In this document: positions 1 to 40,723 of the stretch, piece by piece
Layout: each line of letters starts with the position of its first letter
Position numbering within the stretch: the first letter of the stretch is position 1
The notes under the pieces: model-generated
The model's database searches: none
Told to the model about the DNA's origin: nothing
Seen by the model: the letters and a program-made list of their open reading frames with translations, nothing else
Source of the DNA: Candidatus Zhuqueibacterota bacterium
GTDB taxonomy: Bacteria > Zhuqueibacterota > Zhuqueibacteria > Thermofontimicrobiales > Thermofontimicrobiaceae
Reading direction: 5' to 3'
DNA length: 40,723 nucleotides
NCBI GenBank assembly: GCA_016783825.1
Contig: JADHVV010000014.1
Coordinates: 1 to 40,723 of the forward strand
Made by a program: the position numbers and the translations under genes

Positions 1-442
1 GAATGTCCTTACCTTCCAATTGAATCCCCAATTGGAGTATTTTCCTGAAACAAAGAATATCGTCGTCATCAACATAAATATAAGGCGCTAAAGCACGTTT
101 ACCAGCTTTGTAGTACATTCCGCCAATATTGACTTTTGCGATTGATAATCCGGAAGTTATTAACTGTAATAATTCTTGGGGTGTTTCTACTAGGAGAATA
201 ATCTTTTCTTTTATCTGGTTTTTGTTAAGCTCGTTAACCGTTTGTTCCTGGGTGAAAATTTCAACTGATAAAGGATGTGGCGCTGTCTCTTCAGCGCCTT
301 TATACATGTCACTTTCAATTTCCGAATGCGCGATGGGATCGCTGCATAAAATAATTTTTGTTGTTTTAAGGTAAGTCCCCCATCCAATTACAACTTGTCC
401 GTGAACGAGCCGGTCATCAATTCTTACTAAATCCAAAGACAT
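1..442 (-). CDS. PTS mannose-family EIIB component (partial, runs off the left edge)
   Basis: This gene reads leftward off the window, so only its first 147 codons are visible. The N-terminus contains RIDDRLVHGQV, the signature of mannose/fructose/sorbose-family EIIB domains; its histidine is the residue phosphorylated by EIIA. The visible part continues with a typical EIIB core, including KVNIGGMYYK. The ATG lies 3 bp after the stop of the upstream EIIA gene, so the two are surely cotranscribed. In the family, EIIB passes phosphate from EIIA to a sugar entering through EIIC/EIID. Whether those permease genes follow cannot be seen. With HPr kinase next door, a purely regulatory role is also possible. 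The identity is clear; the substrate is unknown. Confidence 0.9.
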   Translation of the reverse strand, partial: MSLDLVRIDDRLVHGQVVIGWGTYLKTTKIILCSDPIAHSEIESDMYKGAEETAPHPLSVEIFTQEQTVNELNKNQIKEKIILLVETPQELLQLITSGLSIAKVNIGGMYYKAGKRALAPYIYVDDDDILCFRKILQLGIQLEGKDI

Positions 443-445
443 TAT

Positions 446-838
446 TTAAGTTCCTTGTTGTGATCGATTTATTCCTTTTATTGCATCTTGTAAAATAATT
501 TCAGTTAATTCGGAAAGTCCGGATTGACCTCGTTTAGTTACGAACGAAATAAACATATTCAAATTTACACCTGAAACGACTTCAACATCCGGGATTTTTT
601 TAGAAACTGCTACCGCAGAATTCCAGCAGGTTCCTCCTTTCAGGCTTGTCATTATGATTACACCCTGATTTAGTTTCTCTGAAAGAAAAAGCGCTTCCAA
701 TTTTTCAATTACACCTCGGAGTGAGAAACCACTGGTTGAAAGAGAGAAAATTTTTTCCCCATTCCCTACTATCGCACCGGCAGCTTCAATAATAGCAGGG
801 GCTATTGGGCCATGAGTTAGTACTATTCCACTAATCAT
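446..838 (-). CDS. PTS mannose-family EIIA component
   Basis: This 130-residue cytoplasmic protein has the normal length of a free-standing EIIA-Man domain. It opens with GIVLTHGPIAPAIIEAA, matching the family pattern in which the histidine (His9 here) accepts phosphate from HPr. The central MTSLKGGTCWNSA segment corresponds to the conserved loop near the active site. It ends 3 bp before the EIIB start, showing tight coupling. The gene lies just downstream of hprK, with an octamer repeat array between them. Seen: the motif and the operon. Known: EIIA-Man acts in sugar phosphotransfer. Inferred: together with HprK it forms a carbon-status phosphorelay, as in the ptsN/hprK neighbourhoods of other Gram-negative bacteria. 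Confidence 0.88.
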   Translation of the reverse strand: MISGIVLTHGPIAPAIIEAAGAIVGNGEKIFSLSTSGFSLRGVIEKLEALFLSEKLNQGVIIMTSLKGGTCWNSAVAVSKKIPDVEVVSGVNLNMFISFVTKRGQSGLSELTEIILQDAIKGINRSQQGT

Positions 839-895
839 ATCTGTTCCATTTTTTGTTTTTCTCCTTTACTCCAACCTGGACGAGCTAGCACTGAA

Positions 896-1047
896 GGTAA
901 TTGGGTTACTGGGTAATAGGGTAATTAGGTAATTAGAATAGTAATATTTAGAATAGATTTTTTTAACCTATTACCTTATTACCTATTTACCAAGTTACCT
1001 TATTACCTTTTTACCCCATTACCTATTTACCCTGTTACCTAATTACT
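896..1047. repeat. Inverted array of octanucleotide units GTAANNNG
   Basis: On the plus strand about five units (GTAATTGG, GTTACTGG, GTAATAGG, GTAATTAG, GTAATTAG) occur at 896-936. After an AT-rich loop, ten consecutive 8-nt units of the same consensus run on the minus strand from about 1047 back to 965. The two arrays are complementary and could fold into a long imperfect hairpin. The minus-strand array begins inside the hprK stop codon. A motif CTRGCTYGTCCAGGTT lies next to it (about 871-890) and recurs twice near 10.7-10.9 kb beside the second copy of this array. Confidence 0.8.
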
Positions 1048-2011
1048 CATTATCAAAAAACAAATAATCTTTTAAATTTGAATTAGTTTGCATTTTTTTT
1101 ATGAGTCTTTCGTTGAATTCTTTGGCTGTAAATTTCCCATAGATTTTTAAAAGCTGGTTCAAAGCGATTGTTTCTGCAATAACCGTAATATTTTTCCCGG
1201 GGAAGATGGGCAATTCAATGATAGGTATTTTTACCCCCAGGTATTCAACAAATTTATCTTCCAGTCCGGTACGGTCGTAATCTTTACCTTCTTCCCAATC
1301 AACCAACCGTAAATCAACCTCAACTCTCTTTTGAAATCGTATTGACCTGACGCCAAAAATGCTTCTCACATCGATAATTCCAATGCCCCTAATTTCCATG
1401 TGATGAAGCAGCGTTTCAGTACAAGAACCAAGTAAAAGAATTTCAGACTGCCGGTGAAGATTAACAACATCGTCTGCAACTAACCGGTGCCCCCGTTCAA
1501 CTAAATCGAGTGCAATTTCACTTTTACCGATTCCACTGCGCCCGGTAATGAGCACACCAATTCCGTATATATCCACCAGGGAACCGTGCTGGGTAGTAAA
1601 CGGAGCGAATATTTTTCCCAGGTATCTGCTGAGAATTTGAGAAACGTGCGTGGTGGAATATAAGCTCCTCATAATTGTAATTTTTCGTTCATCAGCAATT
1701 TGAATAAAATCATCCGAAGGGCAGTTATTGTCCGTAACGATAATACAAGGCAGGTTAAACTCCAAAACTTTTCTGATGCTTAGTTCGCGTTTTACAGGTG
1801 TCAAAGTTTCCAGGTAAGACAATTCCGTATTGCCAAAAATTTGGATGCGATTATAAGTAAAAACGTCAACAAAACCGCTCAAAGCTAAACCAGGACGGTG
1901 TATCTCTCTTTCCGTAATTTTTTTATCGACTCCCTGGTCGCTATTAATAATTTTTAACTTAAGCAGGTTTTTTAAATCTTCAAATAATGTTTTTATTGTC
2001 AATTCAATCAT
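1043..2011 (-). CDS. hprK: HPr kinase/phosphorylase
   Basis: This 322-residue protein has the normal length for bifunctional HPr(Ser) kinase/phosphorylase, which phosphorylates HPr on a serine and removes the phosphate by phosphorolysis. Residues 1-130 are the family N-terminal domain. The C-terminal kinase core shows the catalytic region around His141 (QHGSLVDIYG), Walker A GRSGIGKSE at 157-165, an Asp pair at 180-181 and the signature MEIRGIGIIDV at 205-215. EIIA and EIIB follow downstream after an octamer repeat array. The start is placed at an ATG immediately after an inverted repeat; no clear Shine-Dalgarno is visible. The stop codon falls within the first repeat unit. In Gram-negative bacteria HprK usually regulates rather than drives sugar uptake. 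Confidence 0.95.
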   Translation of the reverse strand: MIELTIKTLFEDLKNLLKLKIINSDQGVDKKITEREIHRPGLALSGFVDVFTYNRIQIFGNTELSYLETLTPVKRELSIRKVLEFNLPCIIVTDNNCPSDDFIQIADERKITIMRSLYSTTHVSQILSRYLGKIFAPFTTQHGSLVDIYGIGVLITGRSGIGKSEIALDLVERGHRLVADDVVNLHRQSEILLLGSCTETLLHHMEIRGIGIIDVRSIFGVRSIRFQKRVEVDLRLVDWEEGKDYDRTGLEDKFVEYLGVKIPIIELPIFPGKNITVIAETIALNQLLKIYGKFTAKEFNERLIKKMQTNSNLKDYLFFDNE

Positions 2012-2028
2012 GTGTAATTATGTTACAC
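2012..2028. promoter_or_regulatory. Inverted repeat abutting the hprK start codon
   Basis: The 17-bp sequence GTGTAA-N5-TTACAC ends directly at the hprK ATG, and no Shine-Dalgarno is visible there. It could be an operator or a translational hairpin. This is a sequence observation only; no regulator is identified. Confidence 0.3.
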
Positions 2029-2207
2029 CAAAGCTTCGTTATTTCCACAAAAGGCGGATCTTCGATTTACTAAAATTTTTTAAAATTAAGTCTGTAGCAT
2101 TATTCATAAAAGCAGCACTGGCAGTTGCAGGATTATATAAATTGTCCGATTATTACTGCCACTGCTTCTGCAACTTGTCGAGTTAAGAATAATTCAGGAT
2201 ATTAAGA

Positions 2208-2242
2208 AAAGCTGCCTCATGATTGAAAATTGAGACAGCTTT
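2208..2242 (-). terminator. Rho-independent terminator after hpf
   Basis: The arms AAAGCTGCCTCA (2208-2219) and TGAGACAGCTTT (2231-2242) pair with one G-T wobble around an 11-nt loop. On the minus strand the hairpin is followed by TTTTCTT. It lies 6 bp beyond the hpf stop and separates hpf from hprK, so hprK probably has its own promoter in the 2030-2200 interval, where I cannot identify one with confidence. Confidence 0.7.
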
Positions 2243-2247
2243 ACTGT

Positions 2248-2556
2248 TCAATTGCTGAGAGCCTTATCAGCGTGTTGCTGTTTCTTTTCTTTGTATCGTA
2301 TCAACTGCCGCTCCATTTTCCCTACTGCTAAATCAATCGATTTGTAAATATCTTCAGTCTTTTCAATTACTGTTAATTTTTGACCATGAACAACAACATT
2401 AATTTCTGCAATTTGTATCTCCTTTTGATAATCCAATACAATATCACAGCTAATGATGCCGTCAAAGACTTTTTCTAATTTTGTAATTTCATCTACAGCA
2501 TACTCTTTAAGCCTTTTTGAAGGCTTATAATGACGGGCAGTGAAAGCAACTCTCAT
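2248..2556 (-). CDS. hpf: Ribosome hibernation promoting factor (short HPF/YfiA family)
   Basis: The start is the ATG at 2556, giving MRVAFTARHYKPSKRL, because AAGGAGG lies 6 nt upstream (2563-2569); an in-frame ATG at 2631 would add 25 unlike residues. The 102-residue product matches short HPF/YfiA proteins. It has the beta-alpha-beta-beta-beta-alpha pattern, ending in a lysine/arginine-rich helix (KMERQLIRYKEKKQQH). The family binds the 30S decoding region in starved cells, blocking tRNA and mRNA sites and promoting ribosome dimers. The long form's C-terminal dimerisation domain is absent. It lies between xerC and hprK; an hpf-hprK-EIIA neighbourhood resembles the rpoN-hpf-ptsN-hprK clusters of other Gram-negatives, here without rpoN. 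Confidence 0.92.
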   Translation of the reverse strand: MRVAFTARHYKPSKRLKEYAVDEITKLEKVFDGIISCDIVLDYQKEIQIAEINVVVHGQKLTVIEKTEDIYKSIDLAVGKMERQLIRYKEKKQQHADKALSN

Positions 2557-2627
2557 ATGTTTCCTCCTTATGGATTTTGTTATTAGTTCTAACTTTGTTT
2601 TTTTGTATAAGTTTTTTCTGATCCAAA

Positions 2628-2732
2628 TCAATTAACTATTACAACGAAAAGGCTGAGGCAAAGGCGAAGCAAGATAAAAGGATTAAGGATTTTCTTCCTT
2701 CGCCTTTGCCTCAGCCTTCTCCTGTACTTTAG
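2628..2732. repeat. Dispersed palindromic repeat with RAGGCN hexamer arms, copy 1
   Basis: Perfect 21-bp arms at 2649-2669 and 2698-2718 are built from hexamers AAGGCT, GAGGCA, AAGGCG, and flank an AT-rich loop. The similarity to the copy at 40597-40712 (opposite orientation) extends beyond the palindrome. It starts at ATCAATTA-CTATTACAACG on one side and ends at CTGYACTTTAG on the other, so this is a defined mobile or dispersed element of about 105 bp. It sits 3 bp after the xerC stop and may also act as a terminator there. Confidence 0.85.
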
Positions 2733-2735
2733 GAT

Positions 2736-3683
2736 TTACTCTTTTTTTTCCGCGCGCGGATGCGCCTGTTTATAAACTTGCTTCAACCGTTCAGCAGATA
2801 CATGTGTATAAATTTGTGTTGTTGACAGGCTCGAATGACCCAACAATTCTTTTACAGCCACCAGGTCAGCGCCTTCATCCAATAAATGTGTGGCAAAGGA
2901 ATGGCGCAGACTGTGTGGAAAAGCGCCTGATGACGATATTAAAAGCATATATCTTGCCACTCGTTTTTGAATGCCGCGGGTGGATAATCGCTTGCCATAT
3001 TTGTTGAGGAATAGGGCGTCTGTGTCTTTGTTAATCGTTTTTTGAAGCAATTCGTTCCGTCTGCTTAAATATATTTTTAACGACTGTTTTGCGATTTCTC
3101 CCATTGGCGCCAACCGTTCCTTACCGCCTTTTCCAGACACTTTGATCAAGCCATTTACAAAATCAATATTTTTCTGATTGAGATTAGCCAGTTCACTCAA
3201 ACGAATACCTGTGCCATAAAAAAGTTCAAAAATGGTTTTGTCCCGTTCACCGATGGCAGTATCGGTGTTTATGAGCGACATCGCTTCCTTTATTTGATCA
3301 TAATTAAAGGTGAAAGGAATCTTCTTTTCCGTTTTCAGAGAAAACAGGCCGGTTGCAGGATTGCTTGCTATGTGCTGATGAAGGTGTAAAAATTTGAAAA
3401 ATGATTTTAAGCAGGCAATCTTCCGGTTAATACTCGTGGCTTGGTAACTTTTTTTCTTCAATTGTGCAAGGTAAAAGCGGAGGTTTTGTCGTGATATTTT
3501 TGCCGGTGAAATCACATCTAAACCGAACTGTTCATCCAAAAACCGGTAAAATTGCTGCACATCAATACCGTAGGATTCAATCGTGTGGGATGAATAGGAA
3601 CGTTCGGTTTTGATGTAATGAAGATATTTGTCAAGCAAATGATCCCAATTTTGCTTGTGTTGAGTAGATGATCTATTCATCAT
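2736..3683 (-). CDS. xerC: Tyrosine recombinase XerC/XerD-type
   Basis: This is a site-specific tyrosine recombinase that resolves chromosome dimers at dif. Starting at ATG 3683 (or 3680) gives about 315 residues, near the usual 300, and overlaps the topA stop in the coupled arrangement ATGATGAATAG. An in-frame ATG at 3737 would overlap topA by 65 bp and is less likely. The N-terminal SAM-like DNA-binding domain covers about 11-110. All catalytic residues are present: Arg161 (GTGIRLSEL), Lys185 (SGKGGKER), His257 and Arg260 (HSLRHSFATHLL), His283 (LLGHSSLSTTQIYTH) and Tyr292. The topA-xerC pairing is common in bacteria. XerC and XerD cannot be separated by eye; the topA context favours XerC. 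Confidence 0.92.
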   Translation of the reverse strand: MMNRSSTQHKQNWDHLLDKYLHYIKTERSYSSHTIESYGIDVQQFYRFLDEQFGLDVISPAKISRQNLRFYLAQLKKKSYQATSINRKIACLKSFFKFLHLHQHIASNPATGLFSLKTEKKIPFTFNYDQIKEAMSLINTDTAIGERDKTIFELFYGTGIRLSELANLNQKNIDFVNGLIKVSGKGGKERLAPMGEIAKQSLKIYLSRRNELLQKTINKDTDALFLNKYGKRLSTRGIQKRVARYMLLISSSGAFPHSLRHSFATHLLDEGADLVAVKELLGHSSLSTTQIYTHVSAERLKQVYKQAHPRAEKKE

Positions 3684-5943
3684 CCTGGCTTTGTTCATAT
3701 TTAGTTTTACAATTCGGGCAATACAAATAGTTGCCAATGCTTTTATTGTATCGTTGTTCTAAATATGTTGAATGACAATTTTTACATTTGCTGGAGACAG
3801 GTTTGTACCAGGAAGCAAAATCACAATCCGGGTATTTGCCGCATCCGTAAAACGTTTTTCCCCGTTTGGTTTTGCGCTCAACTATTTTGCCAGCACAGCC
3901 ATCTTTGGGGCAAGCAATTCCCATGGAAAATGGTTTGTTGTTTTTGCATTCAGGGTACCCGGAACATGCGATGAACCTGCCATACCTGCCAATCTTAACC
4001 ACCATCGGTTTTCCGCATTTCTCACAGATTTCATCGGTGGTTACTTCTTCTCCTGCCAATGGTTTGGTGTAACGGCAGTCCGGGTAGCCGCTGCAACCGA
4101 TGAATTTGCCATTCCTGCCCCAACGTTCGATGAGCGCTTTTCCACATTCAGGACATGCTTCTTCTGTATCCTTGATTAATGAATCACGAATCGTCTCTTT
4201 CTTTGATTTTATGGCTTCCAGAGCCTCGTCAAATGGAGAATAAAAATCATTTATTACGGTGGCATAGTCCTTGTTTTTATCTTCAATCTCGTCTAGTTCT
4301 TCTTCCATTTTTGCTGTAAATTGCGTGTTGAAAATAGCCGGGAAATGTTGAATCAAAATGTCACAAACTGTAAAACCCAGTTCCGTTGGAATTAGCTGGC
4401 GCGCGTTCTTTTCAATATATTTCCGCATTAACAGCGTGCTGATAATTAACGCATAAGTACTGGGACGACCAATTCCCAGCGCGTCCAATTCTTTCACCAA
4501 ACTGCTTTCTGAAAACCGGGCAGGTGGCTTGGTGAAATGTTGTTTTGGTATCAAATCAAGCAGGGAAAGAATTTCACCGATTACCAGGTTCTCGGGAATT
4601 TTTAATTTTTGCGCTTCAGACTCATTATCTTTTTTATTGTCGTTCTCTTCGAAATCTTCATAAGCCTGAAGGAACCCGCGAAACGTAATGATGGAACCGG
4701 TTGTCCGAAACAGGTATTCTTCTTTCACTTCGTTTTTTTCAAGCACACCCGCTTTAATGTCGATTGTGGTTTGATCCAATTTTGCATCACTCATCTGGCA
4801 GGCAACGAAACGTTTCCAAATCAATTCATAAAGCTTGAACTGATCACCAGTTAAAAATTTCTTTATTTTTTTAGGTTCCCGTTGCATGGAAGTGGGGCGA
4901 ATTGTTTCGTGAGCATCCTGGGCGCCTTTTTTAACTTTAAAAACTCTCGCTGTTTTTGGAACGTATTCCACCCCATAACCGCTGGCTATGAATTCCCGAA
5001 CTTCTGCAATGGCTTCATCAGCGATTCTTGTTGAATCGGTACGCATGTACGTTATCAGTCCAACACTGCCTTCATCTCCAAGTTCAGTGCCTTCGTAAAG
5101 CTGCTGCGCGATTGCCATGATCTTTTTTGCTGAATATCCCAACCGCTGGGCTGCTGCCTGTTGCAGCGTACTGGTAGTGAACGGAGGCGCCGGTTTCCGG
5201 GTAACCTGTTTTTTAGTAATATTCTTAACAGCGAATTTTTTTATTTTCAGATCATCGACAATACTTTTAGCCGACCTCTCATTTGTGATATCAGGCTTTT
5301 TATTCTGAATTTTGATCAGGTTGGATAAAAATGCATCGGATTTCTTTCCCTGAAGTTTTGCAGTGATAGACCAATATTCCTGCGGCACAAAGGCTAAAAC
5401 TTCTCTTTCCCTCTCAACGATTAAACGCAACGCCACCGATTGCACTCTACCGGCGCTTAAACCCCGATAAATGGTTTGCCAGAGAATGGGACTTATTTTA
5501 TAGCCCACAAGCCTGTCCAACACACGCCGTGCTTTCTGAGCTTCAACTTTATTTACCGCTATATCGAGTGGGTGGTTGATTGCCTCAACAACAGCCCTTT
5601 CAGTGATCTCGTTGAAGAGAATTCGATGGATATTTTTATTTCTTGTTTTTATTTCTTCGAAGATGTGCCAGGCAATGGCTTCGCCTTCGCGATCCGGGTC
5701 GGTGGCAATATAGACGCTGTCTGCGGAAGATGCAGCTTTTTTAAGATCGGACAGTACTTTTCCTTTGCCGCGGATTGTAATGTACTGCGGCTGAAAACTG
5801 TCCTCAATATCGATACCTAAACTGCGTTTGGGAAGATCTTTGATGTGCCCTACTGATGAAAGTACTTTGTAATTTTTCCCTAAAAATTTTTTAATAGTTT
5901 TTGTTTTAGCAACCGATTCGACAATAACAACTGAAGTTGGCAT
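3673..5943 (-). CDS. topA: DNA topoisomerase I (type IA)
   Basis: This 756-residue type IA topoisomerase relaxes negative supercoils. The Toprim domain carries Glu9 (VIVESVAKTKTI) and the acidic triad in TDPDREGEAIAWH (Asp82, Asp84, Glu86). The active-site tyrosine is Tyr299 in GSVGLITYMRTDSTR. The C-terminus has three canonical four-cysteine zinc ribbons (CPECGKALIER, CEKCGKPMVVK, CPKDGCAGKIV) and a fourth Cys4 module (CKNCHSTYLEQ to CPNC), giving four in total. It lies 20 bp after the smg gene, and its stop overlaps the xerC start. The smg-topA-xerC order matches the conserved dprA/smg-topA neighbourhood, although dprA is not seen here. Confidence 0.97.
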   Translation of the reverse strand: MPTSVVIVESVAKTKTIKKFLGKNYKVLSSVGHIKDLPKRSLGIDIEDSFQPQYITIRGKGKVLSDLKKAASSADSVYIATDPDREGEAIAWHIFEEIKTRNKNIHRILFNEITERAVVEAINHPLDIAVNKVEAQKARRVLDRLVGYKISPILWQTIYRGLSAGRVQSVALRLIVEREREVLAFVPQEYWSITAKLQGKKSDAFLSNLIKIQNKKPDITNERSAKSIVDDLKIKKFAVKNITKKQVTRKPAPPFTTSTLQQAAAQRLGYSAKKIMAIAQQLYEGTELGDEGSVGLITYMRTDSTRIADEAIAEVREFIASGYGVEYVPKTARVFKVKKGAQDAHETIRPTSMQREPKKIKKFLTGDQFKLYELIWKRFVACQMSDAKLDQTTIDIKAGVLEKNEVKEEYLFRTTGSIITFRGFLQAYEDFEENDNKKDNESEAQKLKIPENLVIGEILSLLDLIPKQHFTKPPARFSESSLVKELDALGIGRPSTYALIISTLLMRKYIEKNARQLIPTELGFTVCDILIQHFPAIFNTQFTAKMEEELDEIEDKNKDYATVINDFYSPFDEALEAIKSKKETIRDSLIKDTEEACPECGKALIERWGRNGKFIGCSGYPDCRYTKPLAGEEVTTDEICEKCGKPMVVKIGRYGRFIACSGYPECKNNKPFSMGIACPKDGCAGKIVERKTKRGKTFYGCGKYPDCDFASWYKPVSSKCKNCHSTYLEQRYNKSIGNYLYCPNCKTKYEQSQDDE

Positions 5944-5963
5944 ATTTTATTTTAGACACCCTT

Positions 5964-6440
5964 TTAATGACCGAAGTAAGATTGATTAAAAACGAAAAAT
6001 GAGCCGTTTGAATGATCATCCGGGTTTAAAATTAAATTTGCTACCTTTGCTTTAATTTCAGAAATGTTTACACCAAATTTCCCCTGTCTCATGTAATGAT
6101 CAAGAATATGCTCGATTTCTTCATCTCCGATGATATCCAATTCTTTTAAAGGTACCGGGAAATTTGTCGGCAGGGGATTTAGATCAGGTTCAACAAATGT
6201 TGACCAGTTTGTTTCCGGAAATTGAGAAAGCAGCCTGTCAAAATCGATGGAATCATCTTTTTCCAATTCGTCCAGGTTATTGGTCAACCAGGAAAAAGCT
6301 GAATCAATTTCATTTTCAGTGTAACCCTGTTCCATCAACTGTTCAGGAATGGTTTTCATCTCGCTGACTACTTTTTCTTCTGAGCCGGAGCTCATCGTAT
6401 CAACGATATAAACGACTATCTCCAATACTCGTTCGTTCAT
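5964..6440 (-). CDS. Smg/DUF494 family protein
   Basis: The start at ATG 6440 (MNERVLEIVVYIVDTM) follows a strong purine-rich site GGAGGGAGGAA; upstream in-frame codons to 6467 are unlike the family. The 158-residue length matches E. coli Smg (157). The N-terminal helix, the acidic middle and the C-terminal segment HILDHYMRQGKFGVNISEIKAKV fit DUF494. The molecular function is not established for the family. Context is the main evidence: smg is characteristically next to dprA and topA, and here it is 20 bp upstream of topA in the same direction. The protein is probably cytoplasmic, with no signal peptide or membrane segment. Confidence 0.8.
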   Translation of the reverse strand: MNERVLEIVVYIVDTMSSGSEEKVVSEMKTIPEQLMEQGYTENEIDSAFSWLTNNLDELEKDDSIDFDRLLSQFPETNWSTFVEPDLNPLPTNFPVPLKELDIIGDEEIEHILDHYMRQGKFGVNISEIKAKVANLILNPDDHSNGSFFVFNQSYFGH

Positions 6441-6552
6441 TTCCTCCCTCCAAGAGTAAGTGAACATTTTTTAAGGGGGTGGGATAAACTTAGTTCTCCC
6501 TCAATTTGGTGGATTTAATCCAACCCTCTAAACACTAAAACAAACCTGGTCT

Positions 6553-6580
6553 AATATAATAATTAATATTATAAAAGCAA
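6553..6580 (-). promoter_or_regulatory. Possible promoter of the smg-topA-xerC unit
   Basis: On the minus strand TTGCTT (6580-6575) is followed after 16 bp by TATATT (6558-6553), about 115 bp before the smg start. It lies in a 320-bp gap (6468-6786) between secA and smg, in which I see no gene. The surrounding sequence is very AT-rich, so chance matches are likely. Confidence 0.35.
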
Positions 6581-6786
6581 GGATTATTACAAACATTTAA
6601 TTTCATTCAGCTTTTTACTTTTGCTGAACGAACTCATTTTTCCTTAATTGTAATATAGTTAAGATTATTTTTTGATGCAAGGATTTTTTTATCAAGGAGA
6701 TGAAATTTTATCAGTACTGTTTTTTTGTTCAAAGAAATAAAATATTTAAACCACTTTGTTAGTAGTATAACTCCCAAAAACAAATA

Positions 6787-9700
6787 TCACCTCCCACAAC
6801 ATTTCTTATACTTTTTCCCACTCCCGCATGGACAGGGATCGTTCCTGCCTGTTTTAGGCCCGGTAACAATCGGCACTTTTTTGCCCTGCCTTTGTTGCTG
6901 CTGTTGTTGCTGCCCTGGCGCTTGACCTTCTGCTTGTTCCTGCGGCGCTCTTTGAAAGCCCATTCCGGTGGCAGAATCGTGAACTTCCCGCATTTGCTGG
7001 GGTTGACGCGCCGGTCTGCGGAATGGATGTTCCTGCCGGATTTGGGCTTTGTAAATGAGTTCAACGACATTTTCATTAACCTGGGCTAACATGTCGGTGA
7101 ACGCCCTGAATCCTTCGCTTTTGTATTCCAGCAGCGGATCTTTTTGTCCGTAAGCCCGCAGACCAATGCCCTCTTTCAACTGATCCATTTCATAAAGATG
7201 GTCGCGCCAGCTTGTATCAATCACTTGCAGCATTGCCAGTCGTTCTAACTCGCGCATGCTGGCTTTGCCAACCATTTTTTCTTTCTGGTAAAAAATTTTC
7301 AGCGCTTTCTCATACACTTCTTCAAAAAGTTCTTCCGTGCTCAAATCCGTTGGCACATCTTCTCTTGTTGGATAAATCGGTTGAACCAATAGCAGCCGTT
7401 GAAGATCACTATTCAATCCATCCCAATTCCATTCTTCAGTGAATTTGCTGTCACCAGCGTGCATTTCAATTCTGTCTTCAATAATCTGGTCTATCATATC
7501 AAGTATTTGTGGTCTTAAATTCTCGCCATGAAGCGCATTGGAACGCATTTTGTAAATGATCTCACGCTGTTGATTCATCACGTCATCATATTCCAACAAA
7601 TGTTTTCGAATATCAAAGTTATGTGTTTCCACCCGTTTCTGCGCCCGCTCGATGGATTTGGTGATCATGGCGTGCTGTATCACTTCGCCATCCTGAACTC
7701 CCATCCTGTCCATCACGCCGGCAATTCTTTCCGAACCAAACAGTCGCATCAAATCATCTTCCAACGAAAGATAAAACCGCGACGACCCGGGATCACCCTG
7801 CCTGCCGCTTCTACCGCGCAACTGCCTGTCGATGCGCCGTGACTCATGCCGCCCGGTACCGATGATATGTAAACCGCAGGGAACGTCAGTTCCGCACTCC
7901 TTAATATCGATGGAATCGGGAATGTGCCTGTTTTTGTGATCAATTAAATAACAGCCCTCCTCACAAAGAACAATGCCTTTGCCTAACTTAATATCAGTTC
8001 CGCGACCTGCCATATTGGTGGCAATTGTTACCATGCCCGGCTGCCCGGCTTTTCGTACAATATGCGCTTCTTCTTTGTGATATTTTGCATTGAGCACAGA
8101 GTGTTTAATACCGCGCCGTTTCAACATTCGACCTAACGTTTCGGAAACTTCGACCGAAATTGTACCAACGAGCACCGGGCGATTCTTTTTGTGCATGGCA
8201 ACGATCTCATCAATCACCGCGTTATATTTTTCCCGCTTTGTTCGAAAGATTTGATCCTGGTAGTCAATTCTGCGGATGGATTCATTAGTGGGAATAACCG
8301 CTACATCCAGCTTATAAATTTCCCAGAATTCATGTGCTTCAGTTTCAGCAGTACCGGTCATCCCTGCTAATTTTGAATAAAGACGGAAAAAATTCTGCAG
8401 TGTAACAGTGGCTAATGTTTGTGTTTCACCTTCAATTTTCACCCCTTCTTTTGCTTCAATCGCCTGGTGCAAACCATCGCTATAGCGGCGACCGGGCATT
8501 AACCTGCCGGTAAATTCATCGACGATCATGACTTTCCCATCTTCTGAAACGACATATTCATTATCACGCTCGAATAACGAAAATGCACGAAGCAACTGGG
8601 AAATATTGTGCAGCCGCTCACTCTTATCACTGTATTCCAGTTGAATTTTATTTTTAGCTTCTGCTTTTTGTTTTTCGTCTAACGATTCATCTTTATCAAT
8701 TCCATCCAATTCGATTGAAAGATCCGGCAGAACGAACATCTGCGGATCATTGGGAGATAGTGCATCTCTGCCTTTTTCCGTAAGGTCGATTACGTGTGAT
8801 TTCTCATCGATGGCAAAAAACAATTCCTCATCTATTTCGTGCATTTTTTTATCACGCAAGAAATCATTTTCCACGCGGTGAATTAATTTTTTTACGCCAA
8901 CTTCACGCAATAATTTGATCAGTTTTTTATTTTTAGGCGCGCCGCGATTCGCCTGAAGGATTTTTATACCGCCTTCATATTCTTCTTCACCATTTAATAA
9001 TTTTTCTCCATCAGCGATGAGTTTGCTAACAAGATTTGTCTGCAGACGCATCAACTGCGCGACACGCGGTTTTACTTCATCGTAACGATGCGTGGAACGA
9101 TCTACCGGGCCGGAAATGATGAGCGGTGTTCGCGCTTCATCGATTAACACTGAATCAACTTCATCAATAATGGCATAATTGTGTATGCGCTGAACCAGGT
9201 CTTGCACCCGGGAGGTCATGTTGTCGCGCAGATAGTCAAATCCGAATTCATTATTCGTGCCATAAGTAATATCCGAATTATATGCTTTTTGTCTATCAGG
9301 CGGATTCATATCATTTGTAATGTAAGCAAAAGTCAATCCCAGCGTTTCGTATATTTTCCCCATCCATTCACAGTCACGTTTGGCGAGATAGTCATTAACA
9401 GTGATCAAGTGTGCGCCCTTACCAGTCAATGCATTCAAATACATTGGCATGGAAGCAACCAAAGTTTTTCCCTCACCGGTTGCCATTTCAGCAATTTTTC
9501 CCTCGTGGAGCACAATGGCGCCGATCAATTGAACGTCAAAAGGCACCATCTCCCAGGTCGTATCAATATCACTAACACGCCATGTTTTTCCCACCAGCCT
9601 TCGGCACTGTTCTTTAGCAACAGCAAATGCTTCAGGGAGAATTTCCAAAAGCGTTTCTTCAATGATTTCAGATTCTTCCTTTTCTGTGTCCTTTACCTGG

Positions 9701-9966
9701 TTACGAATGTCATCAGGATCAATTTCTTCATCTTCACCGATTTCCTGTTGAAGCTGCTGTTTCAGATCGTATAACTGAGCTTGAACTTCTTTAATATTTT
9801 GTTGTATTTTTCTTTTAAATTCAATTGTTTTAAAACGAAGTTCTTCGTCCGACAGCTCATGATATTGTTGATAATATGGATTTATCTCATCCACCATTGG
9901 TGAAATACGGGTTATGTCTTTATCGTGTTTACTACCAAAAATTTTCGTGATCAGGTTTTCTAACAT
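6787..9966 (-). CDS. secA: Protein translocase ATPase SecA
   Basis: SecA is the motor that pushes preproteins through SecYEG. At 1059 residues it is longer than the roughly 900 of E. coli, as in Bacteroidota-type SecA. Extra segments include a charged N-terminal insert (about 60-105) and a long insert around 310-440 in the preprotein-crosslinking region. Walker A is ATGEGKT (162-168), the DEAD-like box is [21 protein letters not shown], and the helicase arginine region is [28 protein letters not shown]. A glutamine-rich linker precedes the SEC-C zinc motif [13 protein letters not shown] at the very end. The start follows an AGGGAG ribosome site, 66 bp after nusB, so nusB-secA is probably one unit. 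Confidence 0.98.
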   Translation of the reverse strand: [1059 protein letters not shown]

Positions 9967-10032
9967 TGTAACTCCCTGGAAATGATTGTTTCATTTTAAC
10001 TTTTAACAATAGAAACTTATACTTACAAAAAA

Positions 10033-10506
10033 TTAAAAAGGTTCGGATTTACGGGTATTTCCATCTATCAACCCGCGACCTTTTTTATTCAGCCTATCTG
10101 ATTTACGAAGATCAGAGAGAACTGAATCCAGTATGCCATTAATGAATTTTCCGCTTTTTTCAGTGCTGTATTTTTTTGAAATTTCAATGGCTTCATCGAT
10201 GGAAACTTTTGGCGGAATATCACCAAAGCGGAGAAATTCACAAATTGCCATCCGCAGAATAAGCTTATCCATAACTGCAATTCGATTAAAATCCCAATTC
10301 AATGCCTTAATTTTAATCAACTCATCAAGTTCATTGCCATGTTTGATCGTTGATTTAAACAGGCTCCCGGCAAATTTTAAAATTTCAGCGTCGTCAGCTT
10401 TATCTGAAATGATCTCTTCTTCAACTTGTTTCAGCGGATTTTTTGAAAATTCATAAGCATAAAGCGCACAAAGTGCAAGCTCACGCGCTTTTCTCCTGGT
10501 ACTCAT
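10033..10506 (-). CDS. nusB: Transcription antitermination factor NusB
   Basis: This 157-residue all-helical protein begins MSTRRKARELALCALYAYEFS, the family's typical basic N-terminus (R-x-x-A-R-x-x-A-L-x-x-L-Y). The C-terminal half shows the signature region DKLILRMAICEFLRFGDIPPKVSIDEAIEISKKY, followed by FINGILDSVL. NusB with NusE (S10) binds boxA RNA and supports rRNA antitermination. The last 20 or so residues are a basic extension (NKKGRGLIDGNTRKSEPF). SecA follows after 66 bp. The upstream 520 bp hold only repeat arrays, so the promoter is not obvious. Confidence 0.94.
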   Translation of the reverse strand: MSTRRKARELALCALYAYEFSKNPLKQVEEEIISDKADDAEILKFAGSLFKSTIKHGNELDELIKIKALNWDFNRIAVMDKLILRMAICEFLRFGDIPPKVSIDEAIEISKKYSTEKSGKFINGILDSVLSDLRKSDRLNKKGRGLIDGNTRKSEPF

Positions 10507-10533
10507 AGTTGTCTCTGATTTTTAGTAAATTGG

Positions 10534-10960
10534 CTAAATAGGTAATAAGGTAATTGGGTAATGGGTAATAAGTATCAAACAAAGAATTTTTTGCGCAATG
10601 GGCAAAATATTACTAAATAATTGGATGATAGTTTAATGGAGTGATGGAGTTTAGTTCCAACAATCCATTGCTCTAATAATCCAACACTCCTTTCCTTTCA
10701 CTTCTCGATTCTAGCTTGTCCAGGTTAGTATCTAAAAAGTTCATTTCTTGTACAATGGGCAAGAAAAAATCACGCAAAGCCGCAGAGACGCAAAGATTAC
10801 GCAAAGAAAATCTAAAAAAAACTTTGCGCTTTCTTTGCGGCTTCGCGACTTTGCGTGAGATTCTTTTTCAGTCGGTTCTGGCTTGTCCAGGTTGGGTATT
10901 TGGGAATTTCTGATATTAATAATTTTTTTATTACCCAATTACCCTATTACCAAATTACCT
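10534..10960. repeat. Second GTAANNNG inverted array, enclosing other palindromes
   Basis: The gap between ilvE and nusB (10507-11025) has no gene. At 10534-10571 there are plus-strand octamers (GTAATAAG, GTAATTGG, GTAATAAG). At about 10927-10960 the complementary array lies on the minus strand (GTAATTTG, GTAATAGG, GTAATTGG). Between these arms lie a weaker TGGAGTGA-type inverted array (about 10636-10695), a GCAAAG palindrome (10770-10858) and two copies of GCTTGTCCAGGTT (about 10713 and 10883). The arrangement looks like elements nested in one another. Confidence 0.75.
10770..10858. repeat. Palindrome of NCGCAAAG octamers
   Basis: The left arm is TCACGCAAAG-CCGCAGAG-ACGCAAAG-ATTACGCAAAG. 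The right arm is the complement with slightly different units, CTTTGCG through to CTTTGCGTGA. The arms flank an A-rich loop. Similar CGCAAAG arrays occur between genes in many bacterial genomes (from memory, not searched). It may fold as a long hairpin. Confidence 0.8.
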
Positions 10961-11025
10961 TTCAAGTACTCTTTTTTAAATTCATTTTTCTTATTCAATG
11001 AGCAAGAATTTCATTGTTTAAAAAC

Positions 11026-11952
11026 CTATTTCACAAAAGTCAACCATCCATAATCACCATCATCACCCGACTCGATTATGTCAAAAAATCTTCGTTGAAT
11101 TTTTTCGGTAATCGGACCCCGTTTACCCTCACCAACAATGATTTTATCAACCGATCTAATCGGTGAAATCTCTGCCGCGGTTCCTGTAAAAAACAACTCA
11201 TCAGCGATGTATAACATTTCACGTGGGATCTCAGTTTCTTTAATTTCGTAACCAAATTCAGATGCTAATTTAAAAACAGAACCCCGGGTAATCCCCGGAA
11301 GGATAGTGGCGGAAATTGGCGGCGTAAAAATTTGTCCATCCCGAATAACAAACAGGTTCTCTCCGCTGCCTTCTGAAACAGTACCATGCGTATTCAAGGC
11401 AATACCTTCGGAATAGCCTTCTGCTAAGGCTTCCATTTTTATGAGTTGGGAGTTCATGTAATTGGCGCCTGCTTTAGCTAAAAACGGAAATGTATTTGGG
11501 TGCATGCGCTGCCAGGTGGATATTTTTACATCAACGCCCAAATTAATTGCATCTTCACCAAGATACCGTCCCCAATCCATAACAGCAATTGCTGTTTCAA
11601 CAGGGCACTTTGTGGGATCCACGCCTAAAGTATTGTAACCGCGGAATACCACCGGTCTTATATATGCGGATGACAAATTATTCTCTTTCACAACATCGAT
11701 GCAGGCTTGATTTATTTTTTCAAAAGAAAACGGAATATCCATGCGATAGATTTTTGTTGAATCAAAAAAACGTCTTATATGCTCCTGTAATCTGAATATC
11801 GCCGCTCCTTTTTTCGTGTTATAACATCTTATTCCTTCAAATATAGAAGTGCCGTAATGGATGACGTGGGACATAATATGAATTTTTGCATCCCACCAGT
11901 TTATGAATTTACCATTATACCAAATTTTACCTTTTTCATCTTTGGGATTCAT
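11026..11952 (-). CDS. ilvE: Branched-chain amino acid aminotransferase
   Basis: This PLP-dependent fold-type IV transaminase performs the last step of valine, leucine and isoleucine synthesis and the first step of their breakdown. The 308-residue length is typical. Features include the N-terminal WYNGKFINWWDAKIHIMSH and GTSIFEGIRCY segments, the Schiff-base Lys160 (PFLAKAGANYMNS), and the signature EGSGENLFVIRDGQIFTPP followed by ILPGITRGSV. AAGGAG sits 7 nt before the ATG. It stands alone between the repeat-filled gap after nusB and recJ, with a large perfect palindrome about 60 bp upstream of its start that may affect its expression. Confidence 0.95.
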   Translation of the reverse strand: MNPKDEKGKIWYNGKFINWWDAKIHIMSHVIHYGTSIFEGIRCYNTKKGAAIFRLQEHIRRFFDSTKIYRMDIPFSFEKINQACIDVVKENNLSSAYIRPVVFRGYNTLGVDPTKCPVETAIAVMDWGRYLGEDAINLGVDVKISTWQRMHPNTFPFLAKAGANYMNSQLIKMEALAEGYSEGIALNTHGTVSEGSGENLFVIRDGQIFTPPISATILPGITRGSVFKLASEFGYEIKETEIPREMLYIADELFFTGTAAEISPIRSVDKIIVGEGKRGPITEKIQRRFFDIIESGDDGDYGWLTFVK

Positions 11953-12013
11953 GAAAATCTCCTTGCTTAATTTTCGGGAATATAAAAAATAACGTAACTT
12001 TTAAAAAATTCAT

Positions 12014-12083
12014 CCAAAAAAATGACAAAATAATTAGCGACAAAATAATTATTTTGTCAGTAATTATTTTGTCATTTTTTTGG
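12014..12083. repeat. 70-bp nested perfect palindrome between recJ and ilvE
   Basis: Two perfect 23-bp arms at 12014-12036 and 12061-12083 enclose a separate perfect 20-bp palindrome (12039-12058), with only GC and AG as spacers. The core GACAAAATAATTA occurs four times, twice per strand. The outer arms end in A7/T7, so on either strand the hairpin is followed or preceded by a T run. It could terminate recJ or act as a multi-site operator for ilvE. Confidence 0.85.
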
Positions 12084-12156
12084 TTAGATAAGTTTCTCAA
12101 AAGTTATAAAATAAAAGATGACTGCTACTGCACCTGCCACTTTCTTGCGACGACGA

Positions 12157-13854
12157 TCATCTTAAATCCTTAATCCTTAACTGTAATGACGTTCGTCCCA
12201 GGTATGTATTTTCTTCTATAATATATGCCATATCCAGGTTGGGCGCTCCCGGGTCGATTCGGTAAATTAACTCGCCAAGATTAAATCCAATAGCATCAAA
12301 AAAAATTCCATCCTGGCGGACTTTGAATTTTAAATGGTTTCTTCCCACGATCGATGGCGTTCCTATCACCTGCAAATTGGTTGACTGAAATACCGGGCGC
12401 ATATTTTGAGGTCCAAAAGGGGCAAATAATTTCAGTAATTGTACCAGCCTTGGTGTTATTTCACTGAACCGGATTTCACTGTCAATTTTAAGTTTTGGGA
12501 TAAGAAGTTCTTCGGTTAATTCTTTTTTTGCTACTTCATTAAAGCTGTAGCGGAATTCTTCAATTTTATCTTTTTTAATCGTAAGTCCGGCGGCATACTT
12601 ATGCCCGCCAAATGCAACCAACAAATCTTCACATTGTTTAATAGCGGTATAAATATCAAACCCTGCAATGCTCCGAGCTGATCCTTTGCCGACGTCCGTA
12701 TCAACAGAGATCATAACAGTGGGACGATAATATTTTTCAACAACCCTAGAGGCAACAATCCCGATAACACCCGGATGCCAGCCTTCTTTAGCTAACACTA
12801 AACCAAAATTAGAAGACAAATCATAACTGTCCTCAACGATTCCTCTTGCCTCTTTAAAAGTTCCCTCATCAATACTTTTTCGCGTTCGATTCTCGTTTTC
12901 AAGAAGGTTGGCTATTTCCCATGCTTCATCCCAATCCTGTGTTGTCAACAATTTTACTGCCTTTTCTGCATCTCCCATCCTGCCAATGGCGTTTATTCGG
13001 GGCGCCAGCACAAAAACGATTTGCCCGGTACCAATTGTTTTGTCAGTCATGGCAGATACTTTCAGCAACGCTTTCAAGCCGGATTTTTTTGAGAGATTAA
13101 TCTGCTTTAATCCTTCTTTTACGAAGATCCTGTTTTCATCAATTAGCGGTACAATATCTGCCGTGCTGCCAATGGCAACCAGGTCCAGGTATTCATTAAT
13201 TGTTTCGTCATCTAATCCCAATGATTTAACCAAAGCCTGTCCGAGTTTAAACGCTACGCCCACACCTGCTAACTCCGGGTAAGGATAATTGGAATCTTTG
13301 CATTTCGGATTCAAAATAGCACAAGCACCTGGTAATTCCGGTCCTTCTTCATGGTGATCACTGACAATGAAATCTATCCCAATTGAACGAGCGTATTCTA
13401 CTTCCTGAATCGCAGTAATACCACAGTCAACAGATATTATTAATTTGACATCATTCTTCTTTGCTTCGTCGATGCCCGATTTTGCAATTCCATAGCCTTC
13501 CCGGATTCGATGGGGAATATAAAAAGAAACATCGGCTTCAAGTTTTTTCAATAATAAATAAAGAAGAGAAACCGATGTAATACCATCAACATCATAATCG
13601 CCATAAATTAATATTTTTTCATTGTTATTTATGGCAGTTTTTATTCGCTCAACAGCATTTTTCATGTCCTTTAAAATGAATGGATCGTATAGATTTTCCA
13701 CCTGTCCTTTGAAAAAAAGTTTCGCTTTATCAAACGTATCGATGCCGCGATTAATAAGGATGCTGGAAATAATGGTAGGGACATTTAATCTTTTTGCATA
13801 ATTCTTTTTTATTTCCGGATCGATCTCATCTTGTGGAATCCATTTTAAATTCAT
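12157..13854 (-). CDS. recJ: Single-stranded-DNA-specific exonuclease RecJ
   Basis: This 565-residue DHH-family 5'-3' exonuclease acts in recombination and mismatch/base-excision repair. The N-terminal catalytic domain has DYDVDGITS (Asp86, Asp88, Asp90) and SDHHEEGPELPGACAILNPK (Asp166, His167, His168), the metal ligands of the DHH family. The DHHA1 domain shows KEGWHPGVIGIVASRVVEKYYRPTV and the nucleotide-binding AFGGHKYAAGLTI. A C-terminal OB-like domain follows (FQSTNLQVIGTPSIVGRNHLKFKV). Its length and full motif set indicate an intact gene. RNase P RNA lies immediately upstream on the same strand. Confidence 0.95.
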   Translation of the reverse strand: MNLKWIPQDEIDPEIKKNYAKRLNVPTIISSILINRGIDTFDKAKLFFKGQVENLYDPFILKDMKNAVERIKTAINNNEKILIYGDYDVDGITSVSLLYLLLKKLEADVSFYIPHRIREGYGIAKSGIDEAKKNDVKLIISVDCGITAIQEVEYARSIGIDFIVSDHHEEGPELPGACAILNPKCKDSNYPYPELAGVGVAFKLGQALVKSLGLDDETINEYLDLVAIGSTADIVPLIDENRIFVKEGLKQINLSKKSGLKALLKVSAMTDKTIGTGQIVFVLAPRINAIGRMGDAEKAVKLLTTQDWDEAWEIANLLENENRTRKSIDEGTFKEARGIVEDSYDLSSNFGLVLAKEGWHPGVIGIVASRVVEKYYRPTVMISVDTDVGKGSARSIAGFDIYTAIKQCEDLLVAFGGHKYAAGLTIKKDKIEEFRYSFNEVAKKELTEELLIPKLKIDSEIRFSEITPRLVQLLKLFAPFGPQNMRPVFQSTNLQVIGTPSIVGRNHLKFKVRQDGIFFDAIGFNLGELIYRIDPGAPNLDMAYIIEENTYLGRTSLQLRIKDLR

Positions 13855-13880
13855 TCATGAACCTTCTATTTAAAAAATTA

Positions 13881-14258
13881 TCATCAATCTAAAGCAAGCC
13901 GTAAGCCGAATCCTGTCGAGGATGATCATTTATCTGGGATTCACTTCGCAGCGAACCTCAAGCAACCTACCCGAGAATCAAACGAAGCGGGCAGCTTCTC
14001 TTCTCCTATTTGGTCTTGCTCCGAACGGGGTTTACCATGCTTACGCTGTTACCAGCGCAACGGTGGGCTCTTACCCCACCTTTTCACCCTTACCCCGTCC
14101 CGACACTTCGTGTCGGGACGGGACGGTATATTTTCTGTGGCACTTTCCGGGGGTTCACACCCCCCTCATGTTATGAGGCGTCCTGCCCTGTGGAGTTCGG
14201 ACTTTCCTTCCCGACACGAAGTGTCGGGACGATCATCTGTCTTACTTTAGATTGATGA
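13881..14258 (-). ncRNA. rnpB: RNase P RNA, bacterial type A
   Basis: This is the catalytic RNA that cleaves tRNA 5' leaders. Read on the minus strand it contains the conserved core in order: GGAAAGTCCGAACTCCACAG, then GGTAAGGGTGAAAAGGTG, GGTAAGAGCCCACCG, GGTAACAGCG, GGTAAACCCCG, GGAGCAAGACCAAATAGGAG, GGGTAGGTTGCTTGAGG and GACAGGATTCGGCTTACGG. P1 is a perfect 14-bp pairing of 14245-14258 with 13881-13894, which sets the ends; a T6 run follows on the 3' side. The helix in the P3 position (about 14209-14230) and that in the P12 position (about 14096-14119) share the same stem, GTCCCGACAC and its complement, in opposite orientations. It probably belongs to the same transcript as the zinc-ribbon gene 17 bp upstream. 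Confidence 0.96.
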
Positions 14259-14274
14259 GTTTCATTGTTTTCAA

Positions 14275-15000
14275 TTACGTTAAAGCCGGCTGCGCTTCCA
14301 ATGTTTCCCGCGGTACTAAAATCCGCCCACATGCTTCACAGAGAATGATGCGATTTTTCATTCGAACTTCCACCGCAGTTTGAGCCGGAATTGTTGCAAA
14401 ACATTCATCGCATGTATAATTTGTAACTTCAGATAGCGCGATACCATTTGTTCCATTGCGAATTCGATTATAATTATTCAATAATCTTTTTTCAATTTGC
14501 TCCGTAACTAATTCCCGTTCTTTTGTAAGCCTTAACTCTTCAGATTCTGTTTGTGAAAGTTTTTCCTTTAATTCTAACTGCTTTTGGGAAAACTCTTCTT
14601 CTAACTCGGTCACCTGTTTCTCTAATTCCCCCACAGTTTCTCTATTTTCTTTTACCAGGTGGATCAAATCCGCTTTCTTTTTTTCGTTCTCTTCAATTCT
14701 ATTCTCAATTGTTTCTATCTCAATTGTAATTGCGTCGTATTCTTTATTTGTTTTTACGGAATAACTTTGCTCTTGGTATTTCATAAGCTTTTCATAAAGT
14801 TCATCGATTTCGTTTTCATTGGCGCGCCCGGTTTTTTTTGCTTCTTCCAATTCGGATTTGCTGTTTGATAATCTATTTGTGCAAGAAACGAGTCTGCCTT
14901 CCAATTGTTGAACTATCTCAGGCAGATCACCTTTTGTGATTTCTAAGGCTATCAATTGTTTATCAATTCGTTGCAGACTTATTAATTTAGAAAGATCCAT
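14275..15000 (-). CDS. Coiled-coil C4 zinc-ribbon protein (COG1579 family)
   Basis: The ATG at 15000 (MDLSKLISLQRIDKQL) has AAGGAGG 10 nt upstream and gives 241 residues, typical for the family. Residues about 10-180 form a long charged antiparallel coiled coil, rich in Glu/Lys/Leu. The C-terminal ribbon uses YTCDECFATIPAQ and ILCEACGRILVP as two CxxC knuckles. The family's role is unsettled; nucleic-acid binding has been proposed. Genes of this family often lie beside rnpB, as here, where it ends 17 bp before the RNase P RNA, suggesting cotranscription and perhaps an RNA-linked function. The protein is cytoplasmic, with no signal peptide. Confidence 0.85.
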   Translation of the reverse strand: MDLSKLISLQRIDKQLIALEITKGDLPEIVQQLEGRLVSCTNRLSNSKSELEEAKKTGRANENEIDELYEKLMKYQEQSYSVKTNKEYDAITIEIETIENRIEENEKKKADLIHLVKENRETVGELEKQVTELEEEFSQKQLELKEKLSQTESEELRLTKERELVTEQIEKRLLNNYNRIRNGTNGIALSEVTNYTCDECFATIPAQTAVEVRMKNRIILCEACGRILVPRETLEAQPALT

Positions 15001-15049
15001 TTTGTTTGTTGCCTCCTTAATATCAAAATCCCAGGCTAATTTATTGTTT

Positions 15050-15247
15050 AAACAAAAAAAGTGTACCAATTAGAGAAGGTACACTTTTAAATTAAAATTC
15101 TGTTGATTGCTGTAATCTGGAATGTCTCAGACCACCACGTTTGGACATTCCTTTGTTCTGTTTGCTGCTTATTACAAATTGCTTTTATTTCAAAGTTCAG
15201 TTTCATAATTATTATATTTATTGGCACCTGTTTGTTTAAAAAATTGA
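15050..15247 (-). ncRNA. Candidate small RNA or attenuated leader
   Basis: A good promoter (15282-15254) and a strong intrinsic terminator (15088-15057 followed by T7) bracket about 195 nt on the minus strand. Inside is a hairpin with 8-bp arms GGAATGTC/GACATTCC (15119-15151) and a flanking pair TGTAAT/ATTACA. A 39-codon reading frame (15206-15087) has no ribosome site. It could be a free-standing sRNA or a leader controlling read-through into the zinc-ribbon gene and rnpB, which start 54 bp past the terminator. I do not recognise it as tmRNA, 6S or SRP RNA. Confidence 0.45.
15057..15088 (-). terminator. Intrinsic terminator upstream of the zinc-ribbon gene
   Basis: Perfect 11-bp arms AAAAGTGTACC (15057-15067) and GGTACACTTTT (15078-15088) have a 10-nt loop. 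On the minus strand a T7 run and GTTT follow. It ends the candidate small RNA upstream and lies in the 5' leader of the zinc-ribbon gene. Confidence 0.75.
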
Positions 15248-15253
15248 ACGTTA

Positions 15254-15282
15254 AATATACAAAATCCAAACTAAATATGCAA
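15254..15282 (-). promoter_or_regulatory. Sigma-70-like promoter of the candidate small RNA
   Basis: On the minus strand TTGCAT (15282-15277), a 17-bp spacer and TATATT (15259-15254) make a near-consensus promoter. It predicts a start at about 15247. Confidence 0.55.
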
Positions 15283-15570
15283 GTTAAAACATTATTAATA
15301 TAAAATATTTCCGCCAAAAAAGAAAGCGGATAGGCTGCTATCAATTATTCTGCGACAATAAGAATCTCCAGGCTATGTTCTATAATTTTATTATCCGAAA
15401 TTACTGGTTTACACCCTGTTCTATCAGACCACAATTTTATGTGGCGACATCTTGAATATGCCAATAATTGGGGACTAACTGGTTTAATAAAATTCTACTT
15501 GATTTTTACGCAAAAATATTTTATGTTAATGGCTTTAATTTTAATGCTATACGAGAAGGAAAAAAAAGCA

Positions 15571-16959
15571 ATGACAAATATCCCCGAAGAATTTATTAAA
15601 AAACTGACCCAGCAAATTGGCGATCGTTTTATATTCAGTGACCCGGAAAAATTAGAAGCTTATAATTTCGATGGCACTGATTTTACATTTTTACCTAATT
15701 TGGTTGTCGAACCGGAAACAACAGAAGAAGTTTCTAAATTGATGAAGCTGGCAACTGAATACCGTGTACCGGTTATCCCCAGAGGCGCAGCGACAGGTGT
15801 TACCGGCGGCGCTTTGGCAATTCACGGTGGAATTATCCTTTCCTTGCTAAGGATGAACAAAATTATCTCAATTGACGAAATTGATATGACAGCAGTAGTT
15901 CAACCCGGTGTTATAAATTTTGATCTTCATGAAGCGGTTGAAAAAAAAGGGCTTTATTATCCGCCTGATCCGGCTTCTTATGAAACATCTTCAATCGGTG
16001 GAAATATTGCCGAGGATGCCGGTGGTCCCCATTGTTATAAATATGGAACAACCCGGGATTACGTTTTAGGGATGAAAGTTGTATTGCCCGATGGGACAAT
16101 TATGAACACAGGAGTCCAAACCAGAAAAGGTGTGGTTGGTTTTGATTTGACCAATCTCATCATCGGTTCCGAAGGTACACTGGCTATCGTTACTGAAGCT
16201 ACGGTGCGCCTCATTCCGCTGCCAGGCAAAATCATTACTTTACTTGCTTTTTTCCCGGACATCCACGCGCTGTCAGCAACGCTTTACGGTATAACAAAAA
16301 ACAGAATTGTGCCGGCGGCGCTTGAGTTTTTAGACCCCGCCAGTGTAAATACAATTCGGGATCGGATTTCCATTCCTGTTCCAAAAGATGCTTCCACTTT
16401 GCTGATCATTGATTTGGATGGTGAATCAGAAGAACTGGACAGACAAATGGTTGATGTCGGTGAAATTTGTCTGGATAATGGCGCCGATGATGTGCTGCTT
16501 GCCGATAGCTCCGGGAAACGCCAAGGCTTGTGGGATGTCCGTCGGAAATTGAGAGACTTTATTAAGGAGGGTTCAAAATTTAAGCGGGCGGAAGATGTTA
16601 CAGTGCCCATCCGTAAAATCCCTGAACTCATTGAAGGCTGCGAAGAAATTGCCCGAAAGTATGAACTGATGAATCACAATTTTGGTCATTTAGGCGACGG
16701 GAATGTGCACGTTAATTTAACGCACAAACAAAAAAATGAGCAGGTAATTGGACAGGCAAAATATGCTGCCAAAGAAATTTTTGAATTGACTGTTAAATTG
16801 GGTGGCACCATCTCCGGAGAACATGGTATTGGCATTACAAAACAGGAATTTTTAGGTATTGAATTATCACAGCCATCGATTGAACTGCAGAAAAAAATCA
16901 AGCAAGCTTTTGATCCGTTGAACATTTTAAACCCGGGAAAAATATTTCCCGGTTCGTAG
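15571..16959 (+). CDS. FAD-linked oxidase, glycolate/D-lactate dehydrogenase GlcD-type
   Basis: The start at ATG 15571 (MTNIPEEFIKKLTQQIGDRF) follows GAAGGA and gives 462 residues, the usual GlcD length; earlier in-frame codons to 15439 are unlike the family. The FAD-binding type-4 domain spans about 35-215, with PRGAATGVTGGALAIHGG, DPASYETSSIGGNIAEDAGG and IIGSEGTLAIVTEATVRLIP. The C-terminal domain contains NFGHLGDGNVHVN and GTISGEHGIGITK, whose histidines lie at the active site, and ends DPLNILNPGKIFPG. The family oxidises 2-hydroxyacids to 2-oxoacids. GlcE/GlcF partners are not adjacent, so the electron acceptor and the exact substrate are unknown. The stop codon lies inside the following hairpin. 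Confidence 0.9.
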   Translation: MTNIPEEFIKKLTQQIGDRFIFSDPEKLEAYNFDGTDFTFLPNLVVEPETTEEVSKLMKLATEYRVPVIPRGAATGVTGGALAIHGGIILSLLRMNKIISIDEIDMTAVVQPGVINFDLHEAVEKKGLYYPPDPASYETSSIGGNIAEDAGGPHCYKYGTTRDYVLGMKVVLPDGTIMNTGVQTRKGVVGFDLTNLIIGSEGTLAIVTEATVRLIPLPGKIITLLAFFPDIHALSATLYGITKNRIVPAALEFLDPASVNTIRDRISIPVPKDASTLLIIDLDGESEELDRQMVDVGEICLDNGADDVLLADSSGKRQGLWDVRRKLRDFIKEGSKFKRAEDVTVPIRKIPELIEGCEEIARKYELMNHNFGHLGDGNVHVNLTHKQKNEQVIGQAKYAAKEIFELTVKLGGTISGEHGIGITKQEFLGIELSQPSIELQKKIKQAFDPLNILNPGKIFPGS

Positions 16960-16983
16960 CGCAAGTTTTTTGCTTGCGCTACG
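16955..16983 (+). terminator. Hairpin terminator overlapping the glcD-type stop codon
   Basis: The perfect 11-bp arms CGTAGCGCAAG (16955-16965) and CTTGCGCTACG (16973-16983) are followed by TTTCTTTT. The TAG stop (16957-16959) is part of the left arm. Similar AGCGCAAG hairpins are often dispersed repeats, so it may be an inserted element that works as a terminator. Confidence 0.65.
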
Positions 16984-17029
16984 TTTCTTTTGCCGGGATT
17001 CATCTGAGGGGAGGGACACGATGAATTTC

Positions 17030-17420
17030 TGTTGGATGCTGGATACTCGATGCTGATCCTCTCTCATCATAGTTTTCAGTTTAAGGAATTTAGAATTTTT
17101 GATTCGTTCTCAATTCTCAACGGAACGTCCGCAGTCTTTTTGGCGGATTCACAATTAATCGTGATAATTTGTTTTTATTGTCAACTTAAAGGCAATTTAA
17201 TTGAGAATTGTTAATGATCTTATGCTCATTCTCTCTCAAACTGCCGGCAATGCCTCTCTCTCCTTTAGTAGTAACTGTTCAGCGAGCCATGTGAATAATT
17301 AACAACACAGAATTTTAAATTGTAGCAGAATATTTTTTTTCGTACCATATCGCCAGAATTGTTTTTAGCTGAATAGTTACCTTTAGTATCAAGCATAGAG
17401 CAGCCAGCATCCAGTATCAT
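17030..17420. repeat. Inverted GGATGCTGG-type array interrupted by other elements
   Basis: A GGATGCTGGATACTCGATGCT-like left arm (about 17034-17056) has its complement at about 17389-17417 (read on the minus strand: GGATGCTGGCTGCTCTATGC). Between the arms lie an inner AATTCTCAA/TTGAGAATT inverted pair (about 17110-17215) and the 17271-17380 insertion. No convincing gene occurs in 16984-17615; the 60-codon frame at 17032-17214 consists of repeat. Confidence 0.55.
17271..17380. mobile_element. MITE-like element, copy 1 (110 bp, 8-bp target duplication)
   Basis: The terminal inverted repeats are GTAACTGTTCAGC (17271-17283) and GCTGAATAGTTAC (17368-17380). The perfect 8-bp direct repeat CTTTAGTA flanks both sides (17263-17270 and 17381-17388), as expected for a transposition target duplication. 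The interior is AT-rich, unlike that of copies 2 and 3, and encodes nothing visible. A non-autonomous transposable element is the simplest reading; the partner transposase is not in the window. Confidence 0.8.
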
Positions 17421-17445
17421 TTTCACTTCTAATCCAGAATTATTG

Positions 17446-17609
17446 GTAACTATTCAGCTTGCTCGCAAATGTCATTCTGAGGGAGCTTGCGATCGAAGCA
17501 TAGTTGTACTTCCTTATTTTTCAAATGTAACTATACAGGAATCTCGACAATTATCATAGAATCTTCTTTTATACTATGAGATTCTTTTAACGAATGGCTA
17601 AACAGTTAC
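17446..17609. mobile_element. MITE-like element, copy 2 (164 bp)
   Basis: The ends are GTAACTATTCAGC (17446-17458) and GCTAAACAGTTAC (17597-17609). The interior contains GTCATTCTGAGGGAGCTTGCG and a later GAGATTCTT, both shared with copy 3. No flanking duplication is visible (AATTATTG versus AAAAAATT). The right end lies 6 bp from the stop codon of the outer-membrane-like gene. Confidence 0.75.
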
Positions 17610-17615
17610 AAAAAA

Positions 17616-18137
17616 TTACTTCAAAATCAAATTAACACCACCAAGAACTGAAAAATACCTCTCTTTATTAATGAAAGTCCACCTTGCCTGAAAATAGGGG
17701 GACATTGCCGGCCCCCTGATACTGCCAAAATCAAGACCAACAATCAGATTGCCTCCAAAATCTAATGGCTCATTTATATCTGCCGCATTCAAATATTGAG
17801 CAGCAACACCACCGCCAAAATAAAACATGCCGTTTGGCATTGGTTTAAAAAGAAAATCGCCATTGAACTGCCATCTGCTTGAATCGTTTTTTGTGAAATA
17901 GTAGTCTGCGCCGGGAACAAATTTCCAGAGAATACCGATTGGCAACCAAAAATGACCGCCTGCTAAAAGTTGCTCATTTTTAAAGTCGTTTCCCAGGCGA
18001 ATACCAAGGGCTGCTGTTTGTTTTGCTTTTGGGCGGTATCTTCGTAATCGTCTTGAACGCGGTTGCGCCACCAGCAAGTTTACAAAAAAAAGCGAAATCA
18101 TTGTCATTGTAATTACAGATAATAATTTTTTCTTCAT
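17616..18137 (-). CDS. Putative outer-membrane beta-barrel-like exported protein
   Basis: This 173-residue protein of unknown family has a clear Sec signal peptide (MKKKLLSVITMTMISLFFVNLLVAQ; cleavage likely after about 25). A basic stretch (RSRRLRRYRPKAK) follows, then alternating aromatic/glycine strands (AALGIRLGNDF, LLAGGHFWLPIGILWKFVPGADYYF, WQFNGDFLFKPMPNGMFYFGGGV, GGNLIVGLDFG, SPYFQARWTFI, FSVLGGVNLIL). The pattern fits a small outer-membrane beta-barrel ending in a beta strand, but there is no C-terminal phenylalanine. The ATG follows an AGGAGGAA-type site. It stands alone, flanked downstream by MITE copy 2. No function can be assigned. Confidence 0.7.
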   Translation of the reverse strand: MKKKLLSVITMTMISLFFVNLLVAQPRSRRLRRYRPKAKQTAALGIRLGNDFKNEQLLAGGHFWLPIGILWKFVPGADYYFTKNDSSRWQFNGDFLFKPMPNGMFYFGGGVAAQYLNAADINEPLDFGGNLIVGLDFGSIRGPAMSPYFQARWTFINKERYFSVLGGVNLILK

Positions 18138-18235
18138 GGCTGTTCCTCCTGATTTTTTTTAATTGTATTTTTATAAATAGTTATTCTACTATCAGTTCAA
18201 TCTTTGTTTTTTTCAAAGAAATCTAAAACATTTTT

Positions 18236-18363
18236 AACCACTAATTACACTAATTACACGAATTTTATTTTCACTAATGACAATAAAATCAATCTTCGGC
18301 AGATTTCTATTATTGATTGATTCGCCGAAGGAGAATTAGTGAAAATTAGTGAAATTAGTGGTT
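18236..18363. repeat. Palindrome of CACTAATTA nonamers
   Basis: The left arm AACCACTAATTACACTAATT (18236 on) and the right arm ending AATTAGTGAAATTAGTGGTT (to 18363) are complementary. They enclose an inner hairpin CTTCGGC/GCCGAAG. A partial copy lies at 39898-39928. Confidence 0.75.
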
Positions 18364-18827
18364 TGTTTTTTTTGCAACTTGTCGCGCTATGGCCTAATCT
18401 TAAATTAGAGAGCAAAAATAAACACACCATATCTAGAATTAGTTCACACTTGTTAATACAAATCGTGTACCAATTAATATTTTGATGGAGATTCCGAATG
18501 GAAATTTTAATTGTTCAGCTTATAATTCTGTATATTGAGAGATACTGTGTTATTGACTACAACATCTTGTGGTTATTTTTAAAATCGAGGTAAATTACTT
18601 CAAAATAGCAAGCCAGAAAAATGAGGCTGTTAGCAAATATACTGTTCATATAGGTACACAATTTGTACCTTATTGTACAAATCAATGCTATTTAATTGAC
18701 TACCATCAATATCAAATCGTGTTTTAAATTAATTAAAAAATAGTTAAAATATACTTGATTTTTTCATTTTAATTATATAAATTTGCCCGAAAAAACGATT
18801 ATAATTTTCAAATTAATTTGAGGTTCA
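18364..18827. other. AT-rich stretch without a convincing gene
   Basis: Nothing recognisable is encoded here. A 31-codon frame at 18499-18594 (starts MEILIVQLIILYIERY) has no support. A palindrome GGTACA-N5-TGTACC lies near 18655. The last 60 bp before the plus-strand acidic gene are very AT-rich and probably contain its promoter (TTGATT near 18752 with TATAAA 15 bp downstream, a short spacer). Confidence 0.4.
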
Positions 18828-19217
18828 ATGGGTGAGATGAAAATATTAGTAAAAAATGCACGGTTAAGCAGCAAAGAAAAAAAACAAAACATTTTGTTGG
18901 ATCAACGCTTTATAGCGCTTTTGATTCAGCAGAACTTATTCGTCATTCTTAATTCGACTCAAAACCTCGTATGGTACATTTTACTCTTTCATACCAATTT
19001 TTTTGATCAGTTACTGGTGAATTCTCTTAATCCCGGGGAGCATGATGAAGAGAATTGGGATGAGAATGACTTGGATGATGAAGATGAGTGGGAAGATGAT
19101 GATGATTTGGAAGATGACGATCTCGATTGGGAGCCGGATGATGACGAATTAGATGATGAAGATGAGTGGGATGAAGACGATGGAATAGACATGGAAGATG
19201 AAGAAGAGTGGAATTGA
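18828..19217 (+). CDS. Hypothetical protein with extremely acidic repetitive tail
   Basis: This 129-residue protein is not recognised. The ATG at 18828 has GAGG 5 nt upstream; an alternative ATG is 9 nt further on. Residues 1-20 are basic, about 25-65 are hydrophobic (FIALLIQQNLFVILNS, NLVWYILLFHTNFFDQLLVNSL), and about 70-129 are nearly all Asp/Glu with spaced Trp. An imperfect duplication, LDDEDEWEDDDD and LDDEDEWDEDDG, reflects a DNA direct repeat (about 19073 and 19151). The acidic tail recalls polyanionic tails of nucleic-acid-mimicking proteins, but that is speculative. It converges on the FtsZ gene across a shared hairpin. The reading on the opposite strand is a serine-rich shadow. Confidence 0.45.
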   Translation: MGEMKILVKNARLSSKEKKQNILLDQRFIALLIQQNLFVILNSTQNLVWYILLFHTNFFDQLLVNSLNPGEHDEENWDENDLDDEDEWEDDDDLEDDDLDWEPDDDELDDEDEWDEDDGIDMEDEEEWN

Positions 19218-19292
19218 GATGATTTAGTTGCTAAACCATGAATTTTTTGTACGATAGACAAAAATTCTTGACTTTGCATAACCAATTAAATT

Positions 19293-19344
19293 AAGGTCGA
19301 GATCAAGAAAAGAACCAATTTTTCTTGTTCTTGATCTTGACCTT
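19293..19344. terminator. Bidirectional hairpin between the acidic gene and ftsZ
   Basis: The arms at 19293-19308 (AAGGTCGAGATCAAGA) and 19329-19344 pair over 16 bp with a single G-T wobble. It lies between two converging genes, 6 bp from the FtsZ stop, with T/A-rich flanks. It may serve both. Confidence 0.6.
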
Positions 19345-19349
19345 TTACT

Positions 19350-20987
19350 TCAATTAAGTTCCATTTTTAACTTTTTTTCCAGATCCATCTTTTCAATAAA
19401 TATTTCGTCATCAACCACCAATTTATTTTCCTGGTTTTTACCTTTTTCCATCTTAACTTCATGGCTGCCCTGATCAATGAGCAGGCTAAGCTCTTTGATG
19501 ATTTGATGACTATCATCAACAGCGACGGGGAATCCGGCTGCCATACCTTCCAGAATAGGCGGAATTTTATTAAATAATGGCAAAAATTGAGATGAAAATT
19601 TGATTTTGTTAATTATCAATTGATCAAAAATATCGTTTATAAATTTTACAAATTCCTCAAAATTCTTATTGGAATAAAGTTGAGCTGAACTCATTAATCC
19701 TTTGCAAGCATTTTTCAAATTACGAAATGTCTTATTGTCCACCTTGTTCCCTTCAAGGAATTTAATGGATTCTTTTAAAATATTCAAATCACCTTTAATT
19801 TCATCTTCAAAAATCTGGTTAAATACGTTTTTTGCTGGCGCACCCATTGATCCATTTTTTGCCGAATTCTTCATATTTTTATTTTTATCTCCGACTGTAC
19901 TTTTATAGGTTTCTTTATTCTTTTCGGCTATTTTTAATTCATTTTCAGTTGTTTCAGATTCAGGTGATTTATCCGCTAATTGTTGTTGTGAATTTAGCCC
20001 GGTAGCGATTACAAATATTTTAATCTTTCCTTTCATGTCTTTATTGATACTGGTGCCCCACAAAATTTTTGCATTACTATCCAATTTTTCAGCGATGGAA
20101 ACCATTATTTTTTGAGCTTCCCCCATAGACATACTCTCATCACCTTCAATATTGATTAATGTTTTTTGTGCGCCGGCAATATCAATATTTAATAATTGAT
20201 TATGCGTTGCTTTTTCAATTGCCTCCTGCACTTTTTCATTTGAATCACTTTCACCTATCCCTATCATGGCAATTTCACCATCTTTCATTACTGTTTTAAT
20301 ATCAGCAAAATCAAGATTTATCAATCCTTTATTCGCAACTAAACCTGTCACCGACCTCACAGCATTTACCAATACCTCATCAGTAAACTTAAAAGCGGCG
20401 CTTACGGGTAAGTCCGGCACCATGTCCAGAAGACGATCATTGTGAATGACAATAATTGTATCAGAATTCTTTCGCAAACGTTCTAACCCGCTGGTTGCAT
20501 TTTTTTCTTTTAAAGTGCCCTCATCGGAAAATGGCATTGTTACCACTGAGACTGTGAGCACATTAAGATTTCGCGCAATTTCTGCAATTACCGGGGCAGC
20601 GCCTGTCCCTGTTCCACCGCCAAGTCCGCAGGAAATAAAAACCATATCATTTCCCTGCAGCAACGATTTAATCTCCTCCTCACTTTCTTTTGCAGCTTGC
20701 TCCCCGATCTGGGGATCACCACCAGCGCCAAGTCCCTTGGTTACATTTTTCCCAATAATTAATTTGCCATCTGCCTTTGTGTGAAGCAAATCTTGTGCAT
20801 CGGTATTGATAGCAATCGTCTCAATCCCTTCAATTCCAGCGTCTGCCAGCCTGGTGATCGTATTATTTCCAGCGCCTCCGGTACCAATAACTTGTATTTT
20901 TGTCCGATGGATATTCAACAGTTCTTCAAGTTCTTCATCAGTTGTTTTTAATTTATGTTGATTAAGATTACTTTTCAAATCAGACAT
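19350..20987 (-). CDS. ftsZ: FtsZ GTPase with a long non-standard C-terminal domain
   Basis: FtsZ polymerises into the division ring. Residues about 28-333 are a full tubulin-like core: GTGGAGNN (35-42), the GTP signature GLGGGTGTGAAP (121-132), the base/phosphate segment SGLERLRKNSDTIIVIHND, and the catalytic T7 loop NLDFADIKTVM (224-234), so GTPase activity is expected. The total of 545 residues exceeds the usual 350-450. After a charged linker (about 335-385), residues 390-505 are a predicted helical bundle with an Hpt/CheA-P1-like pattern (FEDEIKGDLNILKESIKFL, then LKNACKGLMSSAQ), with Asn426 where phospho-His would be. The usual IPxFL-type tail is not evident. No ftsA is nearby. It may be the main FtsZ or a specialised paralogue. 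Confidence 0.93.
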   Translation of the reverse strand: MSDLKSNLNQHKLKTTDEELEELLNIHRTKIQVIGTGGAGNNTITRLADAGIEGIETIAINTDAQDLLHTKADGKLIIGKNVTKGLGAGGDPQIGEQAAKESEEEIKSLLQGNDMVFISCGLGGGTGTGAAPVIAEIARNLNVLTVSVVTMPFSDEGTLKEKNATSGLERLRKNSDTIIVIHNDRLLDMVPDLPVSAAFKFTDEVLVNAVRSVTGLVANKGLINLDFADIKTVMKDGEIAMIGIGESDSNEKVQEAIEKATHNQLLNIDIAGAQKTLINIEGDESMSMGEAQKIMVSIAEKLDSNAKILWGTSINKDMKGKIKIFVIATGLNSQQQLADKSPESETTENELKIAEKNKETYKSTVGDKNKNMKNSAKNGSMGAPAKNVFNQIFEDEIKGDLNILKESIKFLEGNKVDNKTFRNLKNACKGLMSSAQLYSNKNFEEFVKFINDIFDQLIINKIKFSSQFLPLFNKIPPILEGMAAGFPVAVDDSHQIIKELSLLIDQGSHEVKMEKGKNQENKLVVDDEIFIEKMDLEKKLKMELN

Positions 20988-21016
20988 CTGTTTTTCCTTT
21001 ATAAATATTTCACTGA

Positions 21017-22705
21017 CTATACGATAGAATTTTTCTCTAAAGCTTTGACTGTAAAGCTATAATATTTTTTCAATGAAAATAATATAGCCAATAATTTCGA
21101 CTCATGTTCTGCATTTTTCTGATCAAATATTTTTAGTAAGAGGATCCCTTCTTTTATTTTTTCTAACATCGTATTCGGCAAATGTTTACCCATTGCTTTC
21201 ATATTAATACAAATGGACTCGATCAATTCCGGTAAAATAAGAATTTTATTTAACTCACACTTTTTCGTTAAAATTTTTAAAGAAGAACTTGCCAATTCTA
21301 TGTCTTCCAAATATGTGCTGTCATCATTTTTTTCATCTACATTAGCGATTGCATTTAAAATTACCTGGAAAAACAAATGTGCTTCCCTTGAAAATGTATC
21401 AAGGGGATCAGGATTCGGAGCATTATCTTCTGTTTCAATTTTAACCAATCCATTTTTCCCGATTGGAACCTTTTTTGTTTGCTCCGTTGAGTTAGCTTTT
21501 ATTGATGAGTCAATCTCTTGAATTAAGTCCATTAAGCCTTCGTTTTCGTCACCAGGGATTTCAGATTGGAGAATATCTTTCTTTAATTTTTTTTCAGAGA
21601 AATTGACTTCTTTTTTTTCTTCATTTAATTTTGAATTTTCCAACGTCCTTGTTGAAGATTCATCTTCATCTGTTAATTTTTCTTCTTTATTTTTTTCAAT
21701 TGTATCTTTGAAAACTTGCTCCAGGATTTCATTTTCTAACTGGTTTTTTCCTTTTTCATTAATTCCTAATTGCAATAAAAAATCATCATGTTTTTTGAGA
21801 AATTTATTTAACTCTTGAGGCGTATGATGTGAAAAAACAAAATGTTCAATCGCTCTGTTAGCGGCAAGGATCAACTCAATGGCAGGTTGTATTTCTGATT
21901 GTACCATTTTTTTGACAGCTTTAATGAGCTGCAAAACTTTTTCCGAAATTATTACTAACTCATAGTTATTATGGAACTTTCCCAGTTCAATTAAAACATT
22001 AAAAACATCATAGCATTTTTTGATAAAATCAGGATGGGATGTTTGTTCAGTATCAGCTTCTGCGATGGGTCTTAAGGTGAAACGAATTTCTTCTTCAAAA
22101 AATTTTTGAAAAGCGACAACTTCCTCCTGTTGACCCGTAATGAATACCTCAGCCAATATTGATGTTTGATCTATTAATTCAGCTTTCTCCCCTTCTAATA
22201 AATAACTATTGGATTCAACTTCATTGATAAAATATTTTCCTAAATTTGTTTCATTACCGTTTGAGTCATCCAGTAATGATTTCAATTTTAGCTTTAAATT
22301 CAGGTACGATTGTAAAACGAAACGATTGTTTTTTTTTGAAAAAACCCGGATAAAATCTTCAAGGGTTTTTAATGCTAAATCCTGAATGATATTTTTTGTT
22401 TGATTATTATCTAAATCCGGAAGGTTAATTTTTGACAATTGAGATTTAATGCTTTCATAAAAGTTATTAAACTTTTCTGCATTACTAATTTCTTTAAATT
22501 CAGTTATCGGGTCGTTCGAATTTATAAGAAACTCGATAAGTTTGGATACGACGGCTGAAGTCGATTTATCAAATTGTTTTTTACCTGGTTCGCCACTTAG
22601 AGAGTTTCGTAAACAATAATAGAAATAACTTTCGCGGTGAAAAAATCGTTTAATTAATTCTTCATAAAACTGCTCGTTTTGAGAAATATTATTGTCAAAA
22701 CTCAT
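21017..22705 (-). CDS. Large helical hypothetical protein, Hpt-like C-terminus
   Basis: I do not recognise this 562-residue cytoplasmic protein. It is almost wholly alpha-helical and charged, with a low-complexity Lys/Glu/Ser region at about 330-435. Residues 438-527 (FSREAHLFFQVILNAI, then ELASSSLKILTKKCELNK) follow the hydrophobic pattern of Hpt/CheA-P1 helical bundles, but Ser occupies the position of the phosphorylated His. A stretch around 230-300 may be another such bundle. The gene is 29 bp upstream of ftsZ and 48 bp downstream of the lytic transglycosylase, so cotranscription is likely. The shared Hpt-like fold with the FtsZ tail suggests they bind each other. The Hpt assignment is by eye only. 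Confidence 0.7.
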   Translation of the reverse strand: MSFDNNISQNEQFYEELIKRFFHRESYFYYCLRNSLSGEPGKKQFDKSTSAVVSKLIEFLINSNDPITEFKEISNAEKFNNFYESIKSQLSKINLPDLDNNQTKNIIQDLALKTLEDFIRVFSKKNNRFVLQSYLNLKLKLKSLLDDSNGNETNLGKYFINEVESNSYLLEGEKAELIDQTSILAEVFITGQQEEVVAFQKFFEEEIRFTLRPIAEADTEQTSHPDFIKKCYDVFNVLIELGKFHNNYELVIISEKVLQLIKAVKKMVQSEIQPAIELILAANRAIEHFVFSHHTPQELNKFLKKHDDFLLQLGINEKGKNQLENEILEQVFKDTIEKNKEEKLTDEDESSTRTLENSKLNEEKKEVNFSEKKLKKDILQSEIPGDENEGLMDLIQEIDSSIKANSTEQTKKVPIGKNGLVKIETEDNAPNPDPLDTFSREAHLFFQVILNAIANVDEKNDDSTYLEDIELASSSLKILTKKCELNKILILPELIESICINMKAMGKHLPNTMLEKIKEGILLLKIFDQKNAEHESKLLAILFSLKKYYSFTVKALEKNSIV

Positions 22706-22753
22706 TGCTGCCCTCTAATTCCATGAAGGAAATGAACTAAATTCGTAAGCAAA

Positions 22754-23470
22754 CTATAAAATTCCTGCTTGGGTTTGATACTCAGCATATAATTTTAAAA
22801 TGCTTGGAACATACGTCCTGGTTTCTTCCCATAGCAATGTAAGGTCAGAATCATTTTTTCTCTTTTCTAACCACAATTTAGCCCGTCGTTCACCTCCATT
22901 GTAAGCAGCTAATCCACCATCAACTTCATACTGCTGAATCAAAGTAGATAAATACCTACACCCCAATCTAATATTATTAATAGGATTAAACAGTACCTTT
23001 TCCGGGGAGGTCCAGAAAACACCCTCTTCTGCTGCTAACTCCTGACCGGTTTCAGGCATGATCTGCATCAATCCTAAAGCGCCAACCGGAGAGACCACAT
23101 CAAACTTCCAGGTGCGCGCACTTTCGTGAGTTATTGTTGCACAAATCAAATCAACATTCAGGTTAGTATATTTCAAACACATTTCATGGATTTCATTTGC
23201 AACTTCCATCTTTTTCTCTGTTGGCATGTCTTTGTTAAAATTATTTATTATGCCAATAACCTTCTGCTTATTATACTGACGTGAATTCGCCAAATCCATA
23301 ATGCCGCGAACATCTGCCAAATTTGATTCGATTTCCTTCAAATTATTGTCCGGGTTATTTTTAAAATAATAGCGAAATGAAAAACTAACTGTTGAAATAA
23401 ATATAAAAACAAATAAACCCAATAAATAAATTGATCTAATCACCCTCCGATTCTTCATTTTCTGTCTCAT
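22754..23470 (-). CDS. SLT-type lytic transglycosylase, membrane-anchored
   Basis: This 238-residue enzyme cleaves peptidoglycan glycan strands in the periplasm. The start at 23470 has GGAGG 8 nt upstream. Residues about 12-33 form a single transmembrane anchor (IYLLGLFVFIFISTVSFSF). The Slt70-like domain (about 95-225) has the catalytic Glu116 in ATITHESAR, the GLMQIMPETG motif (133-142), NIRLGCRYLSTLI and AAYNGGERR (188-196), all typical of family 1 lytic transglycosylases (MltE/Slt group). It is the first gene of the apparent slt - unknown - ftsZ operon, which links wall cleavage with FtsZ. A response regulator lies upstream beyond a 1-kb repeat-rich gap. Confidence 0.92.
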   Translation of the reverse strand: MRQKMKNRRVIRSIYLLGLFVFIFISTVSFSFRYYFKNNPDNNLKEIESNLADVRGIMDLANSRQYNKQKVIGIINNFNKDMPTEKKMEVANEIHEMCLKYTNLNVDLICATITHESARTWKFDVVSPVGALGLMQIMPETGQELAAEEGVFWTSPEKVLFNPINNIRLGCRYLSTLIQQYEVDGGLAAYNGGERRAKLWLEKRKNDSDLTLLWEETRTYVPSILKLYAEYQTQAGIL

Positions 23471-24123
23471 CGTTCTATCCTCCGCAATGGATCAGCTTTC
23501 ACAGCTGCAATTTCATTAAATAACTCATTCGATCTATATTTTTTGTGTATCTTTAATTCTCCAAATATTTATGAGTTACATTTTTTTTTATGACATGATA
23601 AAACCGGTTATAATAGTAACAAATATAAAGCCAGACTTTATGATAAAATTAATATTTTTTATTTCCTGTTTTTTATAGTTATTTCCACCCACGAATAAGC
23701 AATTGATAATTTTCGAGTTAAGCGATTTTCTTGTTTTGTGTTTTTTTTAAATATGAAGAAATTTTCATTTGTATTTTTTAGATAATTTCTTTTTCATCAA
23801 AGATATTCTATCGCATAATTTCATGTTGTATGGCAAAATTCGGGTTCTTGATTGATATTATTAAAATTACAGCGAATAATTTGCTGCAAATTTGAATTCC
23901 GGTTTTGCCTAATTTTGATTCAATTGTTTTGGACTGATTCAATATTCAGGATAATCGTTGCCGGTTGCTGGATACCGCGATCCCTTCCAACATCGAGAAT
24001 CAAGCGGGACGTCCGCCATCCTGTTAGTCCGCCGTCTTTTTGGAGGATTTTTGGGCGGATATCCGGCATCGTATCAAATTCGTAAACGTTCACCAAGTGT
24101 CAGTGAAGATAAGACTGAAAAAT
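23471..24123. other. Upstream region of the slt-ftsZ operon, no gene seen
   Basis: The region is very AT-rich up to about 23930, with no convincing frame. From about 23955 to 24085 it becomes GC-richer, with GGACGTCCGCC- and GGATACC-type units and complementary segments (GCCGGTTGCTGGATA against TATCCGGCATCG). This is another nested inverted array, related to sequence near 17127-17148. The short frames here read through repeats. Confidence 0.5.
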
Positions 24124-24295
24124 CCCAACGGATGAGCAGCCAACGGATACAAATTAGAGCTTTTAATAAGCCTAAAAGATTGTCTTCATTTCGTGTCTGA
24201 TAGTGTTTTCGTTCAGTTACTCCTTATTTGGAGTCATTCTTAAAAAATTCCAAATTCACCGGTAGCTAAAATCCGTTGGCAGCTCATCCGTTGGG
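24124..24295. repeat. Palindromic element with 25-bp arms (CAACGGATGAGC type)
   Basis: The arms at 24124-24148 and 24271-24295 match at 24 of 25 positions as inverted repeats (the sequence CCAACGGATGAGC and its complement). They enclose about 122 bp with no coding potential. This is probably a dispersed intergenic element. The remaining 222 bp to 24517 show nothing recognisable. Confidence 0.75.
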
Positions 24296-24517
24296 TGTAA
24301 TTTTTCTTTTTCAACTGCACGATCTCATCCATTTTTGTTTAACAGGCGAACGGTTACTACAATCTTTAAAATGTATAATCTATCAACTTTGTTTTTTGGG
24401 TATGAATTTTTTTTCCGGAGAGTGTGCCTCAGGAGTGCAGAGAAAAAACATTTATCATTTTTTACGGGTTATCTGGGCTGGGTATTTGTGAGCCGAATAA
24501 AAATCCCGGTTAGTTGT

Positions 24518-25198
24518 TTAAACAGCTAATTGCTTATCCTGAATCAACATCTTCCAACCATAATAAATTGTTTTTTGAACCGGTTCATTACTTAAAACAA
24601 CATTGTAATTTATTTTTTTCCAGTTCAACACATTTATCAGCGCCAATTCTCCTTCAAATTCATCTGTTTTAGCATGAATTATTTCACCACCCTGAAAATG
24701 CAGGACACCTGATTTATTGACATTTTTTACTGTAACAAATCCATTAAACTTCTTTTGGAAATTCTTTTTTATTAATTCATCCAAAGTCAATTTTTCTTTT
24801 TTACTTCTTTTTTTAATTGATCTTTTCCGAAGTATATTACTGATCGTTTTTTTAAATTCCACCATTTCAAATGGCTTTTCAAAATAATAAATCCCGGTAT
24901 TTGGATTTGCTAAATTCTTTATTTCCGGTTTATTTAAAGATGACATAATAATAACCGGCACCTCCGGATTGTGTTTTTTAACATAATCCAACAAAACCAA
25001 ACCATTCGTACCAGGCATTTGAATATCGGAAATGACCAGGTTAAACTGAAGACGTTTGAGAACACTCAAAGCTTCTTCGCCCGAATTCAGTGAATAGAAT
25101 TTATAATCTTTGTACTGTTTTTGTAAATTTTTGGTTATACCCCACGTCAAACTCTCTTCGTCGTCAACCACCAATATTCTTTTTTCCCCTTGTTTCAT
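24518..25198 (-). CDS. Response regulator with REC and PATAN/DUF4388-like output domain
   Basis: In this 226-residue protein, residues about 6-122 form a REC domain: acidic pair VVDDEES (11-14), phospho-acceptor Asp58 (LVISDIQMPGTNG), Ser in IIMSS, and Lys in FEKPF. A basic linker (RKRSIKKRSKKEK) leads to a C-terminal domain with GVLHFQGGEIIHAKTDEFEGELALINVLNWKKINYNVV. This matches the DUF4388/PATAN pattern (gene product with G-x-I-x-x-A, then G-E-x-A-L and a Trp-containing helix). Such domains are thought to mediate protein-protein signalling rather than DNA binding. It is encoded upstream of, and in the same direction as, the slt-ftsZ group but 1 kb away. No kinase is adjacent. Confidence 0.82.
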   Translation of the reverse strand: MKQGEKRILVVDDEESLTWGITKNLQKQYKDYKFYSLNSGEEALSVLKRLQFNLVISDIQMPGTNGLVLLDYVKKHNPEVPVIIMSSLNKPEIKNLANPNTGIYYFEKPFEMVEFKKTISNILRKRSIKKRSKKEKLTLDELIKKNFQKKFNGFVTVKNVNKSGVLHFQGGEIIHAKTDEFEGELALINVLNWKKINYNVVLSNEPVQKTIYYGWKMLIQDKQLAV

Positions 25199-25311
25199 CC
25201 TAACTCCCCGCTGTTAAAATCAAGTTGCCTTACTCTTATTTACGCAAATATTATGCCAATTGACTGTTTTATAAGGCGCTATCTATTTTGCAATATTTAT
25301 ATTATATATTA

Positions 25312-25351
25312 TTAATATGTTAACCCATGTTTCAAAAATTTAACATATTAA
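25312..25351. promoter_or_regulatory. Inverted repeat in the divergent intergenic region
   Basis: The perfect 12-bp arms TTAATATGTTAA (25312-25323) and TTAACATATTAA (25340-25351) are 16 bp apart. They lie in the 350-bp gap between the divergent response regulator and the membrane-protein gene, where otherwise only AT-rich sequence is seen. It is a possible operator. Confidence 0.4.
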
Positions 25352-25548
25352 AATTCATTTCAAAAGTAAGGATTAATTTTTTTATAAGTGGTGATAAAAA
25401 ATCAAAAAAACAATTTTGAAAAATAACTGGAGGGTTTTTGGTCATTGGAGATTGAAAATCGTCCTTATTATTTACACGTAACTAAAACAAAAAGAACTCG
25501 TAAACATTTGTTACATCAATAATTTTTAAAACTCAAGGAGAAAATATT

Positions 25549-26181
25549 ATGGCGGAAAATAACCAGGCAAAAATGAAGCAGAATGTAAATAGTGCAACTA
25601 ATGAAATCAATCTCGGTAAATGGATCAATGAATCCTGGGATTTTGTTATGGCTAATTTTACTGAATTGATGATTATTAGTCTAATTTATGTCATTATCGT
25701 TTTGGTGGCATCTTCAACAGTGGTGATTAAATTCATTCTTTCCGGGCCTTTGTCTGTTGGTATTTTTTATGTGATTTTCAATAAAATGCGCGGCCAATCA
25801 ATTAACATTGGTGATATTTCCAAAGGGTTCAATTTTTTTGTTGCAGCAGTGTTAGCAGATATTTTGATCACCGTATTTGTTTCAATCGGTTTCTTTTTTC
25901 TTATTATCCCGGGAATTGTTATTTCAGCGCTTTATATGTTTGCATTCCCATTAATCCTTGAAAAAAACATGGACTTCTGGGAAGCAATGGAAACCAGCCG
26001 GAAAGTTGTGACAAAAAATATTTTTGAACTAAGCGTGTTTATGCTGGTACTTTATATTTTTATGGTCATAGGTGTATTGTTATTATTTGTGGGTTTTCTC
26101 GTGGCGCTGCCAATTACTTTTGCTGCGGTTGCACTCGCATATAAAGATATTTTTGGGTTGGAGGAAAATGCTGCTGGTTAA
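25549..26181 (+). CDS. Multi-pass membrane protein, DUF975-like
   Basis: In this 210-residue integral membrane protein, AAGGAG lies 9 nt before the ATG. After a polar N-terminus (1-25), GKWINESWDFVMANFTELM begins the first of about five hydrophobic segments: about 40-75, 95-125 (FNFFVAAVLADILITVFVSIG), 120-145 (FFFLIIPGIVISALYMF) and 168-200. The pattern, including IIPGIVISALYMFAFPLILEKNMDFWEAMETSRK, resembles DUF975/glycerophosphodiesterase-type membrane domains (the segment W-E-A-M-x-x-S is shared by these families). The function is unknown. It is monocistronic, followed by a palindromic element likely to act as a terminator. Confidence 0.75.
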   Translation: MAENNQAKMKQNVNSATNEINLGKWINESWDFVMANFTELMIISLIYVIIVLVASSTVVIKFILSGPLSVGIFYVIFNKMRGQSINIGDISKGFNFFVAAVLADILITVFVSIGFFFLIIPGIVISALYMFAFPLILEKNMDFWEAMETSRKVVTKNIFELSVFMLVLYIFMVIGVLLLFVGFLVALPITFAAVALAYKDIFGLEENAAG

Positions 26182-26211
26182 TTTATAATGAGTTTAATAA
26201 ATTTATAACAA

Positions 26212-26367
26212 GGGGCTGTATCAAAAGCCAAACTACCTGTCATTCCCGCGAAAGCAGGAATCCATAAGTTATTATTTTTAATGGATACCCGCACCAAAGA
26301 CACTGTTTGCAGTCACTTTCGCAGGTATGATATAAATGGATCTTTTCTATACTTCTGATACAGCCCC
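26212..26367. repeat. Palindromic element with GGGGCTGTATCA ends
   Basis: The perfect 12-bp ends GGGGCTGTATCA (26212-26223) and TGATACAGCCCC (26356-26367) enclose CATTCCCGCGAAAGCAGGAATCC-type sequence and its partial complement. That internal motif is a familiar dispersed repeat in many bacteria (from memory). It separates two converging genes and ends in TCGTTTTT, so it may terminate both. Confidence 0.75.
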
Positions 26368-26377
26368 TCGTTTTTAT

Positions 26378-27579
26378 TTAATCCATCATCAGCACTTCTT
26401 CAACTCGTTCCAAAGCCCAATCTATTTCTTCCTTTGTAATCACCAGTGGTGGAGCTAAACGAATAATATTCCAGTGAGTCTCTTTTGCCAGCACACCCTT
26501 TTCCATCAACGCTTCGCAAAATCTTCGCGCGCCACCAGCATCTTTTTTTAGAACAATTCCAATCCACAATCCTTTCCGCGATAAAAATCGACATGAGGAC
26601 TTTCTATTTTATGCAATTGTTCCATGAGATAATCGCCCAGTTCTTCAGCGCGTTCACACAATTTTTCATCAACAATGACTTTTAACGATTCCCTGGCAAC
26701 AGCACATGCCAATGGATTTCCTCCATAAGTTGAGCCGTGATCTCCCGGTTCAAACACATCCATCACTTCTTTTGATGCAAGCACAGCCGATACAGGGTAC
26801 ATTCCACCGGAGAGCGCTTTGCCAATTGTAACAACATCAGCTTCGACATTTTCATGTTCGGATGAGAACATTTTCCCGGTTCTACCCAATCCACTTTGAA
26901 TTTCATCCGCAATAAAAAGAACATTATTTTTTTCACAAATTTCTTTAGCTTTTTTAAGATAACCTGCCGGTGGTACAACAACGCCGCCTTCGCCCTGAAT
27001 TGGTTCCACCAAAAAAGCTGCCGTGTTGGGAGTAATTGCTTTCTCCAGCGATTGGGCATCACCAAAGGGGATCATCTTAAATCCCGGGGTTAAAGGACCA
27101 AAACCATCTTTATACTGCTTTTCCGGAGAAAAAGTAACGATCGAGATTGTCCTGCCGTGAAAATTCCCATCACAAGTAATAATTTCCGCTTTGTCATTCT
27201 CAACACCCTTGACCTGGTATGCCCATTTACGAGCAGCTTTCAAAGCTGTTTCAACTGCTTCAGCACCTGAATTCATGGGCAGCACTACTTCGTATCCGGT
27301 CAATTCACATAATTCTTTTGCCAACAGTGGCCATTGGTCATTTCTAAAGGCGCGTGAAGTAAGCGCTAATTTTTCTGCTTGTTCTTTCATAACATTAACA
27401 ATCCGCGGATGACAATGTCCCTGGTTCACCGCAGAATACGCTGCTAAAAAATCCATATATTTATTGCTTTCAACATCTTCGAGCCACACACCATGTCCTT
27501 TGGAAATAACAACGTCAAGAGGTTTATAATTATGGGCTCCGTACCGATCTTCTGTTTCAATGTAGTTCTTACTGTTCAT
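26378..27579 (-). pseudogene. rocD: Ornithine aminotransferase, frameshifted near its C-terminus
   Basis: The enzyme converts ornithine and 2-oxoglutarate to glutamate semialdehyde and glutamate. The ATG at 27579 follows GGAGGC. Frame 1 (27579-26548) covers the PLP fold-type I core: SGAEAVETALKAARKW, GNFHGRTISIV, EPIQGEGGVVVPP, ADEIQSGLGRTG and the Schiff-base Lys254 (TIGKALSGG). It then ends abruptly. The missing tail is in another frame (26569-26378): LWIGIVLKKDAGGARRFCEAL, then IRLAPPLVITKEEIDWALERVEEVL. One extra G at about 26570 (GGAAAGG to GGAAAGGG) restores a normal protein of about 400 residues. A consensus error or a recent mutation are both possible. It lies 19 bp after the anti-sigma gene. 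Confidence 0.88.
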
Positions 27580-27598
27580 TAAATTTGCCTCCAATAAT

Positions 27599-28876
27599 TT
27601 ATTCTAACTTCTTTATATCTTTTTTAATCATTTTATAATCATCAAATGTTTTAAACAGGATTTCATTTTTATAAAAAAACGCCAATGCTTCTTTAATGCG
27701 ATTGTCCGATTTTGTGTCTTTTGCTAATTGAATCAGGTTCTTTGCTAATAAATAGGTTGCTTGTTTTTTATTAACCGATTCCGGGTGGTCTTCTAAATAA
27801 GTTTTTAAAAGTTTTATTTTTTCTTCTGTTTTTGTTTTTGAATTCAACTCTTTTAAAATATTAACGAAAGGATCATCTTTGGAAATTGAATTGTTTTCTC
27901 TAATTGATGTGGGCTGATATTCAAACGGTTTTGTTTTTTTCATCTTTTCTGCCGGAGTAAATACCTTTGAACCTGCCGGAACGGCAGGTGGCTGTATCGC
28001 CATCTCTTTTTGTTGAGTTTTTATCTCGCCTAACTTTTCCACTTTTTCCGTATTTTGATTTTTGATATCAATGGATTTGCTTTGGACAGCCATATCAAAA
28101 CGGTTATTTTCATTTTCAACCGCTAAATTTGATGGTGCTATTTCTTGTTCGCCAACAATTTTACTTTCTTCATTTTGTGTATTCTTTCCTGATATTTTTT
28201 TTGTTTGAGCTGTACTTTTTGATAGCTCAATTCCTCTATTAGTTTTTTGAAAAGTCGATGGTCTGATATTTTTATTTGCTTTTAATCCTGATCGATTGTC
28301 AGCGGTTTTCAAAAAAGATTTTTGTCCGGCGCCTTTCTGTTCACCATTTTGTTTAGTTGTTGCTTCGAATAATTTTTTTTCATCATCGTTTAAAAAAACT
28401 TCTTCTTTGAATTCAGTCAGCGGTTCTTTTATTTTTTTTGTCTGAGGTTCAGCACTGCTGGATTCAATCTCATCCATTTCCATTGGTAAATTATATTTGC
28501 CCTGGTTAAAAAAAGATATTTTTACAAAAAAGATTAAAATTACTGTTGCCGCTGCTAATCCAACGATGCGATAATTTATTCTTTCCAGCAAAAAGAAGTT
28601 TCCGACTTTAACTTTTACACTTGCCCATAAATACTGTTTTGCTTCTGCTGGACGAATTTTGTTCATAATATTAGAAGTCAATTTTTTCCAGTATTCTGAG
28701 CCAGGTTCATCATAAATTTCTGCTTTGCCAACCGAGTTTAAAATTTGCAATCTCTCCAATTCTTTTTGGCAAGCAGCACATTGTAATAGATGATCTTCAA
28801 CATTCTTTCGTTCTATATCTTTTATTTCATTATCTATCACCAAAGATAATTTGTTTTTTATATTTTCGCACTTCAT
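27599..28876 (-). CDS. Anti-sigma factor with zinc-finger (zf-HC2) domain
   Basis: This 425-residue protein starts 10 bp after the ECF sigma gene. Residues 1-45 form a zf-HC2/anti-sigma domain: CENIKNKLSLVIDNEI, then HLLQCAACQKELERL with the HxxxCxxC zinc ligands. A transmembrane helix (IVGLAAATVILIFFVKISFF, about 103-122) places the long C-terminal part outside the cytoplasm. That part is a Lys/Glu/Gln/Ser-rich, probably disordered stalk (about 130-330) and a helical end (about 335-425) with a TPR-like look (EEKIKLLKTYLEDHPES, ATYLLAKNLIQLAKDTK). Such proteins hold an ECF sigma at the membrane until a signal releases it. The signal is unknown. Confidence 0.85.
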   Translation of the reverse strand: MKCENIKNKLSLVIDNEIKDIERKNVEDHLLQCAACQKELERLQILNSVGKAEIYDEPGSEYWKKLTSNIMNKIRPAEAKQYLWASVKVKVGNFFLLERINYRIVGLAAATVILIFFVKISFFNQGKYNLPMEMDEIESSSAEPQTKKIKEPLTEFKEEVFLNDDEKKLFEATTKQNGEQKGAGQKSFLKTADNRSGLKANKNIRPSTFQKTNRGIELSKSTAQTKKISGKNTQNEESKIVGEQEIAPSNLAVENENNRFDMAVQSKSIDIKNQNTEKVEKLGEIKTQQKEMAIQPPAVPAGSKVFTPAEKMKKTKPFEYQPTSIRENNSISKDDPFVNILKELNSKTKTEEKIKLLKTYLEDHPESVNKKQATYLLAKNLIQLAKDTKSDNRIKEALAFFYKNEILFKTFDDYKMIKKDIKKLE

Positions 28877-28886
28877 TATGATATTC

Positions 28887-29489
28887 CTAAACTTCTTTTG
28901 ATTCTAAGTATGGTTTGAGTAATTCTTTTAACTTTTCCCTAGCGCGAGACAGACGGGACATAACAGTACCAATACTGACTTCCAACTGCTCGCTTATTTC
29001 CTGGTAGCTCAACTCTTCGGACGTTCTCAATATAAAAACAACTCTTTGGTCTAAAGGCAACATTTCCAAAGCCAGTTTTATTTGTTGTTTGTATTCACGG
29101 TGAATTATCTTTTTCAAAGAATTGTCATTTTGAGATGAAAATACATCTTGATTTTCCGATCGGTTAAAAGTCTCCTTGTAACGTCGATTTTTTTCAATAA
29201 AGTTTAGTGTCGTATTAATTGTTATTCGATGAAGCCATGGATAAAAAGAGTACTTTTCATCAAACCGCTCTAAATTCCTGTATGCCTTTACAAAAGTATC
29301 CTGGACAATATCATTGGTATCGTCATGATTTAAAACCATCTTCCGGGCTAAACCATAAATCGCTTTCTGATATTTTACGACAAGCGTTTCAAAAGCTTTT
29401 TGATTGCCCTTTTTAGCTTTCCGAACCAGCCGCAGGTCTTCTTTGTCAGTTTGATTGATTTTGTTTTTTTTCATGCCTACACTAAACAT
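28887..29489 (-). CDS. ECF RNA polymerase sigma factor (RpoE-like)
   Basis: This 200-residue group-4 sigma factor has region 2 (AFETLVVKYQKAIYGLARKM, then DDTNDIVQDTFVKAYRNLERFD and PWLHRITINTTLNFI) and region 4 (LPLDQRVVFILRTSEELSYQEISEQLEVSIGTVMSRLSRAREKL), with the expected helix-turn-helix. The start may be ATG 29489 or 29474 (MKKNKINQ); neither has a strong ribosome site. It heads a sigma - anti-sigma - ornithine aminotransferase operon from a near-consensus promoter (29550-29522). Because that promoter looks sigma-70-like, autoregulation is not obvious. It is divergent from the histidine kinase gene. Confidence 0.93.
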   Translation of the reverse strand: MFSVGMKKNKINQTDKEDLRLVRKAKKGNQKAFETLVVKYQKAIYGLARKMVLNHDDTNDIVQDTFVKAYRNLERFDEKYSFYPWLHRITINTTLNFIEKNRRYKETFNRSENQDVFSSQNDNSLKKIIHREYKQQIKLALEMLPLDQRVVFILRTSEELSYQEISEQLEVSIGTVMSRLSRAREKLKELLKPYLESKEV

Positions 29490-29521
29490 ACAGATGAAAA
29501 TAAGTTTTATTCCCCAAATGG

Positions 29522-29550
29522 AAAATAAGAAAAATATTTTTTAGTGTCAA
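29522..29550 (-). promoter_or_regulatory. Promoter of the sigma/anti-sigma operon
   Basis: On the minus strand TTGACA (29550-29545), a 17-bp spacer and TATTTT (29527-29522) lie about 35 bp before the sigma gene start. It is divergent from the histidine kinase promoter, with only 13 bp between the two -35 boxes. Confidence 0.6.
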
Positions 29551-29563
29551 CAATAAATATAAT

Positions 29564-29592
29564 TTGACATATTGAGTTTTAATTTATATATT
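29564..29592 (+). promoter_or_regulatory. Promoter of the histidine kinase/response regulator operon
   Basis: A perfect -35 TTGACA (29564-29569), a 17-bp spacer and TATATT (29587-29592) predict a start near 29600 and a leader of about 110 nt before the kinase ATG. TGACA motifs within and downstream of it are spaced by multiples of 11 bp (see the 29626-29648 entry). Confidence 0.65.
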
Positions 29593-29625
29593 TTGGAGGA
29601 ATTTATATTGAATCTTCAGATTTAA

Positions 29626-29648
29626 AAATTTGACAAAATTATGACACT
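29626..29648 (+). promoter_or_regulatory. Pho-box-like 11-bp direct repeat upstream of the kinase
   Basis: TGACA occurs at 29631 and 29642, exactly 11 bp apart, and once more at 29565, 66 bp (six turns) upstream. Read on the other strand, the core GTGTCATAATTTTGTCAA matches 14 of 18 positions of the E. coli PhoB box CTGTCATAAATCTGTCAT. It is probably a binding site for an OmpR/PhoB-type regulator, plausibly the one encoded downstream. Confidence 0.5.
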
Positions 29649-29711
29649 TTATATTTTATATCTTTGTAAATTGTTTCAAAAAATGAATCTTTTTATTTTT
29701 ATAATAATCGA

Positions 29712-31763
29712 ATGGCAAAACTAATCAAAAAACCTATCTCCAATTTAACTATCCTTTTCTTGTTTTCTATCCTCATTCCCGGATTTATTTTGGCATATTT
29801 TAGCATCCAGACCATTGCCAATCAAAAAGAACTCACTGAAAAAAAATTGTTAGAAGATCAAAATCAATCCGCCAAAGAATTTGCCGAATACTTTGAACAG
29901 AACCTGCAAAATTGTGCAGATGAATTTTTTCAAAACGCAGATAGTCTATATGACAAAACTTGTGAGGCTTTTTCATCAATAAACACAATGGCGTTTGTTT
30001 CTCAAGCATTTATTATCGATAATAGAGGACAATTTATTTATCCACACTATTCTTTAAGCACAACCTTAAAACCAAAACATGGCAAATCTTCAGAATTTTC
30101 TCAACTAATTTCAAAAGCAGAAAAATTTGAATTCGCCGAATCCAATTTAAAAGCCGCGACACAACTCTATCAGGATGCTATAAAAATTTCAAAGAATAAG
30201 ACTGAAGGTGCTACAGCAATAAATGGATTGGCACGTGTTTATGTCAAACGCAATTTTAAAAATCAAGCGCTTAATTACTATAGAATTCTTGCCGCACGAT
30301 ACGGCTCTATTATTGATAACACTAACTTGCCATTTGCATATTACTCAATGCATCAAATGATCCAGATGTCATTTTCACGTAACACGAATCAACTCGCAAC
30401 CGATATTGATAATATTCTGTCTTTAATTATTAAGGGACAAATTGTTCTTTCGGACAACACTGCTTTTTTGCTTCACGAAATTGAACAGTGGTTGGAAAAC
30501 CAAAAAGAAATTTCAACAAACCTTTCTCAAAGGTTATCTCAAAAAATTTCCTCAATCCAAAAATTGCTCTTTTTTGTCCAATATGAAGGAATTTTATTAC
30601 AACAGAATTTACAAAATAGATACCACTCAACAGCCATTCCCAGGCTGGGTCAATTTTTAGCAATTACTGGTAAGAGTGAAAATAAACCTGTGCTGCTTAT
30701 ATTTAAGCCCACATCAGATAATTTCGGATTTTTAGGATTTCAAGTTGATTTAATCAAATTAAAAGAACAAACATTAAATTTTTCGTTCAAACAAAATTAT
30801 TCTTTCACCCCGAATATTGAAATCATTCCAGGATCAAAAGTAAATCAAATGGCGCTTGAACCATTCTGTACGATCAAAGAATTGAGCCCATTGGTTCCCT
30901 GGTGGAGAATTTGTATTCTTCCTCAGAACACAGAAATTGTGAACAAGTACATTTCAAGGCGCCGCTTGATTTATGGTATTACCCTTACATTTTTGATTAC
31001 TGGTATGTTTTTAGGTGTTGTGCTTGTTTTAAGAGACGTCTCTCGAGAGCAGCGCCTTGTTCAACTGCGGTCTGATTTTGTTTCCAATGTATCTCATGAA
31101 CTTAAAACGCCTCTTACTTCTATTCGTATGTTTGCCGAGACAATGCTTTTAGGACGAGTTAAAAAGAAAAGCGAACAGCAGGAATATCTTTCGATTATTG
31201 TAAATGAAACAGAGAGGCTAACCCGATTAATCAATACGGTTTTGGATTTTTCAAAAATTGAGAAAGGTAAAAAACAATATTTTTCACATCCAGCAAACAT
31301 TTCTCAAGTGATACATTCTGCAATTGATACGATGGAGCAATCTATTAAAGAAAAAGGATTCACATTGTTGTGTGATATTGAAACAAATGTGAAAACTGTA
31401 GCAGATTCCGATGCAATAGAGCAAGCAGTGCTTAATCTTTTGAGCAATGCTATTAAGTATTCTAATAACAAAAAAGAGATCTCTGTTAAATTGTGGGCAG
31501 AAAATGAGTCAATCTTTATTGAAGTTGTTGACAAAGGGATCGGCATTCCAGAATCTGAAAAAAAACGAATTTTTGATAAATTTTATCGAGCGCATATTGG
31601 ACACAAGAAGGATACTGGCGGCGCAGGTTTGGGCTTGACGGTGGTGAAGCATATCGTTGACGCTCATCAAGGAAAAATTGAATTGGAAAGCAGGGTCGGT
31701 GAAGGGAGCAAATTTACTATTATAATGCCTCAAATCCGAAACAACAACGAGGGGAATAAGTGA
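29712..31763 (+). CDS. Membrane sensor histidine kinase (PhoR/VicK-type core)
   Basis: This is a 683-residue sensor kinase. TM1 is about 12-32 and TM2 about 419-440. Between them lies a roughly 385-residue periplasmic region whose start (about 135-215: EFAESNLKAATQLYQDAIKIS, AINGLARVYVKRNFKNQALNYYRIL) looks like TPR helices; the rest has no recognised fold. No HAMP or PAS domain is evident. The DHp domain has His462 (SDFVSNVSHELKTPLTSIRM). The ATP-binding domain has NLLSNAIKYS (N box), VVDKGIGIP (G1), FDKFYRA (F box) and GGAGLGL (G2). It overlaps the response regulator gene by 4 bp. No clear ribosome site precedes the ATG. Confidence 0.93.
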   Translation: MAKLIKKPISNLTILFLFSILIPGFILAYFSIQTIANQKELTEKKLLEDQNQSAKEFAEYFEQNLQNCADEFFQNADSLYDKTCEAFSSINTMAFVSQAFIIDNRGQFIYPHYSLSTTLKPKHGKSSEFSQLISKAEKFEFAESNLKAATQLYQDAIKISKNKTEGATAINGLARVYVKRNFKNQALNYYRILAARYGSIIDNTNLPFAYYSMHQMIQMSFSRNTNQLATDIDNILSLIIKGQIVLSDNTAFLLHEIEQWLENQKEISTNLSQRLSQKISSIQKLLFFVQYEGILLQQNLQNRYHSTAIPRLGQFLAITGKSENKPVLLIFKPTSDNFGFLGFQVDLIKLKEQTLNFSFKQNYSFTPNIEIIPGSKVNQMALEPFCTIKELSPLVPWWRICILPQNTEIVNKYISRRRLIYGITLTFLITGMFLGVVLVLRDVSREQRLVQLRSDFVSNVSHELKTPLTSIRMFAETMLLGRVKKKSEQQEYLSIIVNETERLTRLINTVLDFSKIEKGKKQYFSHPANISQVIHSAIDTMEQSIKEKGFTLLCDIETNVKTVADSDAIEQAVLNLLSNAIKYSNNKKEISVKLWAENESIFIEVVDKGIGIPESEKKRIFDKFYRAHIGHKKDTGGAGLGLTVVKHIVDAHQGKIELESRVGEGSKFTIIMPQIRNNNEGNK

Positions 31764-32440
31764 AAACAATTTTAGTGGTTGAAGATGACATAGCAATTTT
31801 ACGCGGCTTACGAGACAATTTAAAATTCGAAGGTTACAAGGTGATTGAGGCTACGGAGGGGAATAAAGGTTTGCAATTAGCGCTGAACGAGAATATAGAT
31901 TTGATTCTTTTGGATATAATGCTGCCAGGCTTAAACGGATATGATATTTGCCGAAAAGTTAAACAACAAAAACCAGAGCTTCCGATTATAATGCTCACTG
32001 CCAGAGGCCAGGAAGTTGACAAAGTAGCTGGTCTGGACCTGGGAGCAGATGATTACGTCTCCAAACCATTCAGCGTTCCCGAACTTTTGGCGCGAATACG
32101 GGCAGTGTTACGCAGATACAATAAAAAAGAAAGAGATGTTGATCAATTCTCCTTTGGTGAAATCACACTGGATTTTAAAAAGTATGAGGCAACTGTTAAA
32201 GAAAAAAAAGTAAACCTGTCTGCCAGAGAATTTGAAATCATGAAATATTTTATTAACCATGCTAATGAAGTTGTACATCGCCATGATCTATTAGACCAGG
32301 TCTGGGGTTACGAAACATTTCCCACTACACGTACCGTGGATAATTATATTCTCAATCTGCGCAAAAAATTTGAAACTGATCCAGCCAAGCCAAAGCACAT
32401 TTTAGGTGTGCATGGAGTTGGTTATAAATTTGAGCCTTAA
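31760..32440 (+). CDS. OmpR/PhoB-family DNA-binding response regulator
   Basis: This 226-residue partner of the preceding kinase starts at GTG 31760, overlapping the kinase stop (GTGA), with GAGGGG upstream. The REC domain has VVEDD (6-10), phospho-acceptor Asp52 (LILLDIMLPGLNG), Thr in MLTAR and Lys in VSKPF. The winged-helix output domain (about 130-226) has VNLSAREFEIMKYFI, LLDQVWGYE, TRTVDNYILNLRKKFE and HILGVHGVGYKF. The family binds tandem 11-bp half-sites. Pho-box-like TGACA repeats with that spacing occur upstream of the kinase and of the next gene, which suggests autoregulation and control of the propeller genes. Confidence 0.95.
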   Translation: MKTILVVEDDIAILRGLRDNLKFEGYKVIEATEGNKGLQLALNENIDLILLDIMLPGLNGYDICRKVKQQKPELPIIMLTARGQEVDKVAGLDLGADDYVSKPFSVPELLARIRAVLRRYNKKERDVDQFSFGEITLDFKKYEATVKEKKVNLSAREFEIMKYFINHANEVVHRHDLLDQVWGYETFPTTRTVDNYILNLRKKFETDPAKPKHILGVHGVGYKFEP

Positions 32441-32546
32441 ATTCAGGGGGTGAGATAGAAAAATTAAAAATCAAAAGATTGTTTAGCACCTTCTTTAAAT
32501 TTTAAATGATTCATTCCTGGATGTTGTCTCACCTCCCTGAAATTTT
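32440..32546. repeat. Long inverted repeat after the response regulator
   Basis: AATTCAGGGGGTGAGATA (from 32440) pairs imperfectly with TGTCTCACCTCCCTGAAATTT (about 32525-32546). The right arm is followed by a T run, so it could terminate the two-component operon. Confidence 0.6.
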
Positions 32547-32588
32547 TTTGACAACTTTTTGACAAACCTTAAGCCGAAACATGACAAT
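32547..32588 (+). promoter_or_regulatory. Phased TGACAA sites upstream of the TPR/propeller gene
   Basis: TGACAA begins at 32549, 32560 and 32582, separated by 11 and 22 bp. Read on the other strand, the first two sites give TTGTCAAAAAGTTGTCAA, 13 of 18 matches to the E. coli PhoB box. They lie about 80-115 bp before the first propeller gene. Confidence 0.5.
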
Positions 32589-32664
32589 ACGATTTTAGAA
32601 TTTGTTATCTTTAAGATGTAAAATTAAATGTTTTGGTTTTTTCATTTAATGGGAGGATCTCACA

Positions 32665-34803
32665 ATGTCTAAATCACATATTTCAATTTTTATTGTAATA
32701 ACGTTATTACTTTTCTCAATATTAACTTTATTTGCTCAAACCCAATCCCAACTCTTCCAACAAGCCCTGCTAAAAGAAAATGGCGAGGGAGATTTAAAGG
32801 CGGCGGTGACGATTTATCAGAAAATTGTAGATGACACAAATGCCGATCGTTCAGTTCGGGCAAAGGCGCAGTTGCATATTGGCATGTGTTGGGAGAAGAT
32901 GGGTAGGCAGGAAGCAAAAGAAGCTTATCAAAAAGTCATGAGCGATTTTAATGATCAACAAACCACCGTACAACAAGCAAAAGCTCGATTACAAAATTTA
33001 GAAAAGAATCAAAATGACAAACCTGTTAAACCAAGCTACCAAAAAGTTATTGAGGCAGAGTCGCCTATTATATCTGCAGATAGTTCACCGAATGGCAAAT
33101 TTATTGCTTTTCAAACCCGGCAAGATAGCATTTCGACACTCTCTATTTTCAATGTTGTTTCTAAAGAAATAAGCCACATTCAGCAGCCAGCCGGCATTAG
33201 CATCACCGGATTTAAATGGAGTCCGAAAGGGGATTATATTGCTTTTCGTGGAGAAGTTGAAGGAAATTCTCAAAAGGGTTTATGGATAATTCCTATAAAT
33301 CAGAACACGGGAGAAAAGAAAGGCAAAGCCATACTTTTAATTGATAATGCCCACATTACTGACTTTGATTGGAATAGCAATGGCGAAGAAATTTGCTTTG
33401 TAAAAAGTGAACAGAATAATTATAGTTTAAATACCATCAGACTAGCCGACAGAAAAATCACTCCAATATTGGAAAATTTTAAAAAATTAATGTTAAATCC
33501 AATCTGGTCATTTGACAAAAATGTTATATATTATTCAGCAAAGGGGACTTCAGGCAATCAAAGTTGGGATATTTTTCGTTTAACGATTGATACAAAAGAG
33601 ACCAAACAAATTATTGAATCCAATTATTTATACGATATTGCCCAGGATTCAAAACTAATTGCTACCAGAGTGATAAAACCAGGCGAGCCCTTAATTCGAA
33701 TAGCCTCAATTTCAGGAGGTGTTTCACAAGAGTTTGTATTAAGAAAAGAATTTTCACACTCAGTTTATGCATCATTTCTTCCTGACGGAAAAAAACTTCT
33801 AATGCCTTCAAAAAGACGTGATGCAGTTATAAAAAAAGTTAATCTTAAAAATAAAACAATTTCAAATGTATCCCCCGAAGATGGCTATTATAGCGATCCG
33901 CTTGTTTCATCAGATGGAAAATTCCTTGTATATGTGGAAACTGGAGAAGGCGGGGATATTTTTCATCTGCTCAATATAAAAGATGGTTCTTTAAAAATGA
34001 TTCCTACGGATGATTTGATTTGGCTCCATTCGTGGTCACCAAATTTAAAATATTTAGCTTACACTGATATCGCAAAGAAAGAAATAAAAATATTTAATTT
34101 AGAATCCAATTCTGCATTTACAATTCAAAAATATCAAGGTGAATTAACCGGAGACATTAATTGGTCAAAGGATAGCAAATTAATGTCATACGTCATTAAA
34201 AGCGATGATTATAAACTATTCGTATCTGATTTGAATGCTATTAAAAAAGAAATATTTGGTAGTAATAACTTCATCTCTTCTGCGGAATGGTTCTCTGATA
34301 ATGATCGACTTGTATTTGCAACAGAAGAAAACGAGAAGTCAAGAGTTTTTGTTTATTCAAATATCAAGGATCAAAGAAAAGTTTTGCTTGAAACGGATTT
34401 AGAAATTATCTCCCTCCAAATATCTCCTGATGAAAATTGGATAGCATTTTATCGCAAACAACCTGGACAATATGAAGGACAAATCTATCTCACTTCACTT
34501 ACAGGCGAAGACACAAAATTAATTGGTCCTTCCAATCCGAGAATGATTGAGAAATTTGTGTGGTTACCCGACAAAAACTCCATTGTGATTAACGCTTGGA
34601 ATTCCTCTTACAGTAAAACTGATATTTATTTATTATCGGTGAATGGATCAGATGAAAACCATTTAACAAATGAAGATAATTCTATAAAATATGGATTATC
34701 TCTTTCTCCTGATGGGAAAGAAGCATATTATTGGGAGCAAGTTGACCTTGGCGGAGTACTCTGGGAGGTAGATATTTCTGAAGCGATTGAAAAATTGAAA
34801 TAA
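32665..34803 (+). CDS. Exported TPR plus TolB-like beta-propeller protein
   Basis: This 712-residue protein has a signal peptide (about 1-25, ending LFAQ) preceded by GGGAGG. Residues about 26-115 form a TPR-like unit (SQLFQQALLKENGEGDLKAAVTIYQKIV, then RAKAQLHIGMCWEKMGRQEAKEAYQKV). The remainder is a chain of PD40/WD40-like blades, with repeated SPxGxxIAF-type motifs (DSSPNGKFIAF, WSPKGDYIAFRG, SFDKNVIYYSA, LVSSDGKFLVYVE, WSPNLKYLAYTD, ISPDENWIAFYRK, LSPDGKEAYYWE), as in TolB. Its function is unknown; periplasmic sensing or binding is plausible. It follows the two-component operon, with Pho-box-like sites upstream, and precedes a paralogue. Confidence 0.85.
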   Translation: MSKSHISIFIVITLLLFSILTLFAQTQSQLFQQALLKENGEGDLKAAVTIYQKIVDDTNADRSVRAKAQLHIGMCWEKMGRQEAKEAYQKVMSDFNDQQTTVQQAKARLQNLEKNQNDKPVKPSYQKVIEAESPIISADSSPNGKFIAFQTRQDSISTLSIFNVVSKEISHIQQPAGISITGFKWSPKGDYIAFRGEVEGNSQKGLWIIPINQNTGEKKGKAILLIDNAHITDFDWNSNGEEICFVKSEQNNYSLNTIRLADRKITPILENFKKLMLNPIWSFDKNVIYYSAKGTSGNQSWDIFRLTIDTKETKQIIESNYLYDIAQDSKLIATRVIKPGEPLIRIASISGGVSQEFVLRKEFSHSVYASFLPDGKKLLMPSKRRDAVIKKVNLKNKTISNVSPEDGYYSDPLVSSDGKFLVYVETGEGGDIFHLLNIKDGSLKMIPTDDLIWLHSWSPNLKYLAYTDIAKKEIKIFNLESNSAFTIQKYQGELTGDINWSKDSKLMSYVIKSDDYKLFVSDLNAIKKEIFGSNNFISSAEWFSDNDRLVFATEENEKSRVFVYSNIKDQRKVLLETDLEIISLQISPDENWIAFYRKQPGQYEGQIYLTSLTGEDTKLIGPSNPRMIEKFVWLPDKNSIVINAWNSSYSKTDIYLLSVNGSDENHLTNEDNSIKYGLSLSPDGKEAYYWEQVDLGGVLWEVDISEAIEKLK

Positions 34804-34836
34804 ATTAAATTTCCTTTAAAAAGTTGGAGGTGCATC

Positions 34837-36936
34837 ATGAAAACAAAATTAATTTTAAGTCTAATTATATCTCTTGTTTTTGTTTCGCTCTGCTTCGCCC
34901 AAACCCCATCACAACTATTCCAGCAAGCCCTACTCAAAGAAAACGGGGAGGGAGATTTGAAGGCGGCGGTGGAGATTTATGAAAAAATTGTAGGAGATAC
35001 TGAAGCAGATCGTTCTCTCCGTGCGAAGGCGTTGCTGCACGTTGGTATCTGTTGGGAAAAAATGGGGAAGGAAACTGCTGAAAAAACCTATAAAAGGATA
35101 ATATCTGAATTTGCAGATCAAGCAGGTTCTGTCATTGAAGCAAAAACACGATTGTCAAATCTTCAACAAAATGATCATGAAAGGTCTGCAGGATTATCGT
35201 TAACCAAAGTTTGGTCTAAATTTGGAATTGTGCCTAAAAATTTACGCAGTATTTCGCCGGATGGTAAATTTATCTCAGCTACCCATCAAAGTAATGGTTT
35301 TTGTCTTGTTGACCTGGATGCAAAAAAAATAAAATATCTAACAGATTACAAAGAGCGGGAAAAAGAACTGTATGAGAAAAATCCATCACAAGCTAAAATT
35401 GATTCTTTTTACAATTCTGAAAAATTGGCTGCCGGTTCTGCCTGGTCTAAAGATGGAAAGAGATTTGTTTATACGTGGTGTAATTGGAGCGGAAAAGATT
35501 CTGAACTGCGAATCATGACAGTAGATGGAAAAATCGAAAAAACTTTTTCAGTATTTAAGAATATGACTTGGCCGATTGTAGAAGATTGGGCAAGTGATGG
35601 TGAAAATGTGTTATTAACAGCTATGACCGAAGAAGGTGAATCTTCTCTTATAACTTTCAATTTATTGAATCAAACCATTAAATTTTTGAAAAAGATTGAT
35701 CAAAAAGAAGTTTATATGCATGCTCGTTTTTCGCCGGATGGTCAATTCGTTGCTTATGATGTTCCCTCTGCAAATCACAATGGTAAAAAAGACATTTATC
35801 TTCTTGATGTTAAAAACAAGCGTGAAACTTTATTGATTCAAAATACCGGTGACGATCAGCTTTTAGGCTGGATGCCCAAAGGCGGTCGCATTCTTTTTGC
35901 TAGCGATCGGTCCGGAAGTTTTGATGCCTGGAGTATTAAAGTGAAGGAGGGACTGCCTGATGGAGAGCCGGTTTTTGTGAAAAAGGATGTTGGGAAAATT
36001 TATCCTTTGGGTATTTCAAAGAGAGGAACCTTTTATTATGCCTATGAATTTAAAGCTGTTGATGTTTATTTAACCCATCTTTCTGAAGATGGTAAGAAAA
36101 TAGATAAAGATCCGGTACGGATAGCAGATCGGTACATCGGTACCAATCGTATTCCATCATGGTCTCCGGATGGCACAAAAATCGCTTATCTTTCAAAAAG
36201 GGGTTTACAACGGGATGATCTTCTTATTGTTATTCATACTATCAAGACAAAAAAAAGGAAAAAATACCAACTAAAATTTAAAGAGTTGCAATCTATTAAT
36301 TGGAGTTTGGACGGTAAGTTTTTGTTGTTAACTGGGATAGATGGGAATGAACAAGCAGGAATTTTTCAGTTTAACTTGACAAGCGGTAAAATCCAATCGC
36401 TTTATATTTTTCCTGAAAAAGAATTAAAAACAAGTTGGGCTGCGCAACTGCCAGGAGGCAATAAAATAATTTTTGTTCATCGTCCTTCAAGCATCGACCC
36501 ATAATCTAAAATCATGCTTTTAGATCTTGTCTCTAAACAAGTAAAAGAGATAGATCGTGTAAGTTCCTGGCCACTTAATGAAATATTAACTCCTGATAAA
36601 CAATATCTCACATTTCGTGGCTGGAGAGAAAATATGGAAACTATTTTTTTGTTGCCTGTAGAGGGTGGAAAACGCCGCAGTGTTGTAAAATTTAAGGATC
36701 AATATATGGCATCTTTTGCATGGTCGCCTGATGCTAAGAAACTATATTTTGCCCGGGGTACATTCCAGGATGGATCAACAAGTCTTTGGTTCAAGGATCT
36801 CGAGACTGAGGAAATGATTGATCTTGGATTAAAAATAAGTTTTATGCGGGAATTACAATTACATCCAGATGGTCAAACATTGGTTTTTCAGGCAGCGGAA
36901 GTGAATTTTGAAATATGGGCAATGGAGGATTTTTGA
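34837..36936 (+). pseudogene. Paralogous TPR plus beta-propeller protein, split by an in-frame stop
   Basis: It begins 33 bp after its paralogue, with GGAGGTG before the ATG. The signal peptide (ends LCFA) and TPR-like segment (SQLFQQALLKENGEGDLKAAVEIYEKIV) are almost the same as in the first copy. Propeller motifs continue (RSISPDGKFISA, ARFSPDGQFVAYD, WSPDGTKIAYLS). A TAA at 36502-36504 ends the frame after 555 codons, but the same frame continues without a shift. The rest of the propeller (FAWSPDAKKLYFARG, LHPDGQTLVFQAAE) runs to 36936; the total would be 699 residues, against 712 in the paralogue. A single nonsense change, a consensus error or stop readthrough could explain it. The second part has an ATG at 36514. 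Confidence 0.8.
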
Positions 36937-36975
36937 AAAATTACAAGTATTATTAACCAAACACAGGAGGTAATC

Positions 36976-38169
36976 ATGAAGTTAATTGCCAACCAATCGT
37001 TAATTTTTGTAATTGGAGTTCTATTTATTCTAAGTTGCAGTAAAGAACAACCATATTCTCCTACTCATAATGATGAGTTAAATTTAACAAATAACGTATT
37101 AAAAAAGAAATATAGTGGGTTGTGTATTTTTGGACCTGAAACATTTACGGTCCCACAAGAAAAATCAAAAACCAAAAAAAGGATCACAAGATTATTTGAA
37201 GTAAATGATCTAAACGGGGCATTCATATTTCGTCTAGTAAATGGCGATGGTGAAGGTTTACAATTTGTGAAAAATGCAGATATTAGGCTCAACAAAAAAA
37301 GAGTTGAAAATGATCATTGGATTTATTTAGACGAACAGGGGACAAAATCAAGACCGAGATTTCCAAATGGTCGCAAAGGTTCTGGGTATGAATATGCAAA
37401 GTATCTTGATGTCGATTTAGATTTTATCGTTGAATCAACAAACGAGCTGCAAGTTGAACTGGATGGAAAAGAAGGTTGTTATGTAACTTTAGAAATAATC
37501 TTTCAGCCTTTTCCTTTGACGATCATTGATGAGAACTTTGATTCTCACCCAGAAGGTCCCCTTCCTAAGAAATTACCTCTAACAATAAACGGAAAATGGC
37601 AAATAAAAGATGGAGCTCCTGAAATTAATTTTCAAGCTGTAATTAATAATTCAGATATTTCACCTCCTTCCGGTTCACACTGTTACGAAATGTCAAAAAA
37701 TTCAATTGATCTTACCAAAGGATTACATATGGCTGCTTGGGAAGCATGGTTAATGGGAAGAAAAGGTTATCAAGAAGTTAAGATTAAACCGATGCAAACA
37801 AATTGTTTTATTCATATATCGAATATCGGCCAATGGTCTCATATGGGGCGAGTTTTTTTTGATACAAATGGAAAAATAAAAGTTGATAACGGCAAAGGAA
37901 ATCCAACTTATCTTTGTGATTACCAAGAAAATGTTTGGTATCAGATAAAAATGATTTTTGACGCTATTACAGATACTTATTTGGTATTAATAAATGGAAA
38001 TCCTTATGGACCTTTTACTTGTCATGAAACGGATGCTTATTACTTTCATGGGCATTTATGGATAGGTATTCCCTGGCAACGAGGAACAGCATATATTGAT
38101 GATATGAAAGTCGTTTTTGAAGAGGCTGTTGTATGGCAAGAATGGATGGATGAAAATGGTCCTGGATGA
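36976..38169 (+). CDS. Lipoprotein with LamG-like C-terminal domain
   Basis: This 397-residue protein has a lipoprotein signal peptide (LIFVIGVLFILSC; lipobox Cys about 22) and AGGAGG before the ATG. Residues about 60-175 form a beta-rich domain of unknown family (FEVNDLNGAFIFRLVNGDGEG, LDVDLDFIVESTNELQVELDG). Residues about 185-385 resemble a concanavalin-like/LamG sandwich (IIDENFDSHPEGPLP, NVWYQIKMIFDAITDTYLVLINGNPYGPF, TAYIDDMKVVFEE), as found in carbohydrate- or matrix-binding exported proteins. It is the last gene of the plus-strand group, 39 bp after the split propeller gene. Its ligand is unknown. Confidence 0.78.
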   Translation: MKLIANQSLIFVIGVLFILSCSKEQPYSPTHNDELNLTNNVLKKKYSGLCIFGPETFTVPQEKSKTKKRITRLFEVNDLNGAFIFRLVNGDGEGLQFVKNADIRLNKKRVENDHWIYLDEQGTKSRPRFPNGRKGSGYEYAKYLDVDLDFIVESTNELQVELDGKEGCYVTLEIIFQPFPLTIIDENFDSHPEGPLPKKLPLTINGKWQIKDGAPEINFQAVINNSDISPPSGSHCYEMSKNSIDLTKGLHMAAWEAWLMGRKGYQEVKIKPMQTNCFIHISNIGQWSHMGRVFFDTNGKIKVDNGKGNPTYLCDYQENVWYQIKMIFDAITDTYLVLINGNPYGPFTCHETDAYYFHGHLWIGIPWQRGTAYIDDMKVVFEEAVVWQEWMDENGPG

Positions 38170-38350
38170 AAATAATTAAAGGATTGAGATATTTTTTTCC
38201 AAAAGGTCAATTAAGTGAGAGATTATCCCTTATCTATCTAATAAAACATTCATTGCATCGATTCCATACAATTCCATTATTCCTGTTTCAAATTTAAGCA
38301 ATCTTTTTGCCCATCCGCTGGCGGATAAATTCACTGTTTAAAGCCTATTA

Positions 38351-39318
38351 TTATCGTGAAACAGCAACCCCAATGTGTGAATCAGCCATGCCATAATACA
38401 TGAACCATTTTCCCTTAAAAAATGTGAGACCTTCCACGAAAACCACATTAGCTACCTGTCCTGTTATTTCACTTATTTCCTGCGGATGAAAAAATGGAGC
38501 GGTACACCGGTATAATAATTTATTAGGGTCTTGCTTGGAAAAATAGGCATAACCGGTTCTGTAAATCCGACCTTTCTCTGTTCTCTCCGCTCCATTATAA
38601 ATCACTAAAATTCCTTGATCCGTTATAATTGGCGTGGGACCGCTTTCTGTTACATTGCTGTCAAACATATTGGGACGTAACGGCAATATATGATCTTCCC
38701 GAACCAGTTCCCAGTTCAACAGGTCAGGAGAAGAAGCTAACCAGACTCCATGCTCACCGAAAAACATATAATATTTTCCATTAATTTTTTCAGGAACAAT
38801 TACCCCGGCTTTGGTCCATTTTAATTCTGGAAATAGGGGACCATGTTTCGTCCAGTTATATAAATCTTTTGAAGATGCCAAACATAAGCGTGCGGTTTTT
38901 CCGTCATAAGCAGTGTAGGTTAAATAGAATGTATCCTCGATTTTCACTACCCTGGGATCTTCCAACCGCCAGGTTTTTCGTATGGTTCAGACGGTTCTAA
39001 AACAGGTTTTTCCTCCCTCTTAAAATGGATGCCATCTTCACTCCAGGCTAATCCAATTCTTGAAGTCCCATTCCAGATTCCGATACCTGTGCTATCTTCA
39101 GCCCGATACAACAGGGCAATTTTTCCGTCCACTTCGATTGAGGAGGGATTAAACAGGTCTTTCGCTTCCCAGGATAAACTTGAAGGAGATAGGATAGGAT
39201 TTTCTGGCGCTCTCTCAATTTTCTCAAAAGGTAAATTAAACCTGGTTTCAATGTTTTGAGATGAATTGGAACAGCTAATAAAAATTATCAACAACAAAAA
39301 TAGCTTTAAATATCTCAT
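38351..39318 (-). pseudogene. GH130-like glycosidase/phosphorylase lipoprotein, frameshifted
   Basis: The N-terminal part (39318-38947) has a lipoprotein signal (LFLLLIIFISC), ENPILSPSS, FNPSSIEVDGKIALLYRAED and GLAWSEDGIHF. The frame then leaves the family pattern after EPYEKPGG. The C-terminal part (38965-38351, other frame) resumes with EDPRVVKIEDTFYLTYTAYDG and continues HGVWLASSPDLLNWELV, ESGPTPIITDQGILVIYNGAE, FVEGLTFFKGKWFMYYGMADSHIGVAVS. These are five-bladed propeller motifs of GH130 (mannoside phosphorylases and relatives). One added base near 38964 restores about 322 residues. AAGGATG precedes the ATG. It may act on mannosides outside the inner membrane; the specificity is not determinable. 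Confidence 0.83.
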
Positions 39319-39442
39319 TTTTTCATCCTTATTAAATTTTTATTTAATAGATATTTTGAATTTAAAGTAAAATTTTTCGTATCCACTCAATATTTAATTA
39401 TAATTTGTGAGCATGTCTTTTTGTTATAAGTTCGCCATAATG

Positions 39443-39493
39443 TTCGCAGAATAATTTATAGCAGAATTATTCTGCTATAAATCATTCTGCGAA
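39443..39493. repeat. 51-bp near-perfect hairpin
   Basis: Arms of 25 bp (TTCGCAGAAT, then TTTATAGCAGAAT) match their complement at 24 of 25 positions around a single central base, so it has essentially no loop. It is followed by an A5/T4 stretch. It lies in the 618-bp gene-free gap 39319-39936, which is filled with repeats. Confidence 0.8.
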
Positions 39494-39543
39494 AAAATTT
39501 TCTTTACATATACTAATCACAAGGTGATTTCAATTATAATTCA

Positions 39544-39602
39544 TTTCGGAGTACGGCGCCTTTATGCGCCGCCACAATCCATAAAGGGATTGTATTCCGA
39601 AA
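39544..39602. repeat. Cloverleaf-like element with two inner hairpins
   Basis: The outer arms TTTCGGAGTAC/GTATTCCGAAA (39544-39554, 39592-39602, one mismatch) enclose hairpin GGCGC/GCGCC and hairpin ACAATCC/GGGATTGT. Each inner hairpin has a short CTTTAT- or ATAAA-type loop. The three-way junction shape resembles a tRNA-like fold but has no tRNA features. Confidence 0.7.
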
Positions 39603-39712
39603 GCATAAATCTCAAAACCACTTTGGTTTGAGTATAGGAATATATAAGATTGACGTATTTTCCATATTTTATTAAGCCTATACAGATTGTTAATACCCAA
39701 ACTTCAAAATTT

Positions 39713-39883
39713 GTAACCGTTCAGCCTGGTCGTAAAAGTCATTCTGAGGGAGCTTGCGACCGAAGAATCTCATAAATTTACCTACAATTGATTTTTATAA
39801 TACGAGATTCTTCACTTCCCATCATCCCCAATCCCTTCCCTCGTTCAGAATGACATTCATTAGACGAATGGCTGAACTATTAC
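39713..39883. mobile_element. MITE-like element, copy 3 (171 bp, 8-bp target duplication)
   Basis: The ends are GTAACCGTTCAGC (39713-39725) and GCTGAACTATTAC (39871-39883), with perfect flanking direct repeats CAAAATTT (39705-39712 and 39884-39891). Internally GTCATTCTGAGGGAGCTTGCG is followed by GAAGAATCTC, and near the right end the complements GAGATTCTTC and TCAGAATGAC appear, making a nested palindrome. It shares ends and interior with copy 2. Confidence 0.85.
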
Positions 39884-39897
39884 CAAAATTTTAAAAA

Positions 39898-39928
39898 CAA
39901 TTAGTATAATTCGTGTAATTAGTGGTTC
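39898..39928. repeat. Partial copy of the CACTAATTA-type repeat
   Basis: TAATTCGTGTAATTAGTGG matches the complement of the left arm of the 18236-18363 palindrome. Only one arm is present, between MITE copy 3 and the symporter stop. Confidence 0.6.
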
Positions 39929-39936
39929 AATTTCAT

Positions 39937-40572
39937 TTAAAACAACTTTGGAATCAACCAACTGATAACAATCATAAAAAAGAAATATCCAACTAAAATT
40001 AAATACTTTGGAATCCAGGCTTTTTCCCCTTCTAATAAATTCGTATTCCATATAATGTATTTACCGACTTTACTATCTTCTGGCGGAGTGTCAAAAAAAC
40101 TTGCCAGACAAGCAATAATTACACTGACTAAAAACCCAAAGCAATTCCACCACAACCAAAAAATTTCCTGAAACCATAAATGCAACACCAGGTTGAAAAA
40201 AACTCCGGCGACAATTCCGGTAAAAGCGCCTTTTGCCGTTACTCTCTTAAAGGCAACCCCTAATATGAAGGCTGCTAATATAGGCCCATAAAATGCTGAA
40301 CCCACAATGCCGATTGATTCGATGACCGTGTCTGATATGTCTCCTACATAGAATGCCAATAGTGTAACAATAACACCCCAAATTACCGTACTAATCTTAC
40401 TCATACGCAAAAATGAGATTTTAAGCTTTTTCTTTTTTAGGAATAAGGGTGCAATAAAATCTTTCATCGAGGCTGCGCTTAAAGAATTTATAGCTGAATC
40501 GAGCGAAGACATTGCAGCAGCCAGTACCGCAACAAATATCAGCGCCTTAAATCCGTGCAGGATATTATTCAT
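39937..40572 (-). CDS. Na+/solute symporter (SSS family), C-terminal half only
   Basis: The 211 residues from ATG 40572 correspond to the second half of a sodium:solute symporter. They include the conserved FVAVLAAAMSSLDSAINSLSAAS, several later transmembrane helices (ISTVIWGVIVTLLAFYVG, IVGSAFYGPILAAFILGVAF, GAFTGIVAGVFFNLVLHLWF) and a C-terminal helix. Intact members have about 450-600 residues. Coding sequence of the same style continues upstream of the ATG for eight codons (CAGVPVFI) and then meets TAG at 40597-40599, the first bases of the dispersed repeat at 40597-40712. So the gene appears truncated or interrupted by that repeat. The transporter is probably non-functional unless the missing half lies beyond the window and is joined differently. 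The substrate is unknown. Confidence 0.82.
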   Translation of the reverse strand: MNNILHGFKALIFVAVLAAAMSSLDSAINSLSAASMKDFIAPLFLKKKKLKISFLRMSKISTVIWGVIVTLLAFYVGDISDTVIESIGIVGSAFYGPILAAFILGVAFKRVTAKGAFTGIVAGVFFNLVLHLWFQEIFWLWWNCFGFLVSVIIACLASFFDTPPEDSKVGKYIIWNTNLLEGEKAWIPKYLILVGYFFFMIVISWLIPKLF

Positions 40573-40596
40573 AATAAAAACGGGTACCCCAGCGCA

Positions 40597-40712
40597 CTAA
40601 AGTGCAGGCGAAGGCTGAGGCAAAGGCGAAGGAAAAAATCTTAAACCTTTAATCTTCTACCTTGCTCCGCCTTAGCCTTCGCCTCAGCCTTTTCGTTGTA
40701 ATAGTAATTGAT
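40597..40712. repeat. Dispersed palindromic repeat with RAGGCN hexamer arms, copy 2
   Basis: This is an inverted copy of the 2628-2732 element. It runs from CTAAAGTGCAGG through GCGAAGGCTGAGGCAAAGG and the complementary GCCTTAGCCTTCGCCTCAGCC to CGTTGTAATAGTAATTGAT. The arms are a little longer than in copy 1. Its left boundary coincides with the break in the symporter reading frame. Confidence 0.85.
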
Positions 40713-40723
40713 CTTTATTAAAA

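Follow-up and report, generated by a model that had tools for sequence, protein, structure and literature searches.

A shared palindrome in helices P3 and P12 of a bacterial RNase P RNA, and related hairpin tips elsewhere in the genome

The RNase P RNA gene and its helices P3 and P12

The stretch of DNA analysed here (the window, 40,723 nucleotides) carries a complete rnpB gene on its minus strand, flanked by a recJ-like gene (12157-13854) and by a gene (14275-15069) for a 264-aa protein with a C-terminal CxxC zinc-ribbon-like motif; both neighbours were named from their translations. The rnpB gene aligns end to end with the RF00010 covariance model, scoring 311 bits against a gathering score of 100, and is the single match in the assembly (4.5 Mb, 83% complete, 260 contigs). 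Because this is the sole copy in the assembly, the RNA is likely to be catalytically active. Between the recJ-like gene and an aminotransferase gene, the window also holds a long AT-rich inverted repeat (12014-12083), which is built of TGACAAAATAATTA units and has 35-nt arms, 94% complementary, with no spacer. The features of rnpB discussed below are:

13887..14248, minus strand: rnpB, class A RNase P RNA, complete (RF00010, 311 bits, model positions 1-367)
14209..14229, minus strand: P3 helix, a 21-nt palindrome, TCCCGACAC-TTC-GTGTCGGGA, with a 9-bp stem (sequence and Rfam alignment)
14098..14118, minus strand: P12 apex, the same palindrome in opposite orientation, TCCCGACAC-GAA-GTGTCGGGA (sequence and Rfam alignment)
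14094..14122, minus strand: whole P12 stem, 13 bp, comprising a retained lower part (TCCCG/CGGGG side) and the palindrome (inverted repeat I9; lower stem like that of relatives G001 and G003)

The 21-mers in P3 and P12 are exact reverse complements of one another over 21 nt, with a TTC loop in P3 and a GAA loop in P12, and dinucleotide-shuffled windows, used as a chance control, gave no matches at up to 3 mismatches. A sequence-only reading had proposed that the same hairpin occupies both helices in opposite orientation, and this is what we find, in the form of a perfect 21-nt palindrome. The same reading gave the shared stem as 10 bp; the stem is indeed shared, but its length is 9 bp in P3, where the flanking G lies opposite an A, and 13 bp in P12, where the palindrome forms the apex of CCCGTCCCGACAC/GTGTCGGGACGGG.

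To place this identity in context, we extracted both helices from 67 rnpB genes, mostly from the same phylum with a few from outside. The longest run shared by P3 and P12 within one genome is 20 nt in the window, followed by 9 nt (G004) and 8 nt (G046), and the longest among 4422 between-genome pairs is 15 nt. Resemblance between the two helices is not in itself unusual: in relatives they often share 5-6 nt, since both tend to start with TCC and end with GGA, and GC-rich stems of this kind could in principle have arisen independently in both. Yet here a 9-bp stem and reverse-complement loops agree, and the 20-nt run stands against at most 15 nt between genomes, so we regard convergence as highly implausible. 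Across the 67 genes, the mean shared run is 5.3 nt within genomes and 4.8 nt between them (permutation p = 0.002 for the mean, with the window included, and 0.26 for runs of at least 7 nt). This general excess is slight and relies on the window itself, and we base no strong claim on it.

Perfect inverted repeats are a known cause of assembly and amplification chimeras, and this draft genome, 83% complete, is split into 260 contigs, so a palindrome-driven metagenome chimera might have written the hairpin into both places. However, both helices lie in the correct order and orientation with their unique flanks intact, P12 has an extra lower stem that P3 lacks, and each site shows a clean replacement of one hairpin by another. 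We therefore consider an artefact of this kind very unlikely.

Comparison with relatives indicates how each helix changed. The P3 sequence GTGCGCCTGAGGCGCAT is identical in two relatives from the same family, G001 and G005, and a genome from another family of the order (G011) differs from it by one loop base. The P3 of the window is unrelated to GTGCGCCTGAGGCGCAT. Because these relatives share an unlike P3 while the rest of rnpB, within the family, is 86-88% identical, everything between GATCG and AGGAAAG, the entire P3 helix, appears to have been replaced abruptly in the window. P12 is new only at its top: its lower stem, TCCCG/CGGGG, is like that of relatives G001 and G003. The gradual, independent change in P3 and P12 that the sequence-only reading had set against its proposal was seen in most relatives, but not in the window genome. 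A search for closer relatives in GTDB r220 through RecJ returned only two distant loci.

Related palindromes across the genome

The sequence-only reading had looked to further genomic copies of CCCGACACTTCGTGTCGGG as a sign of a dispersed repeat. No such copy was found in the 83%-complete assembly, where both occurrences of the exact 21-mer are in rnpB. The nearest sequence, TCCCGACATTTCATGTCGGGA, has 2 mismatches that form one compensatory pair, and the TTC loop is unchanged. It lies on contig C34 (locus L003, 1470-1660), in a degenerate tRNA-Val copy just upstream of an intact tRNA-Val gene, and exactly replaces the anticodon arm: the degenerate copy reads gagta-TCCCGACATTTCATGTCGGGA-gtgt, and the intact gene gagta-CCTGCCTTACAAGCAGG-gtgt. 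More distant relatives of the rnpB palindrome are TCCCGACAGAATGTCGGGA, TCCCGACATGTCGGGA, TCCCGACAAGTCGGGA (two copies) and TCCCGACCTGTCGGGA (two copies).

Because no exact copy of the hairpin exists outside rnpB, copying between P3 and P12 is a live alternative to invasion from elsewhere. One helix, probably P12, may have evolved the hairpin itself or picked it up, and a replication-fork template switch then copied it in inverted form into the other helix, about 110 bp away, in which case the wider population of palindromes described below would be irrelevant to the duplication. The confinement of the exact 21-mer to rnpB fits this explanation, as does the inverted orientation, which suits template switching between nearby hairpins, and relatives G001 and G003 already have TCCCG at the foot of P12. 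On the other hand, another contig carries a near-identical palindrome within a tRNA-like hairpin, and related palindromes move between contexts in the window genome. On balance we judge intragenic copying by itself to be unlikely, though it deserves serious weight.

Palindromes of the same general form, TCC...GGA, are abundant. A census based on pattern searches and about 0.55 Mb of contigs gave 35 occurrences of TCCCGA...TCGGGA in the window genome, against 3 for the reversed control pattern, a count that takes in an AT-rich-loop family in AATTCCAAA-type repeats and one 16S rRNA helix. For TCCGCC...GGCGGA the count was 42, against 0 for the control. Related palindromes also exceed the control in two relatives from the same family, G004 (53 versus 0) and G003 (19 versus 1). 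The units are 14-21 nt long and symmetrical, have unlike flanks, and occur within many different repeat families, often as the apex of a longer hairpin. One dispersed repeat, AAGGCTGAG-GCA-AAGGCGAAG, is found at 2646-2721 and 40618-40690 of the window and at many other loci of the same genome; other copies read GCGAAGGCA, and at L211 a TCCGCCAGCTGGCGGA palindrome lies in the middle.

The 23S rRNA of the window genome (L217) also has TCCGCC...GGCGGA hairpins, in helices H25 and H98. Because H98 of G001 has a similar hairpin, vertical inheritance is likelier here than invasion, and both hairpins were left out of the count. A similar caution applies to P3 and P12 of the relatives, whose hairpins recur exactly in their own genomes: that of P3 in G003, TCCGCCAGCCGGCGGA, has 1 other copy, that of P12 in G003, TCCCGCTAAAGCGGGA, has 3, and that of P12 in G004, TCCGCCAGTCGGCGGA, is found at at least 6 other places. 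As only one or a few changes separate these stems from forms inherited vertically, and the 23S TCCGCC hairpins look vertical, such recurrences are only suggestive of an origin in the pool, and they may partly reflect vertical stems with chance loop matches.

Bacterial genomes are known to harbour REP elements, dispersed palindromes that are tagged with GTAG or CGTC and associated with RAYT transposases (PMC3733652, PMC2817692). REPs are, like the palindromes described here, short, dispersed, mostly intergenic and present in dozens of copies. The TCC...GGA units differ in having no one-sided tetranucleotide tag (neither GTAG nor CGTC) and no RAYT linkage, and in occurring within the gene of an essential RNA. 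Short palindromes and single-stranded DNA hairpins suit Y1 tyrosine transposases in general, and four Y1 matches are present in the window genome, which could favour a RAYT having moved the rnpB hairpins as REP elements. Yet the palindromes beside three of the Y1 genes differ in sequence and none was found beside the fourth, the 3 kb examined at these four loci holds no TCC...GGA palindromes, and the symmetrical rnpB unit has no one-sided tag. A REP/RAYT origin is therefore improbable, and we rejected it. A viral carrier was also set aside, as the one IMG/VR contig that fits the loose pattern does so within an ordinary phage gene.

Two further kinds of palindrome were noted in this genome. REP-like palindromes with a CGGAGT head (cggagtaCGGCGCCTTTATGCGCCG and others), at 39540-39590 of the window and at L128 1201-1950, resemble the palindromes that surround a Y1 transposase gene of this genome. 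At L126 1280-2370, an IS200-like transposase gene is bracketed by the palindromes CCACGAGAT-AA-ATCTCGTGG, CCACGCCAT-TT-ATGGCGTGG and GGGGTTAAAACCCC, whose stems vary between copies.

Exchange of hairpin tips and the origin of the rnpB copies

We compared sites at which exact 8-nt flanks on each side of a palindrome also enclose a different sequence, against displaced control positions; a version allowing one mismatch per flank was too loose, and the exact-flank version was used instead. The sequence pools were partly chosen for holding such palindromes, so the rates should not be taken as estimates for the whole genome. In the window genome, exact-flank alternatives were present at 11 of 37 sites, against 1-6 of about 43 displaced controls; 9 of these are credible and the other two trivial or doubtful, among them the rnpB site, which matches itself. 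In G004 the figures were 8 of 24 sites against 1-2 of 28 controls, and in G003 there was no excess (2 of 8 sites against 0-3 of 11-13 controls).

Among the individual exchanges, GCTTCGC lies between GGTATTCC and TTCAACCG five times, and the same flanks hold TCCGCCAGCTGGCGGA once and TCCGCCAACTGGCGGA once. Similarly, GCGAAGC lies between TGCGAGGA and GACGAAGC three times, with TCCGCCAGCTGGCGGA taking its place once. The flanks AGGAAATA and TGAATAAT enclose CAGACTG and also TCCCGACATGTCGGGA and TCCCGACAAGTCGGGA, which are of the TCCCGAC type, and in G004 GCGCAGC alternates with TCCGCCAACTGGCGGA between CGAACGGA and GGAGTGAG. A 7-nt mini-hairpin is thus exchanged for a 14-16-nt palindrome, or the reverse, with the flanks intact and without target duplication. 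Since TCCCGAC tips behave like TCCGCC tips, the rnpB palindrome can be tied to the same system.

The explanation we favour, with some reserve, is that a genome-wide population of short perfect palindromes (14-21 nt, TCC...GGA) spreads by replacing the apical hairpins of stem-loops, and that a single member of it gave rise to both identical hairpins, in P3 and in P12. In P12 the palindrome would have replaced the tip only, leaving the lower TCCCG/CGGGG stem, and in P3 the entire helix between GATCG and AGGAAAG. A palindromic unit could insert either way round, which would explain the opposite loops of the two helices. More broadly, and still more tentatively, 7-nt mini-hairpins and 14-21-nt palindromes may swap freely among the apices of unrelated hairpins in this bacterial family, in intergenic repeats and essential RNAs alike, so that P3 and P12 have been homogenised by this exchange rather than evolving separately. 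Against an origin in the pool stand the restriction of the exact 21-mer to rnpB, the lack of an exact-flank excess in G003, the 23S TCCGCC hairpins, which look vertical, and the failure to find a transposase with matching ends at the Y1 loci and in about 12% of the genome.

Hairpins from this pool could have reached rnpB in two ways. First, both could derive from a common donor. Second, a single copy could have arrived and then been copied within the gene. That no third exact copy was found tips the balance slightly towards the latter. The sequence-only reading had proposed either invasion of both positions or conversion of one helix into the other: the genome-wide pool with its alternating tips speaks for invasion, but the missing third copy keeps copying between P3 and P12 in play. 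Candidate mechanisms are transposition that replaces stem-loops and, on single-stranded DNA, a template switch from one hairpin to another; a switch of this kind between extruded hairpins would also explain inverted copying from P12 into P3.

Known systems and consequences for the RNA

In heterocystous cyanobacteria, STRR repeats, which are short and occur genome-wide, enlarge a peripheral region of RNase P RNA, but they are tandem heptamers, whereas here a palindrome lies in two separate helices. Rickettsia palindromic elements are likewise dispersed palindromes found inside genes, mainly protein genes, though their units are far longer than the 14-21 nt seen here.

A parallel to the tip exchange is the inverted-repeat-replacing transposition of IS1272 (IS1182 family), in which the target stem-loop is removed and replaced, targets are alike in shape and not in sequence, and no target duplication is made; the terminal repeat is modelled as 16 bp (PMC5678879). 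The intergenic repeats described here likewise show stem-loop replacement without target duplication (GCGAAGC, GCTTCGC, GCGCAGC and CAGACTG versus TCC...GGA), and the replacement in rnpB is suggested by comparison with relatives. In contrast, IS1272 moves a whole insertion sequence; here only 14-21-nt palindromes were seen, and a search of other loci and about 12% of the genome turned up no insertion sequence with TCC...GGA ends and no transposase with matching terminal repeats.

In sponge and fungal mitochondria, repetitive hairpin-forming or double hairpin elements occupy intergenic regions and those sites in structural RNA genes where length varies (PMC2800124). In being small and mobile-like and in this choice of sites, they resemble the palindromes described here. 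The published descriptions concern insertions and rRNA, whereas the present case involves an exact tip-for-tip exchange, RNase P RNA and a bacterium. An open-access literature search found no description of these palindrome sequences or of palindromes in both P3 and P12.

In phylogenetic comparisons, the peripheral helices of RNase P RNA are normally treated as characters that change slowly. Two such helices overwritten by a seemingly mobile palindrome offer a concrete route for jumps in the length and sequence of structured-RNA helices. The findings lend partial support to a reading in which short, mobile-like palindromes of a bacterium have overwritten peripheral helices of an essential RNA, as part of a wider exchange of hairpin tips. 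Furthermore, the exact-flank exchanges between 7-nt mini-hairpins and 16-nt palindromes amount to sequenced before-and-after states, which make the mechanism testable.

The RNA with its replaced P3 and P12 probably still works, because its core positions match the model, and P3 and P12 are peripheral helices of variable length. Since the two copies are reverse complements, P3 and P12 could also pair with each other, and a possible consequence is a folding trap for the ribozyme, whose survival would then be informative about folding order. In a pseudoknot-free model, which leaves out the native P4 and P6, the fold with P3 paired to P12 over 21 bp has an energy of -149.4 kcal/mol, against -145.2 kcal/mol for the native pair of hairpins, and is thus 4.2 kcal/mol more stable. 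P3 folds before P12 is transcribed.

Follow-up and report, generated by a model that had tools for sequence, protein, structure and literature searches.

What might a bacterium do with a second FtsZ that carries about 200 extra C-terminal residues and stands apart from ftsA? Such a gene lies in the window analysed here, a stretch of 40 723 nucleotides from a Candidatus Zhuqueibacterota genome (assembly GCA_016783825.1, contig JADHVV010000014.1). In this window slt (22754–23470), a gene encoding a 562-residue protein (21017–22705) and ftsZ (19350–20987) follow one another in tandem on the minus strand, with gaps of 48 bp between the first two and 29 bp between the second and ftsZ. The original prediction took these genes for an operon headed by slt, a division or wall-remodelling module in which histidine-less Hpt-like domains dock FtsZ to a signalling or hydrolase partner. 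The three genes do form a set, whose order is kept in 21 of the 23 loci of relatives that have the 562-residue protein (hereafter the partner), and the Hpt-like domains do lack histidine. A tail of this kind, a signalling-protein domain whose active histidine is lost, hints that a signalling pathway may act on the cell skeleton directly.

A second FtsZ with a histidine-less Hpt-like tail

The window FtsZ, 545 residues long, matches Pfam Tubulin (PF00091) and FtsZ_C (PF12327) only and passes the NCBIfam ftsZ cut-off. Its GTPase core (residues 27–335; 19983–20909, minus strand) keeps the T4 (GGGTGTG) and T7 (NLDFAD) motifs that had been reported as intact, and across 41 tailed FtsZ sequences the T7 motif (NxDFAD) is universal and the T4 signature (GGGTG[ST]G) present in 40.

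Pfam searches with the window proteins alone gave SLT for the transglycosylase, no Hpt in FtsZ and no family at all in the partner; it was orthologues and profiles that revealed the Hpt kinship. An AlphaFold2 model of the FtsZ tail has helices at residues 388–412, 418–437, 441–458, 468–484 and 487–508, mostly with pLDDT > 90, and its best PDB matches by Foldseek are CheA P1 domains (E 1.6e-4 to 2.8e-3, TM to target at most 0.78). By sequence, a tail profile searched against the PDB found the P1 domain of CheA from E. coli/Salmonella at E 6e-7, along roughly 100 residues, and from Thermotoga at E 6e-6. Pfam Hpt matched 13 of 21 aligned tailed-FtsZ orthologues (best E 8e-6) and passed the Pfam threshold in FtsZ proteins from two additional genomes (frames of 617 and 586 residues). 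From these models and profiles we are confident that residues 388–508 (19464–19826, minus strand), close to the stretch of about 390–505 first proposed, fold as a CheA-P1/Hpt bundle; of its helices, H1 and H2 show the strongest conservation. At E 1e-3, Pfam Hpt had no match in the window's own genome (83% complete) and one to nine in the six related genomes tested.

The phospho-accepting histidine of Hpt domains occurs in none of the 41 tails, where the site holds Ser (17), Lys (8), Thr (6), Ala (3), Glu (2) and, once each, Met, Gly, Asn, Leu and Ile; the idea that some orthologues retain it was rejected on this count. In the window the residue is Lys429 (codon 19701–19703, minus strand), as judged from an HMM alignment to CheA P1, and not Asn426, three residues earlier, which the original prediction had named. 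Because this histidine is gone, the usual phosphate relay is impossible for the FtsZ tail.

The extreme C-terminus differs as well. The canonical peptide P.F[LMI][RK], which binds FtsA, SepF or ZipA, is found in none of the 41 tailed FtsZ, yet it is present in the genome's canonical FtsZ, whose gene follows ftsA on another contig, where the check proposed at the outset found it. In place of this peptide, alignment of orthologues with an entropy and motif check picked out residues 530–545 (19353–19400, minus strand), where another peptide is conserved, YxxxLF-like or, in near relatives of the window, DLxxxLKMxLN. SepF, which anchors FtsZ in archaea (PMC8178401), was looked for in 82 phylum genomes and found in none, while control genomes gave matches. 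Immediately downstream of ftsZ, an open reading frame on the other strand (18828–19217, plus strand) has a long acidic, low-complexity C-terminus rich in Asp, Glu and Trp.

Gene context and the candidate docking partner

Tailed FtsZ occurs in 50 of the 82 phylum genomes (records titled KSB1/Caldithrix), alongside a canonical FtsZ in nearly all; the two are told apart by score (420–833 vs 340–393 bits). In the other 32 genomes no match to it was seen, and it is missing from families f4, f6, f9 and f11. Family f4 has, besides canonical FtsZ, a distant FtsZ-like protein of 511–521 residues (103–109 bits; G012:C2, G017:C18, G022:C184).

The commonest gene partner of tailed ftsZ is a phosphorylatable response regulator. 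In the window this gene (24518–25198, minus strand) lies 1047 bp upstream of the three-gene set on the same strand and encodes a REC domain (Pfam REC 2e-18) together with a weak DUF4388 match; the phosphorylatable Asp and the conserved Lys of the receiver (DD, D, K) are kept in 28 aligned orthologues. Of 34 loci, 28 have a REC regulator with both residues upstream of ftsZ and in the same orientation; the six without a matching regulator are loci of families f5 and f10 and one f8 locus.

Three kinds of context recur. In the class of the window and a second group, the order is regulator, ParA, slt, partner, ftsZ, and a kinase and an NtrC-type regulator are frequently near by; in these relatives slt thus does not head the operon, as had been proposed for the window, since the response regulator and ParA sit upstream of it. 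In families f18–f23 the order is kinase, kinase, NtrC-type regulator, REC, ftsZ, with REC 4–136 bp ahead of ftsZ or overlapping it and with no ParA, slt or partner. In family f10 a longer tailed ftsZ stands alone; its product (L192, L193, L202, L074, L097) has 711–908 residues with an extended linker, and these loci have no linked regulator, slt or partner, so f10 tailed FtsZ must work without a linked regulator. In seven loci of classes other than the window's, which lack slt, ParA and partner, the REC gene is thus directly next to ftsZ (4–136 bp or overlapping), and most of these regulators are REC-only, with no DNA-binding domain. That REC adjoins FtsZ in lineages without the other three genes argues that the signalling link is the core of the system and slt an accessory.

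The slt product of the window (238 residues, Pfam SLT E 1.5e-19) has a predicted N-terminal membrane anchor and a catalytic Glu in the motif HESA. There is neither an intact ParA gene nor a linked kinase in the window, and the roughly 1 kb at 23471–24517, where relatives carry ParA, has no long open reading frame. A weak 10-residue tblastn match (23916–23945, minus strand; E 0.24), at the expected place and on the expected strand, is perhaps the C-terminal remnant of a decayed ParA gene; the genome's closest ParA relative, 39% identical, lies on a different contig.

The partner is built from three parts. Its C-terminal bundle (residues 434–561; 21023–21406, minus strand) matches CheA P1 by profile (E 9e-9) and the FtsZ tail by hhalign (E 2e-11), and an AlphaFold2 model of the whole protein has CheA P1 as its best Foldseek match (TM to target 0.77, E only 0.03). 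As the original prediction had it, Ser takes the histidine position (Ser474), and none of 21 partner C-terminal domains has His there. A second bundle in the middle (residues ~195–345; 21671–22123, minus strand), which that prediction had missed, aligns with the FtsZ tail (hhalign E 5e-10) and with CheA P1 (E 1.8e-5) and, judged by eye, also lacks the histidine. The N-terminal helical domain (residues 1–150; 22256–22705, minus strand) is conserved with no convincing PDB match, weak hits to TFIIS-like helices being taken as chance. Many loci have a third bundle gene, on the downstream side of ftsZ, whose product carries one or two more pseudo-Hpt-like bundles (e.g. L027 69–1160, L029 1997–3208, L183 8916–9770); none was seen in the window.

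Hpt domains bind receivers, and an Hpt fold without its histidine can still bind, with no transfer of phosphate; Hpt-like bundles bind non-receiver partners too. Gene linkage makes the REC response regulator of the same cluster the likely candidate for docking on the FtsZ tail, in place of the broader signalling or hydrolase partner proposed earlier. At its smallest the system has kinase genes, REC and tailed FtsZ next to one another, and from this we infer control of the filament through REC docked on the tail. A two-component-controlled filament system of the tubulin family, whose regulator docks on the pseudo-Hpt tail of FtsZ, is a reading to which we give about an even chance. Against it count the six loci without a matching regulator and, in the window, the lost ParA and the missing linked kinase; nor do neighbouring genes prove a complex.

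At its core would stand the second, archaeal FtsZ1-type protein, which retained its GTPase, lost the canonical anchoring peptide and gained a His-less, CheA-P1-like C-terminal domain. This domain would relay no phosphate by the usual route, while retaining the receiver-binding Hpt fold. A histidine kinase, whose gene is near by in relatives, would phosphorylate the linked response regulator, which would then dock on the FtsZ tail and alter the assembly, bundling or location of the filament. Later additions in most lineages may have been a tandem pseudo-Hpt scaffold, a ParA-type ATPase and the membrane-anchored lytic transglycosylase, which together could serve positioning and the local trimming or remodelling of the wall, with ordinary division left to canonical FtsZ and FtsA. 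The scaffold would work like FimL, a protein whose two Hpt-like domains carry Gln where the acceptor histidines would be (PMC3019171) and to which the CheY-like regulator PilG is recruited (PMC10519157).

The pseudo-Hpt bundles could, on the other hand, be adaptors that bind one another or another partner, the FtsZ tail pairing with the partner or with the downstream bundle protein in a scaffold free of receiver control; the regulator would then act in transcription only or bind elsewhere. That three homologous bundle proteins adjoin in many loci fits this idea, and the high conservation of H1 and H2 in the FtsZ tail would suit a bundle–bundle interface as well. However, the seven other-class loci place REC beside a tailed FtsZ with neither partner nor downstream bundle gene, and most of the regulators there have no DNA-binding domain. 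We consider the adaptor explanation rather unlikely, though a serious competitor.

Tailed FtsZ might also be an auxiliary division protein that joins or conditionally replaces the canonical Z ring, with slt as the enzyme of daughter separation. A lytic transglycosylase together with a ParA-type ATPase (that of one relative matches Pfam MipZ at 1.9e-11) resembles division-site systems, and archaea divide with FtsZ1 and FtsZ2. Such a role is nonetheless improbable, to about the same degree: tailed FtsZ uniformly lacks the division peptide that the canonical protein of the same genome has kept, the phylum's genomes have no SepF, 32 of them do without a tailed match, and tailed ftsZ is linked to signalling genes rather than division genes.

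Archaeal affinity and origin of the GTPase domain

The kind of GTPase domain involved had been overlooked by the original prediction. The best PDB relative of the window FtsZ is FtsZ1 of M. jannaschii (380 bits, bacterial proteins reaching about 280), to which it is 52% identical, against 43% to its own genome's canonical FtsZ; for the canonical protein it is B. subtilis FtsZ, at 382 bits, with 289 for M. jannaschii FtsZ1. The best 80 matches to the window FtsZ in named genomes are mostly archaeal, the bacterial records among them being titled KSB1, Caldithrix, Deferribacteres and Bacteroidota, with no other bacterial phylum. The two records titled Bacteroidota and Deferribacteres (L045 and L047) carry a tailed FtsZ near-identical or close to that of this phylum, and their titles are probably misclassifications.

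Wider comparisons, all biased in that the archaeal sequences were chosen by similarity to the query, gave tailed FtsZ a mean identity of 56% to archaeal FtsZ1, 46% to FtsZ2 and 44% to canonical FtsZ, with 23 columns at 90% conservation common to tailed FtsZ and FtsZ1 alone and two to tailed and canonical FtsZ alone. In a quick tree subject to the same bias, tailed FtsZ formed a single clade (97), beside an archaeal FtsZ1 gene (99) and nested in FtsZ1. The flanks of that archaeal gene, read by eye, are archaeal (e.g. Rad50/Mre11-like and ribosomal genes). Likelihood mapping, likewise affected by the choice of sequences, joined tailed FtsZ to FtsZ1 in 71% of quartets and to canonical FtsZ in 24% (5% other); among quartets containing the window FtsZ, 188 of 204 (92%) joined archaeal FtsZ1. 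The archaeal genomes of L055 and L048 (G064, G076) each gave six FtsZ-superfamily matches, unusually many for 1.4–1.6 Mb.

The closest sequence relatives of tailed FtsZ are archaeal FtsZ1 proteins. How this came about is a separate matter, as tailed FtsZ could be an ancient bacterial paralogue with an ancestral, archaeal-like sequence. AU tests did not reject a single clade of canonical and tailed FtsZ (p 0.43 and 0.68 in two data sets), in the second data set that tree even outscored the free search, and the minority of quartets and the phylum-wide occurrence speak in its favour. The majority of quartets, the identities and shared columns, the nesting within FtsZ1 and the restricted set of bacteria among the best matches all speak for archaea instead, and we judge the paralogue to be an outside but real prospect. 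Because the quartets favour transfer while the AU tests keep the alternative, inter-domain transfer from archaea is likely, not proven. An archaeal contig or chimera in the metagenome bin, for which one could cite only the fragmented assembly (260 contigs, 82.8% complete), is hardly credible and was rejected on conserved gene context: dozens of assemblies made independently of one another show the same arrangement, some of them on contigs of 0.3–1.0 Mb, the archaeal matches have no tail and the neighbouring genes of the window are bacterial.

Putting transfer and receiver docking together, we tentatively propose, at somewhat less than even confidence, that an archaeal FtsZ1 entered the ancestor of this bacterial phylum and was fused to a His-less Hpt domain, so that a phosphorylated regulator could bind and steer the filament directly as an immediate two-component output. 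The job would be one outside division, beside the normal FtsZ, for example local remodelling of wall or membrane.

Wider meaning and comparison with known systems

A 2023 survey of FtsZ evolution saw no notable transfer of ftsZ between archaea and bacteria (PMC9871819). If true, an archaeal-type FtsZ clade present across a bacterial phylum would be a clear exception. A fusion of FtsZ to a receiver-docking domain would, if true, enable a sensor kinase to influence a cytoskeletal filament through a single protein contact, with no transcriptional step. The phylum would also offer a natural test of what FtsZ1 can do where SepF is absent, and of what keeps a second FtsZ from mingling with the division ring. 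In the open-access literature searched, with few subscription journals or preprints, no earlier account was found of KSB1 FtsZ or of any FtsZ bearing an Hpt-like tail.

Among known proteins, archaeal FtsZ1 (M. jannaschii FtsZ1, PDB 1FSZ/1W58) is the nearest to the window FtsZ in its GTPase core and shares the signature CGLGGGTGTG. The window protein differs in its walled bacterial host, its pseudo-Hpt tail and a phylum without SepF, and tailed ftsZ is surrounded by signalling genes where archaeal FtsZ1 has translation genes. The genome's own canonical FtsZ (ftsAZ, L002) has the same Tubulin/FtsZ fold and catalytic motifs, but the window FtsZ departs from it in sequence, in its missing C-terminal peptide, in its extra residues and in having no linkage to ftsA. 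Systems of the PomXYZ/MipZ type position FtsZ, and a ParA-like ATPase linked to FtsZ recalls them; the window and several classes have no ParA, however, and no PomX- or PomY-like proteins were identified. FtsZl1 and FtsZl2 are likewise second FtsZ-superfamily proteins beside canonical FtsZ, thought to act outside division, with a highly diverged core and linkage to vWA genes or to none (Makarova and Koonin, 2010; PMC2875224), whereas the FtsZ core of the tailed protein is complete and its gene context is a two-component one.

The tail resembles CheA P1/Hpt (PF01627; PDB 1I5N, 1TQG) in its helical-bundle fold and end-to-end profile match, and differs in that the phospho-histidine is missing from all 41 tails and the bundle is fused to FtsZ or set in tandem scaffolds. 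The partner recalls FimL and the N-terminus of ChpA from Pseudomonas, with two Hpt-like domains without acceptor histidine (PMC3019171, PMC10519157), but it has an extra N-terminal domain and its links are with FtsZ and slt instead of pili; the likeness drawn here is one of working. All the parts of the system belong to familiar kinds, and what is new is how they are combined.
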